Of a stretch of DNA of 48,840 bases, positions 1 through 48,840 are shown in pieces. Position 1 is the first letter of the stretch; the number at the start of each line of letters is the position of its first letter. The notes beneath the pieces were generated by a model. That model saw only the letters and a list, made by a program, of their open reading frames with translations. It had not been told where the DNA came from and did no database searches. The stretch lies in NCBI GenBank assembly GCA_017405865.1, contig JAFQZN010000052.1, positions 1-48,840 of the forward strand. The letters run 5' to 3'. The DNA is from Oscillospiraceae bacterium. Its GTDB lineage: Bacteria; Bacillota; Clostridia; Oscillospirales; Oscillospiraceae. Both the position numbers and the translations under genes were made by a program.

Positions 1-116
1 AGATGAGATCTCCACTCTTCGGAGTAAGGCTCGACGTAGACTATGTCGTTGATAGGTCAGGGGTGTAAGTGCAGTAATGCATGTAGCTGACTGATACTAA
101 TAAGCCGAAAGCTTGA
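1..116 (+). rRNA. 23S ribosomal RNA, 3' end only
   Basis: The first bases match the conserved 3' end of bacterial 23S rRNA: a stretch reading TGACTGATACTAATAAGCCG followed by the closing CTTGACCT. The gene enters from outside the window, so only its last part is visible. The exact 3' end is uncertain by a few bases. It is followed by 5S rRNA on the same strand, as expected for the end of an rRNA operon. Confidence 0.93.
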
Positions 117-214
117 CCTCACAGCAAGCAAAATGCAAGAGGAAGCAGGCTCGAAGTTGCAGCATTCATTCTTCCGATTCATTCGTGTTCAGTTTTCAGG
201 GTGTATCCTCTTTA

Positions 215-330
<116 letters not shown>

Positions 331-334
331 CAAG

Positions 335-365
335 AACCTCCTACGTCTGTAGGAGGTTTTCTTTT
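335..365 (+). terminator. Intrinsic terminator of the rRNA operon
   Basis: An inverted repeat AACCTCCTAC / GTAGGAGGTT with a short loop is followed by TTTTCTTTT. It sits five bases behind the 5S 3' end. It is the first of a series of similar hairpins in the array that follows. Confidence 0.85.
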
Positions 366-1010
366 CGCCTAAAACATTCCACAGGAATGTTTTTGCGGCG
401 AAGACAACACTTGGCCTACCTGGGAAGATAGGTAACGCCAACACTGAAACCTCCTACTTATGTGGGAGGTTTTTTCATGCCTATACCCGCCAAGTATTGC
501 GTTCGCCTAAAACGCTCCACCGGAGCGTTTCTTCACGGCGAAGACAATCCTTGGCCTGCCTGGGAAGATAGGTAACGCCAACACAAGAACCTCCTACGAA
601 AGTAGGAGGTTTTTTCGTATCTGTACCCGCCAAGTATTGCGTTCGCCTAAAACGCTCCACCGGAGCGTTTCTTCACGGCGAAGACAATCCTTGGCCTGCC
701 TGGGAAGATAGGTAACGCCAACGTGAATAGACCTCCTACTACGGTAGGAGGTCTTCTTCTTTGCCAAGTATTGTGCTTGCCTAAAGCATTCCACCGGAAT
801 GCTTTTTAACGGCAAGGACAACACTTGGCCTACCCGGGAAGATAGGTAACGCCAACACAAGAACCTCCTACGTCTGTAGGAGGTTTCTTTTCGCCTAAAA
901 CATTCCACAGGAATGTTTTTGCGGCGAAGACAACACTTGGCCTACCCGGGAAGATAGGTAACGCCAACATGCATAACAAAAGCTCCTACGAAAGTAGGAG
1001 CTTTTGTTAT
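366..1010 (+). repeat. Tandem array of 5S-tail and terminator-hairpin modules
   Basis: Five further copies of the 5S 3' tail (core GATAGGTAACGCCAAC, starting near 427, 567, 707, 841 and 953; the true 5S copy starts at 314) are spaced 112-140 nt apart. Between them lie two alternating hairpins: one with CCTCCTAC/GTAGGAGG arms and a T-run, and one whose outer arms are TTCGCC/GGCGAA. The stem arms differ between units in a compensatory way (ACATTCC/GGAATGT, ACGCTCC/GGAGCGT, GCATTCC/GGAATGC). The last hairpin, GCTCCTAC/GTAGGAGC, ends near 1008. The array holds no plausible gene. It may be a stack of terminators or a set of small structured RNAs. Confidence 0.85.
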
Positions 1011-1011
1011 G

Positions 1012-1110
1012 CAATGAATTGCGCCTGACGGCGCGTGAATTGACCTACGGTCATGAATTGCGCTTCGTGCATGAATTGCCCTGCGGGGCATGGGGAGCGC
1101 AATTCATGCC
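1012..1110. repeat. Short direct repeats with variable mini-hairpins
   Basis: The motif TGAATTG recurs about every 17-23 nt. Between copies lie mini-hairpins whose arms change together: CGCC-tgac-GGCG, ACC-tac-GGT, CCC-tgc-GGG. The stretch closes with GCGCAATTCATG, the reverse complement of the repeat with its arm. A related two-unit version is at 31154-31200. No coding content is evident. Confidence 0.7.
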
Positions 1111-1125
1111 TGTGAAATGGTGATA

Positions 1126-1779
1126 TTAGAAGTGGTCTAGATCATAATACTGAATCAGCGGATTGGATTTGTCCTGCTTATTTTTCATCTGCACAGCCTC
1201 GTGCGCTGAAATCTGTCCTAAACGGATGAGAATATATATTCCCGAGACAAGCATCAGAACGCGACCGGCATATAAATACCACGGGTATGACAGGGCTGAC
1301 GCTTCCGTCGATGCTGTAGAGAGGGTCAGCACGTACACAGCATCTGGCAGGAAGGACACCTCGACAGTTTCGCCAATGACGGACGCACGAAGTCCCGAAA
1401 AATACAGTTCTTTGCCTTCGACCATTGCATAAGACCCTGCGGAAGGCGGCGCCCACAGATATGGTCGCAGATACTGTTCGGAAACTGTTCCTTGCAAGTC
1501 GTCTGCGTGCTGCTCTGCCTCCGAAAAGCGCAGTGCGTTTTGCGGTGTTAGCAGCAGAACGACAGACACCGCAAAGAGAGAAACAAATATCCCTCCGAAA
1601 ACGAGGTCCAATATCATCGAGATCCGGTGCTTCTCTGTCTCTGTCTGATGCCCTGCACGACGCTTGATCGCCACGAATAGATAAATAAGGAAAACAGAGA
1701 CAAACAATAATGCTATAACATGTTTTGCGAGTGCGACAGATTCCGCCTCGCAGAGCGTCGCAGGTGTCCATTCGATCAT
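1126..1779 (-). CDS. Hypothetical membrane protein, 217 aa
   Basis: I do not recognise the family. The protein shows about three hydrophobic segments: residues about 18-38 (after a short acidic N-terminus), 57-79 and 165-185. Between the second and third is a soluble stretch of roughly 85 residues that probably lies outside the membrane. The C-terminus is polar and charged. The start ATG is preceded by an AAAGGAAA-type ribosome site. It stands alone, with no partner gene in the same direction nearby, and its codon use matches its neighbours only moderately (less GC-rich). Confidence 0.75.
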   Translation of the reverse strand: MIEWTPATLCEAESVALAKHVIALLFVSVFLIYLFVAIKRRAGHQTETEKHRISMILDLVFGGIFVSLFAVSVVLLLTPQNALRFSEAEQHADDLQGTVSEQYLRPYLWAPPSAGSYAMVEGKELYFSGLRASVIGETVEVSFLPDAVYVLTLSTASTEASALSYPWYLYAGRVLMLVSGIYILIRLGQISAHEAVQMKNKQDKSNPLIQYYDLDHF

Positions 1780-2058
1780 ATCGCTGTTTCCTTTCTAACG
1801 AATCCCTACTGTGTTCTCTTTTTGTGGGATTGTTCTATTGAGCGCTTGCGTTAGCACCGCCAATCGACTTTAATGTGCTTGGAATACAAGTTATAATAAC
1901 TGTGCATATCGCAGGGTATCCACTTTGATGGATTCTCACGCGATTTGGTTGTTATTCTTTGTTAAATTTAGCACAAATAAAAAGGACAATCAAGCGGATT
2001 CAATGATTATTTGCATAACGTCAAAATAGGTGTGTTCAGCGTCAAGCGTGGGGCTGCG

Positions 2059-2087
2059 TTGCACAAACGGGCAAATTGTGCTATAAT
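2059..2087 (+). promoter_or_regulatory. Sigma-A type promoter for the DUF2809-like gene
   Basis: TTGCAC, 17 nt, TATAAT, ending 18 nt before the start codon of the gene at 2106. It lies in a 326-nt AT-richer gap (1780-2105) in which I see no gene or other structure. Confidence 0.7.
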
Positions 2088-2105
2088 ACCTACGGAGGCG
2101 GTCGA

Positions 2106-2507
2106 ATGAAAAAGACGGTGATCAGAAGGATCGTTTATGCGGCGGCGCTCGTCTGTCTGTGCGTGCTCGCGCTGGCGGTCAGGAGGGCAAACGGCGCGGC
2201 GCCGAGCTTTTTCAACACCTATTTTCCGGATACGGCGTGGACGATGGCGGTCTACTGCGGTCTCGGGCTGCTGGTTGACCGCTCGCCGCTGTTCAATTTG
2301 ATCGCATCGCTGCTGATTTCCTACGCGGTGGAGATTTCACAGCTGTTTCATCCCGCTTTTCTGGAGGCGCTTCGCGCCACGCGGATCGGCGGCCTGATCC
2401 TCGGCTACGGCTTTCTTTGGAGCGACCTGCTCTGCTACACCGTCGGCGCACTGCTCTGCTATGGCGTTCACAGCCTGCTGCTGCGCCGGGTTGACAGGAC
2501 GCAATAG
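2106..2507 (+). CDS. Small integral membrane protein, DUF2809-like
   Basis: The 133-residue protein is mostly hydrophobic, with about four membrane segments and a basic N-terminus (MKKTVIRR). The arrangement, with FFNTYFPDTAWTM near residue 36, SYAVEISQLF in the middle and a conserved GFLWSDLLCY before the last helix, fits the DUF2809 family of unknown function, found in Firmicutes and Bacteroidetes. The start at 2106 is supported by the upstream GGAGG ribosome site and a strong promoter; an earlier ATG at 2076 falls inside the promoter and is rejected. Function is unknown. Confidence 0.82.
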   Translation: MKKTVIRRIVYAAALVCLCVLALAVRRANGAAPSFFNTYFPDTAWTMAVYCGLGLLVDRSPLFNLIASLLISYAVEISQLFHPAFLEALRATRIGGLILGYGFLWSDLLCYTVGALLCYGVHSLLLRRVDRTQ

Positions 2508-2528
2508 CGGCGCTTCGACGCGGGCGGA

Positions 2529-2557
2529 TTGACAGTACAATCACTTTATGATATGTA
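2529..2557 (+). promoter_or_regulatory. Putative promoter of the 2594 lipoprotein gene
   Basis: TTGACA, 17 nt, TATGTA, with a GTGGAGGA ribosome site and ATG following at 2594. The perfect -35 makes this credible; the -10 is weak. Confidence 0.5.
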
Positions 2558-2593
2558 TAAAGCACAACGATACTTTACGTGGAGGACGAAAGC

Positions 2594-3174
2594 ATGAAGA
2601 AAACCGTTTTTTGTATGATCGCGCTGATTGCCGTGGTGGGCTACTCTTTGCGCTGACAGGCTGCGCAACTACCGCAGATAACCGCGAAAGCACCGGCCCG
2701 GAGACGAGCGCCGCAGAGACGGACGCCGCAGAGACGGACGCGTCAGAGAGCCAGGGAACAAAGGATAGCGCGGTCGTGACGATTGCCGAGGACACGTTTC
2801 CACTGAAAAGCGAAACCGAGCTGAACCATCTGCATTATCTGGAAAACTATGTGGACTTTATGACGGACAGAGTCGGAAACACAAAGTCAATGAGCTTTAA
2901 TTACGCGGGAGATTTTTCGTTCGAGGTGCGTGTCAACTGCGAGGAAGAGCATTCGTTGGATGAAGTAAAGGCGATGTTGAGCGAATACGAGGAAATGATA
3001 AAAGCCGTGAACGGCGTTGTGTATTCGTATTACGAATTCACAAATGACTTAAGGGACACGGTGCATTATTATCTGTATGAATACGAGAATCAGATCTATT
3101 CCATCATTTTCTTCCTGGGGAAGACTCCCGGAAATATCGAAGAAGTGTTTATGAACAACGTCAGATTTGAATAA
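2594..3174 (+). pseudogene. Small lipoprotein gene with a frameshift in the signal peptide
   Basis: From the well-placed ATG at 2594 (ribosome site GGAGG) the frame begins as a signal peptide, MKKTVFCMIALIAVVG, then runs into TGA. One frame over, from about 2638, the reading continues as LLFALTGC, a perfect lipobox, followed by an acidic, Thr/Ala/Glu-rich linker and a soluble domain of about 140 residues ending at 3174. A single missing base in a G run near 2636-2640 explains both. The repaired product would be a lipoprotein of about 193 residues of unknown function. The mature part is intact, so the lesion is recent, phase-variable or a sequencing error. Confidence 0.7.
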
Positions 3175-3364
3175 AAAAGTCCGTAACCGTCAAAATCGGA
3201 ACAGCATTTTGGAGTTTTCTTCTATTGGATCGTTTTCTGAATCTTCAGATTTTTTCAAAAGCTTGCTTCGCAAGGATTATGACTTACTGCGCAACTCACG
3301 ACCTACCGTACCTGTGTACGCCGACGGTCGTGAGTTGCTTGTCTTCCGAACTTTTTGACAGCCC
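3171..3364. repeat. Non-coding element with inverted ends, copy 1
   Basis: The left end AAAAAAGTCCGTAACCGTCA starts inside the stop region of the lipoprotein gene; the right end CGAACTTTTTGACAG (3347-3361) is its near inverse. Inside are a CTTGCTTCGCAAG mini-hairpin and a longer inverted pair AACTCACGAC (3293-3302) / GTCGTGAGTT (3327-3336). Related copies are at 42963-43238 and 48701-48840. It encodes no plausible protein and looks like a MITE-type element. Confidence 0.7.
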
Positions 3365-3397
3365 GAAGGCGGCTGCGCTTTGCGCGCAGCCGCCTTG
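3365..3397. terminator. Hairpin between convergent genes, possible terminator
   Basis: AAGGCGGCTGCGC and GCGCAGCCGCCTT form a strong stem directly behind the repeat element and just before the 3' end of the minus-strand VWA gene. T-runs are weak on both strands, so termination is probable but not certain. Confidence 0.5.
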
Positions 3398-3403
3398 TTT
3401 CGC

Positions 3404-4054
3404 TTACCGCTCGCTGTCGCGGGAGTTGAAGTCCTCGGAGATTTCCGCGCTCCATTCGCGCGGGACGCACTTGCCCGCGCGCAGCCCGCAGACCGCCTCG
3501 GCGACGGCTTTGTAGACGGTCTTCGTCCCCTTGCGGTCGGCGTGGTAATTGGCGGCGCGCTCGGGCGCGATGCCGAAGGACGCGGCGGTCTGCACCGCGT
3601 CGATGTTCGCGCCGAGGAAGAGGAATTCCCAGCCGCACGCCTGCTGCTGCTCGATCAGCTTTTTGACCGCCGCCGTGGAATATTCCTTGCTCGCGTTTTC
3701 CAGCCCGTCCGTCGTGATGACGAAGACGGTCTTTTCCGGCACGTCCTCGGGGCGGATATAGCGGTGTACGTTCTTGATGTGCTCCACCGTCTGCCCGATC
3801 GCGTCCAGAAGGGCGGTGCAGCCGCGCACGGTGTAGTCGCGGTCGGTCAGCGGCGCTACCTCCGCGAGCTTCACGCGGTCGTGCAGGGTCGTGATCTCGT
3901 GGTCAAAGAGGACGGTTGTGACGAACGCCTCGCCGTCCTGCTGCTTCTGCTTTTCGAGCATGGCGTTGAAGCCGCCGACCGTGTCGCTCTCCAGCCCTGC
4001 CATCGAGCCGCTGCGGTCAAGGATGAAGACCAGTTCCGTTGCATTGTTTTTCAT
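3404..4054 (-). CDS. von Willebrand factor type A domain protein
   Basis: The 216-residue protein is almost entirely one VWA domain. The metal-ion-dependent adhesion site is complete: D13-R-S15-G-S17 near the start, T80 and D116 in a TTDGLEN context. There is no signal peptide or membrane segment, so it is likely cytoplasmic; such proteins often act as metal-dependent protein-binding partners. The start at 4054 follows a perfect AGGAGGT site; an upstream extension is rejected because it crosses a terminator-like hairpin. It lies behind an HTH protein gene on the same strand. The partner and exact role are unknown. Confidence 0.88.
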   Translation of the reverse strand: MKNNATELVFILDRSGSMAGLESDTVGGFNAMLEKQKQQDGEAFVTTVLFDHEITTLHDRVKLAEVAPLTDRDYTVRGCTALLDAIGQTVEHIKNVHRYIRPEDVPEKTVFVITTDGLENASKEYSTAAVKKLIEQQQACGWEFLFLGANIDAVQTAASFGIAPERAANYHADRKGTKTVYKAVAEAVCGLRAGKCVPREWSAEISEDFNSRDSER

Positions 4055-4068
4055 TGTGTTACCTCCTG

Positions 4069-4104
4069 AAAAAATCATGTGGTTGTTTTGCTTACAACCA
4101 CATG
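4069..4104 (-). terminator. Terminator or attenuator just upstream of the VWA gene
   Basis: CATGTGGTTGT and ACAACCACATG form a perfect 11-bp stem with a 7-nt loop. On the minus strand it is followed by six T. It ends only about 15 nt before the VWA start codon and two bases from its ribosome site, so it either ends transcripts from the HTH gene or limits expression of the VWA gene. Confidence 0.75.
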
Positions 4105-4149
4105 ATACCAGAGACAATATTTCAATGGGTCGCCCACGAGGCGACATTT

Positions 4150-4662
4150 CTATACATACAAAAGCGGCTGGTCGAATTCGTAGAGCGCTTCGTTGATCTG
4201 GGCGAGGTCGTAGCAGCGGTTTTCGACAAAATAGGAAATAATCACGTCGAACTTGCTGCTGCGCGACAGGGCGAAGCCCGCCTTGGAAAGCAGCTCGTCT
4301 GTCTCCTCCGGCGACAGCTCCAGGGCGATGGCGAGGGCGATGGCGGTGGGCTTGGACGGGCGGTAATGCAGGTCGGAGCGGATCTTCGAGAAGAGCTTGC
4401 GGTCGATGTTCGCCTTTTTGTAGCACTGCGCGTCGGTCAGCCCTTTTTCGTCGATCTTCCGCAGGAGCATTTCGGTAAAGCTCTCGTCCAGTTGCCCGAT
4501 CAGCTCCTGCAGAGAGGCGCTGTCCATGCAGGCTTCCGCCGCTGCGGAGGGCAGCGGCGCGCTGCCGCAGGCCTTCGCGGCGAAGGTCCGCCGGTCCTTC
4601 TGCGGCGCATGCCAGTGCGTTTGCAGATAGGAAAGCAAGTCTTGCCTGCGTTCGTTTGTCAT
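4150..4662 (-). CDS. Helix-turn-helix protein of the type found with macro domains
   Basis: The 170-residue protein has a C-terminal half with a recognisable pattern (CYKKANIDRKLFSKIRSD, then a run on SKPTAIALAIALELSPEETDELL). From memory this module occurs in Firmicutes as a stand-alone HTH-like protein or fused to macro (ADP-ribose-binding) domains; here no macro domain is present. The N-terminal 60 residues are not recognised. The ATG at 4662 is preferred over a GTG at 4671 because GGAG lies about 8 nt upstream of it. It follows the GT4-CsaB gene by 5 nt, so the two are probably co-transcribed. It may regulate or partner the VWA protein downstream. Confidence 0.7.
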   Translation of the reverse strand: MTNERRQDLLSYLQTHWHAPQKDRRTFAAKACGSAPLPSAAAEACMDSASLQELIGQLDESFTEMLLRKIDEKGLTDAQCYKKANIDRKLFSKIRSDLHYRPSKPTAIALAIALELSPEETDELLSKAGFALSRSSKFDVIISYFVENRCYDLAQINEALYEFDQPLLYV

Positions 4663-4667
4663 AGTTC

Positions 4668-6872
4668 TCACTCCAGCAGGCGTTTGGCAAGCGTCTCGTT
4701 ATTGCGCGAGAGCCTGCGCAGACGCTCGATGTTTTCGGCGGCAAAGGGCTCCTCGGCAATGGCGGCGTCGATCAGGTCGCCCAGCGCGGCGGCGTTGACC
4801 TCCGAGAGCGGAAGATACAGCTCCTGCCCCAGATAGTCCAAAAAGCCGCTGACCTTCGGATCGTAGACGACGCCGACCATCGGCACGCCCTGCCCGGAGG
4901 CAAAAATCAGCGTGTGCAGGCGCATGGACACGACCAGCGACATCCGGCGCACCAGCGCGAGGATCTCGCCGCCGTTGATCCCGGCACTCAAGACCAGATG
5001 CGGACATTTGACCTTTTCTGCGACCGCTCTTGCGGCAGGCTCGTCGCGGTTCGGCTCCATCGCGTAGAGGATCGGGATGAGGCCGTATTCGCGGTGGGCG
5101 TAGTCGGCGGCGCCCGCAAAGGCGGCAACCTTTTCGTCAAAGCTCTCCCACGGGCGCACCGCCAGCATCATATAGCGCTTGCCGTCGGTCAGCCCGCAGC
5201 GGCGCAGGTAGGCGCGCAGCTCGTCGGTGTCCGGCGGGTCGATCAGCAGGGCGGGGTCGGCGTTGAGGTGGATCTCGGGCTTCGTGACGCCGAGCTGCTG
5301 CAAAAAGTCAATGGAATAGCGGTCGCGCACGGAGATAATGTCCGCGCAGCGGTCGAGGACCTTGCCTGCGCGCTTCTGATTGCGCGGGCGGGAGATCGGC
5401 CCGACGCCGCAGCCGTAGAGCATGATCTTGCAGCCGTGGAACGCCGCCTGCCGGATGCTGAACAGGTAGTAGAGCAAAGAGCGCGTGCTCGTCGCGTCCT
5501 GCATCAGCGTACCGCCGCCGCTGATATAGAGGCGGCTGCGGCGCAGGAGCCTGCCGATTTTGAAAATGTGGAAGGCGTGCACGGAATTGATGCCGGCGCA
5601 GAGCTTCGTTTCCATCGGGTTGCGGCTCAAGGCGCAGATCGGAAGATCGGGGTCGATGTGCTGCAGCTGCTCGACGATGGCGTTCAGAATGGCATTGTCG
5701 CCGCTGTTGCCCTTGCCGTAGGCGCCGCAGATCACAACGCCGTCGCGCCACAGCTTGGGCCGCGCGGCGCGGCGGATGATCGTCTCGTAGATGCTCTTCT
5801 GCTTGCAGAGCATGGCGTCAAGGGAAAAGTCGCGCTTCGTTTTTTCGTAGAGCTTTTCGCCCATGGCGGCGCGCTCATCGGGATGCGTGGCGAAGAAGAT
5901 CATATGCTCTGCCAGCTTCTGTTCGTCCTGCGCCCGGAAGAGAAGACCGTTAAACCCGTCGTCGATCAGCCACGGCACGCCGCCGACCTGCGAGGAGATC
6001 GTGGCGCAGTGCATCCGCGCGCCCTCGGTCAGGGCGTAGGGGAAGGTCTCGGAGAGGGAGGTCAGCACGTTGACGTCGATCGCGTTGTAGAAGCTGTCGA
6101 TGTCCGCCTCCCAGCCGATGAAGGACACCGTCCCTGCAGGGCAGAGCGACGCCGCAAGCGAGCGGATCTCCGCCTCCTGTTCGCCGGTGCCGGCGATGGC
6201 GAGGCGGATGTCCGGGCAGGTCTTCACCGCCTGCGCAAAGGCGCGCACCAGCGTGGCCATGTCCTTGACGGGGTTGATGCGCGCGGCGATGCCGAAGACG
6301 ACGTTCTCCTCGGAAAAGCCGAGCCGCTGCAGGTATTCTCCGCGCGGGACGGGCGTGCAGGGCTTGGAGAAATCCACGCCGTTATAGAGCGTGTAGATGC
6401 GCTGCGGATCGAAGCCGCGCTCGATCAGAAGATTCGTCATGCCAGCGCTCACGCCGATCCACGCGTCAAAGCGCGGCAGGGCGAGCTTGTTGATGTTGCC
6501 GTAGGTCAGCGCGGCGAGGGGTCTTCCCATATAGTCCAGCCGGTAGTCGCTGTGGATGGTGGAGATGACCGGCACACCCGCCTTCTTCTGCAGGAGCATG
6601 CCCATCAGATTCGCGCGCGCGCCGTGGCAGTGGATGACCTGGTAGCCGTCGTGGCGGATCATGGCGAGGATGCGCTTGCGGGCGCGCAGGAGGTTGTTGT
6701 CCTCGATAACGGTCGTCGGGATGCCGAGCTGCCGTGCCTCTGCGGCAAAGGGCCCCTCGGTGAAGCAGATCATGTGGACCGTCTCGGTCTTGTTCAGCCC
6801 CGCGAGCAGGGACAAAACGTGCGTTTTCGCGCCGCCGACGTCGCCGCCGGAGATCATGTGGATGATTTTCAT
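4668..6872 (-). CDS. csaB: GT4 glycosyltransferase fused to CsaB-type pyruvyl transferase
   Basis: Two enzymes are joined in 734 residues. Residues about 1-365 form a family 4 glycosyltransferase (start MKIIHMISGGDVGGAKTHV, acceptor-loop glycines; the donor-site region ALTEGARMHC with an E-x7-E-like pattern near residue 295). Residues about 370-734 form a polysaccharide pyruvyl transferase of the CsaB type (GAYGKGNSGDNAILNA at its start, later SGGGTLMQD and MRLHTLIFA). CsaB adds ketal pyruvate to cell-wall glycans, in some Gram-positives the anchor for SLH-domain proteins. The ATG at 6872 has a GGGAGG site; a longer frame upstream would overlap the promoter. It faces a DUF4330/O-antigen ligase operon. 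Confidence 0.9.
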   Translation of the reverse strand: MKIIHMISGGDVGGAKTHVLSLLAGLNKTETVHMICFTEGPFAAEARQLGIPTTVIEDNNLLRARKRILAMIRHDGYQVIHCHGARANLMGMLLQKKAGVPVISTIHSDYRLDYMGRPLAALTYGNINKLALPRFDAWIGVSAGMTNLLIERGFDPQRIYTLYNGVDFSKPCTPVPRGEYLQRLGFSEENVVFGIAARINPVKDMATLVRAFAQAVKTCPDIRLAIAGTGEQEAEIRSLAASLCPAGTVSFIGWEADIDSFYNAIDVNVLTSLSETFPYALTEGARMHCATISSQVGGVPWLIDDGFNGLLFRAQDEQKLAEHMIFFATHPDERAAMGEKLYEKTKRDFSLDAMLCKQKSIYETIIRRAARPKLWRDGVVICGAYGKGNSGDNAILNAIVEQLQHIDPDLPICALSRNPMETKLCAGINSVHAFHIFKIGRLLRRSRLYISGGGTLMQDATSTRSLLYYLFSIRQAAFHGCKIMLYGCGVGPISRPRNQKRAGKVLDRCADIISVRDRYSIDFLQQLGVTKPEIHLNADPALLIDPPDTDELRAYLRRCGLTDGKRYMMLAVRPWESFDEKVAAFAGAADYAHREYGLIPILYAMEPNRDEPAARAVAEKVKCPHLVLSAGINGGEILALVRRMSLVVSMRLHTLIFASGQGVPMVGVVYDPKVSGFLDYLGQELYLPLSEVNAAALGDLIDAAIAEEPFAAENIERLRRLSRNNETLAKRLLE

Positions 6873-6900
6873 AGCCGGTTCCTCCCGGGCAAGAATGGTC

Positions 6901-6929
6901 TTGAATTTCGATGCGGTATCAACTATAAT
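6901..6929 (+). promoter_or_regulatory. Promoter of the DUF4330/O-antigen ligase operon
   Basis: TTGAAT, 17 nt, TATAAT. Its -10 box shares two bases with the -10 box of the opposing csaB promoter. Confidence 0.7.
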
Positions 6930-6955
6930 TATATTATATATTCTCAAAAAATCAA
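6928..6955 (-). promoter_or_regulatory. Promoter of the GT4-csaB gene
   Basis: Read on the minus strand: TTGATT, 16 nt, TATAAT. It overlaps the plus-strand promoter at 6901-6929, so the two probably cannot be occupied together. Confidence 0.6.
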
Positions 6956-6982
6956 TCCCGCGTGCGGATTTTGGAGGTCGTC

Positions 6983-7474
6983 ATGGAACAATCCGGAAAG
7001 AAAAGAAAGCTCAACATCATCGACGTCGTTGTGATCGTCGTTCTCGTCGCCGCGCTGGCGTTTGCGGGCTACAAGCTGCTGGGCCGCGACAGCGGGGAGT
7101 TAGCGGACGCGGACGCCCTGTCTGCGCCGAATATCCGCTTTACGGTGCTTTGCAACGATCTCGATCCCACCCTCGCGGCGAATATTCTGGATTCGCTGGC
7201 GGCGGAGCCGTTGAGCATCGGCGGCTCGACGGTCGAGCGGACGCGGCTGTATAACAGCAACAAGCTGGTCGACGCGCAGGTCGTCGCCTTTGAAGCCGTC
7301 GACGGCGCGGAGGGAACGACCGACCTGCTGCTGACCGTGGAGGCCAACGCCACGGCGACGCCCGGCGCGTACTCCGTCGTCACGCAGGAGATCCGCATCG
7401 GCAAGGACTATATCGTTAAGACGATCGGCGTGGAGATCACCGGGCAGATCCTGTCTCTGGAGACGCTGGGATGA
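6983..7474 (+). CDS. DUF4330-like membrane-anchored protein
   Basis: The 163-residue protein has a short basic N-terminus (EQSGKKRKLN), one membrane segment at about residues 12-34 (IIDVVVIVVLVAALAFAGYKL) and an extracytoplasmic domain with an RTRLYNSNKLVDAQV core. This matches the DUF4330 family, which sits beside O-antigen ligase genes in Clostridia. The start follows TTGGAGG by a good distance. Its stop overlaps the ligase start by 4 nt, pointing to translational coupling. Molecular function is unknown; a role in glycan assembly is inferred from context. Confidence 0.82.
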   Translation: MEQSGKKRKLNIIDVVVIVVLVAALAFAGYKLLGRDSGELADADALSAPNIRFTVLCNDLDPTLAANILDSLAAEPLSIGGSTVERTRLYNSNKLVDAQVVAFEAVDGAEGTTDLLLTVEANATATPGAYSVVTQEIRIGKDYIVKTIGVEITGQILSLETLG

Positions 7475-9042
7475 ACGAGCTGCTGAAAACCAGCCTGCTC
7501 TGGAGGACGGTCGCCGCGCTGTCTGCGTGGATCGGCCGCTCCCCTGTCGGGCGCGCGTCGGCTGCGCTCGGGCGGCTCTGGCGGCAGTCCGCGATCTACG
7601 GGCTTTTTGCAAGGCTCCTGTGCGCCGACAGCCACGCTGCACGGTCAAAGACGGCGGGCTTCTTCGACCGCATCAACGCGGGGCTGTGCCGCCTGGGGCA
7701 GAGGCTCATGCCTGCGGTGCGCGAGAGCCTTCTCTACCGGGTCTATGCGTGGATCATGCGCAAGGGGAGAGAAAGCGTCTTGCTCGGCTGGCTCTTTGCC
7801 GGCGGCATGACGGCGATTTTGCTCACGCTGATCGCCTCGTATGCGCTGCTGGACTGGCTTTTGCGCGACGTTTTGACCCTCGGGGCGATCTCGTCCGTCT
7901 GGGACGAGGCGCTGATGCTCGTGTGTCTTGCGTGGATCGTGATGCGGCGGATCAACACCGACCGCCCCCTGCGCAGCGCGTTTACGTCCACGGACGTCTA
8001 TCTGATCTTCTACCTGCTCGTCGGCGCCGCCCTCTTGAGCCTGACCTCCCGCTTCTGGGACATCAACATCACAGGCTTCCGCGCGAGCATGCAGTATATC
8101 CTGATCTTCTTCCTCGTCACAAGGCTCTTGCGCGATGAGCGCGACCTGCGGCTGATGTACGATGTGATGGTTGTGCTGGCGTTTGCCTTCGCGCTCTACG
8201 GCATCTGGCAGTTCGTGATCGGCGTGGAGATCCCGGAGACGTGGCAGGATCGCGCGGAGACCGCCGTGCGCACCCGCGTGTTTTCGATCTTCGCCAACCC
8301 GAACATCATGGCGGCGTATATGCTGCTGTTCGCGCCGATGGCGATCGGCAGAGCCTACACCTGCAGGACGCCTGCGGCGCAGACCTTCTTCTGGTTCGCC
8401 GGCATCTGCATGTGCGTTGCCTGCCTGTTCACGATGACGCGCGCGGCGTGGATGGCGCTGGCGATCGCGGCGGTGCTGTTTGCGCTGATCGTCGACCGCA
8501 GGCTCTTTGCGCTGATGCTCCTTGCGGGGATCGCAGCTTGCTTCCTGCCCTTCGTGCGCAGCCGCATCGGCTACCTGTTTACCCCGCAGTTTCAGGAGTC
8601 CAACGCCAGAGCCGGGCGCGGCAAGCGCTGGGAGACGGCCTTCGGCTATCTGGATGAAACCTACGCCTGGGGGACCGGCCTCGGCTACGGCATGTTCGGC
8701 GGCGCGGTCGCGGCGCAGAATCCGATCAACCCCGACTACAATTATATGTACGTCGACAATTACTACGTGAAGATCCTGGTCGAAAACGGCATCGCCGGAC
8801 TCGCCGCCTTCCTCACGAGCGCCCTCGGACTGCTCGTAAACGGCGTTCGGTCGGTCGCACGGTCGTCCCGGACGGGCGATAAGCCCCTGTGCGCGGGCAT
8901 GTTCTGCGGACTTGTGGCCATTTTGATCCACAGCTTCTTTGAGAGCCTGTGGGAAGAGCCGTATATGATGGCGCTGTTCTTCGCCGTCGCCGGCATGCTG
9001 GTCTTCGCAGGCTTCCTGAAACGAGAGGAGAAAACGGTATGA
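7471..9042 (+). CDS. O-antigen ligase / polymerase family membrane protein
   Basis: A 523-residue polytopic protein with about ten to twelve hydrophobic segments beginning near residue 105, after a polar N-terminal region of about 100 residues. The central part carries the Wzy_C/WaaL pattern: a motif around RVFSIFANPNIMAAYM near residue 272, and a large loop with Gly-rich GTGLGYGMFGG before the last helices. Such proteins polymerise or transfer lipid-linked glycans outside the membrane. It overlaps both neighbours by 4 nt (DUF4330 upstream, zinc-ribbon gene downstream). With CsaB it suggests a pyruvylated wall glycan, an inference. Confidence 0.88.
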   Translation: MNELLKTSLLWRTVAALSAWIGRSPVGRASAALGRLWRQSAIYGLFARLLCADSHAARSKTAGFFDRINAGLCRLGQRLMPAVRESLLYRVYAWIMRKGRESVLLGWLFAGGMTAILLTLIASYALLDWLLRDVLTLGAISSVWDEALMLVCLAWIVMRRINTDRPLRSAFTSTDVYLIFYLLVGAALLSLTSRFWDINITGFRASMQYILIFFLVTRLLRDERDLRLMYDVMVVLAFAFALYGIWQFVIGVEIPETWQDRAETAVRTRVFSIFANPNIMAAYMLLFAPMAIGRAYTCRTPAAQTFFWFAGICMCVACLFTMTRAAWMALAIAAVLFALIVDRRLFALMLLAGIAACFLPFVRSRIGYLFTPQFQESNARAGRGKRWETAFGYLDETYAWGTGLGYGMFGGAVAAQNPINPDYNYMYVDNYYVKILVENGIAGLAAFLTSALGLLVNGVRSVARSSRTGDKPLCAGMFCGLVAILIHSFFESLWEEPYMMALFFAVAGMLVFAGFLKREEKTV

Positions 9043-9590
9043 AATGTGTGCTTTGCGGCAGAGAAAACCCCGACGACGCCCTTTACTGCGGCGGCTGCGG
9101 CTGGCCGCAGAAAAAGCAGAAGGGCGGACGCGGCTGGCTCGTCGCCGTCTTGGGTATCGTCGCGGTGCTGCTGATCGCGGCGGCGGTCTTCATCTTCTTC
9201 CGCCCCGCGCCGCCGGAGCCGGTCGAGCCGCTTGCTCCCTACGAGCTGGTGGCGCAGACCTTTGTGGAAACCTACTGGAACAACGACATGCCGACCATGG
9301 AAACGGTGGTGGAATACCACTACTTCAGCTATCTGGAGGACGAGCTGGACACCGGAAGACCGGTCGCCTGCGAGGCTGTGGCGGAGCGGTCCGTCCCCTG
9401 CGACGACGGCACCGTTCTGGACGTTGAAATGGCGCTCAGCTTCATGGGCGGCTACGACACCGTCACCGAGGCCTACGACGTCACGGTGCGCTATACGGCA
9501 GACGGGCAGCCCGGCAGCACCGACGTCACGGTCGGCAAAATCGGCGATCGCTGGGTCGTGGTGAAATACCGCCCGTTCTACGCGGATTAA
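9039..9590 (+). CDS. Zinc-ribbon membrane protein, 183 aa
   Basis: The N-terminus is a rubredoxin-like zinc ribbon, CVLCGRENPDDALYCGGCG (two CxxC knuckles in residues 3-22), followed by a Lys-rich linker, one membrane helix (about residues 31-50) and an extracytoplasmic domain of about 120 residues resembling a small NTF2- or cystatin-like fold (inference). The start ATG overlaps the stop of the ligase gene (ATGA). Three more proteins of similar plan follow or lie elsewhere in the window. Function unknown. Confidence 0.85.
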   Translation: MKCVLCGRENPDDALYCGGCGWPQKKQKGGRGWLVAVLGIVAVLLIAAAVFIFFRPAPPEPVEPLAPYELVAQTFVETYWNNDMPTMETVVEYHYFSYLEDELDTGRPVACEAVAERSVPCDDGTVLDVEMALSFMGGYDTVTEAYDVTVRYTADGQPGSTDVTVGKIGDRWVVVKYRPFYAD

Positions 9591-9604
9591 GGGGGCGGAG
9601 AAGG

Positions 9605-10294
9605 ATGATTTGCAAGCATTGCGGAAAAGAGATCGACGAGGGCCTGACCTTCTGCACCTTCTGTGGCGAGCCGCAGGAGGAAACGGCAAGACGCCCCGTC
9701 CCCGAGCAGAAAAATAAGAGCCTGCTGGCGCCCCTTCTGATCGTCCTTGCCTTCGCGGCGGCGGTGGCGGTCTGTATGTGGCTCTTCGTTTTCCGCGGGA
9801 CGGAGGCGCAGGAGCCGGAACAGCCGACGCTCCCGCGCGTCACCGTGGATGAATCCGCCTACGAGACAATGGCAAGGGAGTTTGCGCAGGCGATCCTGCT
9901 GGGCGATTTCGACACCATCGGCGCGGACGTGCATCCGCAGATGAAGGAGAAGGTCGTCGCGCTGTTCAAAAATACGAACTTTCTCTTTGAAAGCTGCTCC
10001 ATCCGGTCCGCCGAGGTGCGGAAGATCCGCCGGAACGAGGAGCGCATGTACGAGAGCGGCCTGTACGAGGACTACGGCATGGAGGCGGCGATCGACGACG
10101 CCTACGAGGTCGTGATCGCCTTCGAGGCGGTCTATCGCGGCAAGCCCTACAACGGCGAAATGACCGTGCTGGTCGCGGACATTGACGGCGGACGCTTCGT
10201 CGTGCAGTCAGCGCTGACGGATATGGACGTCGCCTTCTACGAGGACAACTACGACCGGGGCGACTACTATTTTGACACCCATTCGGAAGAATAA
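9605..10294 (+). CDS. Zinc-ribbon membrane protein, 229 aa
   Basis: Residues 3-22 form a zinc ribbon (CKHCGKEIDEGLTFCTFCG), followed by a polar linker, a membrane helix at about residues 40-62 and an acidic extracytoplasmic domain of about 165 residues. It is a paralogue in layout of the preceding gene, with little obvious sequence identity in the outer domain. A GGGGGCGGAGAAGG site precedes the start. It lies 14 nt behind its neighbour in an apparent operon. Function unknown; sensing of the envelope is only a guess. Confidence 0.85.
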   Translation: MICKHCGKEIDEGLTFCTFCGEPQEETARRPVPEQKNKSLLAPLLIVLAFAAAVAVCMWLFVFRGTEAQEPEQPTLPRVTVDESAYETMAREFAQAILLGDFDTIGADVHPQMKEKVVALFKNTNFLFESCSIRSAEVRKIRRNEERMYESGLYEDYGMEAAIDDAYEVVIAFEAVYRGKPYNGEMTVLVADIDGGRFVVQSALTDMDVAFYEDNYDRGDYYFDTHSEE

Positions 10295-10305
10295 GGAGAA
10301 ACACC

Positions 10306-11154
10306 ATGGAGAACGAAACTCGGACGCCTGCTCCCGAACAACAGCCACAGCCGGTTCAGCAGCCGGTACAATCCCCGGTGCAGCCGCAGCCGGTTCAGCA
10401 GCCGCAGTATCCGCCGTATGCGCCGCAGCCGCAATATCCGCAGCAGCAATACGCCGGGCAGCCGCAGTATCGGCCGGCCTATCCTCCCTATGCACAGCCG
10501 CAGCCGGCGCAGCAGCAAAAAAAGACAGCCGCGTGGAAAATCGTCGTTCCCATCGTGGCGGGCGTTCTGGTGCTTGCGCTTCTGGCGGGCGTGTACTTCC
10601 TGTTCCTGCGCGCGACGCCGGTGGAGAGCCTGCGGCTGTATGAGGACTCGATCACCCTGCGGCCGGGCGACGTCTATGAGCTGTACTACACCTGCGAGCC
10701 TGCGGACGCGGACGCGTTCGCGGTCAGCTGGTCGTCCGGCGACCCGTCCGTCGCGACCGTGGAAAACGGCACGGTCACTGCCGTCGGCGTGGGCAAATGC
10801 CCCGTCACGGTGACGGCTGAGAACGGCGTCCGCGCCGTCTGCCATGTCGTGGTCGAGGAGGTGCCGCTGAACGGAGAGATTGTCGGCATGTGGCGCTTCA
10901 ACGGCGCATTCATCGACGGCACGGCCTATAACGCCGACGAATCAGACGCCGCGCTGGTCGTTCATGCGAATCAGACCGGTACGCTGACCATCGACGGCAA
11001 GAGAATGACCTTCCAATGGCGCTTCCTCTGCCACGAGGACGGCATAGATCAGTATGAGATGCGGGTCGACGACGGAACGGTCTGCACGATCCTGTACTAC
11101 GGCGATCTGACGATCTACGGCGACGAGGAAAACTCCATCAACTTCATCCGATAA
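10306..11154 (+). CDS. Pro/Gln-rich membrane protein with a Big_2 domain
   Basis: The 282-residue protein starts with about 65 cytoplasmic residues dominated by Pro, Gln and Tyr (repeats of QPVQQP, QPQYP), without the zinc ribbon seen in neighbours. A membrane helix follows at about 76-100. Residues about 105-187 form a Big_2-type immunoglobulin-like domain (VESLRLYEDSITLRPGD ... SWSSGDPSVATVENG), and residues about 190-282 form a second small beta-rich domain (GMWRFNGAFIDG) that recurs in similar form in gut Firmicutes. Co-transcription with the zinc-ribbon genes is likely (11-nt gap, AAGGAGA site). It is probably a surface protein. Confidence 0.82.
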   Translation: MENETRTPAPEQQPQPVQQPVQSPVQPQPVQQPQYPPYAPQPQYPQQQYAGQPQYRPAYPPYAQPQPAQQQKKTAAWKIVVPIVAGVLVLALLAGVYFLFLRATPVESLRLYEDSITLRPGDVYELYYTCEPADADAFAVSWSSGDPSVATVENGTVTAVGVGKCPVTVTAENGVRAVCHVVVEEVPLNGEIVGMWRFNGAFIDGTAYNADESDAALVVHANQTGTLTIDGKRMTFQWRFLCHEDGIDQYEMRVDDGTVCTILYYGDLTIYGDEENSINFIR

Positions 11155-11172
11155 CATCACGGAGGCAAGGGC

Positions 11173-11946
11173 ATGATTTGCAGGCAATGCGGCAGCGAAT
11201 GCGCCGAGGGGTCGCTCTTTTGCGGCGTCTGCGGCGCTTCCCTGACGGACAAGGCTGCACCGGAGGCGACCGGCGCTGCAGAAAAACAGAAAAAGAGAAT
11301 AAAGCTGTCGCTTCTGCAGTGGATCGCGATCGGTACGGCGCTGCTTGCCATCGGCATCGTCCTGTATCTGATCCTGCGCGGGACGCCCGCCGAGGAGATC
11401 CGCCTGACGCAGAACGAGCTGTCGGTCAAGATCGACACGACCTTCCGGCTCAACTATAAGCTGACGCCGGAGGATTCGGACGACGAGGTCAGTTGGTCGA
11501 CCAGCGACGAGCGCGTGGCCACGGTGGAGGGCGGCGTTTTGACCGCCGTTTCCGAGGGCGACTGCGTCATCACCGCGCTGACGGACAGCGGCTGCAAGGA
11601 TCTTTGCTACTTGCGCGTCCTGCCGCCCCTGCAGCCGCAGGAGAAGGAGGCGACCGGCTACCGCCGCCTCTACGCCTCCACGGTTGACGGCGCGGTGACC
11701 TACCATTACGGCACGGAGTACACCCTCGCGCTCTACAGCGATCTGACGGGCTTTCTGTACTGCCCGGACGGATCGTGGCAGCTGACGTGGTCATATGCCG
11801 GCATGAACGGCCTGCGCTACGTGTTCGACGGCGAGCTGTCGAGCGGCGAGAAGGTGACGATCACCTACGATGCCGACACCGGGCATTCCATGCACGGCGT
11901 CGTGACGCTGCTGCTCAACAACGGCACCCTGTGGACGTTCAAGTAA
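11173..11946 (+). CDS. Zinc-ribbon membrane protein with a Big_2 domain
   Basis: A zinc ribbon at residues 3-22 (CRQCGSECAEGSLFCGVCG) is followed by a linker, a membrane helix at about 47-70 and a Big_2 domain at about 76-155 (IRLTQNELSVKID ... SWSTSDERVATVEGG). The last 95 residues are a separate beta-rich module. The layout combines those of the three preceding genes. The ATG follows a GGAGGCAAGGGC site 18 nt behind the previous gene. Last gene of the envelope operon; no clear terminator was found behind it. Function unknown. Confidence 0.84.
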   Translation: MICRQCGSECAEGSLFCGVCGASLTDKAAPEATGAAEKQKKRIKLSLLQWIAIGTALLAIGIVLYLILRGTPAEEIRLTQNELSVKIDTTFRLNYKLTPEDSDDEVSWSTSDERVATVEGGVLTAVSEGDCVITALTDSGCKDLCYLRVLPPLQPQEKEATGYRRLYASTVDGAVTYHYGTEYTLALYSDLTGFLYCPDGSWQLTWSYAGMNGLRYVFDGELSSGEKVTITYDADTGHSMHGVVTLLLNNGTLWTFK

Positions 11947-12146
11947 TGCGCAATGCGCAATGCTCAATTATGCATATTCCCTCGTCCGTGTCATTGCGAG
12001 GTCGCGGTAGCGACCGTGGCAATCTGTCCCTGTCGACGCGGGACACTCTACCGTTATACGATACACGTGCCATACCTGTCACGGACAGATTCCCTTGCAG
12101 CCTTCGGCTGCGGGAATGACAGGATGGGAAAGCGCCTCCGTCTCTG
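11947..12146. repeat. Intergenic repeats of the GTCATTGC family
   Basis: This gap opens with the short repeat ATGCGCAATGCTCAATTATG (also near 38100, inverted near 25075, related at 45160). It continues with GTCATTGCGAGG...GTGGCAATCTGTCC units and the CGTGCCATACCTGTCACGGA form. These units recur at about fifteen places in the window. No gene is supported here. Confidence 0.75.
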
Positions 12147-12305
12147 TCATTGCCCGACTTGCTCGGGCAATCTGTGCCTCTCTGTGACCGAGCCGCAGCG
12201 GATGCGGCTCTCGGCGCGGTTGCCGCAGGCGCCGCCGTTGATCACCGGCAGCTTCGGATCGTGCAGCTCGGAATGCCGCTCCGGCTGCTTCGGCTTTTCT
12301 GTCAT
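12147..12305 (-). CDS. Possible small protein, 52 aa
   Basis: From an ATG with an excellent GGGAGG site 6-7 nt upstream the frame reads MTEKPKQPERHSELHDPKLP followed by VINGGACGN and then a stretch whose DNA is the GTCATTGC intergenic repeat, so the C-terminus looks accidental. The first 30 residues are polar and plausible as a short peptide. It follows the terminator of the sigma-like operon. The ribosome site itself resembles one arm of that terminator. It may be a real small gene truncated by repeat insertion, or no gene. Confidence 0.35.
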   Translation of the reverse strand: MTEKPKQPERHSELHDPKLPVINGGACGNRAESRIRCGSVTERHRLPEQVGQ

Positions 12306-12379
12306 AAAAATCCCTCCCCAACGTAGTTTGTTCGTCCGGGCGCGGTTTATGTATCTGCGCAGTGCAGGTTGAAGCAATA

Positions 12380-12419
12380 AAATCCCTCCCGAACGCAGCT
12401 TGTTCGGGAGGGCGTTTTT
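12380..12419 (-). terminator. Terminator of the small sigma-like operon
   Basis: CCCTCCCGAAC / GTTCGGGAGGG form a perfect 11-bp stem (12384-12412). T-rich tracts follow on both strands, so it may work both ways. A degenerate copy of its left arm lies at 12307-12335. Confidence 0.8.
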
Positions 12420-12429
12420 ATGTATTTTC

Positions 12430-12669
12430 CTAATACCGCAGGAAGCGCCGCAGGCGGGCTTCCGCGCGGTGCAGGGTGCGGCAGACCGTGGAGCGGCTCA
12501 CGCCGCGCTCGGCGGCGATCTGCGCCTGCGTTTTGCCGCCGTAGTAGACAGCCAGCAGCACCTCTCGCTGCGCGCTTGTCAGCTCGTCGCGGATCACGCG
12601 CTCGATGCGCCGCAGCTGCGCCTGACGCGGCAGCCGGACGTCGGTATAATCAGAGGGTATATTTATCAT
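12430..12669 (-). CDS. Sigma-70 region 4-like DNA-binding protein, 79 aa
   Basis: Residues about 27-75 match sigma-70 region 4: LTSAQREVLLAVYYGGKTQ followed by the helix-turn-helix AQIAAERGVSRSTVCRTLHRA. Only this region is present; there is no region 2, so it cannot be a complete sigma factor. Such short proteins in Clostridia may act as DNA-binding activators or sigma-like partners. The start overlaps the upstream coiled-coil gene by 20 nt and the two share one operon with a CxxC protein. The operon promoter has two XRE-type operators at 13172-13202. Confidence 0.78.
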   Translation of the reverse strand: MINIPSDYTDVRLPRQAQLRRIERVIRDELTSAQREVLLAVYYGGKTQAQIAAERGVSRSTVCRTLHRAEARLRRFLRY

Positions 12670-12883
12670 TGCGCCAATAGCCCCTTTCGTAATAGTGTGC
12701 CGTCAGCTCCTTGAGCTCGCGGCACTGCGTCATGATCCCGGACAGGAGCGCGATCTCGTGCCGCAGGGATGCGCGGCGCTGCGGGTCTGACGCATCCTTC
12801 AGCTCCTTGCGCAGCAGGCGCAGCCTGTCACGCAGGAGAAGCGCCGCCTGACGGTAGCCCTCGGACAGCTCTGCCAGCCTCAT
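12650..12883 (-). CDS. Small coiled-coil-like protein, 77 aa
   Basis: A short, highly charged helical protein rich in Leu, Arg and Glu (heptad-like spacing in YRQAALLLRDRLRLLRKEL). It ends with an aromatic tail (HYYERGYWRNDKY). I do not recognise a family. Its ATG overlaps the stop of the upstream CxxC gene (ATGA) and its 3' end overlaps the sigma-like gene by 20 nt, so the three proteins are made from one message and may form a complex (inference). Confidence 0.7.
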   Translation of the reverse strand: MRLAELSEGYRQAALLLRDRLRLLRKELKDASDPQRRASLRHEIALLSGIMTQCRELKELTAHYYERGYWRNDKYTL

Positions 12884-13038
12884 ACGATCACTTCCAGCGC
12901 AGTCCGAAAATAGTCGCGCGCGAAATCAAGCAGACAGTCGGGACAGATGCACAGCCCGTTCACACGATAGCAAACGTCGCCGGCAAGCAGCTCCTCGCCG
13001 CAAAGATCACACAGGCACACGGTTTCTGGTCTGGTCAA
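12880..13038 (-). CDS. Small CxxC zinc-binding protein, 52 aa, TTG start
   Basis: This gene is easily missed because it starts with TTG. A GGGAGGTGAATCCGG ribosome site lies upstream. The product begins MTRPETVCLCDLCGEELLAG and contains CxxC pairs in residues 8-13 and 30-35 (CLCDLC, CICPDC), a likely zinc-binding fold. It ends RTALEVIV and its stop overlaps the ATG of the coiled-coil gene. It is the first gene of the three-gene operon. Function unknown. Confidence 0.72.
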   Translation of the reverse strand: MTRPETVCLCDLCGEELLAGDVCYRVNGLCICPDCLLDFARDYFRTALEVIV

Positions 13039-13171
13039 CCGGATTCACCTCCCGTTGGGATTCAGCTTATCCAAGCGAGGAAAATCACGACCAAAAACCA
13101 ATATTAAGGAGACGAAAAATGAAGCAATGCGAACATTAATGTAAAACTTAATTTCCAATTATTTCCAGTCC

Positions 13172-13209
13172 TACACGGAAAGTGTACTACACGAAGTGTG
13201 TAATGTCAA
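13172..13209 (-). promoter_or_regulatory. Promoter with two tandem TACAC-N5-GTGTA operators
   Basis: On the minus strand TTGACA (13204-13209) and TACACT (13181-13186) are 17 nt apart. Two identical-type palindromes, TACACGGAAAGTGTA (13172-13186) and TACACGAAGTGTGTA (13188-13202), cover the -10 box and the spacer, 16 bp centre to centre. This is a repressor layout. The adjacent divergent XRE protein is the obvious candidate binder (inference). The leader to the TTG start is about 135 nt. Confidence 0.75.
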
Positions 13210-13296
13210 GTGTTTTTTTCCAAACGGCAAATACTTACAAAATGCGCGCGGCGCAAATGGTAGGGTAAAACTGCGAAAAGGAAGGGAGGGATGCAC

Positions 13297-14178
13297 ATGC
13301 TCGGCGCGAGGATCGCGCTGCTGCGGCGGCAGGCGGGGCTGTCGCAGCGGGCGCTGGCTGCTGCCCTGCAGGTCAGCCCGAGCGCGGTGGGAATGTATGA
13401 GCAGGAGCGGCGCGTCCCCTCTACCGCTCTTTTGGTCGAAATGGCGCGGCTGTTCGGCGTAACGACGGATTTTTTGCTGACGGGCAGCGCAGCGGCTGCC
13501 GACGCGCCGCGCTTGCTTGCGTTGACCGACCGGATCCGCAAACCCCTTCGTACACAGGACGGCAACCCGCTGTCCCGGACGGACGCGGCGCTCCTGCTCA
13601 ACGCCGTTCTGACGGCGGGGGAGTTGACGGACGCCGAAAAATCGGCTATCATGGAGAAAACCGGGGGAGGGGAAACCATGACGGACGAGGAATTGATGCG
13701 TCAGGCGCTTGCGCTGGCGAAGGAGGCTGCGGCCGACGGGGAGGTACCGGTCGGCTGCGTGATCACGGACGGCGAGCGGATCGTCGGACGCGGCAGAAAC
13801 CGCCGCGAGAAAGGCAAAAATGCCCTCTATCACGCGGAGCTGGAGGCGATCAACGAGGCCTGCTGCAGCTTAGGCGGCTGGCGGCTGTGGAGATGTACGA
13901 TGTACGTCACGCTGGAGCCCTGCCCGATGTGCGCCGGGGCGATCATCAACGCGCGCATCGCGCGGCTGGTCTACGGCGCGCCGGACGCGAGAGCGGGCTC
14001 CTGCGGCACGCTGACCGACCTGTTCGCCCTGCCCTATAACCACCGCCCGGAGGTCACGCGCGGGGTTTTGGAGGAGGACTGCGCCGCCGTCCTGCAGGAA
14101 TTCTTCCGCAAGCTGCGGGAAAACCCGCCTGTGAAGACGTGGAAAAAGCCGGAGGAACGAAACCGGGGGAATGGTTGA
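13297..14178 (+). CDS. XRE-type regulator fused in frame to TadA deaminase
   Basis: The open frame of 293 residues has an XRE/cro helix-turn-helix at about residues 1-62 (LGARIALLRRQAGLSQRAL ... SPSAVGMYEQERRVPS), a linker region to about residue 127, and a complete TadA from residue 128. The ATG at 13297 is favoured over 13291 because the GGGAGG site is well spaced. The regulator lacks its own stop codon. TadA has a separate good ribosome site and ATG, so both a fusion and a free TadA could be made. It is divergent from the twin-operator promoter. A recently lost stop codon is an alternative to a functional fusion. Confidence 0.7.
   Translation: MLGARIALLRRQAGLSQRALAAALQVSPSAVGMYEQERRVPSTALLVEMARLFGVTTDFLLTGSAAAADAPRLLALTDRIRKPLRTQDGNPLSRTDAALLLNAVLTAGELTDAEKSAIMEKTGGGETMTDEELMRQALALAKEAAADGEVPVGCVITDGERIVGRGRNRREKGKNALYHAELEAINEACCSLGGWRLWRCTMYVTLEPCPMCAGAIINARIARLVYGAPDARAGSCGTLTDLFALPYNHRPEVTRGVLEEDCAAVLQEFFRKLRENPPVKTWKKPEERNRGNG
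13678..14178 (+). CDS. tadA: tRNA-specific adenosine deaminase (internal start)
   Basis: TadA converts adenosine 34 to inosine in the anticodon of tRNA-Arg(ACG). The 166-residue product has the zinc site H52-A-E54 (YHAELEAI) and the PCPMC pair with C82 and C85, plus the usual MYVTLEPC strand. Length is normal for free TadA. The ATG has a GGGGGAGGGG site about 6 nt upstream, which makes this internal start likely even though the frame is open upstream into the XRE domain. The stop overlaps an AT-rich palindrome. Confidence 0.9.
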   Translation: MTDEELMRQALALAKEAAADGEVPVGCVITDGERIVGRGRNRREKGKNALYHAELEAINEACCSLGGWRLWRCTMYVTLEPCPMCAGAIINARIARLVYGAPDARAGSCGTLTDLFALPYNHRPEVTRGVLEEDCAAVLQEFFRKLRENPPVKTWKKPEERNRGNG

Positions 14179-14199
14179 CAATAATTATTTTATGTAAAC
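14174..14199. repeat. AT-rich palindromic repeat, copy at the tadA stop
   Basis: A 26-nt imperfect palindrome (GTTGAC...TATGTAAAC) related to exact copies at 17596-17621 and 19651-19676. It overlaps the tadA stop codon. Confidence 0.65.
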
Positions 14200-14264
14200 C
14201 ACAAATTCAAATTCCGCCTCCTTCTTCCTCCTGTGTCAGCACCCGTGGCTCCCGCACAGTGGGA

Positions 14265-14800
14265 GACTGCGCCGCCAAAGGCTCCCCTGCGCAAGGGGAG
14301 CTGGCTTTGCCGAAGGCGAAGCCTGAGGGGGTGTCAACGCCAAGTGCAAGCGCAATACGGCGAAGAGCGGCAACAATCCCTCCGTCACGGCTGACGCCGT
14401 GCCACCTCCCTCCCAGAGGGGACTGCGCCGCGCCGAAAGGCTCCCCTGTGCAAGGGGAGCTGGCTTTGCCGAAGGCAAAGACTGAGGGGTTGTCAACGTC
14501 AAGTGCAAGCGCAATACGGCGAAGAGCGGCAACAATCCCTCCGTCACGGCTGACGCCGTGCCACCTCCCTCCCAGAGTGGACTGCGCCGCGCCGAAAGGC
14601 TCCCCTGTGCAAGGGGAGCTGGCTTTGCCGAAGGCAAAGCCTGAGGGGTTGTCAACGTCAAGTGCAAGCGCAATACGGCGAAGAGCGGCAACAATTCCTC
14701 CGTCACGGCTGACGCCGTGCCACCTCCCTCCCAGTGGAAGGCTGCGCCGCCAAAGGCTCCCCTGTGCAAGGGGAGCTGGGTTTGCCTCCTCCCCCTCCAA
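14265..14800. repeat. Tandem array of a 159-bp intergenic repeat
   Basis: Three full units and one partial unit repeat with a period of 157-159 bp; the marker GCTCCCCTGTGCAAGGGGAG starts at 14281, 14440, 14599 and 14756. Each unit contains GGCTTTGCCGAAGGC and CGTCACGGCTGACGCCGTG hairpins. Long reading frames cross it on both strands only because the period is a multiple of three or nearly so. Single relatives lie at 17785-17945, 47060-47280 and 48527-48662. Confidence 0.85.
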
Positions 14801-14814
14801 GGGAAAGGCTTTCC

Positions 14815-15215
14815 CGTCCGTGTCATTGCGAGGCTGACGCAGTCAGCCGTGGCAATCTGTCCCTATCGACGCGGGACGAGTTGGAATGAATACTGAAGAC
14901 TGAAAAATGAATAACCGTTCAAATGACGTGTCGCTGCGCGACGGATTTGATTTTTTTTCCCAATTCTGTGAATTGGAAAATACCACAATTATTCATTATT
15001 CCTTCTTAAGTTTTCAGTATTCATTATATTTCTCTGCTGCGTGCCATACCTGCAACGGACAGATTGCACCCGCAAGGGGTACGCCGCATCCGTAAGGCGG
15101 CAAGCCGCCAACGGCTGCGCAGCCACGGTTTGCTCCGCAAACCTCGCAATGACAAGGAACGGGGAATTATCTGAAAAAGGGGAGCCGCGTAGGGCGGCGT
15201 TTTTTATGTGGAAAT
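14815..15215. repeat. Intergenic repeat cluster upstream of malQ
   Basis: Contains GTCATTGCGAGG...GTGGCAATCTGTCC (14822-14870), an inverted partner around 15042-15163 (CCATACCTGCAACGGACAGA ... CCTCGCAATGACA), and a GGAGCCGCGTAGGGCGGC unit near 15180 that recurs at 18080 and 35125. The 62-residue frame in the AT-rich middle has no features of a gene. Confidence 0.7.
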
Positions 15216-15270
15216 TCCGGGAAGAATCGTATATAATATCGTATAAGCGACAGAAAGAAAGAGTGATACC

Positions 15271-16743
15271 ATGAGAGCTTCCGGCATTCTGATGCATATT
15301 TCGTCCCTCCCGTCGCCCTACGGCATCGGCACGATGGGAGCGGGAGCCTACCGTTTTGCGGACTTCCTGCATGAGGCGGGACAGCGCTATTGGCAGATCC
15401 TGCCGCTCGGCCCGACCGGCCTCGGCGACAGCCCCTACCAGTCGTGCAGCACCCATGCGGGAAATCCGTATTTTATCGACCCCGACCTGCTGGTTGAGGA
15501 CGGTCTTCTCCTGCCGCAGGAGGCGGCGGAGGTGGCAAACGCCGTGCGCGGCGAGCGCGTGGACTACGGCTTCCAGTATATGACGCGCCTTGACCTGCTC
15601 AAAAAGGCGTTCCGGCGCGGCCGGGACCGCTTCGCGCGGGAGATTGACGATTTCCGCGCGGCGCAGCCGTGGGTCGACGACTACGCGCTGTTCATGGCGG
15701 TCAAGCGCAGCCGCGACATGGCGTCGTGGGCGACGTGGCCGGAGGAGATCCGGCTGCGCAAGCCCGGCGCGGTGCAGACCTACGCGACCGCCCTTGCCGA
15801 CGAGATCCATTTCTTCCGCTTCGTGCAGTTCCTGTTTTTCCGGCAGTGGAACGCGCTGCATGAGTATTGCGCGTCGCTGGGCATCGAGATCATCGGCGAC
15901 CTGCCGATCTACGTCCCCTACGATTCTTGCGACGTGTGGACAAATCCCGAGCTGTTCCAGCTCGATGAAGAGGGAAGACCGACGGCGGTCGCGGGCGTTC
16001 CGCCCGATTGCTTCACCGAGGACGGGCAGCTCTGGGGCAACCCCCTCTACGACTGGGAGAAAATGCGCGCGGACGGCTTCCGTTGGTGGTGCGACCGCGT
16101 CCGTTCCGCAGCCGGGCTGTACGACGTGATCCGCATCGACCACTTCCGGGGTCTGGAGAGCTACTGGAGCGTTCCCTACGGCGACGAAACGGCGCGCAAC
16201 GGCAAGTGGGTCAAGGGGCCGGACAAGGACTTTATCCGCACCCTGCAGCGGGAATTCCCCAATTTGAAGCTGATCGCCGAGGATCTGGGCTTCCTCACGC
16301 CGGAGGTCACGGAGCTGCTGGAGCTGTCCGGCTACCCGGGCATGAAGATTCTGGAATTTGCCTTCGATCCCCGCGAGCCGAGCGACTACCTGCCGCACCG
16401 CTACGTGCGCAACTGCATTTGCTACAGCGGCACGCACGATAACGAGACGCTGGTCAAGTGGTTCGAGGGGCAGGGGGAGGACGTGCTCTCTTACGCCTGC
16501 GAATACCTCGGCGTGACCGACCGGAAGGAGTTGATCTGGGCGATCCTGCGTGCCGGCATGGCGAGCATCGCGGACACCTTCATCGCGCAGCTGCAGGACT
16601 ATCTAGAGCTTGGCGCCGAGGGGCGCATGAACGAGCCTGGCACGTTCGGCTTCCCCAACTGGACGTGGCGCGTCGATGAAACCGCCCTCACGCCGACGCT
16701 GGCAAAGAAAATCGCCCGCCTGACGAAGCTGTATGAACGGTAA
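15271..16743 (+). CDS. malQ: 4-alpha-glucanotransferase (amylomaltase, GH77)
   Basis: Moves alpha-1,4-glucan segments between maltodextrins in the cytoplasm. The 490-residue length is normal for short GH77 enzymes. Start MRASGILMHISSLPSPYGIG is characteristic. Catalytic residues are in place: nucleophile D290 (VIRIDHFRG), acid/base E337 (LIAEDLG) and stabiliser D390 (GTHDNET). Also typical are QILPLGPTG and SPYQ near the N-terminus. It is preceded by a repeat region and followed after 2 nt by a membrane protein gene. No other maltodextrin genes are nearby, so it is probably a stand-alone housekeeping copy. Confidence 0.96.
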   Translation: MRASGILMHISSLPSPYGIGTMGAGAYRFADFLHEAGQRYWQILPLGPTGLGDSPYQSCSTHAGNPYFIDPDLLVEDGLLLPQEAAEVANAVRGERVDYGFQYMTRLDLLKKAFRRGRDRFAREIDDFRAAQPWVDDYALFMAVKRSRDMASWATWPEEIRLRKPGAVQTYATALADEIHFFRFVQFLFFRQWNALHEYCASLGIEIIGDLPIYVPYDSCDVWTNPELFQLDEEGRPTAVAGVPPDCFTEDGQLWGNPLYDWEKMRADGFRWWCDRVRSAAGLYDVIRIDHFRGLESYWSVPYGDETARNGKWVKGPDKDFIRTLQREFPNLKLIAEDLGFLTPEVTELLELSGYPGMKILEFAFDPREPSDYLPHRYVRNCICYSGTHDNETLVKWFEGQGEDVLSYACEYLGVTDRKELIWAILRAGMASIADTFIAQLQDYLELGAEGRMNEPGTFGFPNWTWRVDETALTPTLAKKIARLTKLYER

Positions 16744-16745
16744 AA

Positions 16746-17561
16746 ATGAAACGAAAGCACTATAAAAAAAGGCATAATTCCGCGCCGCGGCTGACCAAGC
16801 TCGACAAGGCGATCTATAACGTAGCGATCGTGCTTTCCGGGGTCATTCTGCTTGCGCTGGTGCTGGCGCTGCTGTTCCTGCGCCGCAGCATCGCCTTTTC
16901 CGATCCTGCAACGGTCGCGCTTGCAGAAACATGGAAACTTTTGCTGCCGATTCCTCTGTTCCTGTTTCTGTTCTTGAGCAGCGTCATTTTCTTGATCGTG
17001 AAGAAGCAGGACAAGGTCGCCATTTTCGGCGACAAGAAGGCGAAATACGCCTGGGGCGAGGAACCGCTTTTCTCCAAAAACAGGCACCCGAAGACGGAGC
17101 GGCAGAAAAAGAAACGCCGCATCGTCCTGACCGCATGGCTTGTCGGGCTGGCGATCTGCCTGCTTCTGGCGGCACCGGGCGTCTTTTCCCGCACGACCTT
17201 GACGGAGGACTATCACCTGCATCATTACAATATGTTCAATGCGCAGGAGGAAGAAGCGCCGGAGCGCTTCGACGCCGTGGAGCTGAAGATCTTTCTTGCT
17301 TCTCATGGCCGATATTCCATTAGGTTTTATTGGACGTTTTCCGTCTCCGTCCGGACGGCGGAGAGCAACCAGACCTTCCGGTATGATGCGTATTCTACGC
17401 GCGGATTGGACGATATGCTCGACTGGGTGGAAGGCGTCGTCGACCGCGCCGAACGCTTCACGGTAAAGCGCGCAGAGCATGCGGAAGGCCTGTTCCGCGA
17501 TCTATCTATGACGGACGAGCAGATCGCGCGCTTCAACGCCCTGCTCGCCCGCAGCGAGTAA
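16746..17561 (+). CDS. Hypothetical membrane protein, 271 aa
   Basis: Not recognised. The N-terminus is very basic (MKRKHYKKRHN). Hydrophobic segments lie at about residues 28-47, 60-80 and 130-150, with a Lys/Arg-rich cytoplasmic loop (PKTERQKKKRR) before the third. A C-terminal domain of about 120 residues follows, likely outside, with a VRTAESNQTFRYDAY core. It begins two bases behind malQ with a weak ribosome site inside malQ, suggesting coupling, though no functional link is evident. Confidence 0.75.
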   Translation: MKRKHYKKRHNSAPRLTKLDKAIYNVAIVLSGVILLALVLALLFLRRSIAFSDPATVALAETWKLLLPIPLFLFLFLSSVIFLIVKKQDKVAIFGDKKAKYAWGEEPLFSKNRHPKTERQKKKRRIVLTAWLVGLAICLLLAAPGVFSRTTLTEDYHLHHYNMFNAQEEEAPERFDAVELKIFLASHGRYSIRFYWTFSVSVRTAESNQTFRYDAYSTRGLDDMLDWVEGVVDRAERFTVKRAEHAEGLFRDLSMTDEQIARFNALLARSE

Positions 17562-17595
17562 TGCAAGGTGCGTTGACAGGCGCAGGAGCGCTGGC

Positions 17596-17621
17596 GTTTA
17601 CCATAATAAAATTATGTAAAC
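17596..17621. repeat. AT-rich palindromic repeat, exact copy
   Basis: GTTTACCATAATAAAATTAT plus GTAAAC; the exact reverse complement occurs at 19651-19676. It lies 35 nt behind the stop of the preceding gene. Confidence 0.75.
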
Positions 17622-17629
17622 CAGAACAA

Positions 17630-18400
17630 TATAGCAAACGCTCCGTTGTCTTGCGGAATATCTCCCGTCCGCGTCATTGCAAGGTCATTTTTTGTGAGCC
17701 TGTCCCGTTCGTGTCATTGCCCGACTTGCTCGGGCAAGCCGTCCCTGTCGTCGTGGGACACTATAACGAATGACCTGCGCGAACGGCTCCCCTGTGTAAG
17801 GGGAGCTGGCACGGCGCAGCCGTGACTAAGGGGTTGTCAACGTCATAGATAAGCGCAATGCTGCGGGGTGGGGCAACAATCCCTCCGTCAAAACCTTCGG
17901 TTTTGCCACCTCCCTCAAGGTGAAATGCCCCGAAGGGGCAAGAGAGGGTGGTCTGGGCCACTACACGAGGGAGGCTTTGGCTCGACCGTAATACGAAAAA
18001 CGTGCCATACCTTCCACGGACAGATTCCCTGCCTGCCTTTGGCAGGCGGGAATGACAGGGACGGAAGATTTCCTGAAGAACGGAGCCGCGTAGGGCGGCA
18101 TGCCCGCATGCCGCCGCGAAAGACGGGAAACGCCCAGAATCGAAGCGTTATTGAAATACGTGCGCAGTTCCTGCGACCACCTCATCCGCCTCGCTGACGC
18201 TCGGCACCTGTCTCGCTGCGGCTCGGTCACCGCGCGGCTCTGACATGCCACCGGCATGTCATTCACTCCCGCGCGGACGCTTCGCTGCCTCAAGGGGAAG
18301 CCTTTGGCCGCGCAGCCACGGTTTGCTCCGCGCAATGACACGGACGGGAATTACCTGAAATCGCTGCCCTGCGCGCGCCTTTCTTCGGTGGAGTGTCTCG
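17630..18400. repeat. Intergenic repeat cluster between malQ operon and dapF
   Basis: An 890-nt stretch without a credible gene. It contains GTCATTGC-type units (17671-17770, 18000-18062, 18268-18345), one GCTCCCCTGTGTAAGGGGAG unit with its CCCTCCGTC...GCCACCTCCCTCAAGG partner (17785-17945), and a GGAGCCGCGTAGGGCGGC hairpin unit (18080-18118). Open frames here are products of repeat base composition. Confidence 0.75.
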
Positions 18401-18409
18401 CATTGATAG

Positions 18410-18449
18410 AACGGCAGGGGCGCCGGACGGGCGCTCCTGCCGTTTTTTC
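18410..18449. terminator. Hairpin terminator downstream of dapF
   Basis: AACGGCAGG and CCTGCCGTT arms with an inner GGCGCC/GGGCGC stem form a long hairpin, with six T on the plus strand. It lies 5 nt beyond the dapF stop and probably ends dapF transcripts on the minus strand as well. Confidence 0.65.
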
Positions 18450-18454
18450 TGTTT

Positions 18455-19249
18455 CTATATCTCGATCTCGCCGGTGAAGACGAGGCACGCTTCGCCGGTC
18501 AGGTCGATGCCGAGGGGCGTTTCTGGTATTATGTCAACCTCGAGCAGCCCGCCGTCGTTTTGGATTCTCGTTCCCTTCCCGCTGACAAGTCCGCGCAGGG
18601 TCAGCGCCGCTGCGGTCGCGCCGTTGCCGGTGCCGCAGGCAAGCGTGAAGTCCTCCACGCCGCGCTCGTAGGTCAGCAGGCGCAGAGCGTTCTCCCCCGT
18701 CAGCATGCAGAGGTTGATGTTCGCGCCGCGCGGGAACTCCGGCGCGTAACGCACCTTCCGCGCAAGCTGCCGCAGGCTCTCGCGATCCTGCGAAAGATCG
18801 GTCACGATCACCGCGTGCGGAATGCCCGGATCGCCAAGCTCCAGATAGTCGCAGGTCACGCCCGCCGCGACGGTTTGCAGGCGGACGTTCCGCGGCGGAT
18901 TGAGCCGCACGCGGTAACGGTTATCGTCCACCCGTGTTCCGATCACGAGCCCGGCGGGCGTCTCGATGCGCTGCTCGTCGCCGGAAAGCCCGAAATCGTG
19001 GCAGAATTTACTGATGCACCGCGCGCCGTTGCCGCACATCTCGGCGGTCGAGCCGTCGTTGTTGTAAAACAGCATTTTACAGTCGCCGCCGCGCGTCGGA
19101 CGCTCGACCAGCATCAGACCGTCCGCGCCGACTCCGAAATGCCGGTCGCATAGCCGCTTCGCCAGCTCCGGCGCGTTCGTCACCGTCTGTTCGCGGCAGT
19201 CCAGCAGGATAAAATCGTTCCCCGCGCCGCAGTATTTATAGAATCTCAT
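18455..19249 (-). CDS. dapF: Diaminopimelate epimerase
   Basis: Converts LL- to meso-diaminopimelate for lysine and peptidoglycan. The 264-residue protein has both catalytic cysteines: C72 in EMCGNGAR and C205 in ACGTGNG. The start MRFYKYCGAGNDFILLD is the conserved N-terminus. It is transcribed toward the 18.4-kb terminator and is separated from thrC, on the same strand, by a 436-nt repeat region, so it is probably expressed on its own. It fits functionally with lysC and asd a few kb away. Confidence 0.96.
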   Translation of the reverse strand: MRFYKYCGAGNDFILLDCREQTVTNAPELAKRLCDRHFGVGADGLMLVERPTRGGDCKMLFYNNDGSTAEMCGNGARCISKFCHDFGLSGDEQRIETPAGLVIGTRVDDNRYRVRLNPPRNVRLQTVAAGVTCDYLELGDPGIPHAVIVTDLSQDRESLRQLARKVRYAPEFPRGANINLCMLTGENALRLLTYERGVEDFTLACGTGNGATAAALTLRGLVSGKGTRIQNDGGLLEVDIIPETPLGIDLTGEACLVFTGEIEI

Positions 19250-19270
19250 AGGCTTCGCCTCCGTGTTGAG

Positions 19271-19676
19271 GTTAACATAATATTATTATGGTAAACGCGT
19301 GGCAGGTCTTCGGATACGCGGGTATCCGGACTCCCGACCGCCGCATCATTGCGATACCGGTGCGACACTGGACGCGGCAATCCGTGCGCTGCATCATGAT
19401 ATTTGCACAGTATCACGCGCTTCGCTCTCGTTTCTGTCATTCCCCGGCGCAGCGCGCCGAGGGAATCTGTCCGTGTCGACTTCGTACACTTTCCCGTAAT
19501 ACGGTGCAAGTACCATAACTGCAACGGACAGATTGCCACGGTCGCATACGCGACCTCGCAATGACACCGTTGATCGGACAATCCCGCATGCCGTGTCCCA
19601 CATTCCGAATCCCGCATGCCGAATATTTGCTTGCATTATCAACACTGCTGGTTTACATAATTTTATTATGGTAAAC
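19271..19676. repeat. Two AT-rich palindromes enclosing GTCATTGC repeats
   Basis: Between dapF and thrC, two copies of the 26-nt AT-rich palindrome (19271-19296, degenerate; 19651-19676, exact) lie in the same orientation. Between them are GTCATTCCCCGGCGC...CTGTCC and CAACGGACAGATTGCCACGG...CGCAATGACA units. One palindrome copy lies 10 nt behind the thrC stop, the other 22 nt upstream of dapF. No gene is supported. Confidence 0.7.
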
Positions 19677-19685
19677 TATCCGCTT

Positions 19686-21134
19686 CTATTTCCAGTGCTC
19701 CACCTTACCGAGGACGTATGCCTGCATCGCCTCGCGGTCGATGACATCGGTGTGGCGCACCGGCTTGGAGCGCAGGGTCGCCAGACCCTGCGGGACGGGT
19801 ACGCCGGTCAGCGTGTGCAGGCGATCCATGATTTCAAATTCGTCGCCGCTCGCGTCGCCGCCGATCGCGGACAGCACCGCCGCCGGGAATTTATACGGCG
19901 AGGCGGTGGACAGGACGACCACGGGCGCGCCGCTCTCGTATCCCTCTGCGACCTTCCACGCGACCGCCGTGTGCGTATCCATGAGGTAGCCGTGCTCCTT
20001 CCAGACCCTGCCAATCGTCTCCTTCGTCTCTACGTCGTCGCAGCAGCCGCAGCCGAACTCACCGTGCAGCTTTTCCAGCATCGCATCGGAAACGGTGTAG
20101 GCGCCCTGCTCGTTGAGGTCGCGCATGTAGCCTGCGACCTCGTTCTCGTCCTCACACAGAAGATACAGAAGCCGCTCCAGATTGCTGGACACCAGAATAT
20201 CCATTGACGGGGAGATCGTCTTATAGAACGGTCTGCGGCGGTCGTAAACGCCGGTGCGCAGGAAGTCCGTCAGCACGTCGTTGCGGTTGGAGGCGCAGAC
20301 CAGCCTGCCGACCGGCAGCCCCATCCGCTTGGCAAGATACCCCGCCAGAATGTCGCCGAAGTTGCCCGTCGGCACGACGTAGTCCACTTGATCGCCCTCG
20401 TGAATGCGCCCGCTGCGCAGCAGGTTGGCATACGCCTTGAAATAGTAGACCACCTGCGGAGCAAGTCTGCCGATGTTGATGGAGTTGGCAGAGGACAGCC
20501 GCACACCGCTGCCCTCGGGCAGTCCGGCGGCGAAAATCCGCTTCACGCCGGTCTGCGTGTCGTCAAAATTGCCGCGCACCGCGCAGACGCAGACGTTTTC
20601 GCCCTCCTGCGTGACCATCTGCGCCTTCTGCACCTTGGAGACGCCCGCGTCGGGATAGAAGACGATGATCTTCGTCCCCGGCACGTCGCGGAAGCCTGCC
20701 AGCGCCGCTTTGCCGGTATCGCCGGAGGTTGCAGTGAGGATCAGGATCTCGTCCCTTACGCCCTCCTGCGCCCTTGCCGCCGTGATGAGCTGCGGAAGCA
20801 TCGACAGGGCGACGTCCTTGAACGCGGAGGTCGGCCCACGGAACAGCTCCAGCACGTAGCGGCTGCCGACCTTGACCAGCGGCGTCAGCTCGTCCGTCTC
20901 GAATTTTCCTGTATAGGCGCGGCGCACCAGCGCCGGCATATCGTCGAAATCGGGAAGCAGCGCGCCGAGAATGGCCTCGGCCATGCCGAAGGCGTTCTGC
21001 TGCAGTGTGCCGCGCCAGTCGAAGGAGCCAAAGTCCTTCGTGATGAACAGGCCGCCGTCGTCGGCAAGGCCCTGCAGGACCGCTGCCGTGGAGCTTGCCG
21101 TGATTTTCGCGTTTCTCGTGCTCTGATAGTTCAT
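19686..21134 (-). CDS. thrC: Threonine synthase
   Basis: Pyridoxal-phosphate enzyme that makes threonine from O-phosphohomoserine. The 482-residue length fits the longer class of ThrC. The N-terminus NYQSTRN with FPED-like GLADDGGLF is typical, and K106 in PTSAFKDVALSML is the expected PLP lysine. The motifs SGDTGKAAL and VPTGNFGDILAGY bind cofactor phosphate. The start at 21134 has a GGAGG site; the longer upstream frame reads through the promoter and is rejected. It is divergent from hom with overlapping promoters. Confidence 0.95.
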   Translation of the reverse strand: MNYQSTRNAKITASSTAAVLQGLADDGGLFITKDFGSFDWRGTLQQNAFGMAEAILGALLPDFDDMPALVRRAYTGKFETDELTPLVKVGSRYVLELFRGPTSAFKDVALSMLPQLITAARAQEGVRDEILILTATSGDTGKAALAGFRDVPGTKIIVFYPDAGVSKVQKAQMVTQEGENVCVCAVRGNFDDTQTGVKRIFAAGLPEGSGVRLSSANSINIGRLAPQVVYYFKAYANLLRSGRIHEGDQVDYVVPTGNFGDILAGYLAKRMGLPVGRLVCASNRNDVLTDFLRTGVYDRRRPFYKTISPSMDILVSSNLERLLYLLCEDENEVAGYMRDLNEQGAYTVSDAMLEKLHGEFGCGCCDDVETKETIGRVWKEHGYLMDTHTAVAWKVAEGYESGAPVVVLSTASPYKFPAAVLSAIGGDASGDEFEIMDRLHTLTGVPVPQGLATLRSKPVRHTDVIDREAMQAYVLGKVEHWK

Positions 21135-21194
21135 AATAACCTCCGCGCGCCGGAAATCCGCGCATAAGATAAGAGTTTTTGCTGATTTTTGTGC

Positions 21195-21242
21195 TTGCGT
21201 TTTTCTTTTGTATATGATATACTGTTTTTCAAGAAAATGCAA
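21195..21242. promoter_or_regulatory. Overlapping divergent promoters of thrC and hom
   Basis: Plus strand: TTGCGT (21195-21200), 17 nt, TATACT (21218-21223). Minus strand: TTGCAT (21237-21242), 17 nt, TATCAT (21214-21219). The two -10 boxes overlap by two bases, so RNA polymerase can probably hold only one at a time. Confidence 0.65.
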
Positions 21243-21267
21243 GTGTTTTTCTACGGCGGACACTTGC
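21239..21267 (+). promoter_or_regulatory. Perfect 8-bp inverted repeat in the hom leader
   Basis: GCAAGTGT and ACACTTGC are separated by 13 nt in the 5' leader of hom. There is no T-run, so it is not a terminator. It could be an operator or leader hairpin. No leader peptide or T-box features were seen. Confidence 0.4.
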
Positions 21268-21288
21268 CCTTGAAAGAAGGCGTTTTGA

Positions 21289-22446
21289 ATGAGCAATCTC
21301 GGCAAAATGAGGATCGCGCTGCTGGGCCTCGGCACGGTCGGCTACGGCGTTTACGACTTTATCCGCCGCCGCAGCGACATGGAGGTCGCCTGCGCGATGA
21401 GTCTGGTCGTGCCGGACGGCGTGACCTGCCCGATCGTGAAGAACATCGAGGACATCTACGCTGACGAGACGATCGACACCGTGGTGGAGGTCATCGGCGG
21501 GCTGCACCCTGCCTACGAGTGGGTCAAGGGCGCGCTGCAGGCGGGCAAGAACGTCATCACCGCGAACAAGCTGCTGATTGCGAAGCACTACGCCGAGCTG
21601 GTCGGCCTTGCCAAGGAGAAGGGCGTCGCCCTGCGCTGCACGGCGGCGGCAGGCGGCGGCATCCCGTGGCTGACCAGTCTGAAGCGCTGCGCCGATCAGG
21701 AGCCGGTCATCCGCATCAGCGGCATCATGAACGGCACGACGAACTTCATTCTCGACACCATGCACCGCACCGGCGGCAGCTTCTCTGAAGCACTGGCCGA
21801 GGCGCAGCGTCTGGGCTACGCGGAGGCAGATCCCGCCGACGATCTCAACGGCGCGGACATCCGCCGCAAGCTCGTCATTTCCGCCAACATCGGCTACGGC
21901 TGTGTGCTGGACGAGGACGAGGTCGCCGTGGAGGGCATCGAGCATATCACCGACGCCGACGTCGCCGTGTTCCGCCGCATGGGCAGGGTGTGCAAGCTGA
22001 TTGCCGCCTCGCGCAAGCTGGAGGGCGGCATCGCCGCCTACATCGAGCCTGCGCTCATGCTGCCGTCTACGCCGGAGTCCGCCATTCCGACGAACTACAA
22101 CCTGATCTCCCTGACGGGCAAGCACATCGGCAAGCAGAGCTTCTACGGGCAGGGCGCAGGCCGCTATCCTACGGCATATAATGTCCTGCAGGACTGCGTC
22201 GACGTGCAAGGCGGCATTCGCGGCTTCTACACCGACCAGCTCGCGCCGGCGCACGTGGACAATTCCACCATCATCCGCCCCTACTACGTCCGCACCGACG
22301 GCGTGGATAAGTGGCTGCAGAGCCGGGTGGATAAGATCCTCGACTGCGGCATCATCACCAAGCCCGTCTCCGTGCCGGAGATCCACGGCTGGGCGAAGAA
22401 CCGCAGAAAAACCGATCCCGATTGCTTCATCGCGTCGCTGCGGTAA
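21289..22446 (+). CDS. hom: Homoserine dehydrogenase, short form
   Basis: Reduces aspartate semialdehyde to homoserine. An N-terminal Rossmann motif LLGLGTVGYG lies at residues about 11-20, followed by the NKLL and GGGIP region and the conserved GIMNGTTNFIL signature; GQGAGRYPTAYNV is near residue 290. The 385-residue length is shorter than forms with a C-terminal ACT domain (about 430), so threonine feedback through that domain is probably absent. First gene of hom-lysC-asd. The annotated ATG is preceded by GAAAGAAGG, a modest site; an ATG at residue 7 (MRIALLG) is possible. Confidence 0.94.
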   Translation: MSNLGKMRIALLGLGTVGYGVYDFIRRRSDMEVACAMSLVVPDGVTCPIVKNIEDIYADETIDTVVEVIGGLHPAYEWVKGALQAGKNVITANKLLIAKHYAELVGLAKEKGVALRCTAAAGGGIPWLTSLKRCADQEPVIRISGIMNGTTNFILDTMHRTGGSFSEALAEAQRLGYAEADPADDLNGADIRRKLVISANIGYGCVLDEDEVAVEGIEHITDADVAVFRRMGRVCKLIAASRKLEGGIAAYIEPALMLPSTPESAIPTNYNLISLTGKHIGKQSFYGQGAGRYPTAYNVLQDCVDVQGGIRGFYTDQLAPAHVDNSTIIRPYYVRTDGVDKWLQSRVDKILDCGIITKPVSVPEIHGWAKNRRKTDPDCFIASLR

Positions 22447-22467
22447 ATACAGAGCAAGGAGAATCCC

Positions 22468-23781
22468 ATGTTGAAAGTTTTGAAATTCGGCGGCACCTCG
22501 ATGGCGGACGCGCAGCAGTACCGGAAGGTACGCGACATCGTCCGCGCCGATCCCGAGCGCCGCGTGGTCGTCGTGTCAGCCGCAGGCAAGCGGTTTTCCG
22601 GCGACAATAAGATCACCGATCTGCTCTATCTGTGCCATGCGCATTTGCAGTACGGCGTATCGTTCGACAGCATTTTTGACACGATCCGCGACCGCTACCT
22701 CGCCATCCGTGACGAGCTGGGTCTGCAGACCGATCTGGAGCGCGAATTTGACGCGCTCAAGCAGAAGATGCAGACCGGCATTTCCCGCGAGGAGCTGGTC
22801 TCGCGCGGCGAGTACTTCTCGGCGCTTCTGATGGCGGAGTACTTGGGCTTCGATTTCATCGACGCGTCGCAGTGGCTCTTCTTCCGCTACGACGGCACGG
22901 TCGATCAGGAAAAGTCCTATCCGGCGCTGCGCGCCCTCGTCACCGAGAAGGGCGCGGTCATCCCCGGCTTCTACGGGCTCATGCCCGACGGCAAGGTGCG
23001 CACGCTGACGCGCGGCGGCTCGGACATCACGGGCGCGCTGGCGGCGGCGGCGCTGAACGCGAGCGTCTATGAAAACTGGACGGACGTCTCCGGCATTCTG
23101 ATGGCGGACCCGCGCATCGTCGACAACCCGAAGACGATCGAGCGCGCTACCTACAGCGAGCTGCGGCAGCTTTCCTACAGCGGCGCGCAGGTGCTGCACG
23201 AAATGACGGTCTTCCCCGTCCGCGAGAAGAACATCCCGCTGAACATCCGCAACACCAACGACCCCGACCACCCCGGCACGCTGATCTCCGACGAGTTTGT
23301 CGATCAGAAAAACAACCAGCGCTTCATCACCGGCATCGCGGGCAAGAAGGACTTTTCCATCGTCACGATCTCCAAAAAGGGCATGGCGGGCGCGGTCGGT
23401 ACGCTGCGCGCCATCGTGGAGATCTTCGAGGACAACACCGTGCCGATCTGCTACACGCCGACCGGCATCGACGTGATCTCCCTCGTCGTCCCGACCGAGA
23501 AGCTCACCCCGCATCTGTACACCGTCACCGACGAGCTGCGCTCGAAGGTCCACCCCGACAGCATCAAGGTCGCGGACAACATCGCGATCGTCGCCGCCGT
23601 CGGCAGAAAAATGGCGTACCGCGCCGGTACCTCCGGCAAGATCTTCGCCGCCCTCGGCGAGCAGGGCATCAACATCCGTATGATCTCGCAGGGTCCGGAC
23701 GAGCTGAACATCCTCGTCGGCGTGGACGAAAAGGACTACGCCGCCACCATCCGTGTCCTCTATGACGCATTTGTAAAGTGA
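22468..23781 (+). CDS. lysC: Aspartate kinase
   Basis: Phosphorylates aspartate, the entry step to lysine, threonine and methionine. The 437-residue protein begins VLKFGGTSMADA, the nucleotide-binding signature. LTRGGSDITGALAAAALNA and the YENWTDVSGI segment complete the kinase core, and two ACT domains follow from about residue 290 (SIVTISKKGMAGAVG, then FAALGEQGINIRMISQG), the usual site of feedback control. A CAAGGAG site precedes the start, 21 nt behind hom. Confidence 0.95.
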   Translation: MLKVLKFGGTSMADAQQYRKVRDIVRADPERRVVVVSAAGKRFSGDNKITDLLYLCHAHLQYGVSFDSIFDTIRDRYLAIRDELGLQTDLEREFDALKQKMQTGISREELVSRGEYFSALLMAEYLGFDFIDASQWLFFRYDGTVDQEKSYPALRALVTEKGAVIPGFYGLMPDGKVRTLTRGGSDITGALAAAALNASVYENWTDVSGILMADPRIVDNPKTIERATYSELRQLSYSGAQVLHEMTVFPVREKNIPLNIRNTNDPDHPGTLISDEFVDQKNNQRFITGIAGKKDFSIVTISKKGMAGAVGTLRAIVEIFEDNTVPICYTPTGIDVISLVVPTEKLTPHLYTVTDELRSKVHPDSIKVADNIAIVAAVGRKMAYRAGTSGKIFAALGEQGINIRMISQGPDELNILVGVDEKDYAATIRVLYDAFVK

Positions 23782-23790
23782 GGCAGAAGC

Positions 23791-24798
23791 ATGAAAGAAT
23801 ATAAGGTTGCCATTCTCGGCGCGACCGGCGCCGTTGGCAGAGAAATGATGAAGATTCTGGCGGAGCGCAACTTCCCGGTCAAGGAGCTGCATCTGCTCGC
23901 CAGCGCCCGCAGCGCGGGCAAGATCCTCGAGTGGCAGGGCAAGCCCATCGCCATCGAGGAAGCCTGCGAGAGCGCCTTCGAGGGCATCGACATCGTCCTC
24001 GGCGCGGCGGAAAATGACATCGCGAAGAAATTCGCCCCCGCCATCGTCAAGGCGGGCGCGGTCTTCGTGGATAATTCCTCCGCCTTCCGCATGGACCCGG
24101 ACGTGCCGCTGATCGTCCCGGAGATCAACCCCGAGGACGCGAAAAACCATCACGGCATCATCTCCAACCCGAACTGCTCGACGATCATCACCGTGACCGC
24201 GGTGAATGCGCTCAACGCGATTTCTCCCATCCGCACGATGATCGCCTCGACCTATCAGGCGGTGTCCGGCGCGGGCGCGGGAGGTCCCATTGAGCTTGCC
24301 GAGCAGATCGAGGCGCTGCGCCTCGGAAAGCCCGCCGAGCCGAAGGTCTTCTCCCACCAGATCGCCTATAATCTGATCCCGCAGATCGGCGGCGAGCAGT
24401 TCGAGGGCTACACCAGCGAGGAAATGAAGATGCAGAACGAAGGGCGCAAGATTATGCACCTGCCCGATCTCAAGGGCTCCTGCACCTGCGTCCGCGTGCC
24501 CGTCGTACGCAGCCATTCGATCTCCGTGCAGCTGCACTTCGACCGCCCGATTTCCGTGCAGGAAGCTCGGGAGGCGATCGCGAACGCCCCCGGCTGCCGC
24601 CTTGTGGACGATCTTAAGAAGAAGGAATACCCCATGCCGCTCGAGACGTCCGATCAGGACATCGTCTTCGTCGGCAGGATTCGTCGCGATCTGACCGACG
24701 AGAACGGTCTGTGCCTGTGGTGCTGCGGCGATCAGGTGCGCAAGGGCGCGGCGACCAACGCCGTCCAGATCGCCGAGCTGCTGATTGAAAAGAAGTGA
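23791..24798 (+). CDS. asd: Aspartate-semialdehyde dehydrogenase
   Basis: Reduces aspartyl phosphate to aspartate semialdehyde. The 335-residue protein has the NADP motif GATGAVGREM at residues 10-19, the catalytic cysteine C129 in SNPNCSTI, and a histidine in RVPVVRSHS near residue 243. It lies 9 nt behind lysC, with a terminator after it, so hom-lysC-asd form one operon. Confidence 0.96.
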   Translation: MKEYKVAILGATGAVGREMMKILAERNFPVKELHLLASARSAGKILEWQGKPIAIEEACESAFEGIDIVLGAAENDIAKKFAPAIVKAGAVFVDNSSAFRMDPDVPLIVPEINPEDAKNHHGIISNPNCSTIITVTAVNALNAISPIRTMIASTYQAVSGAGAGGPIELAEQIEALRLGKPAEPKVFSHQIAYNLIPQIGGEQFEGYTSEEMKMQNEGRKIMHLPDLKGSCTCVRVPVVRSHSISVQLHFDRPISVQEAREAIANAPGCRLVDDLKKKEYPMPLETSDQDIVFVGRIRRDLTDENGLCLWCCGDQVRKGAATNAVQIAELLIEKK

Positions 24799-24824
24799 AT
24801 TGCGCTACAAGCCGACTTGCATAC

Positions 24825-24860
24825 AAAACGCGAGACTGTGTCATGCAGTCTCGCGTTTTT
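24825..24860 (+). terminator. Terminator of the hom-lysC-asd operon
   Basis: AAAACGCGAGACTG and CAGTCTCGCGTTTTT form a perfect stem with a seven-base loop and a U-tract, 26 nt behind the asd stop. Confidence 0.9.
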
Positions 24861-24884
24861 ATGCGCGCCCCTACGGAGCCTGCC

Positions 24885-24985
24885 GTACCTCGGCGAAGGG
24901 GCGACCATCGGTCGCCCGCTTCAACGGTACACGTGCCATACCTGCAAGGGACAGATTGCCCGAGCAAGTCAGGCAATGACAGGCT
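24885..24985. repeat. GTCATTGC-family repeat between convergent operons
   Basis: Contains CGTGCCATACCTGCAAGGGA and CGAGCAAGTCAGGCAATGAC. Small frames in all three plus-strand phases here are not credible genes. Confidence 0.6.
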
Positions 24986-24997
24986 GGGAGGAATATG

Positions 24998-25030
24998 AAA
25001 AACAGGCGCGCTCCCGACGGGAGCGCGCTC
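24998..25030 (-). terminator. Terminator of the parvulin lipoprotein gene
   Basis: GCGCGCTCCC-gac-GGGAGCGCGC, a perfect 10-bp stem, is followed on the minus strand by CTGTTTTT. It lies about 65 nt beyond the stop of the gene at 25096. Confidence 0.85.
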
Positions 25031-25095
25031 TGTCTTATGATAAGCTGTGGATCGTTCTGCCTATTACCCATTGAGAATTGCGCATTGTGCACTGC

Positions 25096-26436
25096 TTACG
25101 GCTCGAAGGTGTCCTCCGGCAGGATCAGGGTCTCCTGCAGCGGTTCCGATTCCTGCTGCGCGGTCTCTTCCGCCGCCATCATCGAGACAATGTCGAACAC
25201 GCGCATGCGCGTGTAGTCGAACGTGATCGGCCAGCGCGAGCAGATCTCTTCAATCTTTTCGCTGACGGACGCCTCCTGCATGTCCGTGCGGACGTGGTCG
25301 ACCCAGCCCCGGTTCTCCGTCTGGCCGACGAAGAACATAATGTGGTAGCCGTAGCTCGTCTTGACGATGCCGGTATCGCCGTAGGCGCGGGCAGGATCAA
25401 ACGACCAGCTCGTGAACTCTGCGACCATCGTGGCGGTGTCGAAGTCCTCATACAGACCGCCCTCGGTGTTGGAGCCGGGGTCGGCGGACTTTTCGTTCGC
25501 CAGAGCGGCGAAGTTATCCTCGGTGGGATCCTGCTGCCATTCGGCGTAGACCGCGTTTGCAGTCTCTTCTGCGGCGGCCCACGCTTCCTCGGAGTAGTCG
25601 CCGGTCTCCGGATCCTTCTCGCCCTCCGGGGTGATCAGGATGTGCCGGACGCTGACGTTGTTGACCTTCTCGACACGTTCGGCGGCATAATCCTCGGCAT
25701 GCGCGTCGTAGTAGGCGCTCAAGGTCGCCTCATCGGCGTTCTCGGCCTCCTCTGCCGCCAGATCGTACAGATGGGTGTAGTAGGCGTTGCCGGTGATGTA
25801 GACCGTCACATAGTCGTAGTAGTCCTGCAGGTCGACGCCCGGGCCGAAGGTGTTCTGCATATACTCCAGCGCGCTGTCAAAGCCCGCGCTGGCCGCGCCG
25901 GTCGCGATGCTGCCGTTGGGATCGAGGATGTCGTCCAGCGTCGCCCGGGCTTCGTCGCTGATAGCAAAACCGGTCGCATTCGCCTCGCGATAGAGCGCGT
26001 ACTGCTGGGCAAAGCCCTTGGTCGCGTCCTCAAGGAAGTACTGCTCCCAGGTGCGATCCTCGGCCATGGAGGTCTGCTCTGCCAGCGGAGTATAGGCGTC
26101 CAGCCCGAAGTAGGAGGCGTAGCTGCCGTAGCTGTTCATAAAGTTGAAGAATTCCAGCCAGTAGACAAACTGCAGAATGCTGTTGGTCATGGCAGGGCTG
26201 CCGTCTGCGTCGAGCGCGATGACGGAGGCCATGTTCCTGTCGTGGGGCGAGGCCTCGAGGACGGCGTAGTTATTCAACGCGGTCACATCGGTGTCGCCGT
26301 TGAACGGGGCTTCAGGCGCTTCGGTGGGGGCTTCGGTCGCTTCTGTTGGCGCCGGTTCGCTGCTGCCGCAGGCGGTCAGCAGGCCGAGCAGCATGGCTGC
26401 CGCAAGCAGGAGCGCAGTGAGTTTTCTGAAGTTCAT
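25096..26436 (-). CDS. Parvulin-type peptidyl-prolyl isomerase lipoprotein, PrsA/SurA-like
   Basis: A 446-residue lipoprotein. The signal peptide ends in LLTAC with the lipidated cysteine at residue 23. A Thr/Glu/Ala/Pro linker follows. The central region (about 60-225) is helical, as in SurA N-terminal domains. The rotamase domain at about 235-345 contains VSVRHILITP and the closing GIVKTSYGYHIMFF, with a long Asp/Glu insertion. Such proteins help exported proteins fold outside the membrane. The start at 26436 has an AAAGGAGA site; the longer frame upstream crosses the promoter. Confidence 0.9.
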   Translation of the reverse strand: MNFRKLTALLLAAAMLLGLLTACGSSEPAPTEATEAPTEAPEAPFNGDTDVTALNNYAVLEASPHDRNMASVIALDADGSPAMTNSILQFVYWLEFFNFMNSYGSYASYFGLDAYTPLAEQTSMAEDRTWEQYFLEDATKGFAQQYALYREANATGFAISDEARATLDDILDPNGSIATGAASAGFDSALEYMQNTFGPGVDLQDYYDYVTVYITGNAYYTHLYDLAAEEAENADEATLSAYYDAHAEDYAAERVEKVNNVSVRHILITPEGEKDPETGDYSEEAWAAAEETANAVYAEWQQDPTEDNFAALANEKSADPGSNTEGGLYEDFDTATMVAEFTSWSFDPARAYGDTGIVKTSYGYHIMFFVGQTENRGWVDHVRTDMQEASVSEKIEEICSRWPITFDYTRMRVFDIVSMMAAEETAQQESEPLQETLILPEDTFEP

Positions 26437-26466
26437 GGGTATCTCCTTTTTCCGTTTGGTTTCACT

Positions 26467-26495
26467 ATCATAGCATATCCGTGTGGGGATTTCAA
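26467..26495 (-). promoter_or_regulatory. Promoter of the parvulin lipoprotein gene
   Basis: On the minus strand TTGAAA, 17 nt, TATGAT, squeezed between the upstream stop codon at 26499 and the start codon at 26436. Confidence 0.6.
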
Positions 26496-26498
26496 CGG

Positions 26499-28157
26499 TC
26501 AATTCGTCCCGGTCACGTTGACGAAGGTGTGATTGTCGGCGGTCACGGTGAAGACCATGGAGGTCTCTGCCGTGTCGGCGGGCGTTTCGCCGCCAGGCGC
26601 GTCAGGCTGATCGCCGGAGGGGGGATTCGGCTGCTGACCGCCGGAGGGAGGCTCGGGGCGGTCGTCGGGCGCGGAGGGAGCGTCAGAGGGCGTGGGCGTG
26701 ACCGGCTCGAACGTCTCCGGGGGCAGCTCAATGCCGATCATGGGCAGCTCATTATCGTCGGGCGGCACCTGACTGCCGGGGTTCTGTCCGCCGGGCTGCG
26801 GGGCTGCGGGCGGCGTGGCTCCGGAGCCTTCGCCCTGCGGAACCTCGGGCGGCCTGCCGTCGGTCGGGTCGGGGATCGTTCCGCTGCCGGGCGCGCCGGG
26901 CGTCGGCGGCTGGATGGGACCGAGATTGCCGCCCTTGCCGCCGTGCATCTGGATCGTCCCGTCCACGGTCAGCTTGTACGGAACGTCAAGCTGCAGCGCG
27001 GGAACGGAGAGCACCAGCGTGGAGAAGTCTCGCTTTGCGATGAAGCCGAAGACCTCCGTCTCGCCGTCGAGAATCGGCGTCGACAGGGTGAGAACCGCGC
27101 CCTTTTGCACGGCTTCCGCGAAGGTCAGGTCCATCAAGACCTGCTTGGAGTCGTAGGAGATCTCGTCGTTGCGCGAGCCGGTGGCGATCACGGTGCCGCC
27201 GTTGAGGTAGATGCCGAGGTCGGCGTCGATGCCGCCGTCGCCGCTGCGCGGATTGGCGCTGGCATAGAGCTCGCCGCCGTTGACGACGATCGCGCCGTTG
27301 GAGTCGATGCCGTCGCCCTCGCTGCCGTTGCCGCCGGAGATGTTGAGATTGCCGCCGTTGATCGTGGTGACGGAGATGCCGTCCTCATTGGTGTTGATCC
27401 CGTCGTCCTGCGAGAAGATGTTGATCTCGCCGCTGTCGATCTGCAGGTGCATCTCGGAATTCAGACCCTCGTTGTCGGCGGTGATATTGAGGACGCCGTC
27501 GCCCCAGATGCGCAGGGACTGTCTGGAATAGAACGCGCCGTCGAACTTATAGAGCTTGTCGGTCGTGCCCTCCTTGTAGATCTTCGCCACGTGCGAGCCG
27601 TTGACGCTGCTCTCGTTATGCAGGACGACGACCGCGCCCGCATTCGCCAGATCGGGCGTGAGGGTGAAGGTTTCCTTGTCTGCGCATTCGTAGACGCGGT
27701 AGAACAGGATCGCCGGCGCAACGGAGCAGTTGATCTCCGCGCCGTCCAAGAGGAGGGTGACGCGGGCGTTCTCATCGTGCATCGCGTTCTCGCCGAGGTC
27801 GATGAACAGCTGCCCGTCCAGCTCGCCCGTGACGTGATACGTTCCCGGCGCAGTGATATGCACGACGGTCTGCGCGGCGGCTTCCTCGGCCATATGCGCG
27901 TCGGAGGCTTCTCCCTCGCCGTAAGCGGCGTCGTGTCCCGCCTCATAATAGATAATATCGTTCGCGGCGTAGACGGCGTCGCTGGCGCAGTCGATGCCGC
28001 TGCCGGTGAGCGTCAGGTTGATGACGTCGCCGTCCGGCGCTTGCGTTGCTTCCGTGGACGCAGCGGCGGGGTCGGTCGGCTCGGCCTTTATGCAGGCGGC
28101 AAGGGAAACGAGCAGCGCCGCCGCAAGAAGCATCGTGAGCATGGTGCGGAATTTCAT
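26499..28157 (-). CDS. Secreted lipoprotein with a DUF4353-like beta-helix
   Basis: A 552-residue lipoprotein: signal MKFRTMLTMLLAAALLVSLAAC with the lipid cysteine at residue 22. Residues about 45-370 contain repeated Asn/Gly/Asp-rich turns (DNEGLNSEMHLQI, QDDGINTNEDGI, EGDGIDSNGAIVVNGGEL), the pattern of a right-handed beta-helix seen in the DUF4353 family, often labelled carbohydrate-binding. A low-complexity Pro/Gly/Gln/Glu tail fills about 400-530. The start has an AAGGAGG site. It probably acts at the cell surface; its ligand is unknown. Confidence 0.85.
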   Translation of the reverse strand: MKFRTMLTMLLAAALLVSLAACIKAEPTDPAAASTEATQAPDGDVINLTLTGSGIDCASDAVYAANDIIYYEAGHDAAYGEGEASDAHMAEEAAAQTVVHITAPGTYHVTGELDGQLFIDLGENAMHDENARVTLLLDGAEINCSVAPAILFYRVYECADKETFTLTPDLANAGAVVVLHNESSVNGSHVAKIYKEGTTDKLYKFDGAFYSRQSLRIWGDGVLNITADNEGLNSEMHLQIDSGEINIFSQDDGINTNEDGISVTTINGGNLNISGGNGSEGDGIDSNGAIVVNGGELYASANPRSGDGGIDADLGIYLNGGTVIATGSRNDEISYDSKQVLMDLTFAEAVQKGAVLTLSTPILDGETEVFGFIAKRDFSTLVLSVPALQLDVPYKLTVDGTIQMHGGKGGNLGPIQPPTPGAPGSGTIPDPTDGRPPEVPQGEGSGATPPAAPQPGGQNPGSQVPPDDNELPMIGIELPPETFEPVTPTPSDAPSAPDDRPEPPSGGQQPNPPSGDQPDAPGGETPADTAETSMVFTVTADNHTFVNVTGTN

Positions 28158-28244
28158 AAAAAGACCTCCTTGATTTTGGGATCGGTGCTTGTATTTTATT
28201 GCATAATTACAAACATAAGATGTTGTAATTGTAAAGAAACTGTG

Positions 28245-28273
28245 TTGACTTTCCCGGAAAAAGACGGTATCGT
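28245..28273 (+). promoter_or_regulatory. Promoter of the Dabb/GIY-YIG operon
   Basis: TTGACT, 17 nt, TATCGT, about 84 nt before the start codon. Confidence 0.5.
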
Positions 28274-28356
28274 TAAGATGATCACGGGTATATGACGCCG
28301 CGAGCGTGCCTTCGGTTCCCGACGGAACGGTTCGGCGAGAAAGCAGGAGGAAAACG

Positions 28357-28641
28357 ATGATACAGCATATTGTGATGTGGAAATTCCGCGAGGGTACACA
28401 GGCGCAGGCGGAAGAATTTTTGACGGGACTGGCTGCGCTGGAGGGGAAAATCGACTGCATCCGCGCCATGTCCGTGCGCAGAAGCGCGGTCGAGGGAAGC
28501 GCCTACGACGCGGTGCTGATCGCACAATTCGACAGCCTCGCGGACGTGGAACGCTACAAGAACGACCCGCGCCATCTGGCAGTCGCGGCGATCTGCAAGG
28601 AGATCCGCACGGAGCGCTGCGCGATCGACGTGGAAAAATGA
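28357..28641 (+). CDS. Dabb (stress-responsive alpha/beta barrel) protein
   Basis: The 94-residue protein matches the Dabb family: start MIQHIVMWKF, the central YDAVLIAQFDSLADVERYKND and closing RTERCAIDVE. Members form dimeric ferredoxin-like barrels; cellular roles are mostly unknown. AGGAGG lies 6 nt before the ATG; a longer frame upstream is rejected. The stop overlaps the next start by 4 nt. Confidence 0.9.
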   Translation: MIQHIVMWKFREGTQAQAEEFLTGLAALEGKIDCIRAMSVRRSAVEGSAYDAVLIAQFDSLADVERYKNDPRHLAVAAICKEIRTERCAIDVEK

Positions 28642-28910
28642 AGCAGTGGTGCGTCTATATCCTGCGCTGCGGCGACGGCACGCTCTATACCGGCATGACG
28701 GACGATTTTCCGCGCCGCCTGGAGCAGCACCGCGCGGGCAGGGGCGCGAAATACACGCGCGGCAGAGCGCCGCTGGAGCCGGTCTACCGGGAAAGCTGCG
28801 CGAGCAAGCCGGAGGCATTGAAGCGGGAGTACGCGATCAAGCGGCTCACCCGAGAGAAAAAGCTGGCGCTGATCGCACAGCAACAGTATATCACGGGTGA
28901 GGACGCTTGA
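28638..28910 (+). CDS. GIY-YIG domain protein, UPF0213 type
   Basis: The 90-residue protein has the small GIY-YIG nuclease fold: VYILRCGDGTLYTGMTDDF with the two Tyr motifs, Arg in RRLEQHRAG, and KEAL-like KPEALKREYAIKRLTREKK, which holds the conserved Glu. UPF0213 proteins are stand-alone domains with uncertain substrates. ATGA overlap with the Dabb gene indicates coupled translation. Its last codons form part of the thiT promoter. Confidence 0.92.
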   Translation: MKQWCVYILRCGDGTLYTGMTDDFPRRLEQHRAGRGAKYTRGRAPLEPVYRESCASKPEALKREYAIKRLTREKKLALIAQQQYITGEDA

Positions 28911-28935
28911 CAAACTCTTTTTCTGCGTTTATACT
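28907..28935 (+). promoter_or_regulatory. Promoter of the TPP riboswitch-thiT unit
   Basis: TTGACA, 17 nt, TATACT. The -35 box overlaps the stop codon of the preceding gene. Confidence 0.75.
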
Positions 28936-28954
28936 GAATGTAACCGCATAACGA

Positions 28955-29050
28955 CCTTCTTCGGGGTGTCGGATGCTTCCGGCTGAGATTGGGCGAACAG
29001 ACGCCCTGACCCGCGAACCTGAAACGGATCATGCCGTCGTAGGGAAAGAT
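28955..29050 (+). promoter_or_regulatory. TPP riboswitch (THI element)
   Basis: The conserved thi-box pieces appear in order: TCGGGGTG, GGCTGAGA, GACCC..GAACCTGA and CGTAGGGAA. These form the aptamer that binds thiamine pyrophosphate. A thiamine transporter follows directly, which agrees with the identity. Confidence 0.95.
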
Positions 29051-29060
29051 GGGAAAGAAA

Positions 29061-29107
29061 TTTCCGCAGTGCTTTCCGGGGACGGTCAGCCATGCGGAAA
29101 CTTTTTT
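29061..29107 (+). terminator. Riboswitch-controlled terminator before thiT
   Basis: TTTCCGCA (29061-29068) and TGCGGAAA (29093-29100) form a perfect 8-bp stem ahead of CTTTTTT. It lies between the TPP aptamer and the thiT ribosome site, so bound TPP probably favours termination. Confidence 0.8.
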
Positions 29108-29120
29108 GGAGGGAAATCCT

Positions 29121-29690
29121 ATGTCTAACGATCGCAAACTCCTTCGCGCGCTGTGCGAATGCGCGGTATTCGCCGCGCTGGCGCTCGCCCTGAGCTATCT
29201 GAAAATCCCCATCGGCATCGGCTTCGGCGGCTTCGGCGGCTCGGTCGATCTGGTCATGATCCCGCTGATCCTCTGCGCCATCCGCTGGGGCGTCGGCTGG
29301 GGCATGGGCGTCGGACTGGTCTTCGGCACGGCAAAGTTCTTCCTCGCCGGCGGCGTGGCGGTCAACTGGCAGTCCATGCTGCTCGACTACAGCGTTGCGT
29401 ATATGATGGTCGGGCTGGCTGGCATGCTTTACCGCAAGTCCAAGACGGCGTGGCTCGCCGCGCTGATCGGCTGCTTCGGCAGATTTTTGGTCCACTATGT
29501 CAGCGGCGTCACGATCTACGCCGAGTACGTCGAGGACATCTTCGGGCTGGAGATGACCAGTCCGTGGATCTACAGCCTGCTGTATAACGGCTCTTACATG
29601 CTCCCGAACACGATCCTTGCGGTGCTGGTCTGCCTGCTGCTGTCGAAGCCGCTGGGCAAGTATCTCCGCGCGGAGGATCTGCGGAAATAG
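29121..29690 (+). CDS. thiT: Thiamine transporter, ECF S-component ThiT
   Basis: A 189-residue protein with about six membrane helices. The first helix, AVFAALALALSYLKIPIGIG, the GSVDLVMIPLILCAIRWG segment and the later GRFLVHYVSGVTIYA loop, with a Tyr/His-rich thiamine pocket, match ThiT. It needs a shared energising module (EcfA/EcfA'/EcfT), not in this window. Regulation by the upstream TPP riboswitch supports thiamine as substrate. The ATG follows a TTGGAGGG site. Confidence 0.95.
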   Translation: MSNDRKLLRALCECAVFAALALALSYLKIPIGIGFGGFGGSVDLVMIPLILCAIRWGVGWGMGVGLVFGTAKFFLAGGVAVNWQSMLLDYSVAYMMVGLAGMLYRKSKTAWLAALIGCFGRFLVHYVSGVTIYAEYVEDIFGLEMTSPWIYSLLYNGSYMLPNTILAVLVCLLLSKPLGKYLRAEDLRK

Positions 29691-29753
29691 CCTTTACACC
29701 GCCCGCAAAATGGTGTAGAATGAAGAGAGAAACGTGCGAAAGGAGGCAGGCGG

Positions 29754-30287
29754 ATGAATTGCATACGATGCGGCAAAACGATCCCGGACAACACGCTGTT
29801 CTGTGAAGACTGCGAAAAGACCGTCAGCGAGCCGCTGCAGGAGTCTGCCTACCTGAACACGCAGATCCTGCTTCCGGTGCGCAAGGCGCAGCAGCCCCGC
29901 CCCGCGCAGACCAAGCCCGTCCGCAAGGCCGAGCGCAAGGGCGAGGAGGAAACGCCCCGCCGCAGAGGCACGATCGCGTTTCTGACCGTGGTATGCCTGC
30001 TGCTGCTTGCCGGCGCGCTCTTCGTCGGGACACTCTACCTCGGCGCGAAAAGCGACGCTGCCTCGCTGGAGGAGCGGGTCGCCGCGCTGGAAAAGGACAA
30101 TTCCAAGCTGCAGCGGGCGGTGGACTTCGCCGATGCGCACGCGGCGTTCGTGCCGAACGACGGCTCGGGCTACTACCACACCGGCGACTGCATCTATTTT
30201 GACAAGAGCAGCTTTATGGTCTACAACGTGAACACGGCAAAGGCAAGAGGCTATGAGCCGTGTCCCTACTGCCATCCGGCGGAATAG
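29754..30287 (+). CDS. Zinc-ribbon membrane protein with a second C-terminal metal motif
   Basis: The 177-residue protein has an N-terminal zinc ribbon (CIRCGKTIPDNTLFCEDC, residues 3-20), a basic linker, one membrane helix (about 74-95) and a short coiled-coil (SLEERVAALEKDNSKLQ). The C-terminal 45 residues (YYHTGDCIYFD ... AKARGYEPCPYCH) resemble the Ada-like metal-binding motif, with Cys, His and a CPYCH end. It shares layout with the zinc-ribbon genes at 9-12 kb and at 44.5 kb. Function unknown. Confidence 0.82.
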   Translation: MNCIRCGKTIPDNTLFCEDCEKTVSEPLQESAYLNTQILLPVRKAQQPRPAQTKPVRKAERKGEEETPRRRGTIAFLTVVCLLLLAGALFVGTLYLGAKSDAASLEERVAALEKDNSKLQRAVDFADAHAAFVPNDGSGYYHTGDCIYFDKSSFMVYNVNTAKARGYEPCPYCHPAE

Positions 30288-30298
30288 GAGGAATCCGT

Positions 30299-31147
30299 AT
30301 GAAAATCAAATGGTTGATCCCCGCGCTCCTCGTGCTTGCGCTGACGCTCTGCGCCTGCGGCTCGAGCGGCGGCACGGACGAAACGATCCCCACCGAGGCG
30401 CCGGAGGGCAGCAGTCAGCAGACGCTGTTTTCCAACGAATCCTGCGCGATGACGCTGGAAAGCGTCGGAAGGAACGCCGGCGGCGACTACTGCTGGACGG
30501 TCAGCATTGAGAACAAGACCGGCAGCGAGCTGGTGTTCTCCGTGGATCAGGTCTACGTCAACGAATTTGAGGCAGACCCCTACTGGGCGGTGTACGCGCC
30601 CGCGCTGCAGACGACGACTTCCGAAATTTCGTGGTTTGCCTCCACGCTGAACGCCTGCGGCATCCGGAGCGTCGACCGCGTGGATTTCACGCTGTCGGTC
30701 TATCCGACGGGCAGCGCGGCGAACATGCTCGCGCAGGATAAGATCACGGTCTATCCCAACGGCGAGGACGCATATCAGCCCGCAGCCTATGAGGCGGGCG
30801 CAAGCGACGCGCTGCTTTTGGACGCGCCGGAGGTTCTGTTCGTTGCAACGGGCTGCGACCCGGACGGCGCGTGGGGCTATAACCTCAACGTCTATCTGGA
30901 AAACCGCACCGAGGCGTCGCAGGACTACACCGTGAAGAACGTCAAGGTCAACGGGCAGCTGCTCGATCCGTACTGGTTCCGCACCCTCGACGCGGGCAAG
31001 AAGAGCTACACCTATATCAACTGGTACACGGACGAGTTGGAGCACATGGAGATCTACGAGGTTTCGCGGATCGAATTCGACCTGCTCGTGACCGACACAC
31101 TCACACAGGCGAAGGTGCTGGAGCAGCACTGCGTCGTAGAGCCGTAG
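30299..31147 (+). CDS. Lipoprotein with two repeated beta-rich domains
   Basis: The 282-residue lipoprotein has a signal ending in LCAC (cysteine 20) and a short Gly/Ser/Glu linker. Two halves look duplicated: residues about 42-140 and about 175-282 share YCWTVSIENKTGS / YNLNVYLENRTEA, VDQVYVNEFEADPYW / VKNVKVNGQLLDPYW, and a closing VDRVDFTLSV / VSRIEFDLLV. The domain is not recognised but looks immunoglobulin-like. It follows the zinc-ribbon gene by 11 nt with an AGGAGG site, so the two are probably co-expressed. Confidence 0.83.
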   Translation: MKIKWLIPALLVLALTLCACGSSGGTDETIPTEAPEGSSQQTLFSNESCAMTLESVGRNAGGDYCWTVSIENKTGSELVFSVDQVYVNEFEADPYWAVYAPALQTTTSEISWFASTLNACGIRSVDRVDFTLSVYPTGSAANMLAQDKITVYPNGEDAYQPAAYEAGASDALLLDAPEVLFVATGCDPDGAWGYNLNVYLENRTEASQDYTVKNVKVNGQLLDPYWFRTLDAGKKSYTYINWYTDELEHMEIYEVSRIEFDLLVTDTLTQAKVLEQHCVVEP

Positions 31148-31153
31148 GCGGGC

Positions 31154-31200
31154 GCAGTGAAGTTTTGCTCCGCAAAGTGAAGTTGTCCTGCGGACAGTGA
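31154..31200. repeat. GTGAAGTT repeats with variable mini-hairpins
   Basis: AGTGAAGTT occurs twice, followed by TTGC-tcc-GCAA and GTCC-tgc-GGAC, then AGTGAAA. The arms differ but each can pair. This is the same style of repeat as at 1012-1110. Confidence 0.6.
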
Positions 31201-31241
31201 AAAACAGGGAACGCTATCAAACGAAAGCGTTCCCTGTTTTT
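31201..31241. terminator. Bidirectional terminator
   Basis: AAAACAGGGAACGCT and AGCGTTCCCTGTTTTT form a 15-bp stem with U-tracts on both strands. It separates the convergent lipoprotein and aldolase genes. Confidence 0.9.
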
Positions 31242-31246
31242 GCAAT

Positions 31247-31927
31247 TCATTCTTTCCGTCCCTTCGGGCGACCGCCGGTGGTGATGCCGAATTTTTTGCG
31301 GACGGCTTCCAGCTCGGTCAGCTGTTCCTCCGTCAGCAGGCGCACCTCGCCGAGCGCGCGCATGTGCTCATACATGATGATCGTATGCTCCAGGCATTCC
31401 GTGCGAAACAGCGCCTGCTCTACGTCCGCGCCCCAGGTGACCGCGCCGTGGTGCTCCAAAAAGCAGCCGTTGTATTCTTTGCAGTATTTGGCGGCATTTT
31501 CAGCGAGCAGCGGCGAGCCGGTCACGGCATAGGGCGCGCAGGGGATCACGCCGAGCTGCACGGCAGTTTCCAGAGAGATGGCGATGTCGAAATCCCTGCC
31601 CTGCGTTGCAAACGCGGTGGCGGCGGGGGAGTGCGCGTGGACGACGCCGCCGATGTCGGGATTTTCCCGATAGATCGCAAGGTGCATGGCGATCTCGCTG
31701 GAGACGCGCCACGTTCCCTCGATCACCGCGCCGTCGGGCGCAAGATGCACGAGCATATCCCCAGTCATAAAGCCCTTGGACACGCCCGTGGGCGTCGCCC
31801 AAACGGTGCCGTCTTCCATGCGGGCGGAGATGTTGCCGTCGTTGGCGGCGACGAAGGCGCGCTGATAGAGCCGGCGTCCTGCCTCTAAAATGGCCTCCTT
31901 CGCCTCAAGGGCGGAGCGGTATCTCAT
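31247..31927 (-). CDS. Class II aldolase, candidate 5-deoxyribulose/methylthioribulose-phosphate aldolase
   Basis: A 226-residue class II aldolase/adducin-family protein. The substrate loop GNISAR, the zinc histidines in VVHAHSPAA and a third in LEHHGAV are in place. Family members cleave fuculose-, rhamnulose- or ribulose-phosphate sugars. Its start overlaps the stop of the mtnA-like gene by 4 nt and a purine nucleoside phosphorylase precedes that gene. This order matches the DHAP-shunt/5-deoxyribose disposal set (MtnP or PNP, MtnA/DrdI, Ald2/DrdA), so that substrate is inferred; L-fuculose-1-phosphate aldolase is the alternative. Confidence 0.85.
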   Translation of the reverse strand: MRYRSALEAKEAILEAGRRLYQRAFVAANDGNISARMEDGTVWATPTGVSKGFMTGDMLVHLAPDGAVIEGTWRVSSEIAMHLAIYRENPDIGGVVHAHSPAATAFATQGRDFDIAISLETAVQLGVIPCAPYAVTGSPLLAENAAKYCKEYNGCFLEHHGAVTWGADVEQALFRTECLEHTIIMYEHMRALGEVRLLTEEQLTELEAVRKKFGITTGGRPKGRKE

Positions 31928-33003
31928 ACGTTCATCGCCTCCGGGAACAGTTTGCGGAAATTCTCCTCAAAGGGGGCGCGGACGATGCCGCGCTCGGTCA
32001 CGATGCCCGCAAGCAGGCTGTGGTCGGTCACGTCGAAGGCGGGATTATAGCATTCGACCTCCGGCAGCGCCATGGACTTGGCATAGTGCAGGGTCTTGAT
32101 CTCCTCGGGATCGCGCAGCTCGATGGGGATGTGATCTCCGTCGGGGCAGGAAAAGTCGATCGTGGTCGAAGGACCGAGGGAATAGACCGGGATGCCGTAG
32201 TAGTTGGCAAGCACGGCAAGACCCGACGAGCCGATCTTGTTGGCGACGTCGCCGTTGCGGGCAATGCGGTCGCAGCCGAAGAAGACCGCCTGCACCTTGC
32301 CCTGCTTCATGACGATGGACGCCATGTTGTCGCAGATCAGCGTGCAGGGAACGCCCGCCTTGGTCAGCTCGTAGCTCGTCAGACGCGCGCCCTGCAGGAG
32401 GGGCCTCGTCTCATCGACCCAGACGTGGATGTTCATGCCCTGCTCCTTGGCAAGGTAGAACGGTCCCTGCGCCGTGCCGTAGCGGGAGGTGGCGAGGGGA
32501 CCTGCGTTGCAGTGGGTGATGACGCCGTCGCCGTCGTGCAGCAGAGATAGCCCGTACTCGGAGATCTTGCGGCACATCGCCATGTCCTCCTCATGGATCG
32601 CCTTCGCCTCTCGGATCAGCGCGGCGAGCAGGGCGTCTCTCGGTGCGTCCTTATGCGCCAGAACCACGCCGTCCATGCGCCGGAGCATACAGCCGAGGTT
32701 GACCGCCGTGGGACGCGAGGAGTTGAGGTAGTCCGACAGGCGGGTATATTCTTTGTAAAAACCGTCGAAATCCGCCGCTGCGATGCCCTTGGACAAGACC
32801 GCCATTGCGTAGGCGGCGAAGATGCCGATGCACGGCGCGCCGCGCACACGCAGCTTATAGATCGCTTCCCACATTTCCTCTGCGGTCGTCAGCGTCAGAT
32901 ACTTCGTCTCATTGGGCAGAAGCGTCTGATCGAGGACGACGATGCTGTTTTCGTCGACCCCCAGACGGACGTTGACCGCGTGGGTCACGGATTGAACGCT
33001 CAT
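31924..33003 (-). CDS. mtnA: MtnA-type aldose-1-phosphate isomerase
   Basis: Isomerises 5-methylthioribose-1-phosphate, or in the DrdI branch 5-deoxyribose-1-phosphate, to the ribulose form. The 359-residue length is normal. Seen motifs: LRVRGAPCIGIFAAYA near residue 52, the active-site cysteine region THCNAGPLAT and GCDRIARNGDVANKIG with the acid Asp. It lies 3 nt behind the phosphorylase gene and overlaps the aldolase gene. No MtnK kinase, MtnB, MtnC or MtnD is present, which argues against full methionine salvage at this locus. Confidence 0.93.
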   Translation of the reverse strand: MSVQSVTHAVNVRLGVDENSIVVLDQTLLPNETKYLTLTTAEEMWEAIYKLRVRGAPCIGIFAAYAMAVLSKGIAAADFDGFYKEYTRLSDYLNSSRPTAVNLGCMLRRMDGVVLAHKDAPRDALLAALIREAKAIHEEDMAMCRKISEYGLSLLHDGDGVITHCNAGPLATSRYGTAQGPFYLAKEQGMNIHVWVDETRPLLQGARLTSYELTKAGVPCTLICDNMASIVMKQGKVQAVFFGCDRIARNGDVANKIGSSGLAVLANYYGIPVYSLGPSTTIDFSCPDGDHIPIELRDPEEIKTLHYAKSMALPEVECYNPAFDVTDHSLLAGIVTERGIVRAPFEENFRKLFPEAMNV

Positions 33004-33006
33004 ATC

Positions 33007-33837
33007 TTACAGCGCCTTGCCGATGGCGGTGATGCTCTCCTTGACGAGCTGACGGAAGTAGGGCGCGACACGGTTGGCAGTCTCGGCGACCTCCTTGTGA
33101 TCCAGCGGCACGGGGGAGATGCCTGCGGCGAGGTTCGTGATGCAGGAGATGCCGCAAACGCGCATGCCGGCGTGGTTGGCTGCCGCCGCCTCGCAGGCGG
33201 TGGACATGCCGACGCTGTCAGCGCCCAGCAGCGCTGCCATGCGGATCTCGGCGGGCGTTTCGTAGGTCGGGCCGGTGAACTGGAGGTACACGCCTTCGCG
33301 CACGCCGATGTTCAGGCGGGCGGCGGTGTCGCGGATGATATTGCACAGCTCCGGATCGTAGCAATGGCTCATATCCGGGAAGCGCGGGCCGAATTCGTCG
33401 ATGTTCGGACCGATCAGCGGGTTCGGGAAGAAGCTCATGATGTGGTCGCGGATGATCATGAAGTCGCCGACGTTGAAGTATTTGTTGACGCCGCCGGCGG
33501 CGTTCGTCAGGAAGAGCACCTTCGCGCCCATGAGCCGCATCAGACGGGTGGGGAGCAGGACGTCCTCGATGGGATAGCCCTCGTAGTAGTGGACGCGGCC
33601 CTGCATGATGACGACCTTGACGTCGTTGATATAGCCGAAGACGAAGCGTCCCTTGTGGCCTGCGACGGTGGAGACGGGGAAGCCTTCGATGTCGTGGTAG
33701 TCCACGGTGGCAACCGCGTCGATCTCATCGGCAAGTGCGCCGAGGCCGGAGCCGAGGATCAGGGCGACGTCGGGGACAAAGTCGGTTTTTTCGCGTACGC
33801 ACGCGAGGCAGCGCTGTAATTTCTCGTAGGGTGTCAT
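33007..33837 (-). CDS. Purine nucleoside phosphorylase, trimeric class
   Basis: The 276-residue protein belongs to the trimeric PNP/MTAP family: LGSGLGALAD at about 28-37, GRVHYYEGYP, and GMSTACEAAAANHAGM. CITNLAAG carries the asparagine that in PNPs recognises 6-oxopurines, whereas MTA phosphorylases have aspartate there; this suggests inosine-type nucleosides (inference). It feeds a sugar-1-phosphate to the isomerase gene 3 nt downstream. GGAGG lies well before the start. rluD is 26 nt upstream on the same strand. Confidence 0.92.
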   Translation of the reverse strand: MTPYEKLQRCLACVREKTDFVPDVALILGSGLGALADEIDAVATVDYHDIEGFPVSTVAGHKGRFVFGYINDVKVVIMQGRVHYYEGYPIEDVLLPTRLMRLMGAKVLFLTNAAGGVNKYFNVGDFMIIRDHIMSFFPNPLIGPNIDEFGPRFPDMSHCYDPELCNIIRDTAARLNIGVREGVYLQFTGPTYETPAEIRMAALLGADSVGMSTACEAAAANHAGMRVCGISCITNLAAGISPVPLDHKEVAETANRVAPYFRQLVKESITAIGKAL

Positions 33838-33863
33838 GTTGAAATTCCTCCTGTATTGAAAAA

Positions 33864-34772
33864 TTATTTTGTGCTCTGTTTTAATTTATCCAGCGCGGCG
33901 GAGAATTCCTCCGGCAGCGCACAGGAAACGGTGATCTCCTCGCCGGTGCGAGGATGCACGAAGGTCAGCTCATTCGCGTGAAGACATTGCGAGGTCAAGC
34001 CCAGCTCCGGCTTTTTCACGCCGTAGAGCGGGTCGCCCGCGATGGGATGGTTGATATATGCCATGTGGACGCGGATCTGGTGCGTCCTGCCCGTTTCAAG
34101 GCGGCAGCGGAGGTGGGTGTACTGCCCGTAGCGCGCGATGACCTCCCAGTGCGTCACGGCGTCGCGGCTGTTTTTCTCCGTGACCGCCATGCGCTTGCGA
34201 TCTGTCGGACAGCGCCCGATCGGCGCGTTGACCGTCCCGGCGTCCTCCTTGAAGCCGCCGCGCACGATGCATTCATAGGTGCGCCGCAAGGTGTGATCCT
34301 GCAGCTGCGCGGCAAGCGCCTGATGCGCAAAGTCGTTCTTCGCCACGATCAGAAGACCGCTCGTGTCCATGTCGATGCGGTGGACAATGCCGGGGCGCTT
34401 CTCGCCGTTGATGCCGGAGAGCGTGTCCCCGCAGTGGTGGAGCAGGGCGTTGACGAGGGTGCCGTCCTCATGCCCTGCGGCGGGGTGGACGACAAGCCCC
34501 TTGGGCTTGTTGACGACCAGAACGTCGCCGTCCTCATAGACGACCTCCAGCGGGAGGTCCTGCGCCTCGACGGCAATCTCCCTGACCTCCGGCAGCGTCA
34601 CATCGTATGCCCTGCCTGCCTCGGTCTTTTCATTTTTCCGCACGGGCGCGCCTGCGCAGGTGATCGCGCCCTGCTCCAAAAGCCGCTGCACGGCGCTGCG
34701 CGTCAATTCCGGCAGCATCCGCGCAAGGAACACGTCCACGCGCTCGCCGCTTTCTTGTGCAATAACCTGCAT
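33864..34772 (-). CDS. rluD: RluA/RluD-family pseudouridine synthase
   Basis: Makes pseudouridine in rRNA. The 302-residue protein has an S4 RNA-binding domain at about residues 10-65 (ERVDVFLARMLPELTRSAVQ) and the catalytic signature HRIDMDTSGLLIVAKN with the Asp nucleophile near residue 133. ETGRTHQIRVHM follows. The ATG at 34772 is chosen because GGGAGG lies 8 nt upstream; an earlier TTG is unlikely. It often sits next to lspA, as here, though 470 nt of repeats separate them. Confidence 0.92.
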   Translation of the reverse strand: MQVIAQESGERVDVFLARMLPELTRSAVQRLLEQGAITCAGAPVRKNEKTEAGRAYDVTLPEVREIAVEAQDLPLEVVYEDGDVLVVNKPKGLVVHPAAGHEDGTLVNALLHHCGDTLSGINGEKRPGIVHRIDMDTSGLLIVAKNDFAHQALAAQLQDHTLRRTYECIVRGGFKEDAGTVNAPIGRCPTDRKRMAVTEKNSRDAVTHWEVIARYGQYTHLRCRLETGRTHQIRVHMAYINHPIAGDPLYGVKKPELGLTSQCLHANELTFVHPRTGEEITVSCALPEEFSAALDKLKQSTK

Positions 34773-34793
34773 ATCCACGCCTCCCAATTCTTA

Positions 34794-34822
34794 AGTATAG
34801 CACGGTTTGGGCTTCCAGTCAA
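34794..34822 (-). promoter_or_regulatory. Promoter of rluD and possibly the phosphorylase operon
   Basis: On the minus strand TTGACT, 17 nt, TATACT, about 20 nt before the rluD start. The short gaps behind rluD suggest one transcript through the aldolase gene. Confidence 0.7.
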
Positions 34823-34894
34823 AGGAAATTCCGCGAATCTTCGACATTTTGCCGAAAAAATACGGCGGACGCGTTTTGCCGCCTGTGCATTTTG

Positions 34895-35235
34895 ACGTGA
34901 AACGCGACCGCCTCATCCGCCTCGCTTCACGCGCCACCTTACTATAGGGCAAGGCTTTCCCATCCGTGTCATTGCGAGGCTGACGCAGTCAGCCGTGGCC
35001 ATCTGTGCCTGTCGACACGGAACACTTTACCGTTATACGATACACGTGCCATACCTGTCACGGACAGATTCCCTGCCTGCCTTTGGCAGGCGGGAATGAC
35101 AGGGACGGGAGTTTTCCTGAAGACCGGAGCCGCGTAGGGCGGCATGCCCACATGCCGCCGCGAATAGCGAACCATGCAGCAAACGGATCGCCACGGCTGC
35201 TGCGCTGCTGCCATGGCGATCCGTCGATGCGATCG
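34895..35235. repeat. Intergenic repeats between rluD and lspA
   Basis: GTCATTGCGAGG...CAGCCGTGGCCATCTGT (34968-35010), CCATACCTGTCACGGACAGA with a CTGCCTGCC/GGCAGGCGGG hairpin (35048-35103), the GGAGCCGCGTAGGGCGGC unit (35125-35160), and a long GGATCGCC...GGCGATCC hairpin (35185-35223) that may end lspA transcripts. No gene seen. Confidence 0.65.
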
Positions 35236-35241
35236 TTTGGA

Positions 35242-35742
35242 TTATTCCTCCGGGGGCGTCTGCTCCTCCGGGGACTCCTTCTGCTTGATCTCGCGGTCGA
35301 AGAAGAGAATATAGATCATCAGCGCGAAGCAGCCGACGGTGATGAAGCAGTCGGCGACGTTGAAGACGGGGAACTTGACGAAATCGAATTCGATCATGTC
35401 CGTGACCTTGCCGTAGGCGATGCGGTCGATCATGTTGCCGATGCCGCCGCCTGCGATCATGGCGAGGCAGACCCACTCAAACTTTTTCGTCAGCCACTTG
35501 CGCCAGATCAGCACGGCGAGCACGGCGAGAAACAGCACCATGACGACGACGAACAGCCACGTCTGCCCCTGCAGGATGCCCCAGATCGCGCCGGAATTCT
35601 CCGTGTGCGTGATGTGGAAGATGCCGAGGACGCTGTCAAGATCCTCGTGCAGCGGGACGTGCGCGACGGTCAGCGCCTTCGTCCACTGATCAAGACCGAC
35701 GATCGCTGCGACGATCGCCGCTAAAATACCATAAAACATCAA
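35242..35742 (-). CDS. lspA: Lipoprotein signal peptidase II
   Basis: Cleaves lipoprotein signal peptides in the membrane. The 166-residue protein has four membrane helices. Catalytic aspartates are D115 ([10 protein letters not shown]) and D131 (FNVADCF); N-terminal DQWTK and ENSGAIWG are also conserved. It overlaps rnhA by 4 nt. Several lipoproteins in this window are its likely substrates. The acidic tail ([12 protein letters not shown]) is a minor extension. Confidence 0.96.
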
Positions 35743-36178
35743 ATCACCTGAAATTTCTTACTCTGCGCAACCGCCAGCTGATCGCAGCGGTTGTTTTTTT
35801 CGTTTTCGGCGTGACCCTTGACCCAGTGCCACGCAACCGTGTGCGTTTCCAGAAGCGGCAGCAGCCGCTCCCACAGATCGACGTTCAGCGCGGGCTTTTT
35901 GTCCGCCTTGCGCCAGCCGTTCGCGCGCCAGCCGTAGACCCAGCGCTTGTCGACCGCGTCGAAGACGTACTTGGAGTCGGTGAAGAGGTCGACCTCGCAC
36001 GGCTCCTTGAGCGCCTGCAGGGCGAAGATCACGCCCGACAGCTCCATGCGGTTGTTGGTCGTCTCCTTTTCGCCGCCGGACAGCTCCTTTTCATGCCCGT
36101 TCCACTCTAAAATCGCGCCCCAGCCGCCCGGTCCGGGGTTGCCGGAGCAGGCGCCGTCGGTGTAGATCGTCACGTGCT

Positions 36179-36182
<4 letters not shown>
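35739..36182 (-). CDS. rnhA: Ribonuclease HI
   Basis: Degrades RNA in RNA-DNA hybrids. The 147-residue protein carries the four acidic catalytic residues D9 ([14 protein letters not shown]), E47 (NRMEL), D69 (FTDSKYV) and D134 (NRCDQLA). The start at 36182 overlaps the lepA stop by 4 nt; a longer frame upstream lies in lepA and is rejected. Confidence 0.96.
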
Positions 36183-37984
<1,802 letters not shown>

Positions 37985-38050
37985 AGCAGATACCTTTGAT
38001 TTACAGTCGAATTACAGGGCAGAATTGTCCTTATATCATATAGTAGAATC

Positions 38051-38078
38051 ATTATATCATATATTTCTCCGCTTGCAA
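38051..38078 (-). promoter_or_regulatory. Promoter of lepA-rnhA-lspA
   Basis: On the minus strand TTGCAA, 16 nt, TATAAT, about 65 nt before the lepA start. Confidence 0.55.
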
Positions 38079-38237
38079 AGGAAAAAATCAGCACAATGCT
38101 CAATGCGCAATGCTCAATTATGAGCGATCTACCGTTCTATGTCATTGCAAGCCGCAAAGCGGCGTGGCGGCTCTGCTGTACAGAAAAAGCGCAGGAAAAA
38201 GGTTACAAAATATTCACAAAAATATTTTAGCAAACTA

Positions 38238-38266
38238 TTGACAAAAGTGCTAACGGGGTGTATCAT
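38238..38266 (+). promoter_or_regulatory. Sigma-A promoter of the hrcA operon
   Basis: TTGACA, 17 nt, TATCAT, placed so that the start site falls at the CIRCE operator. Confidence 0.85.
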
Positions 38267-38270
38267 TGCA

Positions 38271-38297
38271 TTAGCACTCGGGGACAATGAGTGCTAA
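38271..38297 (+). promoter_or_regulatory. CIRCE operator (HrcA binding site)
   Basis: A perfect match to the consensus TTAGCACTC-N9-GAGTGCTAA, between the promoter and the hrcA ribosome site. HrcA, encoded by the next gene, represses here and heat releases it (established for the family). Confidence 0.97.
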
Positions 38298-38317
38298 TGC
38301 AGAAAGGAGGGAACTCC

Positions 38318-39370
38318 ATGGAGATGTCCGAGCGCAAACAGAAGATTCTCAAGGCGATCGTGGACTTATACATCCGCACCGCCGAGCCGGTCGGTTCGAA
38401 GACCATCGCGGCAATGCCGGACATGGACTTTTCCTCCGCAACCATCCGCAACGAGATGGCGGAGCTGACGAATCTGGGCTTCCTGGAGCAGCCGCACACC
38501 TCTGCCGGACGCATCCCCAGTCCCGCCGGCTACCGCTTTTACATCGACCGGCTGATGCAGGACTACCGCTTGAGCGTGGACGAAACGCAGTCGATCAATC
38601 AGGCGATGGAGCTCAGGATGCAGGAATTCGACCGCGCCATGAGCAAGGTCGGCAAGCTGGTCTCCCAGCTGACGAACCTGCCCGCCTACGCGATGACCGC
38701 GCACACCGACAGCGTGAAGGTGCGCCGCTTTGAGGTGCTGCCTGCCGGCGAGAAGAGCTTCATCCTCGTCGTGATGACCACGGACGAGACGGTCAAGAAC
38801 AAGCTCGTCAAGCTGCCGCTGAACACCACGGAGGCGGATCTGAAGCTCCTGAGCGCGGTGCTGAACGCCACGCTGACGGAGATTCCCGTCGAGCAGTTCA
38901 CCCCGGAGCTCATTGACCGCGTGACGAGAAGTGCGGGCGCGGCTGCGAGCCTCGTGCCGATCGCCGTGGACTTCGCGGCGCACGTTCTGGAGACCTGCCG
39001 CCGCGCGGAGGTGTACTTGACCGGACAGAACCGTCTGCTGGGTCAGCCGGAGTATCAGGATCTGACCCGCGCGCAGGAGGTCTTGAGCGCGCTGGACGAG
39101 GATACGATCTCGAATCTTCCCGCCAAGCTCGACCCGAACAGCCCGGTGCAGATTTTGGTCGGACCGGAGAACGTCGCGCAGGAGCTGAAAAACACCTCCG
39201 TTGTCGTGACGCGCTTCGACATTGGCGAGGGCATGCAGGGCATGATCGGCGTGGTCGGACCGCAGCGCATGGATTACGCGCAGATCACAGCAAGATTAAG
39301 CTACTTTGCCGAGGGTTTAGGCAGGATGTTCGGAAAGAACGAGCTGCCCGAGGCAAAGAAGGAGGAATAA
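38318..39370 (+). CDS. hrcA: Heat-shock repressor HrcA
   Basis: The 350-residue repressor has its winged-helix domain at the N-terminus (ERKQKILKAIVDLYIRTAEP, then SSATIRNEMAELTNLGFLEQ) and the HSAGRxPS-like TSAGRIPSPAGYRFYID motif. GENVAQELKNTSVVVTRF and MRMDY-like QRMDY close the protein. The ATG has an AAAGGAGGG site; upstream frames run into CIRCE. It heads hrcA-grpE-dnaK-dnaJ. Confidence 0.96.
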   Translation: MEMSERKQKILKAIVDLYIRTAEPVGSKTIAAMPDMDFSSATIRNEMAELTNLGFLEQPHTSAGRIPSPAGYRFYIDRLMQDYRLSVDETQSINQAMELRMQEFDRAMSKVGKLVSQLTNLPAYAMTAHTDSVKVRRFEVLPAGEKSFILVVMTTDETVKNKLVKLPLNTTEADLKLLSAVLNATLTEIPVEQFTPELIDRVTRSAGAAASLVPIAVDFAAHVLETCRRAEVYLTGQNRLLGQPEYQDLTRAQEVLSALDEDTISNLPAKLDPNSPVQILVGPENVAQELKNTSVVVTRFDIGEGMQGMIGVVGPQRMDYAQITARLSYFAEGLGRMFGKNELPEAKKEE

Positions 39371-39373
39371 GCG

Positions 39374-39913
39374 TTGAGCAAGAAGAAACAGGACGCTCCC
39401 GAGGCTTCCGAACAGACCGAGGAGGTCAAGGCGGAAGAGAAAAAGGAAGAGAAAACAGAAGAAAAGAAAGAACCGTCCGAGCTGGAAAAGGCGCAGCAGG
39501 CGCAGGCACAGGAGCATGATCAGTATTTGCGCCTCGCCGCCGAATACGACAATTTCCGCAAGCGCTCCCAGCGTGAAAAGGACGCGATCTACCGCGACGC
39601 TGTGGCGGACACGGCGAAGAAATTCCTGCCCGTCTACGACAATCTTGAGCGGGCGCTGAAAAACGAAACCGCCGACGAAGCCTTCAAAAAGGGCGTGGAA
39701 ATGACGATGACCGAGCTGACCAAGATCATGGAAGGCGTCGGGATACGCCCCTTCGGCGCGGCAGGCGAGCCCTTTGACCCCGAAAAGCACAACGCCGTCA
39801 TGCACGTTGACGACGAGACACTGGGCGAAAACACGGTCGCGGAGGTCTTCCAGACCGGCTTCACCCTCGGCGACAAGGTCATCCGCTTCGCGATGGTCAA
39901 GGTCGCCAACTAA
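39374..39913 (+). CDS. grpE: Nucleotide exchange factor GrpE
   Basis: Releases ADP from DnaK. A 179-residue protein with a highly charged Lys/Glu N-terminus, a long helix with AEYDNFRKRSQREKD, the YDNLERAL motif, and a beta-domain (GVGIRPFGAAGEPFDPEKH). The start is a TTG 3 nt behind hrcA, with GGAGG upstream; no ATG exists near. Confidence 0.96.
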   Translation: MSKKKQDAPEASEQTEEVKAEEKKEEKTEEKKEPSELEKAQQAQAQEHDQYLRLAAEYDNFRKRSQREKDAIYRDAVADTAKKFLPVYDNLERALKNETADEAFKKGVEMTMTELTKIMEGVGIRPFGAAGEPFDPEKHNAVMHVDDETLGENTVAEVFQTGFTLGDKVIRFAMVKVAN

Positions 39914-39951
39914 CTTTGTAAAAAACTAGGTTTATATAGGAGGAACTTATC

Positions 39952-41700
39952 ATGGGAAAAATTATCGGTATTGATCTCGGCACAACCAATTCCTGCGTGG
40001 CAGTCATGGAGGGCGGCGAGCCCGTCGTTATCGCCAACGCAGAGGGCAATCGCACCACCCCGTCCGTCGTCGCCTTCTCCAAGACCGGCGAGCGCATGAT
40101 CGGTCAGATCGCAAAGCGTCAGGCAGTTACCAACGCTGACCGCACGATCGCGTCCATCAAGCGTCACATGGGCTCGGACTACCGCGTTTCCATCGACGCG
40201 AAGAAGTACACCCCGCAGGAGATCTCCGCGATGATCCTGCAGAAGCTGAAGGCGGACGCCGAGGCCTATCTGGGGCAGAAGGTCACCGAGGCGGTCATCA
40301 CCGTACCCGCCTACTTTAACGACTCGCAGCGTCAGGCGACCAAGGACGCCGGCAAGATTGCGGGACTGGACGTCAAGCGTATCATCAACGAGCCGACGGC
40401 AGCAGCGCTCGCCTATGGCGTTGACAAGGAAGAAGAGCAGAAGATCATGGTCTACGACCTCGGCGGCGACGATTTCGACAAGTGCATCATGGATTACCTC
40501 GTCGCGGAGTTCAAGAAGACCGAGGGCATCGACCTGTCGAACGACAAGGGCGCGATGCAGCGTCTGAAGGAAGCCGCGGAGAAGGCGAAGATCGAGCTGT
40601 CCGGCGTGACGAGCACGGCGATCAACCTGCCGTATATCACCGCCGACGCGAACGGTCCGAAGCACCTGGACGTCACCCTGACGCGCGCGAAGTTCAACGA
40701 GCTGACCGCCCATCTGGTCGAAGCGACCATGGGCCCCGTCCGTCAGGCGATGGCGGACGCCGGCGTGAAGGCCGGCGACATCAGCAAGGTCCTGCTGGTC
40801 GGCGGCTCGACGAGAATCCCCGCCGTGCAGGAGGCCGTTAAGGGCATCACCGGCAAGGAAGGCTTCAAGGGCATCAACCCCGACGAGTGCGTTGCCGTCG
40901 GCGCTGCCATTCAGGGCGGCGTGCTGGGCGACGACGTCAAGGGCCTGCTGCTTCTGGACGTCACCCCGCTGTCTCTGGGTCTGGAGACCATGGGCGGCGT
41001 GTTCACCCGTCTGATCGACCGCAACACGACCATCCCGACCAAGAAGAGCCAGATCTTCTCCACCGCAGCCGACGGACAGACCTCTGTTGAAATCCACGTC
41101 CTGCAGGGCGAGCGTGAGATGGCGGCCTACAACAAGACGCTGGGCAAGTTCCAGCTCGGCGGCATCGCTCCCGCGCCGCGCGGCGTGCCGCAGATCGAGG
41201 TCACCTTCGACTTCGACGCCAACGGCATCGTGAACGTCTCTGCGAAGGACCTCGGCACCGGCAAGGAAGCGACCATCACGATCACCGCGTCCTCGAACCT
41301 CTCCAAGGAGGACATCGACAAGGCGGTCAAGGAAGCCGAGCAGTACGCTGCCGAGGACAAGGCGCGCAAGGACGAAGCCGACACGCACAATGAAGCCGAT
41401 CAGATGATCTATCAGGCGGAAAAGACCCTCGCCGATCTGGGCGACAAGGTCGACGCGTCCGACAAGTCGAGCATCGAGTCCGCCGTCGCCGATCTCAAGG
41501 AAAAGAACAAAGGTTCCGACGTCGCGGCGATCAAGGCTTCGACGGAGGCGCTGAAGAAGGCGTTCTACGCTGCTTCCGAGAAGATCTACAAGCAGAATCC
41601 GCAGGCCGGCGACCCCAACATGGGCGGCGATCCGAACATGGGCGGCAACCCCGGCGGCGACGGCTACGTCGACGCGGACTACGAGGAAGTCAAGGACTGA
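39952..41700 (+). CDS. dnaK: Chaperone DnaK (Hsp70) with an internal deletion in the ATPase domain
   Basis: The 582-residue protein starts with [18 protein letters not shown] and carries [30 protein letters not shown] and a normal substrate domain and Gly-rich tail. At residues 169-175 it reads DLGGDDFD. In other DnaK proteins DLGGGTFD and LGGDDFD are two separate motifs about 28 residues apart; here the intervening part is missing, including the GGGTFD phosphate-binding loop. The join falls on CTCGGCGGCG (40459-40468), so slippage or collapse between two copies of that sequence is likely. As written the ATPase should not work. It may be an assembly artefact. Confidence 0.93.
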
Positions 41701-41717
41701 ATCTTTCGCATCGCACA

Positions 41718-41743
41718 CAGGCGGTGACAATCGTCACCGCCTG
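41718..41743 (+). terminator. Hairpin between dnaK and dnaJ
   Basis: CAGGCGGTGAC / GTCACCGCCTG, perfect 11-bp stem but a weak U-tract (TTCAG). It may reduce dnaJ transcription or protect the upstream message rather than fully terminate. Confidence 0.5.
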
Positions 41744-41786
41744 TTCAGACTGTATATGACATAACCCGAAAAGTTGGTGATTGCCC

Positions 41787-42920
41787 ATGGCAAACGAGAA
41801 TAAACGAGACTACTACGAGGTGCTGGGCGTCAAGAAGGACGCGACCGACGCCGAGATCAAGCGCGCCTACCGCAAGCTCGCGGCAAAGTATCACCCCGAC
41901 GTCAACCACGAGCCGGGCGCGGAGCAGAAATTCAAGGAGATCAACGAGGCAAACGAGGTCTTGTCTGACGCCGATAAGCGCGCGCGCTACGACCAGTTCG
42001 GCTTTGCCGGGGTCGATCCGAATTTCAATCCCGCAGCGGGCGGGGGCAATCCGTTCGGCGGCTTCGGCGACTTCGGCGATCTGGGCGACCTCTTCGGCAG
42101 CTTCTTCGGCGGCGGACGCTCGACGCGCCGCAGCGCCAATTCGCCCATGCGCGGCGAGGACGTCATGGAGCGGCTGGAGCTGACCTTTGAGGAGGCCGCC
42201 TTCGGCACCGAGAAGGAGGTCAGCTCCGCAAGGATCGAGGACTGCGACCGCTGCAGCGGCACGGGCGCAGAGCCGGGCACCGCGCCGGAGACCTGCCTGC
42301 GCTGCAACGGCAGAGGCACGGTCCGCGTCCAGCAGAACATCATGGGCATGGTCATGCAGTCCGAGAGCGCCTGCCCCGACTGCCGCGGCACGGGCAAGGT
42401 CATCAAGACCCCGTGCAGCCGCTGCAAGGGCAAGGGCAAGGTGCGCCGCAGCTTCAAAACGCGGGTCAAGATCCCGGCGGGCATTGACGACGAGCAGACG
42501 CTGCGCGTGCGCGGCGAGGGCTGCAGCGGCAGAAACGGCGGACCGAGCGGCGATCTGCTGGTCACCGTGAGCGTGCGCAGCCATCCGATTTTCACCCGGC
42601 AGGGGCAGAGCATCTACTGCGAGATGCCGATCTCCTTCACGCAGGCTGCCTGCGGCGCGGAGGTCGAGGTGCCGACGCTGGAGGGCAAGGTGCGCTACAC
42701 GATCACCGAGGGAACGCAGACCGGCACGACCTTCCGCCTCAAGGGCAAGGGCATCCCCTACGTCAACAGCAAAAACCGCGGCGACGAATTTGTCACCGTG
42801 GTGGTCGAGACGCCGGTGCGCCTGTCCAGAGAGCAGAAGGAGCTGCTGCGCAAGCTGGAGGACGGCGGCAGCGCTTCCAACCTGCCGAAGCGCAAGAAAT
42901 TCTTCGACAGGTTCAAGTAA
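41787..42920 (+). CDS. dnaJ: Chaperone DnaJ (Hsp40)
   Basis: The 377-residue type I J-protein has its J domain at residues about 7-71 with H36-P37-D38, a Gly/Phe-rich region ([13 protein letters not shown]), four CxxCxGxG zinc motifs ([32 protein letters not shown]) and the C-terminal substrate domain. ATG at 41787 has a TTGGTGA site; a TTG two codons upstream is less likely. Last gene of the heat-shock operon. Confidence 0.96.
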
Positions 42921-42927
42921 TAAAACT

Positions 42928-42962
42928 ATAACGGGTCTGCCTCACAGGCAGACCCGTTATAC
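42928..42962. terminator. Hairpin behind dnaJ, identical to that at 43273
   Basis: ATAACGGGTCTGCCT and AGGCAGACCCGTTAT form a long perfect stem without a strong U-tract. The same 35 nt recur exactly at 43273-43307. Confidence 0.7.
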
Positions 42963-43238
42963 AGACTGTCAAAAAAGTCCGGAATCGTCGAAAAAGAGTA
43001 TCATTTCCCTCCGCAGCTGTCATTGCGAGGTTTGCGGAGCAAACCGTGGCTGCGCAGCCGTTGGCGGCTTGCCGCCTTACGGATGCGGCGTACCCCTTGC
43101 GGGTGCAATCTGTCCCTAAAGGTTTAGGAAGAGGTAGTATTTATTGAATATTTCGACTTACTGCGCAACTCACGACTTACCGTATCTATATACGCCTACA
43201 GTCGTGAGTTGCTTGTCTTCCGAACTTTTTGACAGCCC
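42963..43238. repeat. Non-coding element with inverted ends, copy 2
   Basis: Left end CAGACTGTCAAAAAAGTCCG; right end CGAACTTTTTGACAG (43221-43235). The middle holds a GTCATTGC-family unit (43018-43113), which may be a nested repeat. The inner arms AACTCACGAC/GTCGTGAGTT match copy 1. Right after it (43241-43272) lies CAGCGTGTCGAAAAA with its inverse. Confidence 0.75.
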
Positions 43239-43240
43239 GC

Positions 43241-43307
43241 CAGCGTGTCGAAAAAGGTTTTTCGACACGCTGTATAACGGGTCTGCCTCACAGGCAGACC
43301 CGTTATA
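43241..43307 (-). terminator. Two hairpins at the 3' side of the 43319 gene
   Basis: CAGCGTGTCGAAAAA / TTTTTCGACACGCTG (43241-43272) is followed by the second copy of the ATAACGGG hairpin (43273-43307). The latter probably ends minus-strand transcription from 44323. Confidence 0.6.
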
Positions 43308-43318
43308 CTTGTGTATTA

Positions 43319-44323
43319 CTATTTATCCCGTTCGTGGTATCGTCGGTCCTCGCGCCGACGGATTGCGCGGATGATCAGCCAGATGATCGTGGCAACGACC
43401 GCCGCACCGGCAAGGCCCATACCGATCCAGCGGTACAGGACGCCCTTGCTGTCCTTGCCGTAGGAGGCAACCTCAAAGTCCGAATCGCTGCGCTGCCGTC
43501 CGCCGCCGGTCGGCGCGGTATTCTGCTGAACGTCGTTTATCTCCTCGACGTACTTGCAGAACATGGAGTTGACGGCTGCCAGCAGGGTGTCGCCGCCGAC
43601 ATCCTCGCTGGCAAAGCAGACCAGCAGGTAGGTGTCCGGGCCGCTGACCTCGGCGAGGTCGCAGATATAGCCGTCCTGCTCGCTGCGGATGTGGACGACG
43701 TTGTACGGACGGTCATAGCCGGCGACGCCGTCGTCGGTCTGCACGAGGCTGAAGTTCTTCATCATGTCCTGATACAGCTCCGGATAGGTGCTGACCTGCT
43801 TCAGGCAGTTCATCAGGAACGTCGCGCTGTAGCAATTGCTGCGGTAATAGCTGTCCGGCAGCTGATCGACTTCGATGTGGCCGTATTTTTCGTTGATCAT
43901 CGTGAGGTACTGATCCACCGTGCCGAGGTTGTCGCGCATCTTGCGGGCGACCTCTTCCTCACCGTTGATGATGCTGCGGTAGCGGCATTTTTCGAGCGTC
44001 ATGCCCTCGATCGTGTAGATGTCGTCCGGACGGTCAAAGGGCGGGTTGAACGCGCCGAGCGTCTCCTGCTCGTAGTAGTACATGTGCAGCGGCAGGATCC
44101 AGTCGGAGCCGACCGGGAAAAAGGTGTTTTCGTTGTAGACGTACTCCGCCCGTGTTTTGGTGTCGAAAAAGTAAACGGCGAAATCCTCTTCGGTCAGGCC
44201 TCTGTCCTTGACGAACTGATCGCCTCTGTTTTTCAGCAAATCCGGCTCGTCAGCCGCGGCCTGACTGCAAAGCAGACTGCTGACCAGCACCAGACACAGA
44301 AAAAGACAAAGAATCCGCTTCAC
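43319..44323 (-). CDS. Secreted beta-lactamase-like protein lacking the SxxK lysine
   Basis: The 334-residue product has a signal peptide (residues about 1-23), a domain of about 230 residues and a C-terminal membrane helix (about 295-320) ending in a basic tail. The domain order looks like class A beta-lactamase or serine hydrolase (DTKTRAEYVYNENTFFPVG, then LPLHMYYYEQE; later YRSIING and a closing YLLVCFAS strand). Where SxxK is expected it reads SDWI, so the catalytic lysine is missing; probably not an active hydrolase. Start is a GTG with GGAGGG 9 nt upstream. Family assignment is by pattern only. Confidence 0.72.
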   Translation of the reverse strand: MKRILCLFLCLVLVSSLLCSQAAADEPDLLKNRGDQFVKDRGLTEEDFAVYFFDTKTRAEYVYNENTFFPVGSDWILPLHMYYYEQETLGAFNPPFDRPDDIYTIEGMTLEKCRYRSIINGEEEVARKMRDNLGTVDQYLTMINEKYGHIEVDQLPDSYYRSNCYSATFLMNCLKQVSTYPELYQDMMKNFSLVQTDDGVAGYDRPYNVVHIRSEQDGYICDLAEVSGPDTYLLVCFASEDVGGDTLLAAVNSMFCKYVEEINDVQQNTAPTGGGRQRSDSDFEVASYGKDSKGVLYRWIGMGLAGAAVVATIIWLIIRAIRRREDRRYHERDK

Positions 44324-44410
44324 GGGAACCGCCCTCCTCGCAATAGAGTACAAAACAAGTATAGCAGAAACTTCGCCGAAAGAAAAGAGATAATTTCGCG
44401 AAAAAGCGAA

Positions 44411-44439
44411 TTGACAGGCAGAAGGAAGTTTTTTATAAT
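44411..44439 (+). promoter_or_regulatory. Promoter of the zinc-ribbon membrane protein gene at 44468
   Basis: TTGACA, 17 nt, TATAAT, about 29 nt before the start codon; both boxes match the consensus. Confidence 0.8.
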
Positions 44440-44467
44440 GATTAACAGAAGAGGGGAGGGAGATACC

Positions 44468-45154
44468 ATGGCCGGCTACTGTACGCAATGCGGAAGACCG
44501 CTGCCCGAGAACGGAATCTGCCCATGTACGCAGAAGAAGCAGCGCGATCCGCGCAAAAACAGAAAGCCCGGCGGCGAGATCGACAAGGCGGTGCATGCCC
44601 TGCCGGCCCTCTGGCTCCGCTATCTGAAGGACCCGGTCGGCGCAAGCCGGCTCGCGCAGGAGCGCTGCGAGACGACCAACGCGCTGACGATGATGGCGGC
44701 AACGGTGCTTTTGAGCTTCCTGTCCACGCTGCTGTTTACCCTCCGCTACGCGGCCGATCACTTCGGAAGAGCGGTGCTGCGCTGGTCGCTGACGGGTTTG
44801 TTCGCGCCGGTCATCGCGCTGCTGCTGACCTTTTTGCTGGTCTATACGCTGACCGCGATCGCGAAAATGCGGGTCAACCTCCGCTCGGTCATCGCCGCCG
44901 TCGGCGCAAGCACGGCGATCCCGCTGACCCTGCTTGCAGTGTCGATCCTCCTGTCGCTGATCCACAGCGCGGTCTTTTACGTTTTCTGCGTGATGCTCTT
45001 CGCCTCTTGGGCTCTGGCGGTGTTCCTGCTGATCTCGGAGGTCTTCGGCATCCGCTTCACCCTGCTCAACAGCCTGATTACGGTCGGCGCAATGACCCTC
45101 GGCTACTACGCCGTCTCGCTTTTGCGCGACTGGATGATCGCAGGCCTGTTCTGA
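44468..45154 (+). CDS. Zinc-ribbon polytopic membrane protein, Yip1-like
   Basis: The 228-residue protein starts with a short metal motif (YCTQCGRPLPENGICPC, two Cys pairs), then a basic linker and five membrane helices from about residue 75 on. A soluble stretch with WLRYLKDPVGASRLAQE precedes the helices, as in YIP1-domain proteins of Firmicutes. The ATG at 44468 has a GGGGAGGGAG site. It has its own strong promoter and lies alone between convergent or unrelated genes. Function unknown. Confidence 0.8.
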   Translation: MAGYCTQCGRPLPENGICPCTQKKQRDPRKNRKPGGEIDKAVHALPALWLRYLKDPVGASRLAQERCETTNALTMMAATVLLSFLSTLLFTLRYAADHFGRAVLRWSLTGLFAPVIALLLTFLLVYTLTAIAKMRVNLRSVIAAVGASTAIPLTLLAVSILLSLIHSAVFYVFCVMLFASWALAVFLLISEVFGIRFTLLNSLITVGAMTLGYYAVSLLRDWMIAGLF

Positions 45155-45240
45155 ATGCGCAGGATGCAATGCGCAATGCGCAAAAATTCTCCCGTTCCTG
45201 TCATTGCCCGGCTTGTCCGGGCAATCTTTGTCTCTGTTCC
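45155..45240. repeat. Short intergenic repeats before prfC
   Basis: ATGCAATGCGCAATGCGCAA (start of the ATGCGCAATG family) and TGTCATTGCCCGGCTTGTCC with GGGCAATCT. No gene seen. Confidence 0.55.
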
Positions 45241-45266
45241 ACTCCACAAGGGAGGCTTTTGTATGC

Positions 45267-45295
45267 TTGTATTTTTCTGCATGATGTGGTAAAAT
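45267..45295 (+). promoter_or_regulatory. Putative promoter of prfC
   Basis: TTGTAT, 17 nt, TAAAAT, about 40 nt before the start codon. Confidence 0.5.
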
Positions 45296-45335
45296 AATTC
45301 GGAATTTGATTACCCCGAGGAACGGGAGGAATATT

Positions 45336-46919
45336 ATGTCAACCTTACAGCAAGAGATCAACCGCCGCCGCACCTTTGCGATCATCTCGCATCCGGACGC
45401 AGGCAAAACGACGCTGACCGAGAAGTTCCTGCTCTACGGCGGCGCGATCGCGCAGGCAGGCGCGGTCAAGGGCAAGAAGAACGCCCGTGCTGCCGTCTCG
45501 GACTGGATGGAGATCGAAAAGCAGCGCGGCATTTCCGTCACGTCGTCCGTGATGCAGTTTCAGTACGAGGGCTTCTGCATCAACATCCTCGACACGCCGG
45601 GACATCAGGACTTCTCCGAGGACACCTACCGCACGCTGATGGCGGCGGATTCTGCCGTCATGGTCATTGACGGCGCGAAGGGCGTGGAGCCGCAGACGAG
45701 AAAGCTCTTCAAGGTCTGCGCGATGCGGCACATCCCGATCTTCACCTTTATCAACAAATTAGACCGCGAGACGAAGGACCCCTTCGATCTGCTTGACGAA
45801 TTGGAGCGCGAACTGGGCATTGAGACGTATGCTGTCAACTGGCCGATCGGCTGCGGCAAGGAGTTTCAGGGCGTTTACGACCGGCAGAAGGGGCAGATCA
45901 ACTTCTTCTCCGGCGTATCGGGCAAGAAGCGCGCCGAAAAGCTGGAGATCGCGCTGGACGATCCCGCCGTCGCAGAGCACATCGGGCAGTCGCGCTGGCA
46001 GCAGCTCAAGGACGATGTGGAGCTCTTGGGAGCGGGTCGGGAATTCGACATGGACGAGGTGCGCAAGGGGCAGCTTTCTCCCGTTTTCTTCGGCTCGGCG
46101 CTGACGAACTTCGGTGTAGAGCCCTTCCTCGAAGCCTTTTTGCAGATGACTCCGCCGCCTCTGTCCCGTGAGGCAGACTGCGGCGTGATCGACGCCTTCC
46201 GCCCGGATTTTTCCGCCTTTGTCTTTAAGATTCAGGCGAATATGAATAAGGCGCACCGCGACCGTCTGGCATTCATGCGCATCTGCTCGGGCAAGTACGA
46301 GCGCGAGAGCGAGGTTTACCACGTGCAGGGCGGCAAGAAAATGCGCCTGTCGCAGCCGCAGCAGCTCATGGCGCAGGAGCGCGAGATCATTGACGAGGCG
46401 TACGCCGGCGACATCATCGGCGTGTTCGACCCCGGCATCTTCTCCATCGGCGACACGATCTGCATGCCCGGTCAGAAATTCCGCTTTGCCGGCATCCCGA
46501 CCTTCGCGCCGGAGCATTTTTCCCGCGTCAGCCCGAAGGACACGATGAAGCGCAAGCAGTTCATCAAGGGAACCGAGCAGATCGCCCAGGAGGGCGCCAT
46601 CCAGATCTTCAAGACGCCGAACACCGGCATGGAGGAGGTCATCGTGGGCGTCGTCGGTACGCTGCAGTTTGACGTTTTCCGCTACCGGATGCTCTCGGAA
46701 TACGGCGTGGAGCTGCGCATGGAAAGCCTGCCGTATGAGGTTCTGCGTTTCATTCAGAAGTCCCCCGTGGACGAAAAGGATCTCAATCTCTCCTCCGACG
46801 CAGAGCTGCTGGAGGACTATCGCGGTCACCGGCTGCTGGTCTTCTCGAGCCCGTGGGCGATCGATTTTACGATCCGCCGCAACCCCGGTCTGGAGCTGTC
46901 GGAGACGCTGGACGCGTAA
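45336..46919 (+). CDS. prfC: Peptide chain release factor 3
   Basis: GTPase that recycles RF1/RF2 from the ribosome. The 527-residue length is normal. The G1 motif AIISHPDAGKTTLTEKFLLYG is close to the N-terminus; DTPGHQDFSEDTYR (G3) and NKLDRE (G4) follow, and the RF3-specific C-terminal part includes IQIFKTPNTG and VVGTLQFDVFRYR. The GGGAGG site lies 6 nt before the ATG. It is flanked by a promoter and a terminator and is monocistronic. Confidence 0.96.
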   Translation: MSTLQQEINRRRTFAIISHPDAGKTTLTEKFLLYGGAIAQAGAVKGKKNARAAVSDWMEIEKQRGISVTSSVMQFQYEGFCINILDTPGHQDFSEDTYRTLMAADSAVMVIDGAKGVEPQTRKLFKVCAMRHIPIFTFINKLDRETKDPFDLLDELERELGIETYAVNWPIGCGKEFQGVYDRQKGQINFFSGVSGKKRAEKLEIALDDPAVAEHIGQSRWQQLKDDVELLGAGREFDMDEVRKGQLSPVFFGSALTNFGVEPFLEAFLQMTPPPLSREADCGVIDAFRPDFSAFVFKIQANMNKAHRDRLAFMRICSGKYERESEVYHVQGGKKMRLSQPQQLMAQEREIIDEAYAGDIIGVFDPGIFSIGDTICMPGQKFRFAGIPTFAPEHFSRVSPKDTMKRKQFIKGTEQIAQEGAIQIFKTPNTGMEEVIVGVVGTLQFDVFRYRMLSEYGVELRMESLPYEVLRFIQKSPVDEKDLNLSSDAELLEDYRGHRLLVFSSPWAIDFTIRRNPGLELSETLDA

Positions 46920-46925
46920 GCATAG

Positions 46926-46959
46926 AACCCCGGATGTGCCATTTGGCGCATCCGGGGTT
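46926..46959 (+). terminator. Terminator of prfC
   Basis: AACCCCGGATGTGCC / GGCGCATCCGGGGTT with a four-base loop, starting 7 nt behind the stop. The U-tract is short. Confidence 0.75.
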
Positions 46960-46984
46960 TGAATATTTGGAACAATCTTCTTGC

Positions 46985-47342
46985 TTTGTCGTTGCGAGCA
47001 GCCGGAGGCTGCGTGGCAATCTGTCCGTTGCAGGTATGGCACGCGCAACGTATTACGGTCGGAGCCAAAGCCTCCCTTGTGTAATGGCCCAGGCCACCCT
47101 CTCTTGCCCCTTCGGGGCAATTCACCTTGAGGGAGGTGGCAAAACCGCAGGTTTTGACGGAGGGATTGTTACCGCGCCCCGTAGCATTGCGCTTATTTTC
47201 AGCGTTGACAACCCCTCAGTCACGGCTGCGCCGTGCCAGCTCCCCTTGCACAGGGGAGCCTTTCGCACGTGTGATTCGTTAAAGTGTCCCTCATCGATAC
47301 GGACGGATTGCCACGGCTCCTGCGGAGCCTCGCAATGACAAA
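46985..47342. repeat. Intergenic repeats between prfC and the cysteine desulfurase gene
   Basis: GTCGTTGCGAGC...GTGGCAATCTGTCC (46988-47025), the inverse CCATAC form, a complete copy of the GCTCCCCTTGCACAGGGGAG element in reverse order (about 47060-47280), and GATTGCCACGG...CCTCGCAATGACA (47305-47342). No gene seen. Confidence 0.7.
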
Positions 47343-47391
47343 CTTGGAACTGCGTTCTTCTGTTTCTGCGTTCACGGTCGAAGATTCTGCC

Positions 47392-48507
47392 CTACTTCAG
47401 GCTCTTGATGGCTTCCGGCAGGGCGGCGGCGAAGGCGAGCACCTCTTCCTCCGTCGTTTCGTTGGAAATAGACACGCGGATCGAGCCGTCGATCAGGACG
47501 GGCGCGACCTGCATCGCCTCCAGAACGTGCGAGCGATGCCCCTTGCTGCAGGCGGAGCCTGCAGAGACGCAGAAGCCCCGATCCTGCAGGGCGTTGATCA
47601 GCCCCTGCGAGCGCAGCCCCGCCACCGCCAGATTGACGATATGCGGCGCTTCCTGCGCGCCGAGCAGGGTCACGCCGTCGATTTCCCGCAGGCGCTCCTG
47701 CAGGAGGGCTTTCAGCCGGTTCTGCTCGGCGATGTCCGCCATGCGGCTGGGCATCTGCGCGGCGCAGGCGGCGGCAAAGCCCGCGATCATCGGAAGGTTT
47801 TCCGTTCCGCTGCGCAGGCCGCTCTCCTGTCCGCCGCCGTAGAGCAGCGGCGGCAGCTTCTGCGATAAATACAGCGCGCCGACGCCCTTGCCCGCATGGA
47901 CCTTATGCCCGGAGACGGAGATCATGTCCGCGCCGAGGGTGGAGGCGCGGAACGGCACCTTGAAAAACCCCTGTACCGCGTCCGTGTGGAACAGCGCGTT
48001 AGGGCAGCTGCGGTGCGTCAGCTTCGCCATGCGCTCGATCTGCATGACAGCGCCGGATTCGTTGTTGACCATCATAATGCTGACCAGCACGGTATCGGGG
48101 CGCAGCGCAGCCTGCAAGGATTCGACCGTGATATTGCCGAGGGCGTCGGGGCGCAGATAGGTGACCGCAAAGCCGCGCTCCTCCAGCTTCTGCATCGGAT
48201 GCAGGACGGCGTGATGCTCCACCGCCGTGGTGACGATGTGCCTGCCGCGCTTACCCATGCGCTCGGCAGCGGCGAAGATCGCCCAGTTATCCCCCTCCGT
48301 GCCGCCGGAGGTAAAATAGACGCGGTCGGTTGGCGCGCCGAGCGCCTCGGCGACCGTCTGACGGCACTGCCGCAGCAGCCTTGCCGCGTCGATGCCGAGG
48401 CGGTAGAGCGCGCTGGGATTGCCCCAGTCCTCTGTCAGCGTTTTGTTGATCGCCTCCACCGCAGCCTGACACGGCCTCGTGGTGGCGGCATTGTCCAAGT
48501 AGATCAT
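47392..48507 (-). CDS. Cysteine desulfurase (NifS/IscS family)
   Basis: Takes sulfur from cysteine with PLP for Fe-S clusters or tRNA thiolation. The 371-residue protein has MIYLDNAATT at its start, TSGGTEGDNWAI, PLP lysine K202 in SVSGHKVHAGKG, and the sulfur-accepting C320 in SAGSACSKGH. The Cys loop resembles the NifS-like group. No iscU-, mnmA- or thiI-like gene is visible in the window, so its partner is unknown; upstream genes lie beyond a repeat region. Confidence 0.94.
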   Translation of the reverse strand: MIYLDNAATTRPCQAAVEAINKTLTEDWGNPSALYRLGIDAARLLRQCRQTVAEALGAPTDRVYFTSGGTEGDNWAIFAAAERMGKRGRHIVTTAVEHHAVLHPMQKLEERGFAVTYLRPDALGNITVESLQAALRPDTVLVSIMMVNNESGAVMQIERMAKLTHRSCPNALFHTDAVQGFFKVPFRASTLGADMISVSGHKVHAGKGVGALYLSQKLPPLLYGGGQESGLRSGTENLPMIAGFAAACAAQMPSRMADIAEQNRLKALLQERLREIDGVTLLGAQEAPHIVNLAVAGLRSQGLINALQDRGFCVSAGSACSKGHRSHVLEAMQVAPVLIDGSIRVSISNETTEEEVLAFAAALPEAIKSLK

Positions 48508-48526
48508 ATCTTCAATGTCCTTATTA

Positions 48527-48662
48527 AATCCTCCCTTGTGTAAAGGGAGGTGGCAAAACCGAAGGTTTTGACGGAGGGATTGTCAGCATCCCTCGTCAGA
48601 TGGAATCACAACCCCTCAGTCACTCGCGCTGCTCGTGACAGCTCCCCTTGCACAGGGGAGCC
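48527..48662. repeat. GCTCCCCTTGC intergenic repeat
   Basis: AAATCCTCCCTTGTGTAAAG...GCAAAACCGAAGGTTTTGACG GAGGG, then ACAACCCCTCAGTCAC and GCTCCCCTTGCACAGGGGAG. Same family as the array at 14265-14800. Confidence 0.75.
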
Positions 48663-48674
48663 AAAGATGATAGC

Positions 48675-48700
48675 GGGGTTGCCTCAAACGAGGCAACCCC
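48675..48700. terminator. Hairpin adjoining repeat element copy 3
   Basis: GGGGTTGCCTC-aaac-GAGGCAACCCC, a perfect 11-bp stem. The element with inverted ends starts at the next base. Which gene it terminates lies outside the window. Confidence 0.6.
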
Positions 48701-48840
48701 CAGACTGTCAAAAAAGTCCGTAACCGTCAAAATTATTAAAACAATTTTTGGATTATTCCCTGTTTAAACGTTTTTCTGTTTTATTCAGGTTTTTCTAACA
48801 ATTTAGGTTGCAAAAAGCTTGCTTCGCAAGAATTTTGACT
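48701..48840. repeat. Non-coding element with inverted ends, copy 3, cut by the window end
   Basis: Left end CAGACTGTCAAAAAAGTCCG is the same as in copy 2, followed by TAACCGTCAAAAT as in copy 1. The AAGCTTGCTTCGCAAG mini-hairpin of copy 1 also occurs near 48815. The right end is outside the window. Confidence 0.7.

What the first reader, a model, noticed from the sequence alone, without database searches (positions are those of the whole stretch)
335..1010. Post-5S array of structured modules with compensatory stem changes
Behind the 5S gene are five extra copies of its 3' tail, each self-folding (TTGGC..GCCAA outside, TACCT..AGGTA inside), alternating with two further hairpins. Stem arms vary between units but keep pairing (ACATTCC/GGAATGT, ACGCTCC/GGAGCGT, GCATTCC/GGAATGC; also TTCGCC/GGCGAA versus TTGCC/GGCAA). 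Drift would break pairs, so RNA structure may be selected. Options: a stack of terminators, small RNAs derived from 5S, or a decoy for 5S-binding proteins. Unequal recombination between 5S copies is a plausible origin.
Basis: partly seen in the sequence, partly recalled or inferred. Interest (0 to 1): 0.72.

Follow-up and report, generated by a model that had tools for sequence, protein, structure and literature searches.

The report
5S-tail repeats linked to rRNA terminators
Behind a ribosomal RNA gene of a bacterium sit five short modules, each ending in a copy of that gene's own tail and followed by a transcription stop signal; related modules sit behind tRNA genes of related bacteria and resemble the long-known but poorly understood tRNA-linked repeats of E. 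coli.

Summary
The array is real. Behind the 5S gene (215-330) lie five further copies of its last ~22 nt, each joined to a conserved hairpin (H) and a terminator. The array recurs at a second 5S locus of this genome, in four more species of the genus, and in other genera, with up to six complete units. At one orthologous 5S locus in six species the count is 0, 0, 0, 1, at least 1, and 2.
Following H outward changed the picture. The same hairpin family sits just downstream of tRNA genes across the order, flanked by an inverted and a direct copy of that tRNA's 3' end. All 50 examined hits with a tRNA in the fetched stretch lie downstream of it.
This is the plan of E. coli tRNA-linked repeats (TLRs), including rrnB (5S - T1 - sRNA - 5S tail - T2). 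I read the array as clostridial and TLR-type: a stack of working terminators whose structured modules are transcribed only by read-through. RNA production and function are untested. The kind is known (TLRs; 5S remnants in Peptococcaceae); I found no report of this clostridial, structure-conserved version.

The parts
215..330 (+). 5S rRNA gene, the parent of the tail copies
   Evidence: Rfam RF00001, 92.9 bits
334..363 (+). Terminator T1 behind the 5S gene (11-bp stem by my scan, then a T-rich run)
364..402 (+). Unit 1, hairpin H (short unit, no inverted arm)
   Evidence: R2 match 364-402; covariation
403..443 (+). Unit 1, truncated copy of the 5S 3' end (loop GGGTGA missing, CTGCC to CTACC)
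448..477 (+). Terminator T2
485..499 (+). Unit 2, inverted arm R': exact reverse complement of 5S 286-300
   Evidence: inverted repeat I18 (15 nt, 100%)
502..542 (+). Unit 2, hairpin H
   Evidence: R2 match
543..583 (+). Unit 2, 5S tail copy
587..617 (+). Terminator T3
625..639 (+). Unit 3, inverted arm R'
   Evidence: inverted repeat I19 (15 nt, 100%)
642..682 (+). Unit 3, hairpin H
   Evidence: R2 match
683..723 (+). Unit 3, 5S tail copy (1 mismatch in the last 22 nt)
729..762 (+). Terminator T4
763..774 (+). Unit 4, inverted arm R' (12 nt)
   Evidence: inverted repeat I21
776..816 (+). Unit 4, hairpin H; its inner stem plus T run is itself scored as terminator-like at 786 by my scan
   Evidence: R2 match
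817..857 (+). Unit 4, 5S tail copy
862..889 (+). Terminator T5
890..928 (+). Unit 5, hairpin H (short unit)
   Evidence: R2 match
929..969 (+). Unit 5, 5S tail copy
970..1013 (.). Final terminator, perfect 20-bp palindrome, A-rich on one side and T-rich on the other
   Evidence: inverted repeat I12 (20 nt, 100%)

Best explanation
The array is a clostridial tRNA-linked-repeat (TLR) type array at the end of an rRNA operon. Each unit is [optional inverted copy of part of the gene's 3' end] - [hairpin H] - [direct copy of the gene's 3' end] - [terminator]. Shown: the anatomy, its recurrence behind 5S, many tRNA and one tmRNA gene of relatives, the covariation of H, the copy-number differences, and the link between terminators and gene order. 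Inferred: most polymerases stop at the first terminator, and each further unit catches some of those that read through. A minority of transcripts therefore carry one or more structured H-plus-tail modules, made in proportion to rRNA synthesis, as reported for RrB in the E. coli rrnB operon. Units are gained, lost and partly homogenised by recombination between tail copies and terminators.
For: Five tail copies, each with H and a terminator. H covaries: 10 of its 16 pairs with double changes, 31 cells, 0 of 500 shuffles as high, 16 units. Terminators track gene order: of 30 5S loci scanned, 9 are followed by tRNA-Asn within 116 nt and 0 of 9 have a scored terminator in between, against 19 of 21 of the rest; the two tRNA-linked loci that carry a unit (L029, L036) keep H and the tail without a scored terminator. 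H is downstream of tRNAs: 79 hits outside the 5S arrays examined, 50 with a tRNA in the stretch (38 distinct tRNA genes), 50 of 50 downstream of the nearest one by either distance measure, 35 within 130 nt; of those 35, 29 have a direct copy of that tRNA's 3' end (control with tails of other isotypes 1.4%) and 33 an inverted copy (control 18.9%). The E. coli tyrT repeats, read here, show inverted 10 nt - body - direct 19 nt three times; rrnB shows the 5S tail repeated (13 nt marked) between T1 and T2. Orthologous 5S locus with 0 to 2 units.
Against: No transcript data. Of the 79 H hits, 29 have no ARAGORN tRNA in the stretch; 10 of these have a T-loop-like motif (one of them a tmRNA locus), 19 have none, mostly in G196 and G341 (one of the 19, G460:C45, is a 5S-type R1 match). 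Perfect hairpins can also be kept by template switching in DNA replication without RNA selection. The module bodies do not match the Rfam RtT family, which does match the E. coli tyrT repeats (control; no RtT). The rrnB stretch showed no inverted arm at the 8-nt level. In Faecousia the unit tails differ from that genome's own 5S tail by one base, and the C38 unit of this genome has the g73-type base, against simple homogenisation. H lies on the strand opposite to the tRNA in 34 of 35 close tRNA modules, but on the 5S strand here. Some H copies score as terminator-like themselves, so T and H are not cleanly separate in function.
Confidence: 0.62

Rival explanations
1. Inert relics: duplicated and decaying 5S 3' ends behind the operon, kept only because recombination between tails keeps making them; the terminators matter, the modules do not.
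For: Stepanov and Fox read similar 5S remnants in Peptococcaceae and Pseudoalteromonadaceae as likely untranscribed and possibly pseudogenes (PMC7812874). Most relatives searched show no array match (381 of 400 family genomes without an R1 match; many are fragmented drafts), and 3 of 6 species have 0 units at the orthologous locus. Several tails are clearly degenerate (L036, L053, L066).
Against: H keeps pairing through double changes across genera. The module is kept, without a scored terminator, in front of tRNAs in L029 and L036. The same plan recurs behind unrelated tRNAs.
Confidence: 0.22
2. A miniature mobile element: H with its arms is a transposing or integrating element that uses 3' ends of stable-RNA genes as target, regenerating the gene end and leaving a direct copy.
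For: Direct copy of the gene end on the far side plus inverted copy on the near side at many different tRNAs (27 of 35 with both). A body near-identical between different tRNAs and between families (in the part shown, 78). Presence or absence at an orthologous locus. Copies with no tRNA or 5S sign in G196 and G341.
Against: No enzyme was sought or found. Only 1 viral contig carries the exact tRNA-type body pattern. The arms match the local gene, which a single element moving between tRNAs would not give unless it copies its target. A shared tRNA-Phe copy in G000 and G003 suggests vertical descent.
Confidence: 0.13
3. Decoy or processing mimic: the truncated 5S tail binds a 5S-handling protein or nuclease and buffers it.
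For: The tail copies keep the sequence on both sides of the deleted loop and the mature 3' end; in g82 6 of 6 unit tails are nearest their own 5S, and in g73 4 of 4 are nearest that type.
Against: No double change in the tail fold. Degenerate tails are tolerated. The same modules sit behind tRNAs, so a 5S-specific role cannot explain them. No transcript known.
Confidence: 0.03

Closest known systems
tRNA-linked repeats (TLRs) of E. coli, e.g. the tyrT repeats (rttR, Rfam RtT)
   Same: Modules behind tRNA or rRNA genes, one to five per locus, 3' end identical to the 3' end of the upstream gene (PMC8144298 introduction). The tyrT repeats also carry an inverted copy before the body.
   Different: Body does not match RtT (control positive in E. 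coli; none). In the tyrT stretch read the repeats follow one another directly; here an intrinsic terminator stands before each unit. H is a conserved, covarying hairpin found in 38 of 181 clostridial genera sampled, own genus included.
RrA/RrB/RrF sRNAs between the dual terminators of E. coli rrnA, rrnB and rrnD
   Same: 5S - terminator - structured module - repeat of the 5S tail - terminator (PMC8144298 passages and introduction). The sRNA is reported to be made by read-through of T1.
   Different: Up to six complete units instead of one; different sequence; no inverted arm seen at rrnB; transcription not tested here; whether these bacteria have Hfq or CsrA was not checked.
5S rRNA gene remnants of Peptococcaceae and Pseudoalteromonadaceae (Stepanov and Fox 2021)
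   Different: There the core bears large insertions and may lack either end; in this genus only the 3' end of the 5S remains, with a six-base loop deletion. The f13 genome G460 (L131) has an intermediate with more of the 5S. No link to tRNA modules was drawn in the section read.

Membership tests
tRNA-linked repeats (as described in PMC8144298) | Located in tRNA or rRNA operons, downstream of the gene | tested here: met
   Array directly behind the 5S; 50 of 50 other H copies with a tRNA in the stretch lie downstream of the nearest one. 29 of 79 had no tRNA in the stretch
tRNA-linked repeats (as described in PMC8144298) | 18-19 bp at the 3' end of the repeat identical to the 3' end of the upstream gene | tested here: met
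   Window units: 4 of 5 tails identical over 22 nt, the fifth with 1 mismatch. tRNA modules within 130 nt: 19 of 35 share 18 nt or more, 29 of 35 share 10 nt or more, 6 of 35 less
tRNA-linked repeats (as described in PMC8144298) | Transcribed with the upstream gene and processed (shown there for the rRNA-linked ones) | not testable with these tools
   No transcript data at hand
RtT RNA family (Rfam RF00391) | Covariance-model match of the module body | tested here: not met
   RtT matches four places in the E. coli tyrT stretch (control) but none in the window or relatives (with E up to 0.5, 70, 94), nor E. coli rrnB. Not filed as RtT
5S rRNA gene remnants (PMC7812874) | Downstream of a normal 5S at the end of the operon, multiple copies, each preceded by a putative terminator | tested here: met
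5S rRNA gene remnants (PMC7812874) | 5S-like core with a large insertion, lacking one or both ends | tested here: inconclusive
   5' part absent and 3' end kept; H stands before the tail rather than clearly inside a core. L131 (family f13) does show 5S loop sequence - large insertion - 5S tail
Intrinsic terminator stack | GC stem followed by a T run after each unit, absent where downstream RNA genes must be transcribed | tested here: met
   0 of 9 tRNA-followed 5S loci against 19 of 21 others, by my own scan; L021 and L029 keep weaker hairpins with T runs that it does not score
Miniature mobile element | Copies at new sites, target duplication, linked or related transposase | tested here: inconclusive
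   Target-end copies present; occupied and empty orthologous sites; enzyme not sought; 1 viral contig only, exact pattern

The most novel reading that the evidence does not exclude
Stable-RNA genes in Clostridia and in enterobacteria carry the same kind of appendage: inverted gene end - structured body - direct gene end, although the bodies are unrelated. This would be one general class of read-through RNA modules made in step with ribosome and tRNA synthesis, arising repeatedly by one mechanism that copies the 3' end of the gene both ways. In this window it is amplified five-fold behind 5S.
Probability: 0.35. Interest if true: 0.8.

Novelty: new variant of a known kind. Interest (0 to 1): 0.6.

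Why it matters
By the account in PMC8144298, TLRs have been known in E. coli since 1978 with no function shown before the rRNA-linked ones. A large clostridial family with a conserved, covarying hairpin, behind many tRNA genes and amplified behind 5S, gives the comparative material that question lacked: loci with 0 to 6 units, orthologous empty sites, and a sharp prediction about terminators. If the modules are transcribed, it would point to RNAs produced in step with rRNA in these bacteria.

Tried and rejected
Rejected: a selected self-fold of the 5S tail (no double changes, mostly broken outside in L039). An origin special to 5S (the same hairpin family behind tRNAs). A phage-borne element (one viral contig with the exact pattern). 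Assembly artefact: unlikely, since units recur in independent genomes and at a second locus of this one.

Led nowhere: the loose H pattern over 14 genomes gave no clear excess over its control. Rfam gave no family for H. Literature searches gave nothing on this array. The tenth paper search was not used.

Biases and dropped rows: R1 was built from units picked by a sequence pattern of the hairpin, and R2 from R1 hits, so lean towards the structure. For A1, two duplicate units were left out, and the interrupted unit 2 of L028, the L031 unit and the L040 units did not fit the pattern. Most of the 12 genomes were chosen because R1 or H matched in them; the class sample (48 of 291, own genome counted) was not. 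Of 102 matches, 17 lie in 5S arrays, 6 weak ones were not fetched, and 79 were examined; some of the 79 are tandem units behind one tRNA (38 distinct tRNA genes). The tallies count the window's own genome. Several arrays (L039, L040, L052-L055, L060, L031) start at a contig end, so their parent 5S is not on the contig. The terminator scan is my own and missed some long final hairpins; loci are not independent. The middle of the output was cut; one search gives the counts.

Full report
What is there. The window is contig C62, 1-48840, of a 2.08 Mb draft genome in 83 contigs. Its source is not told; two congeneric genomes contain contigs that match the lengths and arrays of public MAG records titled Clostridiales bacterium ZC3RG02 and Oscillospiraceae bacterium RGIG2647 (goat omasum). 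The window opens in the 3' end of a 23S gene (1-120), followed by a 5S gene (215-330). The 5S tail core recurs without mismatch at 422, 562, 702, 836 and 948. Between copies stand a terminator (334, 448, 587, 729, 862, and a final 20-bp palindrome at 970-1013) and hairpin H (364, 502, 642, 776, 890). The copies are not plain copies: the 5S reads ACTTGGCGGGTGACTGCC; the units read CTTGGCCTACC or CTTGGCCTGCC at that place; six bases of a loop are gone. Units 2-4 also carry, before H, an inverted piece of the 5S; in units 2 and 3 it is the exact reverse complement of 5S 286-300, 15 nt.

Is it more than chance or a local accident? A second 5S locus of the genome has one unit. A third, followed by tRNA genes, has none. 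Of 60 genomes (own included) the array query matched 18, several only through the 5S gene itself; in the same genus real arrays are in G001, G003, G004 and G011. A covariance model of one unit, R1, matched 19 of 400 genomes of the family (own included), in 10 of 106 genera; some of these are H alone. Reading the loci showed arrays or array pieces in the genera labelled g1, g73, g82, g119 and g120, with seven H copies and six complete 5S tails in G177. A tail pattern, whose reversed control had no hit in the same 400 genomes, matched 9 of 400. At one orthologous locus, recognised by its neighbouring gene in 6 of 16 loci compared, the unit number is 0 (G007, G003, G006), 1 (this genome, C38), at least 1 (G001) and 2 (G011) (unit numbers).

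Structure. On 16 distinct units from six genomes, H has 16 pairs, 10 of them with changes on both sides. The whole three-helix structure has 31 doubly changed cells, all in H, 0 of 500 shuffles as high, and sliding the partner destroys the signal. The units were picked by a hairpin-like pattern, so the numbers lean towards the fold. The slide contrast and the many pair types (UA, AU, CG and GC at one position) still make the covariation of H convincing. It does not by itself prove selection on RNA, since template switching in DNA can also keep palindromes perfect.

Terminators. For 30 5S loci I scanned the stretch up to the next tRNA, or 700 nt. Nine loci have tRNA-Asn within 116 nt: none has a scored terminator between. 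Of the 21 others, 19 have at least one. By hand, one-sided hypergeometric, this is about 4 in a million; the loci are not independent. Two of the nine carry a unit: L029 keeps H and the tail with a mismatch in the terminator stem, and L036 keeps H and the tail with no such hairpin. So the terminators behave like terminators, and H plus tail is tolerated in a stretch that must be transcribed. The same scan also scores H of unit 4, and of some other units, as terminator-like, so H may add to termination.

Following H. R1 also gave weak hits elsewhere, and reading these showed H behind tRNA genes with pieces of the tRNA. A model of H alone, R2 (18 sequences), matched all 12 genomes searched, 2-17 copies each, 102 in all. 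I examined 79 of the 85 copies outside the listed 5S arrays. Fifty have a tRNA in the fetched stretch, and every one lies downstream of the nearest tRNA, whether distance is taken to the 3' end or to the nearer edge. Thirty-five are within 130 nt, behind 35 distinct tRNA genes; 10 are at 131-350 nt and 5 farther. Of the 35, 29 have a direct copy (10 nt or more) of that tRNA's 3' end beyond H, against 1.4% with tails of other isotypes. Thirty-three have an inverted copy (8 nt or more) before H, against 18.9% (T-loops are alike). Twenty-seven have both. One further copy lies 76 nt behind a tmRNA gene. Of 29 without an ARAGORN tRNA (the tmRNA one included), 10 have a T-loop-like motif within 130 nt, against 3 of 370 control stretches; the other 19 have no such sign: 12 in G196, 5 in G341, and 2 others, one of which is a 5S-type R1 match. 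In this genome the four copies outside the 5S arrays lie behind tRNA-Phe, tRNA-Val and tRNA-Leu genes and a tRNA-Pro-like 3' piece. Class-wide, 48 of 291 genomes in 38 of 181 genera, own included, have H at E 1e-4 or better. Of 11 new loci fetched, 4 have a tRNA gene with H downstream of it (in L233 H stands between two tRNAs); of the 7 others 5 have a T-loop-like motif.

What it works like. PMC8144298 (introduction read whole; passages) describes the tRNA-linked repeats of E. coli K-12: 22 repeats at ten loci, 18-19 bp of each 3' end identical to the 3' end of the upstream tRNA or rRNA gene. [quoted passage not shown] I read two E. coli loci. At rrnB the 5S tail recurs between T1 and T2; no inverted arm showed at the 8-nt level. 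At tyrT each of three repeats has a 10-nt inverted piece of the tRNA, a hairpin body and a 19-nt direct tail. The plan is the same as here. The body is not: Rfam RtT matches the tyrT repeats but neither rrnB nor the clostridial modules. PMC7812874 (section 4 read whole) reports 5S remnants behind 5S genes of Peptococcaceae and Pseudoalteromonadaceae, sometimes several, each preceded by a putative terminator, judged likely untranscribed.

Reading. I take the array as a clostridial member, by plan, of the TLR kind: a stack of terminators whose structured modules are transcribed only by read-through, at a level tied to rRNA synthesis, amplified by recombination between tails. The anatomy, distribution, covariation and terminator logic are shown. 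Read-through, processing and any regulatory role are inferred. Against it stand the lack of transcripts, the H copies with no RNA gene in sight, the opposite strand of H in 34 of 35 close tRNA modules, tails that do not follow their own 5S exactly (Faecousia, C38), and the possibility that the modules are inert.

Novelty. The phrase 'tRNA-linked repeat' is in 2 papers of the library: PMC8144298, and an editorial (PMC9245011) seen only in the listing. The searches brought up, in the rows listed, no report of such modules in Oscillospirales. Subscription papers are mostly missing from that library, so this is weak evidence of absence.

Noticed in passing
window 1012-1113: Four small hairpins separated by TGAATTG, flanked by ATGAATTGCGC and GCGCAATTCAT, right behind the array. 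Rfam Gut-1 RNA matches 1012-1082 below its cut-off (31.9 of 50 bits). Full Gut-1 matches lie near tRNA genes of this genome (L171 1360-1435, 64.6 bits) and of G003 (L175 664-739, 81.4 bits), and a similar hairpin array follows the 5S terminator in G007 (L014, L030). Gut-1 may be another appendage of stable-RNA genes in this genus.
   Followed up: partly
L028 ~595-710 and L031 ~110-310: An insert of very roughly 110-200 nt sits inside a 5S-tail unit at a similar point in two species (G011, G001), with its own hairpin GTTGCAAC...GTTGC.
   Followed up: no
L131 (G460), 1-600: A genome of another family has two long 5S remnants that keep a loop piece (GTTCCCATTCCG) and the tail around a large insertion with an H-like hairpin: a possible link between full 5S copies and the short units here.
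   Followed up: partly
L135 (G592), 1000-1900: At least three tandem units with a tRNA-Leu 3' end and H behind tRNA-Leu, the tRNA counterpart of the window's array; the unit nearest the tRNA is the one of 35 close modules with H on the tRNA's strand.
   Followed up: partly
L056, L059 and other G341/G196 stretches: H copies with no tRNA found in the fetched stretch and, for 17 of 18 such hits in these two genomes, no T-loop-like motif within 130 nt.
   Followed up: no
window 28952-29062: TPP riboswitch.
   Followed up: no
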